A stretch of 41,294 nucleotides of DNA, taken from positions 1-41,294 of the IMG/VR virus record IMGVR_UViG_3300027714_000039; one strand, given 5' to 3'. A model generated the notes under the pieces. It ran no database searches, was not told the DNA's origin, and worked only from the letters and a program-made list of their open reading frames with translations. The DNA comes from a virus. Below are positions 1 to 41,294 of the stretch, piece after piece. Made by a program: the position numbers and the translations under genes. How positions within the stretch are numbered: the first letter of the stretch is position 1; every line of letters starts with the position of its first letter.

Positions 1-4
1 ATAA

Positions 5-33
5 AAATTGATTATATTTATACTATAAATAAC
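5..33 (+). promoter_or_regulatory. Phage promoter module, short form
   Basis: The AT-rich stretch carries ATATTTATA followed at once by CTATAAATAA, 30 bases before the first gene. The same core recurs near 690, 2665, 11364, 11666, 11918, 15640 and 16050, each time 20-50 bases upstream of a gene. That repetition is seen directly. The role as promoter is inferred. The TATAAATA string matches the T4 late-promoter core, and a gp55-like sigma factor is encoded at 26103. Confidence 0.6.
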
Positions 34-63
34 AGCAAATAACTAACTAAAAAAAATTAAAAA

Positions 64-408
64 ATGCCAAAATTAAATTTACAAGCAAGATCAGCTCAAT
101 CACATTCAGTAACTGAATACCACATTCACACAATTACTGAAGACTTCTTTAAGCTAACCAAAAAGGAGTTAACAGACCTAGTACAAGCTGGAGAAGTACT
201 GATGTTCAAATCTCATTTAGATGAACAAGGCACTTTACTTAAAGCTTCAGACGTTGATGTGTACCAAGAAGTAGTAATCTATACGGAAGTACAAAGACAA
301 AACAATCCTCAAAATTTAGAATACACTCCTCAAGAAGCTTTATCATATATGACCAACATACAGATTATGGAAGAAGAATCAACTAACTTATCAATAAATA
401 ATATATAA
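64..408 (+). CDS. Hypothetical protein, 114 aa
   Basis: I do not recognise this protein. It is soluble, with no signal peptide or membrane segment. The N-terminus is basic and polar (MPKLNLQARS), and the C-terminal third is rich in E, N and S. The ATG lies about 30 bases after a promoter-like element at 5-33, in an A-rich leader without a Shine-Dalgarno sequence. It is the first gene of a short operon with the gene at 419. Confidence 0.75.
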   Translation: MPKLNLQARSAQSHSVTEYHIHTITEDFFKLTKKELTDLVQAGEVLMFKSHLDEQGTLLKASDVDVYQEVVIYTEVQRQNNPQNLEYTPQEALSYMTNIQIMEEESTNLSINNI

Positions 409-418
409 AAAAACTAAA

Positions 419-607
419 ATGGGAGAACATCAAAAAACACAATTACTGTTTAACTTCAAAAAATTTGGATCAGTTTTAATCATGGGAGTAGATAAAGAAA
501 CTAATGAGGAAGTAAACACTAAAGTATTTGGAGAAGGAGATAATGAAGATATGATACTGCAATTCATTACTGACTTGGAGAATGAAGATTTAGATATATT
601 TGTTTAA
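419..607 (+). CDS. Small acidic hypothetical protein, 62 aa
   Basis: I do not recognise it. It starts 10 bases after the previous stop, so it is probably co-transcribed. The second half is strongly acidic (EGDNEDMILQF, DLENEDLDIFV), which is common in small early phage proteins that bind host factors. That role is only a guess. A promoter module follows at 632, so this is the end of its operon. Confidence 0.65.
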   Translation: MGEHQKTQLLFNFKKFGSVLIMGVDKETNEEVNTKVFGEGDNEDMILQFITDLENEDLDIFV

Positions 608-631
608 TTAAAAAAAGATTATGGAAGAAAA

Positions 632-710
632 TTGTTAATAACTTTTTCAAAATAATCACCCCTGATTTTCCGGTTCAATAAAAAATGATTATATTTAACT
701 ATAAATAAAC
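632..710 (+). promoter_or_regulatory. Intergenic promoter module, copy 1
   Basis: This block of about 78 bases begins TTGTTAATAACTTTTT, continues with CACCCCTGATTTTCCGG, and ends with the ATATTTAACTATAAATAA promoter core. It is almost identical (one mismatch seen by eye) to the copy at 2606-2685. Looser copies lie at 11616, 11856 and 15578. The GTTAATAAC part is a near-palindrome and could be an operator. The middle part can form a weak hairpin. The module precedes the gene at 740. Confidence 0.65.
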
Positions 711-739
711 AACTAATAACTAACTAAAAAATAAAAAGT

Positions 740-1366
740 ATGTCAAAAGAAAAAATTCAATTCGAACTCACGTTTAACAAAGATATCTTCGCAGTAGTAT
801 ATCTTGACCATGATGGTTACGTAGACCCAACTGCAACTCAAGGTTCAACAGCTACAAATGCAGATGGTTCTCCATTACTAGGAGAATTAATGGTAGCTAA
901 AGGTTCAAAAACAACAATATCAGAACAAAGCTTTATTGCACTGTTAAGTTGTGATGGTCTTTCAACCTCAGCTAGAGATGAATATACAGATTTACCGCTA
1001 AACTATTCTTATAGCTTAAAGGATATTTGTAATGCTAGAAAAATTACAACTTGGACTCAAGTTGAAGAAAATTGGAAAGATGCTAGATTCTACGACAAAG
1101 ATTCAATCATCGGTTATAAAGGTAGTATCAACTGTGCTACACAAATTGATACGTACAAAACAAAAATGCATAATCTAAGACCTAATGGTCCAAGTGGTCC
1201 AAATCATCATGATGCATCTTATAACGAAGATAAATGGATGGAACAAAAAGATACACATACCTTCGATACAGAGCGTGGTAGATGGTTTAAGAATCCAGAA
1301 AATAAAGATATTGAGGTTCCTTCTTCAATAGACTTAGATATCCAAATGGCTAACGAATATAGCTAA
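740..1366 (+). CDS. Hypothetical protein, 208 aa
   Basis: I do not recognise it. It is a soluble protein of ordinary composition with no signal peptide. It has a G/T/S-rich stretch near residues 30-50 and a His/Asn/Pro-rich stretch near residues 145-158 (RPNGPSGPNHHDAS). It is transcribed from promoter module copy 1. Its TAA stop shares one base with the ATG of the next gene (TAATG), which points to translational coupling with the SWIM-type protein. Confidence 0.75.
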   Translation: MSKEKIQFELTFNKDIFAVVYLDHDGYVDPTATQGSTATNADGSPLLGELMVAKGSKTTISEQSFIALLSCDGLSTSARDEYTDLPLNYSYSLKDICNARKITTWTQVEENWKDARFYDKDSIIGYKGSINCATQIDTYKTKMHNLRPNGPSGPNHHDASYNEDKWMEQKDTHTFDTERGRWFKNPENKDIEVPSSIDLDIQMANEYS

Positions 1367-1587
1367 TGGTATTTGAATCAAATTTTATAAAAAAAGTAAT
1401 TGAAGATGGTTTAATAGAACATAAACCTAAAATTATTGAAAATCAATGGTCAATACAAGGAAGTACTGGAAATGACTATACTGTAAAACTAAATGATTCA
1501 GGTTCATATGAATGTAATTGTATAGGATTTAGAAGGGTAAAAGACGGTAAATGTAAACACATTAAACAGGTTATAAATAAAAAATAA
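1366..1587 (+). CDS. Small SWIM-type zinc-finger protein, 73 aa
   Basis: The C-terminal half contains the pattern CxC-x(9)-CxH (YECNCIGFRRVKDGKCKH, residues about 48-65), which fits the SWIM zinc-finger signature CxC...CxH. SWIM domains bind DNA or protein in SWI2/SNF2 proteins, MuDR transposases and archaeal or bacterial regulators. Here the domain is almost the whole protein. The start overlaps the previous stop by one base. A nucleic-acid-binding role is inferred and no partner is visible. Confidence 0.65.
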   Translation: MVFESNFIKKVIEDGLIEHKPKIIENQWSIQGSTGNDYTVKLNDSGSYECNCIGFRRVKDGKCKHIKQVINKK

Positions 1588-1592
1588 AAAGA

Positions 1593-1889
1593 ATGACAAA
1601 AAAAGATTTAATAGTAGATTTTGTATCCAGACAAGGCAAATATGGAGCTAGATTTACAGAAATTCAGAAGTTCATTTATGAACACAACAACCCAGGCATG
1701 ACGTATGGTAGAAATAATAGAGGATATTATTGTTCTGCATTTTCAAGTTGGGGTTATGATGGAACAGATAGACGGTATCTATTAAAAGGAGATACATGTT
1801 TAGTTAAATTAGGTGAATTATATTTTGCAAAGAAAAATGGCAAGATATTACATACACAAAAAAGACAAGAAGTAGTATGGGAAAATTAA
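1593..1889 (+). CDS. Hypothetical protein, 98 aa
   Basis: I do not recognise it with certainty. Residues 1-30 (KKDLIVDFVSRQGKYGARFTEI) look like the first helices of a winged-helix domain, and later Tyr/Gly-rich strands could form a wing, so a DNA-binding role is possible. It starts six bases after the SWIM-type gene and is followed by a 36-residue ORF, all in the operon from the 632 module. Confidence 0.7.
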   Translation: MTKKDLIVDFVSRQGKYGARFTEIQKFIYEHNNPGMTYGRNNRGYYCSAFSSWGYDGTDRRYLLKGDTCLVKLGELYFAKKNGKILHTQKRQEVVWEN

Positions 1890-1902
1890 ATAAATAAATA
1901 AT

Positions 1903-2013
1903 ATGACAAAATTGATTTGGAGATTATATTCTCAAAAAAAGATTACCCTCGAGGTAGCAGTAGAGCTATTATCAAAACATGATAGAAGCAAAGAAAAAGT
2001 AAGAAGATATTAA
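1903..2013 (+). CDS. Very small hypothetical protein, 36 aa
   Basis: An uninterrupted frame starts MTKLIWRLYSQ and ends SKEKVRRY. It begins 13 bases after the preceding stop and ends 13 bases before the next start, so it fills the gap between two accepted genes. It is basic and could form one or two amphipathic helices. Only the spacing and context support it. Confidence 0.5.
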   Translation: MTKLIWRLYSQKKITLEVAVELLSKHDRSKEKVRRY

Positions 2014-2026
2014 AAGAAAATAAATT

Positions 2027-2605
2027 ATGAAAAAATATTACGGAACAGTAGCATTTATGGGATTTACAATAGCATTTGTATTATTATTTGCCTATTTGAC
2101 CCCAGAACCTAAACAACCAACACAAGGCATTCCCCACAATTATTATACCCCAGATGTTTGGGAAGATACACTAGAATTTAATTCAGAAGACTTTATAGAC
2201 ATAGATTCTATAGAAGAACATGATTGTCAATTAATGGATAAGGAAGCGATAGATTGGACAGGAACAACCCAAGGAGAAGATACTCTTGGTGTTAGAGCAA
2301 CCATGTATCATCCAGTAGAAGGACAATGTGACTCATCTCCATTGATAACAGCCGACGGCAGCATCATAGACCCATATAAAGTATCTAGTTGGAACTGGAT
2401 TGCAGTTTCTAGAGACTTATTAGTATCAGGAGGAGGTTGCCTTAATTATGGAGATTCAGTATACGTAATAGCAGGACACAAAACAGGTTGGTATATTATA
2501 CATGATACCATGCATAAAAGAAAAACAAACCAAATAGATTTTTTAGAGTCTATTGGTACTCAGGTATATAGATACACAGAAGCTTCTATGATAATCAATT
2601 CATAA
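2027..2605 (+). CDS. Membrane-anchored 3D-domain (RlpA/MltA-like barrel) protein
   Basis: The N-terminus has a basic start and one hydrophobic segment (residues about 5-24), so it is a signal anchor or uncleaved signal. After a polar linker, residues about 88-185 carry the features of the 3D domain, a double-psi beta-barrel seen in lytic transglycosylases and cell-wall hydrolases: ATMYHP near the start, ITADGSIID, WIAVSRDLL, GDSVYVIAG and the closing HDTMHKRKTNQIDF with two Asp residues. In known families these Asp residues give the motif its name and include the catalytic one. A role in peptidoglycan cleavage during lysis is inferred. It is the last gene before promoter copy 2. Confidence 0.65.
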   Translation: MKKYYGTVAFMGFTIAFVLLFAYLTPEPKQPTQGIPHNYYTPDVWEDTLEFNSEDFIDIDSIEEHDCQLMDKEAIDWTGTTQGEDTLGVRATMYHPVEGQCDSSPLITADGSIIDPYKVSSWNWIAVSRDLLVSGGGCLNYGDSVYVIAGHKTGWYIIHDTMHKRKTNQIDFLESIGTQVYRYTEASMIINS

Positions 2606-2685
2606 TTGTTAATAACTTTTTGAAAATAATCACCCCTGATTTTCCGGTTCAATAAAAAATGATTATATTTAACTATAAATAAAAA
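2606..2685 (+). promoter_or_regulatory. Intergenic promoter module, copy 2
   Basis: This block matches the one at 632-710 almost base for base: TTGTTAATAACTTTTT, then CACCCCTGATTTTCCGG, then ATATTTAACTATAAATAA. It drives the nucleotidase and DNA ligase genes. Two such long near-identical intergenic blocks show that the whole module, not only the promoter core, is conserved or recently copied. Confidence 0.65.
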
Positions 2686-2696
2686 CAACTAATACT

Positions 2697-3158
2697 ATGA
2701 CAAAATTACGAATATATATAGATATGGATGGAGTTCTTTGCAACTTTGAAAAGGCAAAAGAAAACCACCCAGATTTTGGAAAGAAAGGTTTTAGACCAGA
2801 TTTAGAATTAGATTTTTCTAAGTTTGAACCTATGACTGGAGCCATTGAAGCTGTACAAAAACTAACTGATATGGGTCATGATTTATTCATCGCAACAACT
2901 CCACCCTGGAACCATCCAGATGCTTGGGGTCAAAAAAGAAATTGGGTTGAAAAACACTTACCAACACTTAAAAAGAAAATGGTATTGACCCATAGAAAAG
3001 ATTTACTCAAGGGTGATATACTCATTGATGATACTAGATTTAGAGGCCAACCTGATTTTGAAGGTGAATGGATGTGGTTTGGTAAAGACGGAATGGATTG
3101 GCCTTATGTAGTAGAAACAATAAGAAATATGACCGATATGCTAAAAATAATAAAATAA
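2697..3158 (+). CDS. HAD-family 5'(3')-deoxyribonucleotidase
   Basis: The N-terminal motif IDMDGVLC (residues 8-15) is the HAD nucleophile motif DxDG, with Asp9 as the expected phospho-acceptor and Asp11 as acid/base. Further on are FIATTPPWNHP (motif II region), a Lys in the HRKDLLKGD stretch and the acidic LIDDTRF motif that binds magnesium. Order and length (153 aa) fit the NT5C family of small 5'-nucleotidases, which dephosphorylate deoxynucleoside monophosphates. Such enzymes are common in T4-like phages, where they adjust nucleotide pools. It lies three bases upstream of DNA ligase in the same transcript. Confidence 0.85.
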   Translation: MTKLRIYIDMDGVLCNFEKAKENHPDFGKKGFRPDLELDFSKFEPMTGAIEAVQKLTDMGHDLFIATTPPWNHPDAWGQKRNWVEKHLPTLKKKMVLTHRKDLLKGDILIDDTRFRGQPDFEGEWMWFGKDGMDWPYVVETIRNMTDMLKIIK

Positions 3159-3161
3159 AAT

Positions 3162-4478
3162 ATGGATACAGAAGACTTACTAAAACGATTTGGATTGATG
3201 GTTACAGAACTATCATCTACAACGTCTAATAACAATAAAAAAGATATACTACATAAGTGGGGTAGTGCATACCCCGAATTACTTACTTTGATGGAATATA
3301 TCTATTCAGATTACAAAAAATATTATGTGACTAGTTCTAACTGTAAGAAAAAGAATGAATTATGTCATAAACATTATCTTGGAAGCCTATTTTGCATGCT
3401 AGATAATCTTGATAATAGGGTTTGGACCGGCCATGAGGCAATATCTTATGTAAATGGATTTGTACAAAATTATCCAGAATATGAAGATTTAATATGGAAG
3501 ATACTAGATAGAGATATGAAATGCAGAGTATCTACTTCTTTAATCAATAAGGTATTTCCTAATACTATTCCAGTATTTAAGGTAGCTCTTGCAGACACCT
3601 ATAAACCAGGTATGGCAGATTTTGAAGAAGATATGTGGCTATGTAGTAGAAAACTTGATGGCGTCAGATGTCTTGCTATGATAGATGAAGATGGAGACAT
3701 CAAATTTTATTCTAGGGGTGGTAACGAATTTCTAACACTTGACAATGTTAAAAAAGACCTTCAAAAATTACAACTTAGTGGAGTAGTACTTGACGGAGAA
3801 TTATGTATTGTCGATGAAGATGGTAATGAAGACTTCCAATCAGTTATGAAGGAAATAAATAGAAAAAACCATACAATAGAAAATCCGTTACTACAAGTAT
3901 TTGATTTTCTTACACTTGATGAATTTAACAATCAAGAAGGAGTAACAGAATTAGGAATGAGATTAACATTTTTAAGAGGAGCACTTGATAGAACCTCATA
4001 TGAAGGCGAAGATATCAAACACTTAAAGGTATTAGAACAACTACTTATCACAAATTCAGATTCATTTCAAGTATTATTTGATCAGGCCTCAGCAAATGGT
4101 TGGGAAGGCCTAATGTTAAGAAAAAATGTATCTTATGTTGGTAAAAGAAGTAAAGATTTGTTAAAGGTTAAAAAATTCTATGATGAAGAATATATAGTTA
4201 AAGGTATAGAATTCGGTGATATGCGGTACATTAAAGAAGGAGTAGAAGTAGAAGAAGAGATGGTGAGTAATATAACAATAGAACATAAAGGAAATACTGT
4301 TGGTGTTGGTTCTGGCTTCTCAATGGATGAAAGAAAAAAATACTTCAAAAATCCTGAATTATTAATGGGAAAAACAGTGACAATACAATATTTTGAAGAA
4401 AGTAAGAATAAAGATGGAGAATATAGTTTAAGGTTTCCAGTATTAAAGCATGTTTACGAAAATGAAAGAAATTGCTAA
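3162..4478 (+). CDS. ATP-dependent DNA ligase
   Basis: The nucleotidyltransferase motifs are visible in order: motif I KLDGVR with the adenylated lysine at residue 164, motif III LDGELC (about 210-215), motif IIIa FDFLTLDE (about 247-254), motif IV EGLMLRK (315-321) and motif V LLKVKKF (333-339). An N-terminal helical region of about 150 residues and a C-terminal OB-fold region complete a 438-residue enzyme, near the size of T4 gp30. It seals nicks in phage DNA during replication and repair. It directly follows the nucleotidase in the operon from the 2606 module. The tRNA-like RNA follows. Confidence 0.93.
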   Translation: MDTEDLLKRFGLMVTELSSTTSNNNKKDILHKWGSAYPELLTLMEYIYSDYKKYYVTSSNCKKKNELCHKHYLGSLFCMLDNLDNRVWTGHEAISYVNGFVQNYPEYEDLIWKILDRDMKCRVSTSLINKVFPNTIPVFKVALADTYKPGMADFEEDMWLCSRKLDGVRCLAMIDEDGDIKFYSRGGNEFLTLDNVKKDLQKLQLSGVVLDGELCIVDEDGNEDFQSVMKEINRKNHTIENPLLQVFDFLTLDEFNNQEGVTELGMRLTFLRGALDRTSYEGEDIKHLKVLEQLLITNSDSFQVLFDQASANGWEGLMLRKNVSYVGKRSKDLLKVKKFYDEEYIVKGIEFGDMRYIKEGVEVEEEMVSNITIEHKGNTVGVGSGFSMDERKKYFKNPELLMGKTVTIQYFEESKNKDGEYSLRFPVLKHVYENERNC

Positions 4479-4494
4479 TAAAATGATATTTATA

Positions 4495-4774
4495 TATGAT
4501 AACCACTTAAATGATTGGGTGTAGCAGAATCGGGTAGAAATAATTAACGTTATTCTTTAGAGTAGTAGAGTATATTAAACTCGACCCTCCCCATGGTAAA
4601 TGCCATCACTCTGGTAGTAACATCGCCAAAAGTGACAGAAAAGGATAAGATTATATCTTTCCCAGGTCTAAAAGCAAGCTAGACTTGACCAAAGGCTTTT
4701 TAAGTTTTTACCTTACAAATCAGTTTGTGAAAAACTGTGGGTTCGAATCCCACCGCCCAATCATGGTTATCATA
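4495..4774 (+). ncRNA. Structured RNA with tRNA-like acceptor and T-arm, unknown type
   Basis: There is no gene in this gap of about 315 bases, but it holds a folded RNA. The ends are complementary: 4495-4504 pairs perfectly with 4765-4774 (10 bp), and 4511-4521 pairs with 4754-4764 (11 bp with one G-U), with a six-base bulge on the 5' side. Within it TTGGGTG/CGCCCAA can be a tRNA acceptor stem, followed by a box-A-like TAGCAGAATCGGGTAGA. At the 3' end is a perfect T-arm, GTGGG-TTCGAAT-CCCAC (4737-4753). The roughly 200 bases between hold several hairpins, for example an 8-bp stem with one bulge (GGATAAGAT/ATCTTTCC), CAGGTCTA/TAGACTTG, and AGTTTTT/AAAAACT. I cannot find a D-stem, an anticodon arm or group I intron core motifs. 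It could be an intron-bearing or degenerate tRNA or a new tRNA-mimic RNA. Confidence 0.55.
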
Positions 4775-4794
4775 TTATTAAACAAAACGGTTAT

Positions 4795-5364
4795 ATGGAC
4801 ATAAGAGATTTTGCAACAACAAGCAGAAAAATGGAATGGTTAAATAGTTTAAGAGTATTCTTAGAACAAGGGCCAAGCCAACATTCCCACAAACAACGAA
4901 AAGGTTTTATAGGTAGCTGTGTATACAGATTCAGCCATTCAGGTTTTCCATTAAAACTAATGTCAGAAGAGGCATTGAAAAGAAGACAAGATAGAGATCA
5001 TAAAGGATTGAGACCCATGTGGACAAGTGATCATGTTTATTCTTGCAATAGGATATCAGAATATCTAATAAAAGTATTTGATGAAGGATCTAAAGATTGG
5101 GATGATATCTGTAAAGAATTACCATTTTTACTCACAACTATCGAGGTATCTCCAAAAGAGAATAATCGTTTAGGTGTATCACAAAGAGGTGGAAAAAAAT
5201 ATAATATACAAGACTTATTTGATATGCAGCATTACAAAGATTGTGGAATAAGGTTGGTAGAAAAACCAGATAAATTAAAAAAGGACGGCACACCTAGAAG
5301 AGGTGCAACATATTTTGATGAAGAACTTAGAACCCCAGCAATAAAAAATATAATATCATGGTAA
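4795..5364 (+). CDS. Hypothetical protein, 189 aa
   Basis: I do not recognise it. The protein is basic and soluble, with several His and Arg residues in the first half (QHSHKQRK, RRQDRDHK) and a late Lys-rich region (KPDKLKKDGTPRRG). That composition suggests nucleic-acid contact, but no motif is clear. It is the first gene after the structured RNA and ends one base before the SET-domain gene, with which it is probably co-translated. Confidence 0.75.
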   Translation: MDIRDFATTSRKMEWLNSLRVFLEQGPSQHSHKQRKGFIGSCVYRFSHSGFPLKLMSEEALKRRQDRDHKGLRPMWTSDHVYSCNRISEYLIKVFDEGSKDWDDICKELPFLLTTIEVSPKENNRLGVSQRGGKKYNIQDLFDMQHYKDCGIRLVEKPDKLKKDGTPRRGATYFDEELRTPAIKNIISW

Positions 5365-5365
5365 T

Positions 5366-5740
5366 ATGAAAAAGGTACACCTTACATATAATTACTTGCC
5401 GCAAAAAGACTCAGAAAGATTTTGGACTATAAAGGATATCCATGATGGAAGAGGCTTTGGAGTATATGCAAATAATGATATATCTATTGGGTCATCTATA
5501 GGAGACTCTCACTATATTATAGATAATATGGCAATTGCAATAACTGAATTAGGTAAATTCCATAATCATTCAGAAAATTCAAACTGTGAAGCAATAGATA
5601 TAATGTATAGTATGGAACTTATAGCAAAAACTAATATACTAGCTGGAGATGAATTAACTGTAAACTATTCAGATTACAAACGTATATTAAATATAGAAAA
5701 ACCAAATAAAAATTGGAAAAAAAGTGTTAAAAAGTTTTAA
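5366..5740 (+). CDS. SET-domain protein lysine methyltransferase-like
   Basis: The compact 124-residue protein shows the SET-domain hallmarks in order: GRGFGVYA (28-35), which binds S-adenosylmethionine; NHSENSN (67-73), matching the NHSxxxN motif of the pseudoknot; and GDELTVNY (94-101), matching GEELxxxY with its catalytic Tyr. SET proteins transfer methyl groups to lysine side chains. Stand-alone SET proteins occur in bacteria and some large phages, where targets are mostly unknown. It has no pre- or post-SET zinc domains. It follows the 189-aa gene with almost no gap. Confidence 0.8.
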   Translation: MKKVHLTYNYLPQKDSERFWTIKDIHDGRGFGVYANNDISIGSSIGDSHYIIDNMAIAITELGKFHNHSENSNCEAIDIMYSMELIAKTNILAGDELTVNYSDYKRILNIEKPNKNWKKSVKKF

Positions 5741-5795
5741 TATGTCAAAAAAATTTATTATATTAAACTATTAAAGTAATTAAACGGAGAATAAA

Positions 5796-6119
5796 ATGAA
5801 CACAAACCCAAGAAATCCAATCACACAAGCATTGGACGCTCAATTTAGAGCAGATTTACTTCAAGCTATTGCACAATTAGAAATCTACCTAAACAATTCA
5901 GTTGGAGGTTCTGGTACTGCTAATATAATTGAAGAATGTAAGAAGTTAGTTGAACAAATTGTATCAAAACAAGAGTGTATAAAATACACCCATCAACTAT
6001 ATATGAAAAGCAATGAAGAAGAAGAAGTATTAGATTCATCTGACCTAGAAGCAACTGTACATGGTCTAGTAGAAAAAATGGATAAATTTTTAACAGCATT
6101 AGGACAAGGAGAAGAATAA
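5796..6119 (+). CDS. Hypothetical helical protein, 107 aa
   Basis: I do not recognise it. The sequence reads as three amphipathic helices around a Gly/Ser turn (NNSVGGSGTAN), with an acidic patch (EEEEVLDSSDLE). No membrane segment is present. A good ribosome binding site (CGGAGA) precedes the ATG. Its stop codon abuts the start of the next gene, so the two are coupled. Confidence 0.75.
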   Translation: MNTNPRNPITQALDAQFRADLLQAIAQLEIYLNNSVGGSGTANIIEECKKLVEQIVSKQECIKYTHQLYMKSNEEEEVLDSSDLEATVHGLVEKMDKFLTALGQGEE

Positions 6120-6311
6120 ATGTATTATCAAGTAAGAGTAAAAATCGCAATCGACACAGGTAAGGGCGTAAAACAAGCAAAAGAACAATATTTAGTAGAA
6201 GCAGCATCAGTAACAGATGCAGAAGCAGTGACAACATTAGAAATGACAGAAGGTGGAGTTGATTTCGAAGTAGTTGAAGTCAAAAAATCAGATATTTGTA
6301 AGGTATTGTAA
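6120..6311 (+). CDS. Small DUF4494-like protein, 63 aa
   Basis: The pattern MYYQVRVK, then GKGVKQAKEQYLVEAASVTDAEA, resembles my recollection of the DUF4494 family, which is found mostly in Bacteroidota and their phages and is usually longer than this. The match is from memory and covers only the first 40 residues. Its start directly follows the previous stop, and its own stop overlaps the next ATG (TAATG). Confidence 0.6.
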   Translation: MYYQVRVKIAIDTGKGVKQAKEQYLVEAASVTDAEAVTTLEMTEGGVDFEVVEVKKSDICKVL

Positions 6312-7135
6312 TGAATGACATTTGGAATAACATCAATTGGTATAATATGCACTTATGTGAATATTATAATGTTACGCCACAAGAAGCCTTAGCACTAGGA
6401 ACAAGGACTTCAGGAAGAAAACCATCTCTGCCTGGTTCAAAAACATGTAAACCAGTATCAGGTATGACATACGAAGATATATGGGATCTATCACCACGAA
6501 AATCAGAAGAAGAAATTTTCAAATTTTATAAAGACCAAGGCTCATGGAGCGCATTCAGACAATGTGTCCGCCATGCAGATCAGCTTGATGAACACCTATT
6601 AGTTTTTGGTGATATATTTAATAGTGGTATGCATGTTGTAGAGTACGGTTGTGGAGTTGCACCCTTTTTATTTACATTAGCCAATTCTATAGTAAATCCA
6701 ACAGAAACAGATATAAGAATATCTTTATCAGATGTAGATTGCGAGCATTTAGATTTTGGTCATTGGCGAATGGGTAAAATACTCAATGATAGACGATATA
6801 AGAATTTTAATTTATATAAGGAAACAATTAAGCCAAATGAGTTACCAAAATATAAAGAAAAAATAGATATAGCTATAGTGACCGAAGTATTTGAACATGT
6901 TCCTGATCCTATAAAGGTAGCAGATAATTTATTAAGCCAAATGAGTGAAGGTGGTATGATTTTGGAAAATTTTATCAAGCATGAACCAGATGATGGTGGT
7001 GGACCTGATTTAGAATCTGCAGCTAGACAAAGAAAACAGTATTACGAATACCTACATTCTAATTTCAAATTGATAGGAGGACGTAAAGAACAAGAACTTC
7101 CAAATGGAAATCGAATATGGAAAAGACTAATATGA
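6311..7135 (+). CDS. Class I SAM-dependent methyltransferase
   Basis: Motif I is VVEYGCGVAPF at about residues 109-119, the glycine-rich SAM-binding loop. An acidic strand end (SLSDVDCEHLDF) follows, then IAIVTEVFEHVPDP (post-motif near 190-205) and SEGGMILENF. This is the Methyltransf_11/23-type Rossmann fold. The first 100 residues are an extra N-terminal region. The acceptor cannot be read from the sequence: small molecule, sugar, protein or nucleic acid are all possible. The gene overlaps its upstream neighbour by one base and its downstream neighbour by an ATGA. Confidence 0.8.
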   Translation: MNDIWNNINWYNMHLCEYYNVTPQEALALGTRTSGRKPSLPGSKTCKPVSGMTYEDIWDLSPRKSEEEIFKFYKDQGSWSAFRQCVRHADQLDEHLLVFGDIFNSGMHVVEYGCGVAPFLFTLANSIVNPTETDIRISLSDVDCEHLDFGHWRMGKILNDRRYKNFNLYKETIKPNELPKYKEKIDIAIVTEVFEHVPDPIKVADNLLSQMSEGGMILENFIKHEPDDGGGPDLESAARQRKQYYEYLHSNFKLIGGRKEQELPNGNRIWKRLI

Positions 7136-7341
7136 TAACTTATCTATTTATAGGTATTGTATTTGGTTTTTTTGTAGAGTTAGTTAGAGATGCAATACTA
7201 AAACAATATCCAACACTATATCCATGGGAACAGTCGAAAGATCCATATAACATTATAATAAGACTTGTACTTATTTTATTATGGCCTATAGGCTTAATCA
7301 TATTTTGGTATGGATTTTATAGAAGTTATTTTAAGAAATAG
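7132..7341 (+). CDS. Small membrane protein, two segments, 69 aa
   Basis: Two hydrophobic segments (about residues 1-16 and 43-63) flank a polar loop with a Pro/Trp turn. I chose the ATG at 7132 because it overlaps the preceding TGA as ATGA, a typical coupled start. An ATG five codons upstream would give a longer overlap. The function is unknown. Confidence 0.65.
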   Translation: MITYLFIGIVFGFFVELVRDAILKQYPTLYPWEQSKDPYNIIIRLVLILLWPIGLIIFWYGFYRSYFKK

Positions 7342-7358
7342 GTAAAGAGATAAGAAAA

Positions 7359-7571
7359 ATGGGCAAGGGACTAATTACAGAATACAATTATACAGAAGAA
7401 CCAGATAAATCATATCAAATACTTAAAGAATTTGATGATGGTTCAGTTGTTGTAGTACTAAATGGTTTGACACAGACGATGGAAATTAAAGGTCTTGAAA
7501 ATGCAATGGATTATGTAGCAACATTAAATGAACATGCAGTAGGCCACAAATATAAGGTTAGAGGAATATGA
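7359..7571 (+). CDS. Hypothetical protein, 70 aa
   Basis: I do not recognise it. It is a small soluble protein, likely alpha/beta, with a valine-rich strand (DGSVVVVLNG) in the middle. It starts 17 bases after the membrane-protein gene and ends in an ATGA overlap with the next gene. Confidence 0.7.
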   Translation: MGKGLITEYNYTEEPDKSYQILKEFDDGSVVVVLNGLTQTMEIKGLENAMDYVATLNEHAVGHKYKVRGI

Positions 7572-7765
7572 ATAGATATACAAAACACGGATTAACACAG
7601 TTACCATTAGAAGAGAAGAGAGGATGGTCTAGACTTAAGTGGAAGTTTAAGGGTATAGAGAAGTCGGCATTAGTTAAATATCCAAATAGCTATATGGCTA
7701 TCCTATGGGAAAATGGAGTAGAGAAGGTAACAGAAGAGAAGGTTTGGACTAATCCGGATGTTTGA
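7568..7765 (+). CDS. Small basic hypothetical protein, 65 aa
   Basis: I do not recognise it. It is rich in Lys, Arg and Trp (RGWSRLKWKFKGIEK), which fits a compact beta-rich nucleic-acid-binding fold, but no family motif is visible. It overlaps the previous gene as ATGA and the next gene by eight bases. Confidence 0.65.
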   Translation: MNRYTKHGLTQLPLEEKRGWSRLKWKFKGIEKSALVKYPNSYMAILWENGVEKVTEEKVWTNPDV

Positions 7766-7973
7766 TAAATTAAATAAATGGTCAATGGATATGTTTTTGA
7801 AATCAATTCATCACGTTAAATTAGAAACTCCTAAATTTCTATTCACGTGTACCAAGTGCACAGGCGAATGGTCAATGAAAGATAAAAAAGGTATAGAACC
7901 TATATTTGATAGACCATACATAACGTGTCCTCATTGTAGTAAAAAAGCAAAACCAGAAAATATGGAGAGATAG
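7758..7973 (+). CDS. Zinc-ribbon protein, 71 aa
   Basis: Two CxxC pairs, FTCTKC (about residues 30-35) and ITCPHC (about 56-61), are spaced as in a rubredoxin-type zinc ribbon and would bind one zinc ion. The remainder is basic. Small zinc ribbons in phages often contact RNA polymerase or nucleic acid. That is inference here. The start lies inside the end of the previous gene. Confidence 0.7.
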   Translation: MFDKLNKWSMDMFLKSIHHVKLETPKFLFTCTKCTGEWSMKDKKGIEPIFDRPYITCPHCSKKAKPENMER

Positions 7974-7978
7974 ATCAG

Positions 7979-8233
7979 TTGGATTTTGATAAATTAAAAG
8001 TACATTGGCATGAACAAGTATTTGCAATAATAACACATGAATTAAAAATGACGTACGAAGAAACAGAATATACAGTTAGGACAACTGAATCAGGAAATAC
8101 TTTTGAAATTGTATTTTGGAATGGTACTGATTGGTTAGAGGCTGATAAAGATAATAAAATCGAATTGGGTATAGTTAAAATATTAGAAAGCGGGGACTAC
8201 TCAGTTGGTATGGGCTCGGCTTTCGGAAAATAA
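7979..8233 (+). CDS. Hypothetical protein, 84 aa, TTG start
   Basis: I do not recognise it. The frame opens with a TTG codon five bases after the zinc-ribbon stop. No ATG lies near the beginning, so TTG is the only start that uses the full open frame. The product is soluble, aromatic-rich and probably beta-rich (TFEIVFWNGTDW). It is followed after 12 bases by the next gene. Confidence 0.6.
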   Translation: MDFDKLKVHWHEQVFAIITHELKMTYEETEYTVRTTESGNTFEIVFWNGTDWLEADKDNKIELGIVKILESGDYSVGMGSAFGK

Positions 8234-8245
8234 AGGGATAAATAA

Positions 8246-8440
8246 ATGGCACGAAAAATAGTTAAAAAATGGAATCCAAAATATAGTAAGACTTCAGTAA
8301 GAATAGCACTTCAGAATGCATTAGCGAAGCGTTGTTATGGTGAATTATCAAAGGAAGATAAATCGTTTATAAAGGAAATACTTAGTGAATGTGATGGTGT
8401 AGTACTTAAAATAGAAGAATTGGAAGATAGTAAGTTATGA
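8246..8440 (+). CDS. Small basic hypothetical protein, 64 aa
   Basis: I do not recognise it. A basic N-terminus (MARKIVKKWNPKYSK) precedes two likely helices. It has no cysteine motif beyond single residues. Its stop overlaps the cyclophilin start as ATGA, so the two are co-translated. Confidence 0.7.
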   Translation: MARKIVKKWNPKYSKTSVRIALQNALAKRCYGELSKEDKSFIKEILSECDGVVLKIEELEDSKL

Positions 8441-8862
8441 AAGTAAATTTTGACACAACCAAGGGCAACATGATTGCCGAATTATACGTAGATGATGCTC
8501 CGAAAACAGTAGCGAATTTTGTAAAATTGATAAATGAAGGATTTTATGACAGCTTGGACTTCCATAGGGTGATACCAAACTTCATGGTACAGGGTGGTTG
8601 TCCGCTAGGTACAGGAATGGGAGATGCAGGATATAAGATCGAATGTGAAACAAATGGAGGTAACCAAACTCATGATAGAGGAGTACTTTCAATGGCACAT
8701 GCAGGACCTAACACAGGCAGTTCACAATTCTTTATTTGCCATAATAGACAAGGTACACAACATTTAGATAGACAACACACATGCTTTGGAAAGATAGTAG
8801 AAGGTATAGACGTGTTAGATACAATAGTACAGGCAGATAGATTTAGCCTTTCAATAATATAA
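8437..8862 (+). CDS. Cyclophilin-type peptidyl-prolyl cis-trans isomerase
   Basis: The core motifs are clear: FHRVIPNFMVQGG (about residues 42-54) with the catalytic Arg and the Phe/Met/Gln of the active site, GTGMGDAGY, LSMAHAGPNTGSSQFFI (about 84-100) and HTCFGKIVEG near 114-123. The Trp that binds cyclosporin in eukaryotic cyclophilins is not at its usual place, as is common in bacterial ones. At 141 residues it is slightly short, and the C-terminal strand is cut down. It would catalyse proline isomerisation in the cytoplasm, since no signal peptide is present. Use in folding phage proteins is inferred. Confidence 0.9.
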   Translation: MKVNFDTTKGNMIAELYVDDAPKTVANFVKLINEGFYDSLDFHRVIPNFMVQGGCPLGTGMGDAGYKIECETNGGNQTHDRGVLSMAHAGPNTGSSQFFICHNRQGTQHLDRQHTCFGKIVEGIDVLDTIVQADRFSLSII

Positions 8863-8874
8863 TAAACAATAGAT

Positions 8875-8949
8875 ATGACCAACAGCCAATTTGACACAAT
8901 AGTTGAACTATTGAATAAGATTTTAATACAGTTAAGAAAGAAAAAATGA
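8875..8949 (+). CDS. Possible micro-protein, 24 aa
   Basis: A short frame MTNSQFDTIVELLNKI then a basic tail ends one base before the next ATG. It fills the gap after the cyclophilin and reads as one amphipathic helix. The spacing supports it. Its short length means it could be chance. Confidence 0.35.
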   Translation: MTNSQFDTIVELLNKILIQLRKKK

Positions 8950-8950
8950 T

Positions 8951-9475
8951 ATGACAGAAATGGAATTAAGAAGTATGATGAGAGGTTACATACAAGACGC
9001 GACTCAATCAGAGGTACCCAACATAACTCTACTAAATAGAATGATGGAGGATATCGAAAAGTACAAAGCTACAGATCCCAAGCAAGCATCTCATGATGTA
9101 GCTTGTTGTGATGAAGATAATCCGTGTGAATGTGGAATGGAGGGTAAGTCGATGTTTTCGAAAATAAATAAACCCTCAAAATGTAAATGTGGTAAGACAA
9201 AAGATAGTGGTGGTAGTTGTGATGGTAGTCATATGAAAACTTGTGAAAAGACCTCAACAACCGCAATAGTAAAAGAAAATATAAATAAATTATTTACAAC
9301 AGGAACAGGGTTGGCAATAACTATTATGACAGCAATTTTTTGTTACCTATGTATAGAACCGTTAATGAATGATACATACAATTTCTTACGGGTAACGGGA
9401 ATGGTAATCATTGGTGGCGGAGGTTCAGGACTCATATTGATGATTATACTTAAAAAATTGATGAAGATGAACTAA
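8951..9475 (+). CDS. CDGSH-like iron-sulfur membrane protein
   Basis: Residues 78-94 read CKCGKTKDSGGSCDGSH, close to the CDGSH signature CxC-x2-(S/T)-x3-P-x-C-D-G-(S/A/T)-H. All four [2Fe-2S] ligands are present (Cys78, Cys80, Cys90, His94), but there is one extra residue between Thr and the third Cys and no Pro. A second cysteine group (CCDEDNPCECG, about 52-62) lies before it. Two hydrophobic segments (about 115-134 and 145-166) make it membrane-bound. CDGSH proteins such as mitoNEET carry redox-active clusters. A function in a phage is unknown. Confidence 0.6.
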   Translation: MTEMELRSMMRGYIQDATQSEVPNITLLNRMMEDIEKYKATDPKQASHDVACCDEDNPCECGMEGKSMFSKINKPSKCKCGKTKDSGGSCDGSHMKTCEKTSTTAIVKENINKLFTTGTGLAITIMTAIFCYLCIEPLMNDTYNFLRVTGMVIIGGGGSGLILMIILKKLMKMN

Positions 9476-9476
9476 A

Positions 9477-9725
9477 ATGGAATACGAAGACGAATACGCA
9501 AAATTTGAAGACTTAACAATAGAGTCAAGTGATGAAGTATGGTGGCATACTACAATAGAGTGTAAGTGTGAATGGGATGGTAAGAAGTTCACAATAAGAG
9601 ATTCAGAAAATCCTAAGGGTAGAGAATTTATTTGGATGGACGGAGAAGACCAATTTTCACAAGAAGAAATGGACGAGATAGAAGAATATATGTATAGTGG
9701 CGAAATAGAAATAGCTGCAGACTAA
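9477..9725 (+). CDS. Highly acidic small protein, 82 aa
   Basis: I do not recognise it. Asp and Glu make up about a third of the residues, with several Trp (EVWWHTTIECKCEWDG). Such acidic proteins can mimic DNA, but there is no direct evidence for that. It starts one base after the CDGSH-like gene and its last base is shared with the next ATG. Confidence 0.7.
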   Translation: MEYEDEYAKFEDLTIESSDEVWWHTTIECKCEWDGKKFTIRDSENPKGREFIWMDGEDQFSQEEMDEIEEYMYSGEIEIAAD

Positions 9726-9886
9726 TGAAAAAAGTGTGGACAATTTGGAAATATGCAGTAGGAAGCTTTAGTGATGAGAGAACACATGACCATGATAATA
9801 GGGTAGCAGTAATAAGGACAGCTATTGTAGTAGTAAATGTTCTTACTTGCCTAATGATAATAGCAAATATAATACATAATTGGTAA
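9725..9886 (+). CDS. Small single-pass membrane protein, 53 aa
   Basis: The frame MKKVWTIWKYAVGSF has a charged middle (DERTHDHDNR) and a C-terminal hydrophobic segment (VIRTAIVVVNVLTCLMIIANII). The start overlaps the preceding TAA as TAATG and the stop is three bases before the next ATG. The function is unknown. Confidence 0.6.
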   Translation: MKKVWTIWKYAVGSFSDERTHDHDNRVAVIRTAIVVVNVLTCLMIIANIIHNW

Positions 9887-9888
9887 TT

Positions 9889-10122
9889 ATGACATACGAA
9901 GTAGAAATTAAAATACCAAAACATAAATGGGAAGTAATGTACCATACCTTTGAAAATATAGAAAACTTATGGAAAGAAATATATTGGATAATGGGGCATG
10001 ATGACTCGCTAGAAGAAAAGATACCTTTAGATTTAATAGAAGAAATTAAAGTGAATAAGGTAAATGGCGGCGCGCGCGAAAAAAACCCACGCGGTAGAGA
10101 AAATGCGGTGGTCGACCTATAG
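9889..10122 (+). CDS. Hypothetical protein with GC-rich 3' end, 77 aa
   Basis: I do not recognise it. The start is the ATG at 9889, three bases after the previous stop. An upstream TTG is possible but would overlap. The first 60 residues are typical AT-rich phage coding sequence. The last 18 (NGGAREKNPRGRENAVVDL) come from a GC-rich island unlike its surroundings, so the C-terminus may have been changed by an insertion. The stop codon leads into a strong hairpin at 10122. Confidence 0.6.
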   Translation: MTYEVEIKIPKHKWEVMYHTFENIENLWKEIYWIMGHDDSLEEKIPLDLIEEIKVNKVNGGAREKNPRGRENAVVDL

Positions 10123-10135
10123 GCCCTCGTGGGCC
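10066..10135 (+). other. GC-rich island with hairpins
   Basis: Within an AT-rich genome this segment contains GGCGGCGCGCGCG and ends with a perfect hairpin, GGCCC-TCGT-GGGCC (10122-10135). A weaker CCACGC/GCGGTGG stem lies between. The first 11 bases (10066-10076) are the exact reverse complement of 15484-15494. It overlaps the end of one gene and precedes the next by 15 bases. It could be a transcription attenuator, a protein-binding site or an insertion scar. Confidence 0.6.
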
Positions 10136-10149
10136 GCAAAAGGACAATT

Positions 10150-10302
10150 ATGAGAAAAGCAATAAAAATATTAGAAATACCGTTATATTTGTTGATAATC
10201 GGTACAATCACTTTAGATGAAGGATACGTTGGATATTCAATATGCTTATTTGCACTTTCAGTAATAAGATTATGGATTAACCATATAACATATAAAGAAT
10301 AG
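10150..10302 (+). CDS. Small membrane protein, 50 aa
   Basis: The frame MRKAIKILEIPLYLLIIG contains two hydrophobic stretches (about residues 8-21 and 28-43) around a short polar turn. It starts 15 bases after the GC-rich hairpin with an AGGA sequence upstream, and is followed by two more small membrane proteins. The function is unknown. Confidence 0.6.
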   Translation: MRKAIKILEIPLYLLIIGTITLDEGYVGYSICLFALSVIRLWINHITYKE

Positions 10303-10311
10303 AGAAAGACG

Positions 10312-10563
10312 ATGACAACAGAAATTTGGATAGCAATAGGTATAATATTTGTAGTAGTATGGATATGGTTAGGATGGGAAGCATGGAATACACCAAAAGC
10401 ACCAGATGAGTTTGATAGGCATTTAGACCAGTTTGACAGAAAAGAAGACGCAGAATACAGTGAAGATAATTGGAATAGGAAGGTACGTGAATTGGGACCA
10501 AATAAGAACAGTTTAATAGATGAACCAACAGATATAAATGGTATACCATATACAGAAGAATAG
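10312..10563 (+). CDS. Single-pass membrane protein, 83 aa
   Basis: An N-terminal hydrophobic, Trp-rich segment (residues about 4-24, ending WLGWEAWN) is followed by a charged domain of about 55 residues rich in D, E and R. With a short outside N-terminus the charged part would face the cytoplasm. I do not recognise a family. Confidence 0.7.
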   Translation: MTTEIWIAIGIIFVVVWIWLGWEAWNTPKAPDEFDRHLDQFDRKEDAEYSEDNWNRKVRELGPNKNSLIDEPTDINGIPYTEE

Positions 10564-10568
10564 CAGCT

Positions 10569-10772
10569 ATGAAAGAAGATAATACAATCCGAACAGGTAT
10601 ACATAGTAGTAAAGGTACTACGATAGGTACGTATAAAGAGAAGTACAGTAAAGCCAGTAGTACACCGTTAAGTAAATACCGTCCAACTAATACAACCGAT
10701 ATATGGATAACTATCACCTGTATGACCCTCACAGGTCTAATCGTGGGTATAGCAATCGGTATCCTACTGTAA
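10569..10772 (+). CDS. C-terminally anchored membrane protein, 67 aa
   Basis: A polar basic N-terminal part (residues 1-42, rich in S, T and K) is followed by a C-terminal membrane segment (ITITCMTLTGLIVGIAIGILL). It is the last gene of the small-gene cluster before the long non-coding region. The function is unknown. Confidence 0.65.
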   Translation: MKEDNTIRTGIHSSKGTTIGTYKEKYSKASSTPLSKYRPTNTTDIWITITCMTLTGLIVGIAIGILL

Positions 10773-11304
10773 TACCAAACACCTCTTTGCCAGCGATGTA
10801 CAGACAGGCATATTAAGTCACCATAATAGTGTTCCTGCACCCCCTGTAACATAATACACCCAGAAAGATATAAAAAAGACCCGTATCAATAGAGTCGGAT
10901 GCCAATGTGTGTGAGGTGGTGAGGAGGTATTTTTCTGCACCCCGGCTGACACCGGCTTTTCGGTACTAATATAACTATAAGTGTTAAAGTTGACTTAACG
11001 GCCACCACGGCTGTGATCCAACGGACCATCCTGTGCTTCTTTTTTATCACACATAGGTGCACTCAGATACTGTCGTCCTAGGTGCTGGTAGTGTCTATCT
11101 ATCCCTCTAACCTACGTATCCCCACTACACCCTAACCTATGGCTGCTATCTAATTTATCTGTAATACTAAGCTTATCCTGATTCAGCGCTACCATTCCCA
11201 TGTGTGATCTAATGGCAAATAATCCTTTCGATTGATAGCTCTACAGGCCCGGATAGATACGTGAGAAATATGACTATCTTCAGGATGTGTGATCAGCCAC
11301 ACTT

Positions 11305-11338
11305 TGACACATTGTCATATAGATGTGACATATTGTCA
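11305..11338 (+). promoter_or_regulatory. Pair of TGACA-n3-TGTCA palindromes
   Basis: TGACACATTGTCA (11305-11317) and TGACATATTGTCA (11326-11338) are inverted repeats with centres 21 bases apart, two helical turns. They lie about 30 bases upstream of the promoter core at 11364. Related sites precede the vWA gene at 15991-16023. This is the layout expected for a dimeric regulator bound on one face of the DNA. The regulator is not known. Confidence 0.6.
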
Positions 11339-11363
11339 TCAATAATAGTTTCATATGTCAATT

Positions 11364-11392
11364 AAATTGATTATATTTATACTATAAATAAC
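11364..11392 (+). promoter_or_regulatory. Promoter core upstream of 66-aa gene
   Basis: AAATTGATTATATTTATA followed by CTATAAATAAC is the same sequence as at 5-33. It lies 22 bases before the start at 11414. Confidence 0.6.
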
Positions 11393-11413
11393 AACTAATT
11401 AAACTATACACAC

Positions 11414-11614
11414 ATGAAGAAGACTATCGGTACGTACACAATCAAAATGAATTCAAACAGCAACCTAATCACTGTCACTAACAATGGTGAAATGATATAC
11501 GGCAACGTTGTTTCAGCAGCCGATTCCGGTTCTTCATATGACTCAGTTTGTGCTAAAGTACAATCTAAAGTAGATGCACAGATTACTTATAATGAGCGAT
11601 ACAGATGCTCATAA
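11414..11614 (+). CDS. Hypothetical protein, 66 aa
   Basis: I do not recognise it. It is a small soluble protein rich in Asn, Ser and Thr, likely beta-rich in the first half and helical in the second. It has its own promoter, with the TGACA palindromes upstream, and is followed by a promoter-module copy, so it forms a one-gene transcription unit. Confidence 0.65.
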   Translation: MKKTIGTYTIKMNSNSNLITVTNNGEMIYGNVVSAADSGSSYDSVCAKVQSKVDAQITYNERYRCS

Positions 11615-11615
11615 A

Positions 11616-11694
11616 TTGTTAACAACTTTTTGAAAATAATCACTCAGAATTTTTTTATGTGGCATAAATTGATTATATTTAACTATAAATAAAT
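11616..11694 (+). promoter_or_regulatory. Intergenic promoter module, copy 3 (diverged)
   Basis: TTGTTAACAACTTTTTGA opens the block and the ATATTTAACTATAAATAA core closes it, as in copies 1 and 2, but the middle 25 bases differ. Here the first element is a perfect palindrome (TTGTTAACAA). It precedes the 53-aa gene at 11700. Confidence 0.55.
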
Positions 11695-11699
11695 AACAA

Positions 11700-11861
11700 A
11701 TGAACAATAATACAATGGTACAAGATCTATACACAGTATACCTAACATGCGCAGCCTTCCCTGGAAAGGTACGTAAATCAGTAGTAGGAGCATCCAATTT
11801 ATCATCAGCTAAGGCGATGGCATTAAGCATGTATCCTGGATATTCACTACTAGACTGTTAA
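11700..11861 (+). CDS. Hypothetical protein, 53 aa
   Basis: The frame MNNNTMVQDLYTVYL runs to SLLDC. The ATG is six bases after the promoter core. A small helical protein of unknown function, it is flanked by promoter modules on both sides, which supports a real single-gene unit. The stop overlaps the start of module copy 4. Confidence 0.5.
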   Translation: MNNNTMVQDLYTVYLTCAAFPGKVRKSVVGASNLSSAKAMALSMYPGYSLLDC

Positions 11862-11942
11862 TAACTTACGACGGTTTGTTAATAACTAATGTGGCAAACT
11901 GTTTCCGGATCAACAAAAAATGATTATATTTATACTATAATC
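11856..11942 (+). promoter_or_regulatory. Intergenic promoter module, copy 4 (double box)
   Basis: The TGTTAATAACT box appears twice (11856 and 11878), followed by TTTCCGGATCAAC and the ATATTTATACTATAA core. It drives the AAA ATPase gene at 11974. The doubled box makes it likely that TGTTAATAACT is itself a binding element. Confidence 0.6.
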
Positions 11943-11973
11943 AAAGCAACTAATAATAATTAAAAAATAAATA

Positions 11974-13200
11974 ATGAGCAAAAAATTCACCACTGACAAA
12001 AAGATCTATTTGAAACCTATATCGCCTACTAAGCTAGTAGATGGTGCAGGAAACGAATACAAATGCCCGAAAGACACAACGTCTAGAGAGCGAGTAGCAC
12101 GTGCCTTTAATGAAGGTACTCGTGCAGTAAAAATTATGGATAAGGAAGGTACTCTAAGTATGGGTACAGTTGAGATATCGTATTTTGAAACCGGACCCAA
12201 TGCCTATAAAGGTGATGATTGGGTAGCACTTAACGGTCTTAAAATAAATAAAGCACCTAAAGGTGTAACGCTCCCTGCTGAACAAGTGGAGCTAATGCAG
12301 TTTATAGAGACATCAGCTGATCTTAAGCCAAAACAATTATTTCTTAATGATACTAAATGGAGATTCCTAATTAGATCAGCTATGAGAGGTAAGAATATCA
12401 TGATGACTGGTCCAGCTGGTTGCGGTAAGACTATGGCTGCTAAGTCACTTACTAATACATTAGAGCGACCTAATTTCTATTTTAATTTGGGTGCAACCCA
12501 AGACCCTAGAGCTACCCTTATAGGTAATACACACTTTAATAAGGAAGATGGAACTTTCTTCTCGGAGGCTTTATTTGTCAAAGCTATACAAACTCCCAAT
12601 GCAATTATACTATTAGATGAAATATCTAGAGCTCACCCTGAAGCACATAACATATTGATGACAGTGTTGGATGAGGGTCAAAGGTATTTACGTTTAGATG
12701 AAGCAGACGGTTCGCCAACGATCAAAGTAGCGGAAGGAGTAACCTTTGTAGCGACTGCTAATATAGGTAATGAATATACAGCAACAAGAGTTATGGATAG
12801 AGCACTATTAGACAGGTTTATTATAGTGGAAATGGACGTATTAGGTATGGAAGAGGAAAGCGAGTTATTAGCAATGCTATTTCCACTAGTTAATCAGAAG
12901 CAAATAGACTCCGTAGCGGCTATCGTCGCTGATACACGTAAAGAACTAAACAGTGAGATGCCTAGATTAAGTACACATGTTAGTACTCGTAGTAGTGTAG
13001 AGATGGTAAGTCTAATATATGATGGCTTTAGTCTTGCTGAGGCTAGTGAGGTCTGTATATACCCACTATTCGATAATGCTGGTGGTATAGACAGTGAAAG
13101 AACCTTTATTAAGCAAATAGTACAAAAATATATCCCACAAGAAAATACAGACGAGGACTTATTTAATACAGAAGACGTAGAAGATGCAGATGACCAATAG
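11974..13200 (+). CDS. MoxR/CobS-type AAA+ ATPase
   Basis: Residues 146-153 (GPAGCGKT) are the Walker A motif, 211-220 (IILLDEISRA) Walker B, about 258-265 (FVATANIG) sensor 1, and RALLDRF near 276-282 the arginine-finger box. The order and the short inserts match the MoxR/CbbQ/CobS group of AAA+ proteins. An N-terminal domain of about 130 residues is extra. MoxR ATPases work as hexameric remodelling factors with a von Willebrand A protein, and this window encodes one at 16098. CobS-like genes are known in T4-like cyanophages. Transcription is from module copy 4. Confidence 0.88.
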   Translation: MSKKFTTDKKIYLKPISPTKLVDGAGNEYKCPKDTTSRERVARAFNEGTRAVKIMDKEGTLSMGTVEISYFETGPNAYKGDDWVALNGLKINKAPKGVTLPAEQVELMQFIETSADLKPKQLFLNDTKWRFLIRSAMRGKNIMMTGPAGCGKTMAAKSLTNTLERPNFYFNLGATQDPRATLIGNTHFNKEDGTFFSEALFVKAIQTPNAIILLDEISRAHPEAHNILMTVLDEGQRYLRLDEADGSPTIKVAEGVTFVATANIGNEYTATRVMDRALLDRFIIVEMDVLGMEEESELLAMLFPLVNQKQIDSVAAIVADTRKELNSEMPRLSTHVSTRSSVEMVSLIYDGFSLAEASEVCIYPLFDNAGGIDSERTFIKQIVQKYIPQENTDEDLFNTEDVEDADDQ

Positions 13201-13234
13201 GACACACAGTGGTGGTATAGGAGGTAGGGATGTA

Positions 13235-13438
13235 ATGTCCCCCTCTATTGCCCAACAATCAAATAATTGTTTGTTCACCCTAAAAAAACTTTTATCGGGC
13301 AATGCGCTCAGTGCACGTCCATATAGGTGGCTAAAAAAAAGAATCCGGGATATTATACACGTCGGATTAAATACATTAAGTAGAGTGTATAAAGTGTTAA
13401 CTCCACGTAGTGGACTAAATCAATTGAATAATGAATAG
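13235..13438 (+). CDS. Small basic hypothetical protein, 67 aa
   Basis: I chose the ATG at 13235 because AGGAGG lies about ten bases upstream (13219-13224). An earlier in-frame ATG at 13184 would overlap the ATPase gene. The product is strongly basic (RPYRWLKKRIRD), with Lys and Arg clusters and no acidic patch, so nucleic-acid or membrane binding is possible. It overlaps the next gene by eight bases. Confidence 0.55.
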   Translation: MSPSIAQQSNNCLFTLKKLLSGNALSARPYRWLKKRIRDIIHVGLNTLSRVYKVLTPRSGLNQLNNE

Positions 13439-13670
13439 ACAAGAATTAAAGACCATGTTTCTAAATATGGCACCAAACACAGTAGTAAGAAAAGAAATAA
13501 TAGTACAACAAGATTGTGGTCACGTAGAGATAGTAAGCGATGGACCAGATGGATACTCTAGTTTTAAGACCAATCAAGGAGAGAATGCATTACAATATGC
13601 CCTTGATAGAATTGAGGAAAGTGTTGGAGAGTACAAAGATTTAACAGACCATAAACTAATAATAAAATAG
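13431..13670 (+). CDS. Hypothetical protein, 79 aa
   Basis: I do not recognise it. It is a small soluble alpha/beta protein without cysteine pairs or membrane segments. It starts within the end of the basic 67-aa gene and ends two bases before the next gene, in the ATPase operon. Confidence 0.7.
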   Translation: MNRQELKTMFLNMAPNTVVRKEIIVQQDCGHVEIVSDGPDGYSSFKTNQGENALQYALDRIEESVGEYKDLTDHKLIIK

Positions 13671-13672
13671 AT

Positions 13673-13864
13673 ATGGAAAACTACGAAAATAAAGCAATAT
13701 GTGGTATAACAGCAGAAGTGACTGTAGCTCAGATACAGGCATTATCAAACGGTATACTAGGATTGAAAGAGGCTGTACTACAGAAACTAATTATAGGAAT
13801 GGACCCTAAAGAGGTACAGAAGATAGTTGATAAAGCCAAAGAATGGATTACAAAAAACAATTAA
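13673..13864 (+). CDS. Helical hypothetical protein, 63 aa
   Basis: I do not recognise it. Almost the whole sequence is predicted by eye to be helical, with a regular hydrophobic pattern (VTVAQIQALSNGILGLKEAVLQKL). It would suit a coiled-coil or small adaptor protein. Confidence 0.65.
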   Translation: MENYENKAICGITAEVTVAQIQALSNGILGLKEAVLQKLIIGMDPKEVQKIVDKAKEWITKNN

Positions 13865-13866
13865 AT

Positions 13867-14445
13867 ATGAAAATGAACGGAACACAGAAAGTGGAATACG
13901 GCGAAATAACAAGAAGAATACTAGATTGGGTTGAGATAGAGAATGGAGTACATCCTCACGTAAGTAGAGGAAAGGTTAACTATCCTAAACATGGAGATAT
14001 CGAACTGGAATACAGAGATATTAGTGGAGCTAACAGTATGTCACACCACCTACCTAACTGGAGGAATTGTAGTACAGAACGTAAGTGCGGTAGATACCTA
14101 GAAAAGATTGAATATAATCCAAATTGGGAATCACCACATTACAGTGGAGATATGCATAAAGGCCTAGTAGGTAGATATATGGTCAAGTACCGCAAGGTAC
14201 ACCCTCATTTAGAGGGTCTTAAGAAGCTGTGTGAGACTATATTAAAAACCTTTAGAAACATTCAGGGCGATGGTACACAAACCATTCTATGGAACACTAT
14301 TAACGATGATAGAGCTAGGGTAGTAAATCATATCGAAGCATGTAGAAGAAATTACAACTACCCTATTACTAAAGCTATACTAGTAGAATATAATAACCTA
14401 TATAACGAATACAAAAAAGACTACCAATGGACTACAGCAAACTAA
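13867..14445 (+). CDS. Hypothetical protein, 192 aa
   Basis: I do not recognise it. I chose the ATG at 13867, two bases after the preceding stop, over an ATG 24 bases upstream that would overlap. The protein is His-, Tyr- and Arg-rich with two Cys in the middle (NCSTERKCGRYL), soluble, with a helical C-terminal half. It overlaps the next gene by 19 bases. Confidence 0.7.
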   Translation: MKMNGTQKVEYGEITRRILDWVEIENGVHPHVSRGKVNYPKHGDIELEYRDISGANSMSHHLPNWRNCSTERKCGRYLEKIEYNPNWESPHYSGDMHKGLVGRYMVKYRKVHPHLEGLKKLCETILKTFRNIQGDGTQTILWNTINDDRARVVNHIEACRRNYNYPITKAILVEYNNLYNEYKKDYQWTTAN

Positions 14446-14651
14446 CCACCTACCTATCCGATCTAACAGCTATACAGATTTTTGGCATGCTATTCGTCTG
14501 TATTATATGTATTACAGCTGTATGGACTATGCTCACCTATATTACTAGTAGCTTGATCGATCCCGCCAAGAATTCAAATAAAAAATTACTAGACAACATG
14601 AATCGTCTAGACGCTAAATCAAATATTAACCCAAAATTAACCAAAAAGTAA
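14427..14651 (+). CDS. Single-pass membrane protein, 74 aa
   Basis: A hydrophobic segment (residues about 14-40, IQIFGMLFVCIICITAVWTML) is followed by a polar, Asn/Lys-rich tail. The first 19 bases overlap the end of the 192-aa gene. The function is unknown. Confidence 0.65.
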   Translation: MDYSKLTTYLSDLTAIQIFGMLFVCIICITAVWTMLTYITSSLIDPAKNSNKKLLDNMNRLDAKSNINPKLTKK

Positions 14652-14655
14652 AATT

Positions 14656-15165
14656 ATGTCAATGTTAAACAACAAGCCTCTCCAAGGCTATAAATTCGGA
14701 GACTTCGTAAAATTCAAGTACAATACTATTGTATACAACCAAGAAAAAGGCCTACCTATGTTTCGTGATGTAGAGCAATATGGTTATTTACGAACAACAA
14801 ATATATGGAACAACAAGGTAACTGTACAACCTATAAGCTCAGATCATCACGCTGCTGGTATGAGGGTAGAGTCAACAAAGATTGTATCAAAGTCTAAGTT
14901 TAGTGGAAACATTGAAGACTATCCAAAATCTGCTCCTGAAGGATTTCAAGTAGATCCACCAATATTCTCTGATGACCCTGATATACCTCGTTATCCTGGT
15001 GGAAATATGCCTATCAGACCAACCGACCTTACTGCAACTGATAGACTAATACCTTATAATGCATCATTCGATAAAAAGACTAAAAAGGCTGAAAAGATTG
15101 CTGCTAGTCTAGATGCTGAAATAGAAAAACAAAAAGCTTTAATTAGCGGTAAAGTAAGTGGATAG
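14656..15165 (+). CDS. SH3/KOW-like small protein, paralogue A1
   Basis: The N-terminal part (YKFGDFVKFKYN) resembles the beginning of an SH3-like or KOW beta-barrel. The C-terminal end (DAEIEKQKALISGKVSG) resembles that of the 124-aa protein at 18276 (ELRQAISKQREFVNGKVKN), and both are followed by a gene with an EEYEKCA motif. I therefore see the two gene pairs as an old duplication. Proteins of this layout are frequent in T4-like marine phages. The function is unknown. Confidence 0.65.
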   Translation: MSMLNNKPLQGYKFGDFVKFKYNTIVYNQEKGLPMFRDVEQYGYLRTTNIWNNKVTVQPISSDHHAAGMRVESTKIVSKSKFSGNIEDYPKSAPEGFQVDPPIFSDDPDIPRYPGGNMPIRPTDLTATDRLIPYNASFDKKTKKAEKIAASLDAEIEKQKALISGKVSG

Positions 15166-15166
15166 A

Positions 15167-15481
15167 ATGGAAGATTATGAAAAAGAACTAATAGAACGCG
15201 AGAAAGGCGAAAGACTTCTCGCTCTTGCCAACAACAATAGTTATCTATTGGTGACTGGTAAGAAAACCCTTGATGAGATACTTGAGAGACGAGGTGATCA
15301 AAGTTTTGTTACGATGCCTGATGAGGCTCCTGATACTGAGGATTTGCAACTAATGATTGACTATTTCATTGAAACTGAGGAATATGAGAAATGCGCTAAG
15401 TTAAGAGATATCCAATTAAGCTCGGGAGAGCCCCTAGATGAGAATTTCGAAACCACCGCGTCGAGGCCACCTCATGAGTAG
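15167..15481 (+). CDS. UVR-motif-like protein, paralogue A2, 104 aa
   Basis: The ATG at 15167 follows the previous stop directly. A GTG nine bases earlier is less likely. Residues about 65-80 (MIDYFIETEEYEKCAKLRD) resemble the UVR helical hairpin of UvrB/UvrC (YEKAAxLRD), which mediates protein contacts. The same motif is in the 91-aa protein at 18661. The last 13 residues and the downstream bases are GC-rich, as at the end of the gene at 9889. Confidence 0.65.
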   Translation: MEDYEKELIEREKGERLLALANNNSYLLVTGKKTLDEILERRGDQSFVTMPDEAPDTEDLQLMIDYFIETEEYEKCAKLRDIQLSSGEPLDENFETTASRPPHE

Positions 15482-15483
15482 TA

Positions 15484-15494
15484 CGCGCGCCGCC
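15484..15494. repeat. GC-rich inverted match to 10066-10076
   Basis: CGCGCGCCGCC here is the exact reverse complement of GGCGGCGCGCG at 10066. It lies two bases past a stop codon and directly against the tRNA-Glu gene. Eleven consecutive G/C bases are rare in this AT-rich sequence, so two related copies are unlikely to be chance. Confidence 0.55.
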
Positions 15495-15566
15495 GGCCCG
15501 GTCGTCTAATGGTTAGGACGCATGGTTTTCATCCATGTAATCGGAGTTCGATTCTCCGTCGGGCTA
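15495..15566 (+). tRNA. tRNA-Glu (UUC)
   Basis: The cloverleaf is complete. The acceptor GGCCCGG pairs with TCGGGCT, with G-U at both ends and A73. The D-arm starts TCGTCTAATGGTTAGGAC, the anticodon stem is CATGG/CCATG with loop TTTTCAT and anticodon TTC at 15528-15530, and the T-arm is CGGAG-TTCGATT-CTCCG. CCA is not encoded. The gene lies between a GC-rich scar and promoter module copy 5. Phage tRNAs usually supplement codons favoured by the phage, and GAA is very frequent here. Confidence 0.9.
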
Positions 15567-15577
15567 CTAATATATAA

Positions 15578-15668
15578 TTGTTAATAACTTCAATTAAATT
15601 GTTAATAACTATATCACCCTGATTTTCAGGATTGTAATAAAATGATTATATTTATACTATAAATAAAA
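15578..15668 (+). promoter_or_regulatory. Intergenic promoter module, copy 5
   Basis: Two TTGTTAATAACT boxes (15578 and 15599) are followed by CACCCTGATTTTCAGG, in which CCTGA-TTT-TCAGG is a perfect short hairpin, and then by the ATATTTATACTATAAATAA core. It drives the small genes at 15679 and 15874. Confidence 0.6.
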
Positions 15669-15678
15669 CGTTACAACT

Positions 15679-15870
15679 ATGAGTAAACTACTAGAATCAA
15701 TCATCAAAGAGCAACAAAGACTAAAGGACTCCGGATGGACGCCTAAGTTCAGAGGTGACACAGGTATAAACATCTGTAAAGTTATGATAGATAACAATAT
15801 TGAGCTAAGAGATCACCATGATGAAGGCTTAATTGAGACATTCAAAGAAAATAATAAACTTAAAAAATAA
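15679..15870 (+). CDS. Hypothetical protein, 63 aa
   Basis: I do not recognise it. It is soluble and charged, with a helical N-terminus (MSKLLESIIKEQQRLKDSG). It starts 11 bases after the promoter core of module copy 5. Confidence 0.65.
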   Translation: MSKLLESIIKEQQRLKDSGWTPKFRGDTGINICKVMIDNNIELRDHHDEGLIETFKENNKLKK

Positions 15871-15873
15871 AAA

Positions 15874-15981
15874 ATGACTAAAGAAAGATGGGATTGGTAT
15901 CAAAAAGAGATACAGAGATTAAGAGAATTGGATAAGTTAATAACTGATAGAGCAAGAGCAACCTACTCAATTAAACAATAA
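15874..15981 (+). CDS. Small helical protein, 35 aa
   Basis: The frame MTKERWDWYQKEIQRLRELD ends after 35 residues and would form one long charged helix. It begins three bases after the previous stop, which supports co-translation. Its length keeps confidence moderate. Confidence 0.5.
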   Translation: MTKERWDWYQKEIQRLRELDKLITDRARATYSIKQ

Positions 15982-15990
15982 TATATGTAT

Positions 15991-16075
15991 GCCACATTGT
16001 CATATAAACTAGACACATTGTCATATGAAATATTTTTATATGTCATGTATTTTTATTATATTTATACTATAACCA
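15991..16075 (+). promoter_or_regulatory. Operator-like repeats and promoter of the vWA gene
   Basis: CCACATTGTCATAT (from 15992) and GACACATTGTCATAT (from 16012) are direct repeats 20 bases apart. They match the palindromes at 11305 and 11326, although here the left half-sites are less perfect. The promoter core ATATTTATACTATAA follows at about 16057-16072. The gene at 11414 and the vWA gene therefore share an upstream control region. Confidence 0.6.
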
Positions 16076-16097
16076 ATAACAATTAAAACAATAAACT

Positions 16098-18263
16098 ATG
16101 TCAAAAAATTATTCTAACTCCTCATTCTGGTACGACTTCGATAACGACACAGACGTCGATGTAATAACTGGAGAAGAAATTAAACCTGGTAAAGATTACG
16201 TAAAGATGGCAGCTACTCTTAGAGCCATATCAAACTTTGTACGTATCGTAACTGGAGAAAACATACCTGTAAGATATAACAATAAAGATGAAAGTTTTAC
16301 TGATGGTAAAACAGTTGTTATTTCTGGTAATATCAAAGATAAAGACTTCGATCCTACTGTTGGTTTAGCCCTTCATGAAGGTTCTCACTGTCTTCTTACT
16401 GATTTTGATATTCTTAAAGATCATAATTTTAATAGCTTTATTGATGATAATTTTGATTTAGATACAATAGCTGAAAAATATAAATTTTATGAACAAGATT
16501 GGTCTGATGAGCACCAAAAATATATAAGTACTGGTAAAACAAACACTAGAGAAGTTTATACTCATATTGGTTCTACTCTTAGACAAATACTAAATTATGT
16601 TGAAGATAGACGTATTGATAATTATATCTACAAAAATGCTCCTGGTTATCAAGGTTACTATGAAGCACTGTATGACAAATACTTTCATTCTAATATTATT
16701 GATAAAGCTCTCCAATCTAACGAAAAAACAAGTCTTGATTTAGACTCTTACATGTTTCGACTAATCAACCTTACAAATTCTAATAGAAACTTTAGAGCTC
16801 TTCCTGATTTAATGTCAATATGGAAAGCTTTAGACCTTAAAAATATTGATAGATTAAAAACTACATTTGATTCTTTAGACGTAGCTACTGAAGTTTACAA
16901 AATTATTGAGTCAAACATTCCTGAACCTAAAAAACAAGAAGATGATGGAGGTGATAGCGATAGTAATGATACAGATAAAGATTGCAATGGAGAAAGTGCT
17001 GGATGTTCTAGTCCAACTGGAACTAAGCAAGGTGAAAGTGATGAATCTTCAACTGTATCAGACGAACAAGTTGAACAAATGATTAACGATTTAGAAAACA
17101 ATTTTAAAGGAGATTGTAATGGTGATGATACTGACGATGGTTCTAAAGCTCAAGGTTCTACTCCTCAAAGCGGTACAGCTACTAAGACTATTGAACTTTC
17201 TGATTCTCAAAAAAGAAGCCTTAATAAAGCTATTGAAAAGCAAAAGGAATTACTTAATGGTAGTATCAAAAAAACTAATGTATCTAAAAAAGATAAAAAT
17301 AATATAACTGCAATTCAAGATAGTGGTTCAGAAACTAAAAATGTTGGAAAAGGAATTGCAAAAAATTGGCATTCCCCTACAGGAGAAGGTACAAATTGTC
17401 TAATAGTAAGAAATCTAACTCAAAAACTAATCGATGCAGATATCTACAATACATTGAACAGTTACCCATGGAAAATCAGCGGTAATCAAGAATATGTAAA
17501 TGATGGATTAAGATTAGGATCTCAATTAGGTAGAAAATTACAAATTAGAAATGACGAAAAAAGTCTAACATACACCAGGCTTAATAGTGGTAAAATAGAT
17601 AAAAGATTAGTTTCAAGTCTAGGTTATGGTTATGAAAGTGTATTCAGCCAAGTATTTGAAGAAAGATTTAAGCCAGCAATTGTTCATATTAGTGTTGATG
17701 CTAGTGGTTCAATGAGTGGAGATAAATGGCGAAATGCTCAAAGAGCAACAATTGCAATTGCAAAAGCTGCGTCTATGGTACAAAACCTAAATGTAGTTAT
17801 TTCATATAGAAGCACGGAGGAAATTGGAAACAAAAATACACCAGCTATATTTATAGCATATGATAGTAGAAAAGATAAAATAAATAAAATATCTAATCTA
17901 TTCAAATATATTAGCTGTCCAGGTGTTACTCCTGAAGGTCTTTGTTTTGAAGCAATTCAAAATGAAATTGTTGATTCCTCAAATGGTGTTGATAGCTACT
18001 TTATAAACTTTTCAGATGGAGAACCTTACTTTGAAAACAGCGAAATTCAATACTATGGTGAGATAGCACATAAACATACTAAAAAACAGATAGATAATAT
18101 GAGAGCTAGAGATATTAAAGTACTTAGTTATTTTATTGGTGGTGGTTACGGTTCCTCTAACGATGCATTTACAGCTATGTATGGAAAAGATGCAGAATTT
18201 ATCAACACAAACCAAATAGTTCCATTAGCAAAATCATTAAACAAGATGTTCGCAACAATATAA
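16098..18263 (+). CDS. HExxH plus von Willebrand A protein (CobT/DUF2201-like)
   Basis: The N-terminal domain has ALHEGSH (HExxH at 93-97) and NYVEDRRID (about 166-174), the layout of putative zinc-metallopeptidase domains in CobT/DUF2201-type proteins, where ED supplies a third metal ligand. A low-complexity D/S/G/E-rich linker (about 275-360) follows. The C-terminal domain is a von Willebrand A fold with the MIDAS motif DASGSMSG (534-541), a Thr-containing loop (SCPGVTPEG) and FSDGEPYF. Such proteins work with MoxR/CobS ATPases, and one is encoded at 11974. Whether the HExxH site is proteolytic is unknown. Confidence 0.85.
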   Translation: MSKNYSNSSFWYDFDNDTDVDVITGEEIKPGKDYVKMAATLRAISNFVRIVTGENIPVRYNNKDESFTDGKTVVISGNIKDKDFDPTVGLALHEGSHCLLTDFDILKDHNFNSFIDDNFDLDTIAEKYKFYEQDWSDEHQKYISTGKTNTREVYTHIGSTLRQILNYVEDRRIDNYIYKNAPGYQGYYEALYDKYFHSNIIDKALQSNEKTSLDLDSYMFRLINLTNSNRNFRALPDLMSIWKALDLKNIDRLKTTFDSLDVATEVYKIIESNIPEPKKQEDDGGDSDSNDTDKDCNGESAGCSSPTGTKQGESDESSTVSDEQVEQMINDLENNFKGDCNGDDTDDGSKAQGSTPQSGTATKTIELSDSQKRSLNKAIEKQKELLNGSIKKTNVSKKDKNNITAIQDSGSETKNVGKGIAKNWHSPTGEGTNCLIVRNLTQKLIDADIYNTLNSYPWKISGNQEYVNDGLRLGSQLGRKLQIRNDEKSLTYTRLNSGKIDKRLVSSLGYGYESVFSQVFEERFKPAIVHISVDASGSMSGDKWRNAQRATIAIAKAASMVQNLNVVISYRSTEEIGNKNTPAIFIAYDSRKDKINKISNLFKYISCPGVTPEGLCFEAIQNEIVDSSNGVDSYFINFSDGEPYFENSEIQYYGEIAHKHTKKQIDNMRARDIKVLSYFIGGGYGSSNDAFTAMYGKDAEFINTNQIVPLAKSLNKMFATI

Positions 18264-18275
18264 AAAAATAAAATT

Positions 18276-18650
18276 ATGGCAAAGAAAGCAAAATTTAAGT
18301 ATAAAGAAGGACAATCAGTAAAATTCAGATTCTATGATGGTTCAGTTCATGACGGTATAATAAAGACTGCAGACTATAGGAATAATGATGTTAACTACCT
18401 ACCAACCGAATATAGTCAGTGTATGTATACGTGTCACGTTCCTGATAATTCAGGAGTATATTCTAGAGGTTATATGGTATATACTATAACTGAAAATATG
18501 ATAAAAAATAATATTAATGATAGTGTAAAAATTACCCCACTTGAAAATTATATTGAACCAGCTGATGATTTAGAAATTGACGATAGTACTGAACTACGAC
18601 AAGCAATATCAAAACAGCGAGAGTTTGTTAATGGTAAAGTAAAAAATTAG
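18276..18650 (+). CDS. SH3/KOW-like small protein, paralogue B1, 124 aa
   Basis: The N-terminal stretch FKYKEGQSVKFRFYDGSVHDGII looks like an SH3-type barrel that starts with a turn for binding partners. The C-terminus (ELRQAISKQREFVNGKVKN) resembles that of the protein at 14656. It follows the vWA gene by 12 bases and is probably in its operon. Confidence 0.65.
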   Translation: MAKKAKFKYKEGQSVKFRFYDGSVHDGIIKTADYRNNDVNYLPTEYSQCMYTCHVPDNSGVYSRGYMVYTITENMIKNNINDSVKITPLENYIEPADDLEIDDSTELRQAISKQREFVNGKVKN

Positions 18651-18660
18651 ATATTTATAT

Positions 18661-18936
18661 ATGTACAGTTTTAATAACAATAATGGAGAATATGATTTGT
18701 TGGACCTTTCCGAATTTTTTAATGGTGTTCAAAAAGAAGCAATGAATTCTGGCTATGAACTATTTATTTTACATGGAATAGATGGTATGAAGAATGAATT
18801 GGGTTCTAGAGACCCAATAAGTATAGGTGATAAACTTATCAAATATTTTATAAGATATGAAGAATATGAAAAATGTGCAGAAATACAGACCATTATAGAT
18901 AACTATAAATTAAAAATGGAGAAGAAAAAATTATGA
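18661..18936 (+). CDS. UVR-motif-like protein, paralogue B2, 91 aa
   Basis: Residues about 60-78 (LIKYFIRYEEYEKCAEIQT) match the UVR-like helix in the protein at 15167 (MIDYFIETEEYEKCAKLRD). The N-terminal two thirds differ. The ATG is immediately preceded by ATATTTATAT, a promoter-like string, with no room for a ribosome binding site. The stop overlaps the next start by four bases. Confidence 0.65.
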   Translation: MYSFNNNNGEYDLLDLSEFFNGVQKEAMNSGYELFILHGIDGMKNELGSRDPISIGDKLIKYFIRYEEYEKCAEIQTIIDNYKLKMEKKKL

Positions 18937-19460
18937 AAGTAAACATTTGGATAAAAAAAGAAGACGTTAAAACAGGTGTTATAACAGAATACCATACCAA
19001 CCAACCACAAATATCATATAGTAGTTATGTACAAGTGGCTATTACATCTGATGAGTTTGTACAATTGGATGATGATAAGTATGATCCTATAGATAGTGAA
19101 GAAGTTGGTCAACCAGTAGGTGATATTGAGGATTGGAGTTCAGATGGATGGATAGTAAAGCAATACAATAGAAATAGAAACCACACAGACTGGGTTAAAT
19201 CGAAAGGCGAAATACCATACATCTATGAAAGAAATTCTGATAGTGGGGATATATCCCGTAGAAAATCAGGAGACTATGATGGTAAACGAGAATATGTTAA
19301 AGTAGGTTTAGGTGAGAGAGTATATTCAAATGATAAAGATTTGAACAAATTAACAGAAGAAATGACTGAAAAAACTGTTGATGGGGAAGGTTTTATGACT
19401 TGGTTTCATAAGTTAACAAAAAATGAGCAAACAAAATTAGCAGCATCTTATAATGATTAA
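18933..19460 (+). CDS. Hypothetical protein, 175 aa
   Basis: I do not recognise it. It is a soluble, strongly charged protein rich in D, S and Y, with a polar mid-part (RNSDSGDISRRKSGDYDGKRE). It overlaps the UVR-like gene by ATGA. There is no signal peptide or cysteine motif. Confidence 0.7.
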   Translation: MKVNIWIKKEDVKTGVITEYHTNQPQISYSSYVQVAITSDEFVQLDDDKYDPIDSEEVGQPVGDIEDWSSDGWIVKQYNRNRNHTDWVKSKGEIPYIYERNSDSGDISRRKSGDYDGKREYVKVGLGERVYSNDKDLNKLTEEMTEKTVDGEGFMTWFHKLTKNEQTKLAASYND

Positions 19461-19480
19461 ACAATAAATAATAAATAGTT

Positions 19481-19849
19481 ATGGTAAATTCAAAAGAGGC
19501 ATTTATGTCTAAGTTCAAAAGAACTAAAAAAAGATTAGAAAAAAGATTTCCTGGAGCAAAATTAAACTCAACCCCAAATGGTAAATTTTATATTGGCCAG
19601 AAAGGTTCAAATATAATTGGAGAAGAATATATTGATTTATCAATTGCTAATAGTGGTTGGGAGGCCTGGCGAAATTTAGATACTGTAGAACATTGGAATA
19701 GAATAAATACTAGAAATAAACAGAAGTTAAGAAAATCTCTTGATCACATTGTCGTTTCAGGCGATTTGACAACATACGACCCAACTGACTATATTGAAAA
19801 ACCTGAGTCATTTACTATAAGTGACGGAATTGAATGGGATAATGAGTAA
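19481..19849 (+). CDS. Hypothetical basic protein, 122 aa
   Basis: I do not recognise it. The first 40 residues are very basic (KFKRTKKRLEKRFPGAK) and could bind nucleic acid. The rest is mixed with several Trp. It overlaps the next gene as ATGAGTAA. Confidence 0.7.
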   Translation: MVNSKEAFMSKFKRTKKRLEKRFPGAKLNSTPNGKFYIGQKGSNIIGEEYIDLSIANSGWEAWRNLDTVEHWNRINTRNKQKLRKSLDHIVVSGDLTTYDPTDYIEKPESFTISDGIEWDNE

Positions 19850-20009
19850 ATTAAGTAAAATTTTTAACGATATGTTGGATGCATGGCAAAAAGTTAAAAT
19901 AGCAAAAGAAGAATATACTGTTGGGTCTATATCTAATGGAGAATTATTTGATATAGAATTCTATGCTTATGAGGTTGAAGAAAAATTTATTAAACTTTTA
20001 CAAAAATAA
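19842..20009 (+). CDS. Helical hypothetical protein, 55 aa
   Basis: I chose the ATG at 19842, which overlaps the preceding TAA, over a GTG seven codons upstream. The product (MSKLSKIFNDMLDAWQKVK) is mostly helical with an acidic second half. The function is unknown. Confidence 0.6.
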   Translation: MSKLSKIFNDMLDAWQKVKIAKEEYTVGSISNGELFDIEFYAYEVEEKFIKLLQK

Positions 20010-20029
20010 ACTGAAAATAATTTTTTTTA

Positions 20030-20078
20030 TTGAAAAATTTTGTTTATATTTTATATAACTTTATTTATAATAGTGAAA
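20030..20078 (+). promoter_or_regulatory. Possible promoter in AT-rich gap
   Basis: The gap 20010-20150 holds TTATTGAAAAATTTTG and then TTTATATTTTATATAAC and TTTATTTATAATAG, which resemble the other promoter cores but are less regular. It lies about 75-120 bases upstream of the 108-aa gene. CCGGAGG within the leader (20097-20103) is a Shine-Dalgarno-like site without a start codon at the usual distance. Confidence 0.4.
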
Positions 20079-20150
20079 AGAAGAAAGATATAAAACCGGA
20101 GGTAGCTGAAAATCCATTAAAGAGTAAGCAAAAAATTAAAACATTTTAAT

Positions 20151-20477
20151 ATGTCACACAAAGAAAATTACAACAACAACAGACCAGAGAGAACGAAGTT
20201 TAACCCTTCAAAATTTGGCCCAACATGGGCTAGTATCTACTGGAAAGGAAAACCTGGATTAAGTCCAATGGGAGAGGCAAATCAACCGATAATAGGGGAG
20301 ATAAGTATTTCTGGGAGACAATTTGACCTTACGTTTTCAGAATGTAATAAGTTAATTGAAACATTAATAGACGCAAAAGAAGGTGCTAAAATATCTAGAA
20401 GATTAGGTACAACGTCTAATGCTGCAGGATCCCCAATTGGGTTTATGGAAGTTCAATCAGAAATGTATAAAAAATAA
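20151..20477 (+). CDS. Hypothetical protein, 108 aa
   Basis: I do not recognise it. The N-terminus is Asn/Arg-rich and likely disordered (NYNNNRPERTKFNPSKFGP). A short structured part with strands follows (IIGEISISGRQFDLTFSE). Similar small proteins occur in many T4-like phages but I cannot name the family. Confidence 0.65.
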   Translation: MSHKENYNNNRPERTKFNPSKFGPTWASIYWKGKPGLSPMGEANQPIIGEISISGRQFDLTFSECNKLIETLIDAKEGAKISRRLGTTSNAAGSPIGFMEVQSEMYKK

Positions 20478-20487
20478 GAGAAAAATT

Positions 20488-20736
20488 ATGGAAACAATTT
20501 TAAGCGGATTATTAGGAATTATGATAGGTGGAGTAGGTGTAGGTATATACTACTATAAAAAAACATCTAATCTATATTCCCAGATAATAGACAAACACAC
20601 AATTATTAAGTTAATTAAAGAACACATGGCTAAAACAGAAAAGCCTAGAAAAAAATATTTAGGTAAAAAATATAATTCTAGTCCTAAACCAAAAGCTAAA
20701 ACGTTTGCGAAAAAAAAATCTGAGAAAGCTAGTTAA
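20488..20736 (+). CDS. Membrane-anchored basic protein, 82 aa
   Basis: I chose the ATG at 20488, after GAGAAAAATT, because the longer frame from 20419 overlaps the preceding gene. An N-terminal Gly-rich membrane segment (LSGLLGIMIGGVGVGIYYY) is followed by a Lys-rich tail (KYLGKKYNSSPKPKAKTFAKKK). The stop codon lies in the loop of a strong hairpin. Confidence 0.65.
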   Translation: METILSGLLGIMIGGVGVGIYYYKKTSNLYSQIIDKHTIIKLIKEHMAKTEKPRKKYLGKKYNSSPKPKAKTFAKKKSEKAS

Positions 20737-20749
20737 TTCTAGCCTTCTC
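20722..20749 (+). terminator. Hairpin over the stop codon, possible terminator
   Basis: GAGAAAGCTAG and CTAGCCTTCTC pair with one mismatch around a TTAATT loop, an 11-position stem. There is no T-run after it, so it is a weak candidate for intrinsic termination. It may instead protect the mRNA 3' end. It separates the preceding operon from the Hsp20 unit. Confidence 0.45.
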
Positions 20750-20750
20750 G

Positions 20751-20769
20751 TATATTTATATTATATAAC
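20751..20769 (+). promoter_or_regulatory. Promoter of the Hsp20 gene
   Basis: TATATTTATATTATATAAC matches the promoter core seen elsewhere (ATATTTATA followed by TATAA). It lies 74 bases upstream of the Hsp20 start and gives the gene a leader long enough to fold. Confidence 0.5.
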
Positions 20770-20823
20770 AATTGGTACTGCGGGCCAGTAGGTTATAAGT
20801 TAAAACTAAGTTTAACAAATTAA

Positions 20824-20843
20824 AATTATCTAAGGAGATTATT
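20824..20843 (+). promoter_or_regulatory. Hairpin holding the Hsp20 ribosome binding site
   Basis: AATTATCT (20824-20831) and AGATTATT (20836-20843) pair at seven of eight positions around an AAGG loop, directly against the ATG. The Shine-Dalgarno sequence AAGGAG is half in the loop and half in the stem. A weak AT-rich stem over the ribosome binding site of a heat-shock gene is the design of an RNA thermometer. That reading is inference. Confidence 0.4.
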
Positions 20844-21296
20844 ATGACAACAACAACACTCGTAAACACGCCTTTCGGCACAAGATTATTCCCAACTGAT
20901 TTATTATTTAAGAATTTTTTCGATCAAGCTTCGGCTTTTGAGACTAATGTAGACAAGAAGATTAACCATCCTGTCGATATTATCTATACGGAAGAAGCCT
21001 TAATATTTGAAATAGCAGCAGTTGGATTAAATAAGAAAGACATCGATCTTTCTACAGAGGATGGAACAACGTTAAAGGTTTCATACACTAAACCAACCAT
21101 CGAATCTAATGATTCAGACCAAGACGCAGGAGAATATATCCATAAGGGTATTGCAAAACGGTCTTTTGATTTAGGATGGAAGATTAGTCCTAAGTTTGAT
21201 TTAACAAAAATTACGGCATCCATGGAAAACGGCCTTCTAAGATTAGAAGTACCTGTTTCTCCAGATAGTACGCCAAAAACAATTACAATTAAATAG
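20844..21296 (+). CDS. Small heat-shock protein, Hsp20/alpha-crystallin
   Basis: After a variable N-terminus with Phe-rich helix (LLFKNFFDQ), the alpha-crystallin domain runs from about residue 42 (NHPVDIIYTEEALIFEIAAVGLNKKDI) to about 138, with the diagnostic ENGLLRLEVPV near the end. The C-terminal tail has an ITIK sequence resembling the I-x-I motif that joins oligomers. Length (150) is normal. Hsp20 proteins are ATP-independent holdases, and T4-like marine phages often carry one, probably to help virion assembly. It has its own promoter and a strong AAGGAG site. Confidence 0.92.
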   Translation: MTTTTLVNTPFGTRLFPTDLLFKNFFDQASAFETNVDKKINHPVDIIYTEEALIFEIAAVGLNKKDIDLSTEDGTTLKVSYTKPTIESNDSDQDAGEYIHKGIAKRSFDLGWKISPKFDLTKITASMENGLLRLEVPVSPDSTPKTITIK

Positions 21297-21339
21297 GTTA
21301 CATAAACAAATAAAAACTGGCTCGCAGGCTAATAGTTAT

Positions 21340-21585
21340 ATGAAAATATTTTACAATGGAAATAATGCTTATCAAGTTGTTCGCACAATAAATGTTAGTA
21401 CGTGTGATCCGAAAAGATATGGCATTAATAGAACAGACGAACAAGCTTACAATATGATCCTTCAGCTTTGGAGAGATGAACACCACTGTGATCATGTTCT
21501 ACGGCGAGAAAACGATTTTATGTTGTGTAGAACTATTAAAGATGTTCAAATTATAAATAATAATGATTATAATGATATTTATTAA
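21340..21585 (+). CDS. Hypothetical protein, 81 aa
   Basis: I do not recognise it. It is a small soluble protein with three Cys and several His (DEHHCDHVLRREN). It lies between Hsp20 and the tmRNA and may be co-transcribed with either. Its stop codon is two bases before the tmRNA acceptor piece as drawn. Confidence 0.6.
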   Translation: MKIFYNGNNAYQVVRTINVSTCDPKRYGINRTDEQAYNMILQLWRDEHHCDHVLRRENDFMLCRTIKDVQIINNNDYNDIY

Positions 21586-21587
21586 TG

Positions 21588-21648
21588 ACCGTTAGTACTT
21601 TTATTAGCTGCTCAAATGGACGAGGGTTCGACTCCCTCCATCTCCACT
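21588..21648 (+). ncRNA. ssrA: Permuted tmRNA: acceptor piece (3' part of tRNA domain)
   Basis: The T-arm GAGGG-TTCGACT-CCCTC (21622-21638) is followed by CATCTCC (21639-21645) and A73 (21646), the typical end of a bacterial tmRNA (GGAC before the T-arm is also typical). The matching acceptor 5' strand is not upstream but at 21716-21722. CTCAA (21611-21615) can pair with TTGAG after that strand to form helix P2. CCA is not encoded. The left boundary is set only by the preceding stop codon and is uncertain. Confidence 0.85.
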
Positions 21649-21715
21649 CAACGGACTATATTCATTTAGATATAATATGGTCCTCGGTGATAAACTATAT
21701 TCAATTGAATATAAT
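21649..21715 (+). other. Intervening segment of the permuted tmRNA
   Basis: This linker joins the acceptor 3' end to the coding-piece 5' end and would be cut out. It contains two hairpins. GGACTATATT pairs with AATATGGTCC around an 11-base loop, and TATATTCAA-TTGAATATA is a perfect 18-base palindrome. Such structure next to both mature ends fits recognition by tRNA-processing enzymes. Confidence 0.75.
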
Positions 21716-21985
21716 GGGGATGACTTGGATATTGACATTGAGATAAGGATTTAAGGAAGGTCACGCATAACAGGCGAACATGTTGAAATGGCAATGGCGG
21801 CTTAATAAAGTCCCCAGACCCAACGGCAAAAAGAAGCCACGTCGTTTAAGCTTCGGTGGATAGTGGAAAAAATAAAAACGAATGAGGGTATTAGGAACTC
21901 TTACCCTCTAGTTTTTGCGTCTGAGACGTCGCGGATAGCTAAAAGAGTTCAGCTGGGTGGGTTGGTGGATTTAACTAAAATGATT
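21716..21985 (+). ncRNA. ssrA: Permuted tmRNA: coding piece with tag
   Basis: GGGGATG (21716-21722) pairs with CATCTCC at 21639-21645 over all seven positions and puts G3 opposite U70, the identity pair for alanyl-tRNA synthetase. TTGGATATTGACA follows, comparable to the TGGATTCGAC of the tmRNA D-region. The tag frame starts near 21773. After it are GAGGGTA/TACCCTC (21884-21890 with 21902-21908), with AAAAAC/GTTTTT outside, and AGCT-rich hairpins that may form pseudoknots. PK1 between P2 and the tag seems short or missing. The right end is approximate. Confidence 0.85.
21773..21808 (+). other. tmRNA tag reading frame GEHVEMAMAA
   Basis: Reading from GGC at 21773 gives GEHVEMAMAA followed by TAA TAA. 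The ten-residue length, the hydrophobic AMAA end (a ClpXP-type degron, compare ALAA) and the double stop are typical of tmRNA tags. Tags beginning GE are known from Bacteroidota. The resume codon is inferred from this pattern. ACA just before it is the alternative. Confidence 0.8.
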
Positions 21986-21996
21986 GAATAATATAT

Positions 21997-22659
21997 ATGA
22001 TTAAAAATTGGAAAATAGATGATGTGTTAGACCCAGACTCAAACTTTTGGTCGACCGTCCACGATGAAATAACTATATATTTAGAAGCTATTGGTGATTC
22101 TGAACCAAGAGCATTTTATACGTTCTCAAAGAAAATACAGGATTATCTTAATTCATTTAAGAAACAACCTAGCTTTTCATTAGATATGTTTGGTATAGAC
22201 ATGCAAGAACCAAGACATACTCCAGATGAAATAAATCAAGCAGATGCACTTATATCTACAATAATTTGGGATTTAGTTAGTGAAGAAGATAAGCACAATC
22301 TCTTTGATGATTCAGTAGAATATTTTAATGAATTTATAGACTCCTGTCCAAATTCCCTATTAGATGATTTTGTCAGAAAACTAGCTAATGGTGAAAATCT
22401 AATTCCCGAATCAAGAAGGAAACCTAAAAATATAAAGGAAATTATTTTTAATACTAGTGTATCAGAACAGGGTTGTACAATAGCAATGTATAACAAAAAT
22501 TTAATAGTATCATCCATTAATGAATCTATAGTATTAAAGGTTAAATTAGCATTTGAAACTGCTGGAAACATACTTAGAGAATATAGAAAGGATATAAAAC
22601 CATCTGGAATATCTGTCCATAGTTATATTTTTGAAATAAAAAATAATCGCCCAAATTAG
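21997..22659 (+). CDS. Hypothetical protein, 220 aa
   Basis: I do not recognise it. It is a soluble, mostly helical, acidic protein with a possible beta-rich C-terminal domain (residues about 145-215, TSVSEQGCTIAMYNKNLIVSS). It directly follows the tmRNA and ends one base before the 400-aa membrane protein gene, so the two are likely co-expressed. Confidence 0.75.
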   Translation: MIKNWKIDDVLDPDSNFWSTVHDEITIYLEAIGDSEPRAFYTFSKKIQDYLNSFKKQPSFSLDMFGIDMQEPRHTPDEINQADALISTIIWDLVSEEDKHNLFDDSVEYFNEFIDSCPNSLLDDFVRKLANGENLIPESRRKPKNIKEIIFNTSVSEQGCTIAMYNKNLIVSSINESIVLKVKLAFETAGNILREYRKDIKPSGISVHSYIFEIKNNRPN

Positions 22660-22660
22660 T

Positions 22661-23863
22661 ATGAAATCTAGATTATTCCCATTCTTAATTACCTTGTCAG
22701 CTCTAACCGTATCTGGTTCTGCTGCATTTTACTCCGTCTTTGGATTAAGCAAACTATTTGCTGGTGCCAGTAATGAAGTAATTATAATGGCTGGATCATT
22801 AGAATTTGCAAAGTTAGTAGTTGCATCTTTATTATATCAATATTGGGACACTATAAATAAATGGCTTAGGGCATATCTTGCTATTGCTTGTTTTGTTCTA
22901 ATGATAATAACATCAGGTGGTATATATGGATTTTTATCTGGAGCATATCAATCAACTGCAACTCAATCGGAATTACTTGATAAATCTCTATCAATACTCA
23001 ATCAAAAACAAATTAGATTTGAAGAGCAAAAAGTAGACTTAACAATTGAGAAAACTCAAATAAATAAGTCAATTTCTGATCTAAGAATATCGCTTTCAAA
23101 CCCAACATCAGTATCTTATTGGGATGAAAATTCTCAAACAGTAATTACAACAACATCTAGTTCTACAAGACGAGCACTGCAAGCAGAATTAAAAACTACA
23201 ATTTTCGATAGAGATAATCTTAATATAAAATTAGAAGCAGTATTAGATTCAATTACAACAACTGATATGTCCTTATTAGAAAAGGAAATCTCAAATGAAG
23301 ATGAGAGAGAGCTTGGCCCACTAAAGTATCTAGCTGAAACAACCGGTAAGGATATGGGACAAGTTGTTAACTGGTTCTTATTACTCATTATATTTGTATT
23401 TGACCCATTGGCAATAGCACTTGTAGTAGCAGCAAATATGGCATTTGCTCAGATAAAGAAGCCAGAAGATCCTGAAGAAAATTATTTTGAAAGGAGAAAT
23501 GACCATCTAAATAGGGTAGTAATGTCTGCACCGGAGGGAAAGAAATTTAATGAACTTTACCCAATGAGTACTCTATCAGAACCAAATAAATCTCTCATTA
23601 AAAGAGTCAAGGAAAACCAGAAGAAATTGAAGAAAGAAATAAAAATAGAACCACAAGATATAGTAGTTGATGATTTGGAAAAATTAGAACAAACAATAGT
23701 TAAAAAATATGACGTATACGGTGAAAAATATACTATTGATGAATTATCTATTCTAGGCAAAAAACTACCTAGGTGGAAAACTGGTATACAATTTAATGAC
23801 TATTTAGCTAGTGGTAATATAAAAAGTGCAATAAAAATACTAAAAAAGTATAAAATTATATAA
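22661..23863 (+). CDS. Coiled-coil membrane protein, 400 aa
   Basis: Three hydrophobic segments occupy residues about 7-33, 43-60 and 70-92. A long polar coiled-coil region (about 100-205, rich in L, Q, K, E and I) follows, then a fourth membrane segment (about 235-265, VNWFLLLIIFVFDPLAIALVV) and a charged cytoplasmic tail with a further helix. I have seen this layout in proteins of large marine phages, but have no function for it. A periplasmic coiled coil between inner-membrane helices could sense or remodel the envelope. That is a guess. Confidence 0.75.
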   Translation: MKSRLFPFLITLSALTVSGSAAFYSVFGLSKLFAGASNEVIIMAGSLEFAKLVVASLLYQYWDTINKWLRAYLAIACFVLMIITSGGIYGFLSGAYQSTATQSELLDKSLSILNQKQIRFEEQKVDLTIEKTQINKSISDLRISLSNPTSVSYWDENSQTVITTTSSSTRRALQAELKTTIFDRDNLNIKLEAVLDSITTTDMSLLEKEISNEDERELGPLKYLAETTGKDMGQVVNWFLLLIIFVFDPLAIALVVAANMAFAQIKKPEDPEENYFERRNDHLNRVVMSAPEGKKFNELYPMSTLSEPNKSLIKRVKENQKKLKKEIKIEPQDIVVDDLEKLEQTIVKKYDVYGEKYTIDELSILGKKLPRWKTGIQFNDYLASGNIKSAIKILKKYKII

Positions 23864-23882
23864 TTTTTATATTTAATATTAT

Positions 23883-24419
23883 ATGGAAGAACAAACATAC
23901 TATACAGAATATCGAAACGGTGATAAATGGAATCAGCGAAAAGACGCACTATACAAATATATGGAATGCAAGCGGTGTGGCCAAATGTCAATGGTTACTG
24001 AAGATACTACTGCAGTAACATGTTCTGATTGTGTAAGTGAAATGGTAGATCCAGTTGAAACATCAGCACCAAAATCGGACAAACCTAGGGGTTGGACACT
24101 AATGGCTGAGTTCGTAGATAAAGACGGAAATGTATATCATAGAGGAAAAGAACAACCAGAATTAAAGGGTACTCTTTCAATAACTGTTGTTGATAAAAAA
24201 GCAAAACCCACCAAAAGAATGACAAAACGAGAAAAACAAGGCCTAATGACAACTGCAGCTCTTAACTTGCATAAATTAAAAAAACAACTCGTAAATATCA
24301 GATGGAAAAAAGATAAAAAAATAGTACTTAAAGAAATAAAACTACACACCAAAGTTGCAACTGGTAAATTTCCACGGGTGTTTGATATTGAAGCATATCT
24401 AAAGAAATATAAAAAGTAA
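23883..24419 (+). CDS. Zinc-ribbon protein with basic C-terminus, 178 aa
   Basis: CKRC (about residues 29-32) and CSDC (about 48-51) form a zinc ribbon (ECKRCGQMSMVTEDTTAVTCSDC). A central part (WTLMAEFVDKDGNVYHRGKEQPEL) precedes a very Lys-rich C-terminal half (KRMTKREKQG, KKDKKIVLKEIK). The combination suggests nucleic-acid binding. It might be a transcription accessory protein near the late sigma factor, but nothing in the sequence shows that. A promoter-like ATATTTAATATTATATGG precedes it. Confidence 0.75.
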   Translation: MEEQTYYTEYRNGDKWNQRKDALYKYMECKRCGQMSMVTEDTTAVTCSDCVSEMVDPVETSAPKSDKPRGWTLMAEFVDKDGNVYHRGKEQPELKGTLSITVVDKKAKPTKRMTKREKQGLMTTAALNLHKLKKQLVNIRWKKDKKIVLKEIKLHTKVATGKFPRVFDIEAYLKKYKK

Positions 24420-24467
24420 TTCAAAAAACATTTTTTTATATCACAAATTTTTATTATATTATATATA

Positions 24468-24614
24468 ATGAAAAAAATACTAACAAACTTTTTAATCTAT
24501 ATTGGCGCCTTTGTAGTAGCAATGTTTGCTCTAACCGCTGCACTGTTTATATGGGTTATATTACTACCAATTAAAACCTTGGAGAAAATCGGAAATGGAT
24601 TCAGAAAATTATGA
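24468..24614 (+). CDS. Small single-pass membrane protein, 48 aa
   Basis: The frame MKKILTNFLIYIGAF has one long hydrophobic stretch (FLIYIGAFVVAMFALTAALF) and a short basic tail (LEKIGNGFRKL). An AT-rich promoter-like sequence lies just upstream. It overlaps the next gene by 20 bases. The function is unknown. Confidence 0.6.
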   Translation: MKKILTNFLIYIGAFVVAMFALTAALFIWVILLPIKTLEKIGNGFRKL

Positions 24615-24831
24615 TACACTAATTTACCAAAGAGGTGGATCTACAAAAGAAGCAAAATCAATATCATTAAAAGTACCAAACAATATGAATTGTAAAGAAT
24701 TTAAGATTATTTGTGTCAGAATGGCTCACGCATTAGGTTATCATGAGAATACAGTTAGAGACACCTTTGGTGACATACAGGACAATGATAAAAATATAAA
24801 TAAGAAACAAATGAAACTTTTATTTGACTAA
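24595..24831 (+). CDS. Hypothetical protein, 78 aa
   Basis: I do not recognise it. It is a small soluble protein with a helical C-terminal half (CKEFKIICVRMAHALGYHENTV). AAACCTTGGAG upstream (24575-24585) gives a Shine-Dalgarno site. Its stop is one base before the next ATG. Confidence 0.65.
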   Translation: MDSENYDTLIYQRGGSTKEAKSISLKVPNNMNCKEFKIICVRMAHALGYHENTVRDTFGDIQDNDKNINKKQMKLLFD

Positions 24832-24832
24832 T

Positions 24833-25072
24833 ATGGAATATTTAGAAGAAAAAACACAAGTACTTGAAAGAGTACCCCCAGGCGATAATTGGAAACCTAT
24901 TGGAAGATCAGATTTATCATTTGAATCTTTAACTGAAGGTTTAGAATGGAGTTATCAAGAAACAGGTTGTAGGGATTATCATCTAGCTGCCTTTGACGGA
25001 AAAGTATATTCCATAGATAAAAAAGAAAAACAACCAGAACCTCAAAAAACCTTTAGTTTATACGGAGAATAA
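24833..25072 (+). CDS. Hypothetical protein, 79 aa
   Basis: I do not recognise it. I chose the ATG at 24833, after the preceding stop, over a TTG three codons upstream. It is polar, with aromatic residues and a Gln/Pro/Lys-rich end (KKEKQPEPQKTFSLYG). It is one base upstream of the HD-domain gene. Confidence 0.6.
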   Translation: MEYLEEKTQVLERVPPGDNWKPIGRSDLSFESLTEGLEWSYQETGCRDYHLAAFDGKVYSIDKKEKQPEPQKTFSLYGE

Positions 25073-25073
25073 T

Positions 25074-25844
25074 ATGAATTTAACAGAAGAACAAATAACC
25101 CAGAATTGGTCAGACTTAAAATCAAAAATCAGTGATAACTTTACTGGTGATAGGCTAATAAAACTAAATACTTTATATGATGACCTTGGTACCAATATGA
25201 TGACGGCACCAGCATCTGGTATAGAACACTTTCACAACAGTTTTATTGGTGGATACGTCGATCACGTTATAAATGTAATAAACTGTACTGAAAAATTATA
25301 TGACTTATGGTCTGAAATGGGTGCAGATATGTCTGGTTATACTAAAGAAGAAATTATGTTTTGTGCATTAAACCACGACTTAGGAAAAGTTGGTGATAAG
25401 GACAATGAATACTATATACCAAACCAAAGTGAATGGCATAGAAAAAATCAAGGTAAGATTTATGACCCTAATCCTAATATCCAACACATGACCGTCCCAC
25501 ATAGGAGTATTTGGCTATTACAAGAATATGGCATTAACTTTTCTCAAAATGAAATGATAGGAATACTTACTCATGATGGAGTATATGATTCAGCAAACGA
25601 TGCATATCTTAAACCATGGGGAAAAGAAAAAGCTCTATGGAATAACTTACCCATAGTTCTACATCATGCAGATCACATGGCATCTAGAATAGAATATGAA
25701 AGGTGGAATTCTGGCAACACAATAAAAACAGCTTTTAGTAAAAACCCAAAATCATTTACTAAAACCCCTAAAATATCAACTGAAGGTGCAACATCATCCC
25801 AAGCTCAAGATATGTTCAAGGATTTATTTGGAGAAGGCAATTGA
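25074..25844 (+). CDS. HD-domain phosphohydrolase
   Basis: The metal-binding residues of the HD superfamily are visible: His64 (GGYVDHV), His101-Asp102 in NHDLGKVGD, and the later Asp in HHADHMASR near 197-205. The layout in 256 residues fits small HD hydrolases that cleave nucleotides or phosphodiesters, perhaps a deoxynucleotide, a cyclic dinucleotide or an RNA 2',3'-cyclic end. The substrate cannot be inferred. A long insert (YYIPNQSEWHRKNQGKIYD) after the HD motif resembles those in phage homologues. The stop overlaps the next TTG start. Confidence 0.8.
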   Translation: MNLTEEQITQNWSDLKSKISDNFTGDRLIKLNTLYDDLGTNMMTAPASGIEHFHNSFIGGYVDHVINVINCTEKLYDLWSEMGADMSGYTKEEIMFCALNHDLGKVGDKDNEYYIPNQSEWHRKNQGKIYDPNPNIQHMTVPHRSIWLLQEYGINFSQNEMIGILTHDGVYDSANDAYLKPWGKEKALWNNLPIVLHHADHMASRIEYERWNSGNTIKTAFSKNPKSFTKTPKISTEGATSSQAQDMFKDLFGEGN

Positions 25845-26116
25845 TTTTAGAAATAATATTAGCAGTAATAGTTATAATTAGCATATATGTTAATTGGAAT
25901 CTATTTAGAAAAACAGAAAAATTAGAAGAAGCAAATGAAGAAGCTGCAGTTTGGATTGACGAATATAGTAAAAAACTAAATGATATCTTATCTAAAATTA
26001 GAGAAATAGATTCTAAAAAAATGTTTGAAACAGATGATGATGTTGGATCTATTTTTGCTGAAATTTCTAAAAATATAAAGGAACTAGAAGAGTTAAAGGC
26101 AAATGATGAAAACTAA
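25841..26116 (+). CDS. Membrane-anchored coiled-coil protein, 91 aa, TTG start
   Basis: A TTG at 25841 overlaps the preceding TGA (TTGA) and is the only start giving the full hydrophobic anchor (MILEIILAVIVIISIYVNW). The rest is an acidic coiled coil (KTEKLEEANEEAAVWIDEYSKKL). It overlaps the sigma-factor gene by 14 bases. The function is unknown. Confidence 0.6.
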   Translation: MILEIILAVIVIISIYVNWNLFRKTEKLEEANEEAAVWIDEYSKKLNDILSKIREIDSKKMFETDDDVGSIFAEISKNIKELEELKANDEN

Positions 26117-26897
26117 TAGTCCAGTACAGCAATTTTATATAGATATTGAAATTGTTAGAGCAGAAGAAATAAGAAAGGACGAGGAATTCAAGGCATTAAA
26201 TAAGAAGAAAAGAGGTCGACCGAGAAGTAAAAAAATGTACTTTACCCATGAAACTGAATTGGCAATTATAGCTTATAATGCAGAAAAAAACCAACATTTA
26301 CGAAATAAAGTATACAATGAATTTATATTATATCCGTTTGATAAATTAGCTGAGAATATAATACATACATTTAAGTTTTATTATTTTGATGGCGGAATAT
26401 TTGAAGTGAAACATGAGGTGATAGCCTTCTTATTAGAAAAACTTACAAAGTTTACACCTGGAAAAGGTAAAGCATTTTCATATTTTAGTATTGTAGCAAA
26501 GAATTATTTAATTCAAAACAATAATAAAAATTACAAGGCTCTAATTAGTAAAGCTGATGTAACTGTTATTGATACTAGAAGAAACATTGGCGTTGAAACA
26601 GCACGACAAGAAAGATTGGATGGATTAGATATATTCATGACTAGGTTTACTGAGTATTACGAAAGCCAATTAGTCGATAAAACATTCAAATCGGAACGAG
26701 ATAAAAGAATCGCCCGAGCACTATTAGTATTGTTCGAGGATAGAAAAAACATAGAAATTTTTAATAAAAAAGCCCTATATATTATGATTAGAGAAATGAC
26801 TAACACCAAAACACAACATATTACAAAGGTTGTTAATGTCATTCGGGATGATTTTGCCCGCCTCTATAAACATTTTAACGAAGGGAGCTTTTTTTAA
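26103..26897 (+). CDS. T4 gp55-like late sigma factor
   Basis: After a basic N-terminal part (KKKRGRPRSKK), residues about 75-145 show the helical pattern of sigma region 2: PFDKLAENIIHTFKFYYF, then KHEVIAFLLEKLTKFTPGKG and AFSYFSIVAKNYLIQNNNKNY. This last stretch corresponds to T4 gp55 ([23 protein letters not shown]). A C-terminal helical region follows. In T4, gp55 directs host RNA polymerase to late TATAAATA promoters. This gene lies right before the virion genes and TATAAATA-containing promoter cores are repeated in this window, both in keeping with that role. Confidence 0.75.
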   Translation: MMKTNSPVQQFYIDIEIVRAEEIRKDEEFKALNKKKRGRPRSKKMYFTHETELAIIAYNAEKNQHLRNKVYNEFILYPFDKLAENIIHTFKFYYFDGGIFEVKHEVIAFLLEKLTKFTPGKGKAFSYFSIVAKNYLIQNNNKNYKALISKADVTVIDTRRNIGVETARQERLDGLDIFMTRFTEYYESQLVDKTFKSERDKRIARALLVLFEDRKNIEIFNKKALYIMIREMTNTKTQHITKVVNVIRDDFARLYKHFNEGSFF

Positions 26898-26905
26898 TAT
26901 ATGAA

Positions 26906-26928
26906 TTATATTTATAAGTGGTTATAAC
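26906..26928 (+). promoter_or_regulatory. Promoter-like element before the OMP gene
   Basis: TTATATTTATAAGTGG and TTATAAC follow the sigma-factor stop and resemble the other ATATTTATA promoter cores. It opens the virion-region transcripts, giving a leader of about 110 bases before the gene at 27036. Confidence 0.45.
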
Positions 26929-27035
26929 AAATAGGTTATTAAATAAAGGTTATTGGAATAGCGCAAGGTTATTCAATAAAGTCTTAAATGAAGAGAGCAT
27001 TCAACTAAGCAAATTAAACAAAGAGAGGAAAATTT

Positions 27036-27470
27036 ATGAGAAAAACAATTTTAACAGTAGCACTGTGCATGGCAGCAATATTCGCATCAGCACAGAATTT
27101 TATGGTAGTCACAACTTACACTGCAGCAGAAGAAGGCGCAGAGTGGGAAATGTCTAGCTTAACCGACAACATGGGTATTGGTTACAAGGTAAACGATACT
27201 TGGACAGTTGGTTTAATCACAGCTGGAGAGGATTCATTAGGTGACAAAAATTACGACCTTTTTGGTCGTTATAACTGGAATACAGATGTATATATTTCAG
27301 TACAAGCACCAACTGAAGAAATGATGGACAACTTAACAATAGGATTAGGTTATTCATTCGTAGTATGGAAAGGGTTAGCAGTAGAACCTAACTACACAAT
27401 GGGTCTTAAAGAAGACGCAAACGGAGATAGAGAGGGTACGTTCAACTTAGGGTTGGCTTACCGTTTCTAG
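27036..27470 (+). CDS. Small outer-membrane beta-barrel-like protein
   Basis: A clear Sec signal peptide (MRKTILTVALCMAAIFASA, cleavage before QNF) is followed by alternating strand-like segments (IGYKVNDTWTVGLIT, YDLFGRYNWNTDVYISVQ, LTIGLGYSFVVWKGLAVEP, GTFNLGLAYRF) and a terminal Phe, the hallmark of small outer-membrane barrels of the OmpX/OmpA type. An AGAGAGGA site precedes the ATG. It would be made in the infected cell and placed in the host outer membrane, possibly to block superinfection or alter permeability. The signal-peptide end ASA-Q is typical of Bacteroidota. Confidence 0.75.
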   Translation: MRKTILTVALCMAAIFASAQNFMVVTTYTAAEEGAEWEMSSLTDNMGIGYKVNDTWTVGLITAGEDSLGDKNYDLFGRYNWNTDVYISVQAPTEEMMDNLTIGLGYSFVVWKGLAVEPNYTMGLKEDANGDREGTFNLGLAYRF

Positions 27471-27536
27471 TAATTAAATAATTAACCGAGATGCTCTCTC
27501 AACTTAGTATTAACAATTAAAAAACGGAGAAACAAC

Positions 27537-27761
27537 ATGGAAAATGTAATTAAATACGTAACAGGATTCTTTGGTGGACTATTATCAGTAATGATGGCAG
27601 TATTACCAGTAACAATCTTATGGACAATCTTAACAGGTGGTTCAGTATTTGGAATGGATGTAATTACTAACTTAACTGCTCTAGTAAATTCACTTGGACA
27701 AGGTGGATTTGTAGGACTAGTAGTTTTGATAGTAGTAATGTCATTTTTTGTCAAAAAGTAG
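27537..27761 (+). CDS. Small two-segment membrane protein, 74 aa
   Basis: Two hydrophobic segments (about residues 8-35 and 52-71) with Gly-rich turns leave almost no soluble part. ACGGAG lies before the ATG. Size and layout would allow a holin, but no charge pattern or gene context proves it. It is followed by an intrinsic terminator. Confidence 0.65.
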   Translation: MENVIKYVTGFFGGLLSVMMAVLPVTILWTILTGGSVFGMDVITNLTALVNSLGQGGFVGLVVLIVVMSFFVKK

Positions 27762-27788
27762 TATATTTTAATACATACTGATTAAGAA

Positions 27789-27816
27789 GCCTGGAGTTTA
27801 TTCTCCAGGCTTTTTT
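27789..27816 (+). terminator. Rho-independent terminator
   Basis: GCCTGGAG (27789-27796) and CTCCAGGC (27803-27810) form a perfect 8-bp stem with a TTTATT loop, directly followed by six T. It ends the unit with the outer-membrane-type protein and the small membrane protein and separates it from the spike operon. Confidence 0.92.
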
Positions 27817-27832
27817 ATTTTCCATTGACTCT

Positions 27833-27854
27833 GATATTTATAGTAAAGACGGAG
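27833..27854 (+). promoter_or_regulatory. Promoter-like element and RBS of the spike operon
   Basis: GATATTTATAG is followed by the ribosome binding site ACGGAG, just before the ATG at 27862. ATATTTATA strings of this kind also lie before the genes at 35200 and 36098. The promoter reading is inference. The gap to the start is short. Confidence 0.45.
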
Positions 27855-27861
27855 AAAAATT

Positions 27862-28233
27862 ATGTTTGAAAATGAAATATTCGAAGGAAAGAACTTTTCG
27901 GATCTATTAAAAGAAATACACACAAATTCTAAAAAAAAGGATAAACAAATAACTTCCTTAATTGCCCAATTGCAACCACTTGTTAAAAACATAACAGATG
28001 CAACAATACTTGTACCATTGATAAAAGACTATTTAGATGTGGGTGTTAAAAATGACGACCAACTAATCAAAATGGCCAGCATAGTACAAAGAGCCATGAC
28101 TAGGACAACTGAAGAGGGAACAGATTTTAGTCTTTCAGATGATGAAAAAAGGCAGTTATTAGACACCGTAAAAGAAACAGCTAATGTAAAATGGGAAAAA
28201 GAAGTACACAACGATGGGAAAAAGGTCAAGTAG
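27862..28233 (+). CDS. Helical hypothetical protein at head of spike operon, 123 aa
   Basis: I do not recognise it. It is an all-helical, charged protein (FSDLLKEIHTNSKKKDKQITSLIAQLQPLVKNI) without membrane segments. It overlaps the first spike gene by 20 bases, so it is probably translated with it. Proteins of this kind beside gp5-like genes may be assembly factors, but I have no direct evidence. Confidence 0.7.
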   Translation: MFENEIFEGKNFSDLLKEIHTNSKKKDKQITSLIAQLQPLVKNITDATILVPLIKDYLDVGVKNDDQLIKMASIVQRAMTRTTEEGTDFSLSDDEKRQLLDTVKETANVKWEKEVHNDGKKVK

Positions 28234-30646
28234 TAATACAACGACGTTTAGTAAATCAACGTCAACAACTAAAGCGGCTAATACAGCCTTAGGGGGTATA
28301 GCTACCTCTGCTGAGGTTGTAGATATTATATTAGACCCAGGACATCCTGCCTGGAGCCCCCAAACAAACCTTATAATCGGATCAGTAAAGGCTCGCCCAT
28401 TAAAATCCTTTAATGCAAAAACGGACGACTTACAATGGTATCAACCACTACTAGCTAATTTTTATACTGCATATCCTTTAATTGGCGAAATAATTTTACT
28501 AATTGATGCAATAGGACAAGATGGTGAACAATCAACAAGAAGCACTGAAAAATATTATTTACCACCAATAAATGTTTTCCAAGACCAAAATAATAACCAG
28601 CTACCAGCTTCAAGTTTTGATATAAATCTGGGCTTAGCATCCCAAGCAGGAACAGATACAACTGCATGTGATCCATCAGGACAATACTCCTCAAATGTTG
28701 ATGCAAAAAACGAACCAGTAGATTTAACCCCTCAATTAGGTAGAACATTTCAAGAAGCAAATATAGCAACACTAATACCATATGAAGGAGACGTTTTCTT
28801 TAATGGTCGAGCCGGCCAAAGTATTAGATTTGGAAGTACAAATATTGGTGCAGCTACTCCAAATTATTGGTCAGGCGCTGGTACTGTTGGCGATCCTATA
28901 ATAATAATGAGTAATGGACACAACAGACCAGAAGGAAGCGACTTTCATATAGAAGATATAAATCACGATGCAGGTACCATGTTTATATGTGGTGGACAAG
29001 CTGTTGAAATTGCAGTAGCCACAGATCCTAACTGGGATTCCTATGAAGTAGAATATGAAAAAGCCTCAGAAGAGGAAAGAATATTTGATTTTATGAATGA
29101 TAAAGAAATAGAAAAGATAGGTCCAGCAAAACCATTTGAACCACCAAATATATCTGAAGAAAATGATGAACCAGTAGAAGTTACACCTGAGGATATTAAA
29201 GATATTAAAGATATTAAAACAACTGAAGCATTAGAGGTAAATAAAACAAAAAATGCCCATACATGTGGAACAGAATCAGATTTTAATGAAGATGCATGTA
29301 TGGAAATAGTTCTTAATACAATTGCTGGTGGTGGTTCTAAAAAATATGACCATTTAGGTTGGATGGGTAAAAATGATGGAAAAAGTGGACCAAATTGGAA
29401 AACTGACAAGGGAGGATTTAATTCAGGTGGAGGTGAATGTTGGGTTGGTATATTACATTGGACAGGTAGATCCACAGCAACATTATATGCCGGTATGAAA
29501 TCAACAGGTATGATCCGTAAATACTGGCCAGACAAGGTAACCATACCAAACGAAGACCCTAGTAAGGGATACTACTATGATGGTAAATATGCAGGAAAAA
29601 CTTTAACAGTTACTGAAGATGTATTAAATGATTTTTGTAAAAATGCAAACTACAAAGAATTACTTTATGACTGGTGGGCAAAACCAATGAAACGGTTTGT
29701 TGAAAGTGGTAGTGACTCTGAAAAAGCACAAAAGAAAGCTGTATGGCTTAAGTTTGGTAAGAAGGTAGCAACATATAAAGGAAAGGGTGGTTGGAAAACC
29801 AAACGAGAATATGCAATTGCAATGTTCTTCCTTAATTCATATGGTGCACCACTATATACATTTAATTGGTATGGGTCTGAAGGAACAACCTATGAAAATA
29901 GAAAGGTCCTTAACCGAGGAACTACTAAAATGGTAGATTCAATGGTTGGTGAAAATTGTATGCCTGTTGGTGACTGTTTGGAATGGGACGCAGAAGCACT
30001 TATGAAATATTACTGTGGAGGAATGATAAAAGACTATAATGGTCCAAGAGGAGATAAGGATGCACGAACAGGTCCTGGAGAACAGCAGGTATCTTGTTGT
30101 AGAAGTAGGTGTTTACACGTTAACAAACACTACCCACCATGCTGCTGTAGGTTTGACGAAACCAATGAATTATATAGGGAATTTGTTTTTGGTGGATGTG
30201 GTAAAACTCAAAGAGGTGATGGAAGTCTTGATGGAACAGGAGATGTACCAGCAACATGCTATGTAAAAGAATGGAGAGAACAAACTGACTATGGTCCAGA
30301 AAAAGGTGTTGGAACATGTGAAGCCCCTCCTATTCCAACTCCACAACCAAAGACAAACCCACCATCAACTGATGGCATTACCCCAATTGGAACTGGAGAA
30401 CCATGTCAATGTCAATCTAGGTGTGACAATAATTTCTCACCAATGATGGGTAAGAAAACAGATACCGGTGAATGTGACTGTAGATTCTTCTTGAATAGTG
30501 GTGCTGAGATTCTAAATCAAGCTGGTTGTGATCCTCCAAGAAAGATGAATGGTAATTGTGATTGTATCTGTTCAAATGGCGAATTTTGGGACGAATTAAA
30601 TCAGGTTTGTATTAGTCAAGCAGAAAAAACATATAGAGGCTTATAA
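28214..30646 (+). CDS. Baseplate spike paralogue 1 with lysozyme-like and Cys-rich domains
   Basis: Residues about 30-275 form a domain shared with the two next genes (SAEVVDIILDPGHP, IGSVKARPL, YYLPPINVFQD, IPYEGDVFFNGRAGQSIRFGST, SNGHNRPEGSDFHIEDIN), read here as the OB-fold part of a gp5/VgrG-type hub spike. An acidic linker with a DIK-DIK-DIK repeat (about 325-335) leads to a lysozyme-like domain with GGGSKKYDHLGW and GGECWVGILHWTG (about 398-420). The rest is Cys-rich: VSCCRSRC plus HYPPCCC near 620-640, and a second C-rich block at the end. Its catalytic activity is not proven. Confidence 0.75.
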   Translation: MGKRSSSNTTTFSKSTSTTKAANTALGGIATSAEVVDIILDPGHPAWSPQTNLIIGSVKARPLKSFNAKTDDLQWYQPLLANFYTAYPLIGEIILLIDAIGQDGEQSTRSTEKYYLPPINVFQDQNNNQLPASSFDINLGLASQAGTDTTACDPSGQYSSNVDAKNEPVDLTPQLGRTFQEANIATLIPYEGDVFFNGRAGQSIRFGSTNIGAATPNYWSGAGTVGDPIIIMSNGHNRPEGSDFHIEDINHDAGTMFICGGQAVEIAVATDPNWDSYEVEYEKASEEERIFDFMNDKEIEKIGPAKPFEPPNISEENDEPVEVTPEDIKDIKDIKTTEALEVNKTKNAHTCGTESDFNEDACMEIVLNTIAGGGSKKYDHLGWMGKNDGKSGPNWKTDKGGFNSGGGECWVGILHWTGRSTATLYAGMKSTGMIRKYWPDKVTIPNEDPSKGYYYDGKYAGKTLTVTEDVLNDFCKNANYKELLYDWWAKPMKRFVESGSDSEKAQKKAVWLKFGKKVATYKGKGGWKTKREYAIAMFFLNSYGAPLYTFNWYGSEGTTYENRKVLNRGTTKMVDSMVGENCMPVGDCLEWDAEALMKYYCGGMIKDYNGPRGDKDARTGPGEQQVSCCRSRCLHVNKHYPPCCCRFDETNELYREFVFGGCGKTQRGDGSLDGTGDVPATCYVKEWREQTDYGPEKGVGTCEAPPIPTPQPKTNPPSTDGITPIGTGEPCQCQSRCDNNFSPMMGKKTDTGECDCRFFLNSGAEILNQAGCDPPRKMNGNCDCICSNGEFWDELNQVCISQAEKTYRGL

Positions 30647-30648
30647 AC

Positions 30649-32892
30649 ATGGCAAGAAAAAATTCATCATATTCTAAAACAACATTTACTAAGCAGACCA
30701 CAGTAGGTAAGTCAAATAGATCTTTGCAGCAGGGAAAAATTGTTTCTGCTGAGGTTATGGATATTATATTAGACGCAAACCATCCTCAATGGAACCCCCA
30801 GCAAGGACTAATGCAGGGTTCCATAAAGGCTCGACCCCTAAGCAGATTTAATGCTAGACCAGATACATTGGAATGGTATCAACCTCTATTCCCAAATTTT
30901 TCAACTGGATATCCATTGTTAAGGGAAAACGTATTATTAGTACGTGCTGCAAATAAAGGAGCCCAATCTCAAAAAACATCAACTGAATTTTATTATATTG
31001 CTCCAATAAATATTTGGCAAGATGCAAATAATAACCAAATGGCTGCCTCTAGTTATCAAATTGATGTAGCTAATTCTGCAATGAATCCTCCTATCTGTGA
31101 TCCTGCAGGAGTATATCCTACTGCAGCAGATGGTGATGTAAAGACCGAGGAAGAACAAGTGTTTCCTTTGGGTGAATATTTTATTGATGAAGTAATTCCT
31201 AAGATTTTTCCATATGAAGGAGATGTAATATTAGAAGGAAGATTTGGCCAAAGTATAAGGTTCGGTAGTACAGTTTCATGGGCAGATACACCAAATAATT
31301 GGTCAAAATCTGGAGAAAATGGCGACCCAATAGCAATACTAAGTAATGGCCACAGACCCCCTCCAGGAGCAGATTACCATTTAGAAGATATAAATTATGA
31401 TGATGCTGTAATATTTTTCTGTGACGGCCAAAGTATACCAATTATTCTTGCATCAACCCTATGGGATAGTTATGAAACATCTTTTGAGAATGCAAAACAG
31501 GTCCAACTTGATTTTGATTTTACGAATGATAAGGAACTGAAAAAACACGAAACAAATTTAACAAAAGAAGATCGCCCACTAGAAGATTTAGAAGAAAATA
31601 AAGATACATCAACAGAAGAATTAAACGAGCAAAAAGCAGAAGAGTTATTAGCTGATGATGCCCAACCAGAAAAAAATGGACAACTAATAACATATAGAGG
31701 CAAGGCCATAGAAAAGCACGGAAATTCAAAAATAATAGCTGATTGTGTTCAATTATTGGTATCTCTCGGAGCAACCCCTGCTGGAGGAGCAGGAATAGTT
31801 GGAAATTTAATTCATGAAGGAATGGGCCCACTAGCAAGAGCGGGAAATCCTATTTCTGCCTGCAGCAATTTAGAATTGTATGTTAAACCATCTCCAGGTA
31901 CTGACGGAGTTGTAGGTACCCCAAAGAATGCATACCACAAAGCAGTTCCACCTCTACCAGAAGGATGGGTAGGTGTTGGTGCATATGAAAAACATCATGT
32001 TGTTGTAAAAACCAGAAATGGTAAGAGAAAAGAATATCATTACTATAAAGGAGACTATTCAAATTGGTCTGGAGGCGTTGGATTAGCTCAATGGACTGGT
32101 AGTAGGAGAAAAGACCTTGAACAAATCTTAATTGGTAATTTGCGATTTTGGGATGGTGGTGGTGGCCCACCATATGGTAGTATACCAGCAGAAAAATATA
32201 ATAGGAACCAATATAATAGAGCCTTAAGGAATGCATTATATAAAGGACACTCTGGAATACTGGCTCAAGTAAGATATTTATGGGATGAAATGGGAAATAG
32301 TAGTACATATCGCATATCACAGAAAACTGCAATTGCAAGTAATGACGTATTTGAAGTAGCTTGGAAAGTTGTTGCAAACTTTGAAGTACCATCTTCATAT
32401 AAATATGGTTCACCAACCAATGCATATGGAAATGCTAATAAAAATTATAAACCAAACAAATATAAAACAAGAAACGGTAAAAAAGAGTACTATAAAGATG
32501 CTTGGCCAAAAACACAAAAAGAAAGAGGTGATTCAGGACAAGATGCTTTAACTGTTTGGGAGTGGTATTATAAAAGTGGAGATAAAGGTAATGAAATAAT
32601 AGAGCCACCAGTTAATGCAGCAACAGAAGCACAAACAGAAGTAGGAAATGAACAAGGATTTAAGATAATGGAAAATAATTTACCTAATGCTCGTAATGAG
32701 AAATTCTTAAATATTAACCATCCAGAAGAAGATGTTGCTGGATCTCTAGGAGAATATGTTGTACAGAACGTTGATTCAGGATTGGCTAGTTCGTCAAATG
32801 ACGGCCATGGTGGTACTGCATTAACCATGTATATAAAGGATATTAAAAATGCAATAATAGAATATAATGCCGGCCAAAGGATGGAATTCTAG
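30649..32892 (+). CDS. Baseplate spike paralogue 2 with tail-lysozyme domain
   Basis: The N-terminal 280 residues follow paralogue 1 segment by segment (SAEVMDIILDANHP, SIKARPLSRFNA, YYIAPINIWQDANNNQ, FPYEGDVILEGRFGQSIRFGST, SNGHRPPPGADYHLEDIN). After an acidic linker (about 285-350) comes a domain that matches phage tail lysozymes well: GAGIVGNLIHEG (about 380-392) with a likely catalytic Glu, then GGVGLAQWTGSRRKDLE (about 475-492). It should cut peptidoglycan as the tail tube passes the wall. It lacks the Cys-rich region of its neighbours. Starts two bases after paralogue 1. Confidence 0.8.
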   Translation: MARKNSSYSKTTFTKQTTVGKSNRSLQQGKIVSAEVMDIILDANHPQWNPQQGLMQGSIKARPLSRFNARPDTLEWYQPLFPNFSTGYPLLRENVLLVRAANKGAQSQKTSTEFYYIAPINIWQDANNNQMAASSYQIDVANSAMNPPICDPAGVYPTAADGDVKTEEEQVFPLGEYFIDEVIPKIFPYEGDVILEGRFGQSIRFGSTVSWADTPNNWSKSGENGDPIAILSNGHRPPPGADYHLEDINYDDAVIFFCDGQSIPIILASTLWDSYETSFENAKQVQLDFDFTNDKELKKHETNLTKEDRPLEDLEENKDTSTEELNEQKAEELLADDAQPEKNGQLITYRGKAIEKHGNSKIIADCVQLLVSLGATPAGGAGIVGNLIHEGMGPLARAGNPISACSNLELYVKPSPGTDGVVGTPKNAYHKAVPPLPEGWVGVGAYEKHHVVVKTRNGKRKEYHYYKGDYSNWSGGVGLAQWTGSRRKDLEQILIGNLRFWDGGGGPPYGSIPAEKYNRNQYNRALRNALYKGHSGILAQVRYLWDEMGNSSTYRISQKTAIASNDVFEVAWKVVANFEVPSSYKYGSPTNAYGNANKNYKPNKYKTRNGKKEYYKDAWPKTQKERGDSGQDALTVWEWYYKSGDKGNEIIEPPVNAATEAQTEVGNEQGFKIMENNLPNARNEKFLNINHPEEDVAGSLGEYVVQNVDSGLASSSNDGHGGTALTMYIKDIKNAIIEYNAGQRMEF

Positions 32893-32903
32893 AAGATTAA
32901 ATT

Positions 32904-35153
32904 ATGGGAAGATTAAAAAATTTATTTAAGAGAAAAAAGCCTAAAAAGCCAATGGCTGCCAAGAAGGTAAGTACAGCAATTGGAAACCAAACTTTCGTCT
33001 CAGCTGAAGTTACCGATATAGTTATGGATCCAACCCATAAACTATTTAATCCTGCTCAATCTATAACTATTGGTGCCATTAGAGCTAGAATATTAACAAC
33101 ACAATTTAATGCTGCAGAAGCTGATCTATTATGGTATCACCCAATATTTGGAACAGGTGTATATCAACCCCCACTAATTGGAGAGGTTGTATTGTTGATC
33201 CAAGCAATAGGCAGCAGGGGACAAGTAGACCAAAATGCTGGAGAACTATATTACCTACCTCCTATAAATGTATGGCAAGATGTAAATAATAATCAATTAC
33301 CAGCTTCAAGTTTCCATGCAAATATAAAATTAGCAGAATCAGACGATTCAGAGGAAAAAGCATGTAACCCATCAGGACAGTATTCATCCGCAACAGGAAA
33401 TCCAAAGGATAGAGAAGATGTATCTGTTGTTAGATTTGGTGAATATTTTCAACATGAAGATATACCTAAAATATTTAGATATGAGGGAGATCAAGTCATT
33501 GAAGGAAGATTTGGTAATAGTTTAAGATTTGGTGCAACACAAAAATTACCCAATAGTAAAAATTATTGGTCTGGAGCAGGTAGTGATAGCGACCCAATAA
33601 CCATATTTTCTTCTGGCCACAGACCAGAAAAAGATTCAGAATATCATTTAGAAAGTATAAATAATGATGATGGAGTTGTTATGCTAACCTCAACACAACG
33701 AATACCTCTGGCCGTAACAGCTTTAGATGGTGATACTCTTCGTTGGGATTCATATGGAAATACCCCAACAGTTGCTAAAAAAGACGAATTTGAAATTAAC
33801 CCTAAAACAGTAGAGGTAAAAGAAACAGAGGTAGAAGTATTGGAGGAGAAGGAAGATGTTAAGAAGGAAGATAATAAAAGAAAGGGAGATGAGGACGGGG
33901 AATCTAATCATGGAAACGATATAACTGAACCAGTTGTAGTTGAAGACGCAAATTCAGAAGAAGTAAAAAAAGAAAATGAACATAATTGTGATAAAACCTG
34001 CGATGCAACAGATAAAAAGGTTGTAGAAATAGCTCTTAAAATAATCGCGGGTGGGGGTTCTAAAAAATATACTGACTTAGGTTGGATGGACAGAAGTAAT
34101 AAAACGGTTTGTGGAGCAAATCCGAAGGGTGGTGAATGCTGGACAGGAATTTTACATTGGACTGGATATCACCATAGAACATTATACGAAGCAATGGATA
34201 GTTATAAGATTGATGGAAAAACAGCAATAGAAACATTTTTTAATTTTAATGCATATATGCCACAACCTGATCCATCAAAAGGACAATGTTATGGATTAGC
34301 ACCAAAAAAATCAAAATATTCAAGAATAGATCGAGACGATTATTCACCAAGCAATGCAGACAAATTTGGGTCTAATAAAATAAATCTTAGATTCTTAAAA
34401 CATTTTTCAGAGTATGCAGATACAAAGGAACTAAATTATAGCTGGTGGGAAACAGGTATGAGAAATATGATACACTCAGATTATAATAAAAAAATACAGG
34501 ATCACGCCCTCATTAGTAAATATAAATCTAGTTTAAAAAAGGTAAAAGCTAAGGGTTGGAATACTATGCGACAATTTGCAGTTATCTGTATGTATGCAAA
34601 TAGTTGTCCTGGTAGAATTGATGAATATGGGGAAAAACACAATTGGGATGCTGAAAAAATGCTTCAATCTTACTGTTCAGGAGAAGTACCAGAGGTTTCT
34701 TGTTGTAGAAGTAGGTGTAATCATATTAACGACCATTATCCTCCATGCATAGATCAAGAAGATAAAAATAACAAACACTATAGTGAATATGTTTGGGGTG
34801 GTTGTACTGAACATGGTAGTCGACCAAATAAATATTGTAAATATCCTGATCATGAAAGAGAAGCACCCCCACAAGAAAAAACAACTGTATTTGTTGAGGT
34901 AGGGGCTGACGGCCTAAGACTAATGTTGCGTACCATGCCCAATGGCTGGCAAGAATATATTCTTGATGATGACCAACTAGAAACACTACCAAAAACCCCA
35001 ATAAAAGATGGTGATAATTATATGGACTTTTTAGATTTTAATTTTGGTAGTGTAAGTATGACCTCATTTTCTGATGGAATGCGGGGAATAGAATTGGCAA
35101 GACATTCACTTCAAAATTCAGTTGACGAATGGAATGAAATGGATCCGGATTAA
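32904..35153 (+). CDS. Baseplate spike paralogue 3 with lysozyme-like and Cys-rich domains
   Basis: The shared N-terminal domain is present (SAEVTDIVMDPTHK, IGAIRARIL, YYLPPINVWQDVNNNQ, FRYEGDQVIEGRFGNSLRFGAT, SSGHRPEKDSEYHLESIN). A strongly charged linker (about 295-360, rich in E, K and D) precedes a domain close to paralogue 1: GGGSKKYTDLGW and GGECWTGILHWTG. VSCCRSRC and HYPPC (near 593-612) repeat the Cys-rich motif of paralogue 1, but the second C-terminal Cys block is replaced by an acidic segment. It ends the three-gene tandem. Confidence 0.75.
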   Translation: MGRLKNLFKRKKPKKPMAAKKVSTAIGNQTFVSAEVTDIVMDPTHKLFNPAQSITIGAIRARILTTQFNAAEADLLWYHPIFGTGVYQPPLIGEVVLLIQAIGSRGQVDQNAGELYYLPPINVWQDVNNNQLPASSFHANIKLAESDDSEEKACNPSGQYSSATGNPKDREDVSVVRFGEYFQHEDIPKIFRYEGDQVIEGRFGNSLRFGATQKLPNSKNYWSGAGSDSDPITIFSSGHRPEKDSEYHLESINNDDGVVMLTSTQRIPLAVTALDGDTLRWDSYGNTPTVAKKDEFEINPKTVEVKETEVEVLEEKEDVKKEDNKRKGDEDGESNHGNDITEPVVVEDANSEEVKKENEHNCDKTCDATDKKVVEIALKIIAGGGSKKYTDLGWMDRSNKTVCGANPKGGECWTGILHWTGYHHRTLYEAMDSYKIDGKTAIETFFNFNAYMPQPDPSKGQCYGLAPKKSKYSRIDRDDYSPSNADKFGSNKINLRFLKHFSEYADTKELNYSWWETGMRNMIHSDYNKKIQDHALISKYKSSLKKVKAKGWNTMRQFAVICMYANSCPGRIDEYGEKHNWDAEKMLQSYCSGEVPEVSCCRSRCNHINDHYPPCIDQEDKNNKHYSEYVWGGCTEHGSRPNKYCKYPDHEREAPPQEKTTVFVEVGADGLRLMLRTMPNGWQEYILDDDQLETLPKTPIKDGDNYMDFLDFNFGSVSMTSFSDGMRGIELARHSLQNSVDEWNEMDPD

Positions 35154-35170
35154 AAAATTGTTATATTTTG

Positions 35171-35185
35171 ATATTTATATATAAC
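35171..35185 (+). promoter_or_regulatory. Promoter-like element before the spike-tip-like gene
   Basis: ATATTTATATATAAC fits the promoter core. The AGGAG at 35186-35190 serves as ribosome binding site ten bases before the ATG at 35200. Confidence 0.45.
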
Positions 35186-35199
35186 AGGAGAAAAATACA

Positions 35200-35589
35200 A
35201 TGGCATACAAACCAGAAGCACCAGATAAATACGCTGGAAAACAAGTACTAATAAGTTCAGATAGAATATTATTTAACGCAAGAAAAGATTCTGTGTTTTT
35301 ATTTTCTGATAAATCTGTAGGTATATCGACAAATGGTACATTTAATGTAGATACTGGAGAAGATACTATAATAAATAGTCCGGGAATATACTTAGGACTA
35401 GACGCAAAAGAAAAATGTGTTTTAGGAGATACTTTGGTTGCATGGATGGAATCCCTAGCAGACGCATTAATGAGTCATAATCATTTACATGCGCAAGGAC
35501 CAACAACAGGATTAGTTGATCCATCCCCATTTAACCAAGCTAAAACTAATGCAAAACAGGCACTTAGTGCACAAAATTATACTTTATAA
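35200..35589 (+). CDS. Spike needle/tip-like protein, 129 aa
   Basis: Residues about 15-70 consist of short alternating strands (VLISSDRILFNARKDSVFLF, GISTNGTFNVDTGEDTIINS, GIYLGL) like the triple-stranded beta-helix of gp5C-type needles. The later SHNHLHAQGPTTGLVDPSP contains an HxHxH pattern and a PTG-like turn reminiscent of metal-binding spike tips (P2 gpV type). I infer a piece of the central spike that caps or extends the paralogues upstream. No direct family match could be checked. Confidence 0.6.
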   Translation: MAYKPEAPDKYAGKQVLISSDRILFNARKDSVFLFSDKSVGISTNGTFNVDTGEDTIINSPGIYLGLDAKEKCVLGDTLVAWMESLADALMSHNHLHAQGPTTGLVDPSPFNQAKTNAKQALSAQNYTL

Positions 35590-35594
35590 TTATT

Positions 35595-36032
35595 ATGTTT
35601 AACCCAGCCCTCTTTATAACGTCGGTTAATTCAATAGAACTAGATCCACCAAGTAGTGCTATTGCCCACGCAAATGCTTGGGCAGATGCCTTTGCTAGTG
35701 GATATGGTATACCAACCCCTCCAACACTAACATCTGAAGCTGGAAAAGCACAAATGAAAGCTTTATTTATTGCGGCATACAATACCCCAAACCAAGGAAA
35801 AACTTTAATGAATGCTGGTGTAAGTGTATTTGCAGCAACGATGGCGCCCGGAATGCTTCCAGCATTTGCAGCAGTACCACCAATGGGATATATGGGTTTC
35901 GACCTATTAACGTTAGCTAATTCAAAAACCTCTGGAACATTAGGCCCAGCATTAGCAGCAACAACAACCCCATGGTTTATGTCGGGTCTAGCAGTAAATG
36001 TATCTAGTGGTGTAACGATTCCCTGGTCGTAA
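35595..36032 (+). CDS. Ala-rich virion-region protein, 145 aa
   Basis: I do not recognise it. It is rich in Ala, Gly, Pro and Met (AHANAWADAFASGYGIPTPPT, AATMAPGMLPAFAAVPPMGYMGF), with few charged residues, and could be partly membrane-associated or a structural cap. It follows the tip-like gene by five bases, so a tail function is likely from context only. Confidence 0.7.
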   Translation: MFNPALFITSVNSIELDPPSSAIAHANAWADAFASGYGIPTPPTLTSEAGKAQMKALFIAAYNTPNQGKTLMNAGVSVFAATMAPGMLPAFAAVPPMGYMGFDLLTLANSKTSGTLGPALAATTTPWFMSGLAVNVSSGVTIPWS

Positions 36033-36050
36033 CATATAATTGTATACTCT

Positions 36051-36065
36051 TTATATTTATATAAC
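36051..36065 (+). promoter_or_regulatory. Promoter-like element in the baseplate block
   Basis: TTATATTTATATAAC matches the ATATTTATA cores. CGTATAATAG follows. It lies 33 bases before the ATG at 36098, which has a clear AAAGGAG site. Confidence 0.5.
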
Positions 36066-36097
36066 GTATAATAGTATTATACCAAAGGAGAAAAAGT

Positions 36098-36565
36098 ATG
36101 AAAAAATCTATATTAGTAAAAATTATAAAGGATGCAGTTAGAGAAGTTGTCCGAGAAGAAGTCAAAGCTGCCATAAATGAAGAGTTGGATATTAAAAAAC
36201 CATCTACAACTACTGAATTTTCAAATGTTATGAGTCATGCTGAAGATTTATTTAATCCAAAAGAAACAAGTAAATCATCGTTTGCAAAAAACCCAGTATT
36301 AAATGCTGCACTAAACGAAACAGCCGATTCTTGGAAAACAATGGGTAACAAAACACTAAAGGGGTCAGATGCTGGTGGTGGAAGGACAGGTTTAGCAGCT
36401 ATAATGGGAATGCAATCTCCAGACCAAACATTTGGTGGAAAACCAACAGCCCAACAAATGATACCAAACGATAGAAAACACATAGAAGTACCTCAAGAAG
36501 TAGAAAAAGCCTTAACAAGAGATTATAGCGATCTAATGAAGGTGATAAACAAAAAAGGTAAATAA
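36098..36565 (+). CDS. Hypothetical virion-region protein, 155 aa
   Basis: I do not recognise it. The N-terminus is a charged helix (LVKIIKDAVREVVREEVKAA) likely to form a coiled coil. The middle is Ser/Thr/Asn-rich and Gly-rich, and likely disordered. It has a strong ribosome binding site (AAAGGAG). Position before the wedge genes suggests an assembly or structural role. Its stop abuts the methyltransferase start. Confidence 0.7.
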   Translation: MKKSILVKIIKDAVREVVREEVKAAINEELDIKKPSTTTEFSNVMSHAEDLFNPKETSKSSFAKNPVLNAALNETADSWKTMGNKTLKGSDAGGGRTGLAAIMGMQSPDQTFGGKPTAQQMIPNDRKHIEVPQEVEKALTRDYSDLMKVINKKGK

Positions 36566-37219
36566 ATGGATTTAATGACACAAATAGCAAACGATAAAGA
36601 TTGTAAGACAGATAAAGTAGGTAGATATTTGAATTTTTACAATTCAATATTTCAATCAAAAAGAACCAAATATAAAAAGGTTTGCGAAATTGGTGTCTAT
36701 AAAGGACAGTCTATAAAATTATGGCTAGAATATTTTCCTGAAGCACAAGTATATGCTATTGACTGTGTTGAAAAATTTTACAAACAATTACCAAAACATG
36801 ACCGCGTAACTGGTTTTTTTGGAGATTCCCGTGTAAAAACAGGTGCTGGAGAAAATAATGCATTAGGTATGGCTGAATTTGAAACTAAGTGTGGAAAAGA
36901 TTTTGATTTTATTTTAGATGATGGTACCCATAAGACATGTGCAATACAACAATCACTTGCTTCACTTTTCCCACTTGTAAAATCAGGAGGATGGTATATA
37001 ATTGAAGATATCGCAGCATGTATGAGAAAAGATGGTTGTGCATCAAAAGTAGATGGTAGTGATAGAATAAATACCGCTTTAGATGTTTTGAAAGAAACCG
37101 GCAAAATGGGAAAAACAGCAATACATATGTCCCATGAAGAAATAGAATATGTTGAAAATAATACGGATAGAGTAGTTTGGCACCCAAATAAAACTGCCTG
37201 CGCAATAAGAAAAAAATAA
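36566..37219 (+). CDS. Class I SAM-dependent methyltransferase in baseplate operon
   Basis: VCEIGVYKGQSIKLW (39-53) is the SAM-binding glycine loop, YAIDCVEKF the acidic end of strand 2, FDFILDDGTHKTC (about 112-124) the motif IV region, and SGGWYIIED the next strand. The pattern EIGVxxGxS plus DDGSH/DDGTH is typical of the Methyltransf_24/cephalosporin-hydroxylase-like group, which often modify sugars or other small molecules. It sits between virion genes, so it may modify a virion protein, glycan or the host surface. The target cannot be told. Confidence 0.78.
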   Translation: MDLMTQIANDKDCKTDKVGRYLNFYNSIFQSKRTKYKKVCEIGVYKGQSIKLWLEYFPEAQVYAIDCVEKFYKQLPKHDRVTGFFGDSRVKTGAGENNALGMAEFETKCGKDFDFILDDGTHKTCAIQQSLASLFPLVKSGGWYIIEDIAACMRKDGCASKVDGSDRINTALDVLKETGKMGKTAIHMSHEEIEYVENNTDRVVWHPNKTACAIRKK

Positions 37220-37225
37220 TATATT

Positions 37226-37681
37226 ATGGCAAATGGAAATAGAGAATTTATATCGAGTCCAGTAATAGATGAAGAGTTAGATACAGGAATAGGCCTCACT
37301 TTACCATTTAATTCAGAAACTGGAAAGTTTGGAGAAGTAAGTTATTTTTCTATTGATCAGGCCCTTTCTAATCTAAGAAACCTTATTTTAACTAGGAAAG
37401 GCGAAAGACCAATGCATCCAAAATTTGGAACCAATCTACAAGATTATTTGTTTGAACCAAATAATAAAGAATTAAGGGATAAGGTTGGAGGTGAAGTAAG
37501 ACAAGCAATAGAAGATTGGTTGCCGTATATTATAGTAAAATCATTGGATGTTAAAATACCCGATGCGAATCAAGGCGGTTTAACTGATAGATATCATGCA
37601 ATAATGGTAGCCTTAAAATTTGGTTTACAAAATAATTCTATAGATGAATCAGAAATAGTGTTGGAAATAGGGAGCGAATAA
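37226..37681 (+). CDS. Baseplate wedge subunit, gp25/GPW-like
   Basis: The sequence follows the GPW/gp25 family: SIDQALSNLRNLILTRKGERPMHPKFGTNLQDYLFEP (about 50-86) is the diagnostic part, with the conserved Lys-Gly-Glu-Arg and the FGxxLxxxLFEP stretch. The C-terminal half carries the strands of the small domain. Length 151 fits (T4 gp25 is 132). gp25 joins the wedge to the sheath and is one of the most conserved tail proteins. Directly followed by the gp6-like gene, as is usual in contractile-tail phages. Confidence 0.9.
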   Translation: MANGNREFISSPVIDEELDTGIGLTLPFNSETGKFGEVSYFSIDQALSNLRNLILTRKGERPMHPKFGTNLQDYLFEPNNKELRDKVGGEVRQAIEDWLPYIIVKSLDVKIPDANQGGLTDRYHAIMVALKFGLQNNSIDESEIVLEIGSE

Positions 37682-37682
37682 T

Positions 37683-39557
37683 ATGGGATTTGAAAAATTA
37701 AAAACAGATGTAAAATATTTACAAAAAGATTTTAAGGGGTATAAGGATAGATTAAATAATTTTGCACAAACATATTTTCCAACAATACATAATGATTTTA
37801 ATGAGGCTTCCCCAGCCCAAATGTTTGTTGAACTGTCTGCTTATGTTGGAGATGTATTATCCTTTTATATAGATACACAACTACGAGAAAGTTTATTGTT
37901 GCATGCAAGAGAGCGTTCAAACGTACTAGATATAGCTAAAGGATTAGGTTATAAATCTCCAGCTGCAGTTGCAGCAAGTGCAAAACTTGACATATACATA
38001 TTATTACCAGCAAATGGCTCAGGTGCTACTACTGGTCCAGACTGGAGATATGCTCCAGAAGTACAATCAGGATTAGAAACCTCTGCAGGAACAACAAATT
38101 ACTTTTCACAAAGGCCAGTTGACTTTAGGGTATCAAGTTCAGCTGATCCAACAGATATTTCAGTTTATAAAATAGATGCAAATGGTAATCCAGAAACTTT
38201 CCTGATTAAAAAGAACGTCACTTGTAAATCTGGTAATGTAAAATATAAAAAATATAGTTTTGCAAACCCTAAAAAATACGATAGTATTCTATTGCAAGAA
38301 AAAAATATAATTGAAATAATAGAGGCTAGAGATAGTGATCAAAATAAATGGTATGAAGTAGATTATCTTGCACAAAATCTAGTATATGAAGAAGTACAAA
38401 ACACTAGATATATAGATCCTGAATTTGCAGTCCACGCAGAAGATACCCCATATTTATTAAAATTAAGAAAAACTGGAAGAAGATTTACACAAGAACTATT
38501 GGCAAATGGAAAAACAAAGATAAATTTTGGAGCTGGAAATTCAACAGTATCTGATGAACTCATTGTGCCTAATCCAAATAATATAGGAATGCAATTACCA
38601 TATGGAAACACATCAGCAATGGATAATGCATGGGATCCATCAAACACGATGTTTACTAGAGCATATGGTACCGCTCCATCAGATACAACAATAACCTTCA
38701 AGTATTTAGTAGGTGGAGGAATTAAAGCAAACGTCAGAGCCGGTGAAATTAGAGAGGTTCAAGCTTCATCTTTCTCATTAAATGTTGATGGACTATCTAG
38801 ATCTACAGTTGATTTCGTTTATAAATCTTTAGCAGTTAATAATCCATCTCCAGCAACTGGTGGAAAATCACAAGAAACTGTTGAAGAAATAAGACAAAAT
38901 GCAATGGCCTTTTATGCTGCACAAAATAGAGCAGTAACTAGAGAAGATTTTTTATCTAGAGTTTATTCTATGCCTGGAAGATTTGGAAATATTGCTAAGG
39001 CTTATATTATACAAGATGAACAATTTAGTAAGGTTTCAGGAGGACCAGTACAAAACCCCCTAGCCCTAAATTTATATGTTCTGGCATACAACAATCAAGG
39101 CCAATTGACACAAGCAAACGAGGTAACAAAGGAAAATTTAAGAAATTATCTAAAAAGATATAGGATGCTTACTGATGCTATAAATATAAAGGATGGCCAT
39201 GTTGTAAATCTTGGAATAGATTATTCAATAATACCGTTACCATCATATAATAGTAAAAGTGTATTATTACAAATAAATAGAAAACTACAATCTATGTTTA
39301 ATATATTACATTGGCAATTCAATGAACCAATATTTGCTGCAAACATCGCAACAGAAATTGATAAAATTGAAGGTGTACAAACAGTACAAGACATAAATAT
39401 ATACTGTAAATGGGATACAGATTCAGGATATTCTGGAAACTATTATGATATAATAGACGCAACAAAAAATAAAATAGTTTATCCATCACAAGACCCTATA
39501 ATGTGGGAGGTAAAATACCCAACAGAAGATATAAGAGGAAAAGTAGTCACTTATTAG
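37683..39557 (+). CDS. Baseplate wedge subunit, gp6/BaseplateJ-like
   Basis: The N-terminal part FNEASPAQMFVELSAYVGDVLSFYIDTQLRES and ERSNVLDIAKGLGYK (about 36-101) is typical of T4-like gp6. The central part includes ETVEEIRQNAMAFYAAQNRAVTREDF (about 398-423), the BaseplateJ segment, and the C-terminal part is the dimer-forming domain. Length 624 is close to T4 gp6 (660). gp6 dimers build the inner ring of the baseplate. It is one base after the gp25-like gene. Confidence 0.9.
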   Translation: MGFEKLKTDVKYLQKDFKGYKDRLNNFAQTYFPTIHNDFNEASPAQMFVELSAYVGDVLSFYIDTQLRESLLLHARERSNVLDIAKGLGYKSPAAVAASAKLDIYILLPANGSGATTGPDWRYAPEVQSGLETSAGTTNYFSQRPVDFRVSSSADPTDISVYKIDANGNPETFLIKKNVTCKSGNVKYKKYSFANPKKYDSILLQEKNIIEIIEARDSDQNKWYEVDYLAQNLVYEEVQNTRYIDPEFAVHAEDTPYLLKLRKTGRRFTQELLANGKTKINFGAGNSTVSDELIVPNPNNIGMQLPYGNTSAMDNAWDPSNTMFTRAYGTAPSDTTITFKYLVGGGIKANVRAGEIREVQASSFSLNVDGLSRSTVDFVYKSLAVNNPSPATGGKSQETVEEIRQNAMAFYAAQNRAVTREDFLSRVYSMPGRFGNIAKAYIIQDEQFSKVSGGPVQNPLALNLYVLAYNNQGQLTQANEVTKENLRNYLKRYRMLTDAINIKDGHVVNLGIDYSIIPLPSYNSKSVLLQINRKLQSMFNILHWQFNEPIFAANIATEIDKIEGVQTVQDINIYCKWDTDSGYSGNYYDIIDATKNKIVYPSQDPIMWEVKYPTEDIRGKVVTY

Positions 39558-39566
39558 GAGATAATT

Positions 39567-40742
39567 ATGTATTATTCAATAACAGCAAAAAAAGATGCAA
39601 CAATATATGAGAGATCCGAAAGTCTCAATGCAGGAATTGATGAAATTCTAGAAATACAAAAAACGGTATCTTCATCTAATACGGTGAACATATATAATTC
39701 TAGAATTCTTATAAAATATGACCTTTCATCTATATCAAAATCTATGGTCGATGGAAACATACCCAATATAGCTCATCCAGAATCCTCAGCCTCAGTTTTC
39801 TTAAAACTATATACTACACGAGCAGCTTCATTATCTTATAAGTATGGTATTGAAGCTTATCCAATATCTCAATCTTGGGATATGGGACAAGGAAGAGCAA
39901 CTCAGAAAAAAATAACTCCTGGTGGAGCAATATCTTTTGAAGAAGAAGGAGTTAGTTGGAAATTTAGAGATGGAAAAGACTATTTTGGTAATACATGGTC
40001 AACTACTCCTGCCAATTTTTCTCCTGGTACTACTGGTTCATATTCAACAACTCCTGGTGGAGCAACTTGGTATGTGTCTTCTTCTACTGAACAATATGTT
40101 TCAACAGAAAAATTTGATTACGAAAAAACAGATATATCTATAGATGTTAGTAAAACGGTACGTAGATGGCTAGATGGTACAATTCCAAATGAAGGATTCA
40201 TAGTGCTTCGTTCCGGTTCAATATCAAACGAATATAGTGAAGAACAAAATTCAAGACCACATGGAACCTTACAATTTTATTCAACAGACTCTCATACAGT
40301 ATATCAACCAAGATTAGAATTTAGATGGGATGACTCATCAGAATCCACTGGTTCTTTGAGTCCGTTTGATGTAAATAAGAATAGTATAATATATCTTAAA
40401 GATAATGTTGGAAAATATAAAAAGGATAATAAGCATAGGTTTAGATTGGTTGGTAGAGAAAAATATCCTACTAAAACATATGATACAGTTTCTGCAGAGT
40501 TAGCTGTGAAATATTTACCACCAACAACATATTATGCCTTAAAGGATTCAAAAACTGGAGAAGTAATATTACCATTTAACACTGGAAGCACAAAACTAAG
40601 TTGTGACTCCATAGGAAATTATTTAGATTTATGGATGGACCAATTATATGCTGGTAGAAGATATAGTTTTATGTTTAAGGTAGTTACAGGTTCAATTGAA
40701 AACATATATGATAATGATTATTCATTTAAGGTTGTGATATAG
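39567..40742 (+). CDS. Baseplate or fibre-like structural protein, 391 aa
   Basis: The N-terminal 90 residues (AKKDATIYERSESLNAGIDEILEI, then ILIKYDLSSI) resemble DNRLRE-type beta-sandwich domains (tolerant of adhesin and fibre proteins). Residues about 100-250 are Ser/Thr/Gly-rich with strands, and DISIDVSKTVRRWLDGTIPNEGFIVLRSG follows the same family pattern. AGGAGA precedes the ATG. Context places it in the baseplate. It could be a wedge-peripheral or receptor-contact protein. Confidence 0.65.
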   Translation: MYYSITAKKDATIYERSESLNAGIDEILEIQKTVSSSNTVNIYNSRILIKYDLSSISKSMVDGNIPNIAHPESSASVFLKLYTTRAASLSYKYGIEAYPISQSWDMGQGRATQKKITPGGAISFEEEGVSWKFRDGKDYFGNTWSTTPANFSPGTTGSYSTTPGGATWYVSSSTEQYVSTEKFDYEKTDISIDVSKTVRRWLDGTIPNEGFIVLRSGSISNEYSEEQNSRPHGTLQFYSTDSHTVYQPRLEFRWDDSSESTGSLSPFDVNKNSIIYLKDNVGKYKKDNKHRFRLVGREKYPTKTYDTVSAELAVKYLPPTTYYALKDSKTGEVILPFNTGSTKLSCDSIGNYLDLWMDQLYAGRRYSFMFKVVTGSIENIYDNDYSFKVVI

Positions 40743-40745
40743 ATT

Positions 40746-41294
40746 ATGGCATACAGTAGAAAAAAAATAAAATCTAGAAGGTTTATCTCAAGTCGATCTC
40801 GTCCAAAGGTAAAACCAGTCATCAAACCACAAAGCCAGAGAGAATATCCAACGTCTCCAATACAGGTTGAAAAAGGTAATACAATACAAGATGCTGTAGA
40901 ATTTAATTCCTTTAGAGAAACACAAACTCCTTATGATGCATTAGTAGATATTATTGAATCAGTTGAAGGAGCTGGTGAAGGAGATACAGACTTTAGTGTT
41001 AATGAAACTTTAAGATATGGAGCAGGAGCATTATCCAGAACAGGCGATGGAGAATTGGTTAGTACTACTGCTGCTCAAACTAGAAATAGAATGGGAGTTT
41101 TAATTTCAGACCAGTCAAACCAAGAACATTATATTGTAGCAAATATTAAACATATATTTCAAGCAAAATCTTATATAAAACAAGTTGATACTTCAATATC
41201 CCAATTAAGAAGAATGCCTAAAGAAGTAACAGGCCCATCAAATATACCTGTAATAGATACAATACAATGTTATCCTGGCTTTGGTACATTAGAC
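40746..41294 (+). CDS. Hypothetical virion-region protein, partial at right edge
   Basis: The frame starts MAYSRKKIKSRRFISSRSRP, a very basic leader, and stays open for 183 codons to the end of the window. The visible part has a low-complexity start and then ordinary soluble sequence (DALVDIIESVEGAGEGDTDFS, QSNQEHYIVANIKHIFQAKS). I do not recognise it. Its place after the fibre-like gene suggests a baseplate or tail protein. Confidence 0.75.
   Translation, partial: MAYSRKKIKSRRFISSRSRPKVKPVIKPQSQREYPTSPIQVEKGNTIQDAVEFNSFRETQTPYDALVDIIESVEGAGEGDTDFSVNETLRYGAGALSRTGDGELVSTTAAQTRNRMGVLISDQSNQEHYIVANIKHIFQAKSYIKQVDTSISQLRRMPKEVTGPSNIPVIDTIQCYPGFGTLD

Follow-up and report, generated by a model that had tools for sequence, protein, structure and literature searches.

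The marine phage DNA analysed here, a stretch of 41,294 nucleotides referred to below as the window, carries downstream of an Hsp20 gene (20844-21296) a permuted tmRNA gene, in which the piece with the T-arm and the 3' acceptor strand precedes the piece with the 5' acceptor strand and the tag (Table 1). ARAGORN called a permuted tmRNA at 21554-21896 with the tag GEHVEMAMAA and two stop codons, and the Rfam model RF04321 (tmRNA_permuted) matched 21587-21805 with 56.4 bits (E=1.7e-8, cut-off 47); the gene occupies 21586-21860. The preliminary description of the locus had proposed checks with ARAGORN and with tmRNA covariance models, and both programs gave a positive result. The pairings named there are all present in the sequence, with CATCTCC-A73 (21639-21646) against GGGGATG (21716-21722) and G3 opposite U70 in the acceptor stem, TTGAG (21738-21742) against CTCAA (21611-21615) as a P2-like pairing, and a tag frame GEHVEMAMAA that runs into TAA TAA (21773-21808). 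The interval 21588-21985 assigned to the tmRNA in that description does contain it, but the tmRNA ends near 21860, and 21881-21966 is a different RNA element. A scan of the whole record with RF00023 gave two weak matches (23 and 14 bits), both below the cut-off, and a complete linear tmRNA, which could have made decayed fragments of the present pieces, is therefore absent from the window.

Table 1. Features of the permuted tmRNA locus (positions in the window)
Feature	Position	Strand	Remarks
Promoter-like element ATATTTAT	21575..21582	+	just 5' of tmRNA; motif also before many genes of this phage
Acceptor piece	21586..21646	+	ARAGORN, RF04321, alignment and covariation in 42 relatives
Outer-helix strand TGACC	21586-21590	+	within acceptor piece
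Small hairpin of acceptor piece	21591-21608	+	
P2 3' strand	21611-21618	+	within acceptor piece
T-arm	21622-21638	+	within acceptor piece
Acceptor 3' strand; A73	21639-21645; 21646	+	within acceptor piece
Intervening sequence, 69 nt, long form	21647..21715	+	two hairpins of 22-nt repeat (repeat and fold analysis)
Coding piece, 5' part	21716..21763	+	RF04321 alignment; compensatory changes with acceptor piece
Acceptor 5' strand GGGGATG	21716-21722	+	in coding piece, followed by D-loop
P2 5' strand	21736-21742	+	in coding piece
Outer-helix strand GGTCA	21759-21763	+	in coding piece
Tag reading frame GEHVEMAMAA, TAA TAA	21773..21808	+	ARAGORN; resume codon GGC at 21773
Pseudoknot 3' of tag	21820..21859	+	read from sequence; tmRNA gene 3' end near here
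Structured RNA leader of next gene	21881..21966	+	outside tmRNA

The gene does not encode CCA after A73, where CTC comes next. The coding piece spans 21716 to about 21860 and shows no evident pseudoknot between P2 and the tag. The stems of the pseudoknot behind the tag (AACG 21822-21825 with CGTT 21843-21846; GAAGC 21833-21837 with GCTTC 21850-21854) both persist in relatives despite sequence change. The 3' end of the tmRNA was placed near 21860 because this pseudoknot is directly followed, in the relatives L139 and L185, by a terminator-like hairpin with a run of T.

Related loci were reached through the Hsp20 gene, which led to 69 viral loci; in 21 of these ARAGORN detected a permuted tmRNA downstream of Hsp20, and it called one more in L101. 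Among the 27 close Hsp20 relatives 21 retain the tmRNA at the same locus and six are without it, which indicates that the gene is dispensable. A pattern scan of viral contigs, which requires an exact T-arm and so captures one subset, gave 100 stretches, many from the tmRNA family of the window; a BLASTN search of isolate phages with the locus gave no match. The similar loci that the preliminary description suggested looking for in viral metagenomes thus exist, and 42 family members could be aligned (one gap was shifted by hand in eight rows). The window accordingly belongs to a phage family of wide distribution and is no one-off, and relatives reach 64-73 bits with RF04321. Across the 42, pairs are kept in the acceptor stem (294/294, 100%), the T-stem (210/210), P2 (292/294, 99.3%) and the outer helix (207/209, 99.0%), and G3.U70 is found in all 42. 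No strand-shuffled control attained the pairing observed between the pieces, so this pairing of 99-100% is not due to chance. Together with the ARAGORN call and the RF04321 score above cut-off, the covariation in these relatives bears out the two-piece tmRNA that had been proposed for this phage.

The tag evolves as a coding sequence under in-frame purifying selection: its pN/pS is 0.36 in frame against 1.8 and 2.0 in the other frames, its end AMAA is found in 42/42 relatives, its length is 10 residues in 40 of the 42, and every complete member closes the frame with a stop codon. Much longer tags, of 37 residues (GTQIKSVKAGIFASLAAIRLLATETVATEESVYAMAA and a homologue that has diverged from it), are encoded by the family tmRNAs of L139 (8575-8707 of the minus strand and downstream), L175 (from 9933) and L223.

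In most of the 42 family members aligned, the element ATATTTAT stands a few bases ahead of the acceptor piece. In the window 12 of its 16 plus-strand copies fall between called genes, where intergenic DNA makes up 16% of the total, and on both strands 21 copies are observed against 11.9 expected. This distribution suggests that ATATTTAT probably acts as a promoter, and, since the motif is enriched between genes and stands just before the acceptor piece in relatives, that transcription probably begins at the acceptor piece. The recurrent intergenic motif TTATATTTATACTATAA(ATAA), which occurs at 14, 11373, 11926, 15648, 16058, 20752 and other positions of the window, probably represents a class of promoters in this phage.

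Behind the tmRNA, the RNA leader of the next gene, that at 21997, forms a hairpin (21884-21890 with 21902-21908) whose loop pairs with that of a second hairpin (21895-21902 with 21943-21950), and this loop-loop pairing is above that of partner shuffles. It is always found upstream of genes encoding xxWxIDDVLDPxSxFW proteins and gave no Rfam match of note. The leader was considered as a further pseudoknot of the tmRNA and rejected, being present without a tmRNA in L004-L006 and missing beside intact tmRNAs in L008, L017, L018 and L101; it is therefore a distinct element, and a candidate new cis-regulatory RNA. Its core GCGTCTGAGACGTC..GATAGCT was seen in the window, L003-L007, L012-L016, L019-L026, L032, L060, L061, L187, L213 and L215. 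At one promoter site close relatives thus occur in four states, with tmRNA and leader present or absent independently: both in the window, L003 and others, the leader alone in L004-L006, the tmRNA alone in L008, L017, L018 and L101, and neither in L009-L011.

The intervening sequence of the window has an identity of 97-100% in L017, L018 and L101, whereas the acceptor and coding pieces have only 67-94%. A second long form is common to L022, L216 and L217 (94-99% identity), and L022 and L023 differ by one base in the flanks but have unrelated intervening sequences. Unrelated short forms also occur in phages that are nearly identical. These comparisons indicate that the intervening sequence behaves like a mobile cassette, passing between tmRNA genes that have diverged; the simplest idea for its movement is that it may recombine between the conserved flanks. 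In the window, L017, L018, L022, L101, L215, L216 and L217 the long intervening sequence consists of a 22-nt hairpin repeat that is present twice.

The baseplate protein of the phage is closest to those of Microcystis phage Mel-JY01 and Flavobacterium phage immuto, and the T-arm of the family member L003 is closest to those of Cellulophaga, Maribacter and crAss-like phages. The gene starts are rich in A, and only 14 of 56 genes have a Shine-Dalgarno core. The nearest named phages, immuto among them, the closest T-arms and these A-rich starts with few Shine-Dalgarno motifs make a host from the Bacteroidota likely. The tag begins with GE, as tags of Bacteroidota may generally do. The record is a 41-kb fragment, and the T4-type genes found in it are those of the baseplate wedge (phrog_219, phrog_261) and an ATP-dependent ligase only; the label of a T4-like phage in the preliminary description is a tentative one. 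The window also carries a tRNA-Glu (TTC) gene at 15495-15567. A further RNA, ~215-260 nt long, was noticed 5' of the Hsp20 gene, at a distance of about 1-2 kb, in L033 (8140-8420), L035, L036, L037, L039, L040, L046, L048, L049, L050 and L052. Its acceptor stem and T-arm covary, the letters of its D-arm resemble those of tRNA-Leu, and its conserved core, AAAGAGTAC .. GGTACTT.AAAAACT, forms a likely pseudoknot; the four loci scanned gave no Rfam match, ARAGORN made no credible tRNA call, and it is possibly a tRNA-like RNA.

We consider it probable that the locus encodes a functional two-piece tmRNA which is processed and charged by the host and rescues ribosomes with the tag GEHVEMAMAA during infection. 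As predicted from the gene structure, a single precursor would start near 21586 at the phage promoter, and the host would cut out the intervening sequence, with RNase P acting at 21716 and with 3' trimming and CCA addition at A73. The resulting acceptor and coding RNAs would stay joined via the acceptor stem, P2 and the outer helix. The G3.U70 pair leads to recognition by alanyl-tRNA synthetase, and the host enzyme would charge the tmRNA through it. Neither this record nor any of 33 other phage records (34 in all) contained an SmpB gene, so the tmRNA must use the SmpB of the host, which would bring it to stalled ribosomes; these would switch to the GEHVEMAMAA frame and end at the double stop. 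During infection, with mRNAs being cut, the tmRNA would free ribosomes for reuse and label truncated proteins for the proteases of the host, for which AMAA may be a signal. The likely role is ribosome rescue during infection.

A different role is conceivable, in which the RNA is charged or bound by SmpB and mainly blunts trans-translation of the host. The tag of the window is indeed unlike commonly known bacterial tags, and a role of this kind has been proposed for the RNA of mycobacteriophage DS6A, which consists of a tRNA-like domain only and inhibits the endogenous tmRNA (PMC11915505, PMC4131195). A decoy, however, requires no tag, and here the frame is kept under purifying selection with a stop codon in the complete members, which makes this role less likely than rescue; we regard it as improbable. 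That the locus is a decayed relic or the remnant of an integration site is suggested by the common occurrence of tmRNA fragments as attachment sites. This reading is refuted by the covariation of the two pieces and scarcely deserves any credence, given also the complete structure, the compensatory changes across many lineages and the maintained tag; nor was an integrase found among the proteins scanned, which are a part of the proteome.

The origin of this probably functional gene was approached with a covariance model, R1, built from the phage family of the window. Family members from outside the training set score 92-141 bits. The score is 81 bits for L131, a viral contig whose tag differs, 72 for Maribacter phage Panino, mostly 60-68 for those viral contigs that have AND...ALAA tags and 49-51 for crAss-like phages. 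Betaproteobacteria reach 47 bits (over the tRNA-like part only), alphaproteobacteria 23-47 bits and the linear tmRNA of Cellulophaga phage Calle 28 bits; a scan of other relatives, run without a control, gave no match. Alphaproteobacterial two-piece tmRNAs have the T-loop GGGGGCGGTA where the phage family has GGGTTCGA, and a longer pre-tag element. The combination of the alpha-type T-loop GGGGGCGGTACCC and the longer pre-tag region occurs in alphaproteobacterial genomes and not in the phage family; the beta-type acceptor piece and pre-tag element CGAGAGGCGACTGCCGTAAGCAGAGCAA, carried by L199 and L201, are likewise absent from the phage family. R1 scores and these differences in T-loop and pre-tag element place the phage family nearest to the tmRNAs of other phages, away from the alpha- and betaproteobacterial ones tested, and no bacterial donor was found among the latter. 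A scan for the permuted layout with the D-loop start of the family across 84,980 species gave six loci, of which four are betaproteobacterial, one is in an Actinomycetota MAG and one belongs to a Pelagibacter MAG, where it sits on a small contig. The tmRNA of this last contig is a family member with a 37-residue tag, and the contig is probably a misbinned phage contig. Another phage family with permuted tmRNAs and tags G(T/A)YN(A/T)PLALAA was met in L125, L129, L153, L155, L157, L160 and L181; its pre-tag element GGCGACTGCCGTAAGCAGAGCAA is also present in betaproteobacterial permuted genes.

The gene may derive by capture from one of the bacterial lineages known to have permuted tmRNAs (alpha, beta or cyano), its tag changing later, an origin that is compatible with a functional tmRNA. 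The overall layout is the same, phages with AND...ALAA tags give the intermediate R1 scores quoted above, and since permutation is rare, capture is the cheaper assumption. Against it stand the low scores, other T-loop and longer pre-tag element of the alphaproteobacterial tmRNAs, as well as the match of the betaproteobacterial ones solely over the tRNA-like part; we hold capture to be quite possible, if somewhat short of probable. Descent from an alphaproteobacterial (SAR11-like) tmRNA in particular is unsupported by T-loop, pre-tag element and scores. The separate permutation raised in the preliminary description would have been a phage-borne one of a Bacteroidota-type tmRNA, spread via marine, flavobacterial and crAss-like phages, with exchangeable intervening cassettes and with tags rewritten to 37 residues in two members, and we offer it tentatively, as a rather unlikely course of events.

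In the literature two-piece tmRNAs are attributed to three lineages of bacteria, alpha, beta and cyano, and a large phage family that differs from these in type offers a way to test how many permutations took place and where. The natural series of tmRNA present, absent, with another tag or with another intervening sequence also opens a way into the question of why a phage should carry a ribosome rescue system of its own. As far as the literature searched shows, the family, its tags including those of 37 residues, the cassette-like exchange of intervening sequences and the modular locus are undescribed. A permuted tmRNA in a phage is nevertheless a known kind and not the unusual find it was initially taken for, since 53 of 133 unique phage tmRNA structures, mostly marine or aquatic, are predicted to be two-piece (PMC9004378) and permuted tmRNAs are annotated in the crAss-like phages cr10_1 and cr125_1 and in Maribacter phage Panino; the 2025 tmRNA database holds 79 phage sequences (PMC11915505).

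Compared with RF04321, which merges the alpha, beta and cyano families and whose seed comes from these three lineages (PMC11915505), the window has the same order of acceptor piece, intervening sequence and coding piece, the same acceptor stem, T-arm and G3.U70, and a tag frame. It differs in its weak score of 56 bits (alphaproteobacteria 115-164, a betaproteobacterium 104), in having no PK1-like element and in its GE...AMAA tag. The tmRNAs of Methylophilales phage Melnitz and the pelagimyophages (PMC9004378) are likewise phage-encoded, permuted and marine, but by their description they are set apart as of alphaproteobacterial type, and the Melnitz copy is tied to a glutamine riboswitch. The phages cr10_1, cr125_1 and Panino are Bacteroidota phages whose permuted tmRNAs match the family model over their full length (49-72 bits), and cr125_1 also has the outer helix and the pseudoknot sequence CAACGG...GTCGTAAAAGC; their tags (GNNFVTDYTQLAVA, GNFYVTDYTRIAA and GKVMNVSFAPTVRQFA) are different, and their intervening sequences are longer.

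Follow-up and report, generated by a model that had tools for sequence, protein, structure and literature searches.

Bacteroidota ssrA tags begin with GE and end in ALAA or AMAA, and Bacteroidota tmRNA is known as a one-piece molecule. Circularly permuted genes, which give rise to two-piece tmRNAs, are known from alphaproteobacteria, some betaproteobacteria and cyanobacteria, with Bacteroidota not among these clades (PMC11915505, PMC3968760). The two-piece molecules have fewer pseudoknots, and in E. coli PK1 can be replaced by a hairpin (PMC3968760); the alpha, beta and cyanobacterial forms have been merged into one Rfam family, RF04321 (tmRNA_permuted; PMC11915505). In E. coli tmRNA, U85 and A86 set the tag frame and are read by SmpB (PMC2481249, PMC8363625), and a hairpin (U88-A100) holds the resume codon in its loop, perhaps protecting it (PMC8363625). 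Among phages, a two-piece tmRNA has been described for Melnitz and for pelagimyophages (PMC9004378); that of Melnitz clusters with genes of alphaproteobacteria (SAR11) and comes with a glutamine riboswitch. The gene analysed here is a previously unknown variant of this already known phage two-piece tmRNA. Like the Melnitz gene, it is permuted, belongs to a marine T4-like phage and would use the host translation machinery; it differs in that its carriers resemble the phages immuto and RM378 and its tags form the family GE[QH]VE[ML]AMAA, and an Rfam search found no riboswitch in the window, by which we mean the whole 41,294-nt stretch of viral DNA that was analysed.

ARAGORN reported a permuted tmRNA ('tmRNA*') at 21554-21896 of the window, with a tag of exactly GEHVEMAMAA, and Rfam RF04321 matched at 21587-21805 with 56.4 bits (cut-off 47). 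The true 5′ end of the tmRNA lies at about 21587, just past the end of the upstream open reading frame (ORF) at 21585, and the ARAGORN start is too far upstream. The order of the parts, acceptor piece, intervening sequence and coding piece (Table 1), is that of permuted two-piece genes, and the tRNA-like domain contains the G3-U70 alanine identity pair, read directly as 21718 with 21643; the pair is present in 59/59 aligned sequences, a count partly fixed by the extraction pattern. CCA is encoded only in part. The intervening sequence, whose length differs among relatives, is presumably cut out as the precursor matures into its two parts. In one relative (L062), a tRNA-Ala (TGC) gene (3674-3748, minus strand) lies within the intervening sequence of the phage permuted tmRNA (3480-3844, minus strand); such an arrangement was reported as unique to one nominally archaeal metagenome-assembled genome (MAG) sequence (PMC11915505).

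Table 1 Features of the tmRNA locus in the window
Feature	Position	Strand	Details
Hsp20-type small heat-shock protein gene	20844-21296	+	Neighbour; Pfam PF00011, 2.4e-10
81-aa ORF, putative protein	21340-21585	+	Directly upstream of the tmRNA; kept in alleles without tmRNA
GATATTTAT motif	21574-21582	+	Putative -10 element of a phage promoter driving the tmRNA
tmRNA acceptor piece (3′ half of tRNA-like domain)	21587-21647	+	P2 3′ strand, T arm, acceptor 3′ strand, discriminator A
Intervening sequence	21648-21715	+	Separates the two pieces of the permuted gene
tmRNA coding piece	21716-21870	+	5′ tRNA-like strand, P2 5′ strand, tag frame, H5, PK2; 3′ end inferred
Possible second stem	21764-21776	+	CGC (21764-21766) with GCG (21774-21776); would make a small pseudoknot
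Resume-codon hairpin	21768-21785	+	21768-21772 (TAACA) with 21781-21785 (TGTTG), loop GGCGAACA; RNAalifold de novo, 59 rows
Tag reading frame	21773-21808	+	GGC GAA CAT GTT GAA ATG GCA ATG GCG GCT TAA TAA; GEHVEMAMAA and two stops
PK2-like pseudoknot	21822-21854	+	AACG..CGTT and GAAGC..GCTTC; from the alignment, second stem by eye
Separate structured RNA element	21884-21957	+	Three hairpins; loops 1 and 3 complementary (kissing loops)

The consensus fold of 59 two-piece sequences comprised the acceptor stem, T arm, H2, H5 and part of PK2 and contained many two-sided changes, with compensatory changes in acceptor pair 5, the T arm, H2 (GGTC/GACC, GATC/GATC, GTTC/GAAC and GACTC/GAGTC) and H5. With the same gene and the same or a related tag in many contigs, and with its helices compensated, the tmRNA gene is far beyond chance. 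By its sequence, the GEHVEMAMAA gene is a complete split-type (circularly permuted, two-piece) tmRNA. It shares gene order and tRNA-like domain with the RF04321 tmRNAs and is unlike them upstream of the tag: in the window the resume codon follows the end of H2 after only 10 nt, too short a stretch for an upstream PK1, and none was found; pairing instead sits over the start of the tag. The missing PK1 is a structural difference, not a defining feature of the permuted two-piece class.

The original prediction, that this phage writes its own degradation tag, GEHVEMAMAA, agrees with the translation, the two stops and the identical tag given by ARAGORN; with ARAGORN, RF04321 and the relatives in agreement, the tag is confirmed as genuine and phage-encoded. 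A pyrimidine [T/C] at -5 and an A at -4 of the GGC codon were present in 59/59 rows, at the positions of U85 and A86 in E. coli, and the tag frame ends in H5 with a stop, as in permuted two-piece genes. This -5/-4 context, taken with the conservation of frame and stop, identifies GGC as the resume codon to the extent that sequence can, and no other resume codon or frame came up. In the 3′ half of the tag, third positions change synonymously, with Ala codons 7, 9 and 10 varying. The -AMAA end and the VE core were built into our search patterns and their conservation is therefore not evidence; the third-position counts and the -1 and -5 positions were left free.

Comparison of the relatives revealed a hairpin of five pairs in which the resume codon is looped out (consensus [UC]AACW-GGCGAACA-WGUUG). 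The base at -1 and the third base of codon 3 were T-A in 44 sequences, A-T in 14 and A-A in one (L096), so that 58/59 pair, as against at most 46 in shuffles. In a tree from which these columns were left out, six changes were needed to account for the A-T state, at least three of them forced by well-supported branches. Because CAT encodes His and CAA encodes Gln, the alternation of H and Q at residue 3 follows the RNA, tracking the paired base at -1 in 58/59 rows, and a change from H to Q need not alter the degron. Third positions of codons 1, 4 and 5 (GGC, GTT and GAA) were fixed in 62/62 distinct sequences, though the pattern allowed change, which points to RNA constraint. The hairpin thus probably constrains the first five tag codons, with changes such as H to Q mostly RNA-driven, and the earlier reading of the central HVEM as a changed degron is not borne out. 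Most closing pairs are invariant, so the covariation rests mainly on one pair, whose two bases are separated by 8 nt and could be inherited jointly by recombination; an independent-pair sign test yielded 3-4 comparisons, too few to be used.

The second stem, which would turn the hairpin into a small pseudoknot, is more weakly supported than the hairpin itself. CGC or CGT stands opposite GCG in 59/62 distinct sequences, and the stem is incompatible in one. Two sequences with a changed second codon (L141 and L211) have TGC opposite GCA; they are sister rows in the tree and may reflect a single event, and the same pair recurs on a different backbone (L384). The E. coli hairpin, which likewise loops out the resume codon, is known from cryo-EM density and mutant data, whereas the pairing in the window family comes from comparative sequence evidence over five pairs. 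Since RNA pairing sets part of their sequence, the tag peptides collected in tmRNA databases are not readable as protein signals alone. In six other phage tmRNAs (L235, L263, L291, L314, L126 and L264), the tags have long stems that join an upstream TAACT to AGTTA inside the tag and are possibly independent resume-codon hairpins; in a search across other phage tmRNA families, long stems were in excess for only a few tags, with no general rule.

A degenerate tag pattern retrieved 56 IMG/VR contigs, and the family numbers about 60 distinct relatives, almost all of them on phage contigs of IMG/VR. A scan for the acceptor and D-arm signature, made without reference to the tag, revealed many more permuted tmRNAs with varied tags in phage contigs, among which the window family stands apart by its tags GEQVEMAMAA, GEHVEMAMAA and GEQVELAMAA, with the rarer variants GAQ, GTQ, GKQVEY, GEQVEY, GES and GET. 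One mosaic tmRNA (L384) combines a GTQVEMAMAA tag with a window-type intervening sequence. The locus DNA had no match among isolate phages, and no mention of the tag strings was found in the literature. Among species genomes of bacteria and archaea, 84,980 in all, the tag pattern occurred in one contig, CALBOT010000027.1 of a Nitrosopelagicus MAG (L106), which is phage-like and carries a permuted tmRNA, the sole one above the RF04321 cut-off among 300 genomes of that phylum. Because that genome has no SmpB and the contig encodes a CobS/MoxR-like AAA protein (resembling window 11974-13200 by eye), misbinning of a phage contig is the most likely explanation; some puzzling archaeal tmRNAs may likewise be phage contigs misbinned into archaeal MAGs. 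The family represents a tmRNA lineage that lives in phages and, in this form, does not seem to come from any bacterium sampled. RF00023 scored above cut-off twice in the related 484-kb phage LR756508; these matches were set aside, ARAGORN returning the tag GRRKPLSW for one and nothing for the other.

The gp23 major capsid proteins of the carriers were closest to those of Flavobacterium phage immuto, Microcystis phage Mel-JY01 and Rhodothermus phage RM378, far above other T4-like phages, and the window baseplate protein showed the same pattern for immuto and Mel-JY01. These gp23 affinities make a Bacteroidota host likely for the window phage; the host on record for Mel-JY01 is a cyanobacterium. 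Neither immuto nor Mel-JY01, the nearest isolates examined, had a tmRNA above cut-off. The tag had been taken to point to Bacteroidota, and the resemblance of the carriers to Bacteroidota phages agrees with that host. GE as a lineage marker was not supported as proposed, as relatives start with GA, GK or GT, the tag occurs in no species genome except the presumably misbinned contig and the permuted form is not known from Bacteroidota; the GE start is a weak host signal. The window tag shares with Bacteroidota ssrA tags the GE start and the A-hydrophobic-A-A end and differs in the central residues, and its permuted gene is not the one-piece gene of a Bacteroidota-type host (Bacteroides ihuae matched RF00023 and not RF04321). 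With Bacteroidota outside the known permuted-tmRNA clades, the gene form of this phage lineage is at odds with its probable hosts. Moreover, because the resume-codon hairpin dictates part of its sequence, the tag says less about host and protease choice than had been assumed. Taken as a whole, the idea of a host-lineage marker and altered degron thus has partial support only. The original prediction was silent on the permuted gene, the large phage tag family and the hairpin overlapping the tag; the permuted form in Bacteroidota-type phages, the tag-shaping hairpin and a ClpP linkage in relatives were unexpected.

We suggest that the feature is probably a functional phage-encoded two-piece tmRNA that works as follows. 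Host tRNA-processing enzymes would cut the transcript into an acceptor piece and a coding piece that stay joined by pairing. The two-piece molecule, with its G3-U70 pair, would be charged with alanine and bound by host SmpB (50 carrier records contained no SmpB gene), and would then rescue stalled ribosomes during infection, appending (A)GEHVEMAMAA. The hydrophobic -AMAA end, which resembles the LAA-type signal bound by ClpX (PMC3968760), would direct the product to a Clp-type protease, namely host ClpXP for the window phage; in relatives that encode ClpP, the phage enzyme perhaps also degrades the tagged product.

Among 52 carrier contigs, 23 encode a ClpP-family protein; in 22 the gene shares the strand of the tmRNA and lies 2.3-6.6 kb downstream of it. 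In one relative, the protein aligned with solved ClpP structures over residues 41-208 with the catalytic Ser, His and Asp visible. This linkage offers a testable tag-and-degrade hypothesis and could mean that the tag is re-routed, being read by phage ClpP with host ClpX or a phage unfoldase for selective degradation, an extension of the rescue mechanism rather than an exclusive alternative to it. We regard such re-routing as rather unlikely: ClpP is absent from the window over the 19 kb downstream of the tmRNA and from 29 other carriers, most of them with more than 7 kb of downstream sequence, and conserved gene order could account for the linkage without shared function. The NCBIfam scores lie below the curated ClpP cut-offs, and a role in head maturation is possible. 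Among tmRNA-bearing control phages outside the family, 5/10 had a ClpP-family match (two of them weak), at least two far from the tmRNA. With the window and 29 other contigs lacking ClpP, the link is a lead, not a rule. Only tentatively, then, do we envisage a phage clade with a rescue-degradation module in which a permuted tmRNA, whose resume-codon pseudoknot would replace PK1 and dictate the first half of the tag, is often combined with a phage ClpP as the protease for tagged proteins.

The lack of an SmpB gene in carriers would also fit a decoy, an RNA whose main effect would be competition against host tmRNA for SmpB or ribosomes, its tag being incidental. Phage DS6A carries just a tmRNA-like domain, and tmRNA is inhibited by a molecule resembling it (PMC4131195, PMC11915505). 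The tag frame, resume-codon context, H5 and stops are, however, conserved over about 60 distinct sequences, none of which a decoy needs, and we consider this explanation improbable next to ribosome rescue by a functional tmRNA.

In 47/59 relatives, in several gene contexts, TATTTAT precedes the acceptor piece with constant spacing, compared with 2.4% of background stretches, which suggests that it and the longer GATATTTAT represent a phage promoter. The window contains six copies of GATATTTAT (at 4485, 18650, 21574, 27833, 32273 and 35170), all on the plus strand and mostly intergenic, where 2.0 were expected. It also carries a tRNA-Glu (TTC) gene at 15495-15567 with CCA not encoded.

In three contigs (L379, L380 and L387) an ORF resembling the upstream one and the RNA element from downstream are present and the tmRNA is missing, and these tmRNA-less alleles at the same locus indicate an optional, dispensable cassette. 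Such optionality, and the frequent use of tmRNA genes as integration sites (PMC11915505), might suggest a decaying host gene acquired by the phage, a highly improbable origin given that all domains are intact, that compensatory change and covariation disfavour decay and that no bacterial source with a GEHVEMAMAA-family tag exists among the 84,980 species.

The three-hairpin element downstream of the functional tmRNA that we propose is also found in L048-L051, L086, L102, L103, L116, L153 and L388. Rfam at a permissive threshold gave only chance-level matches to it and assigned no family. Its loops 1 and 3 covary, the pairs being GAACTCTT/AAGAGTTC, TAATTCTT/AAGAATTA, AGCTCT/AGAGCT and GAATCCT/AGGGTTC.
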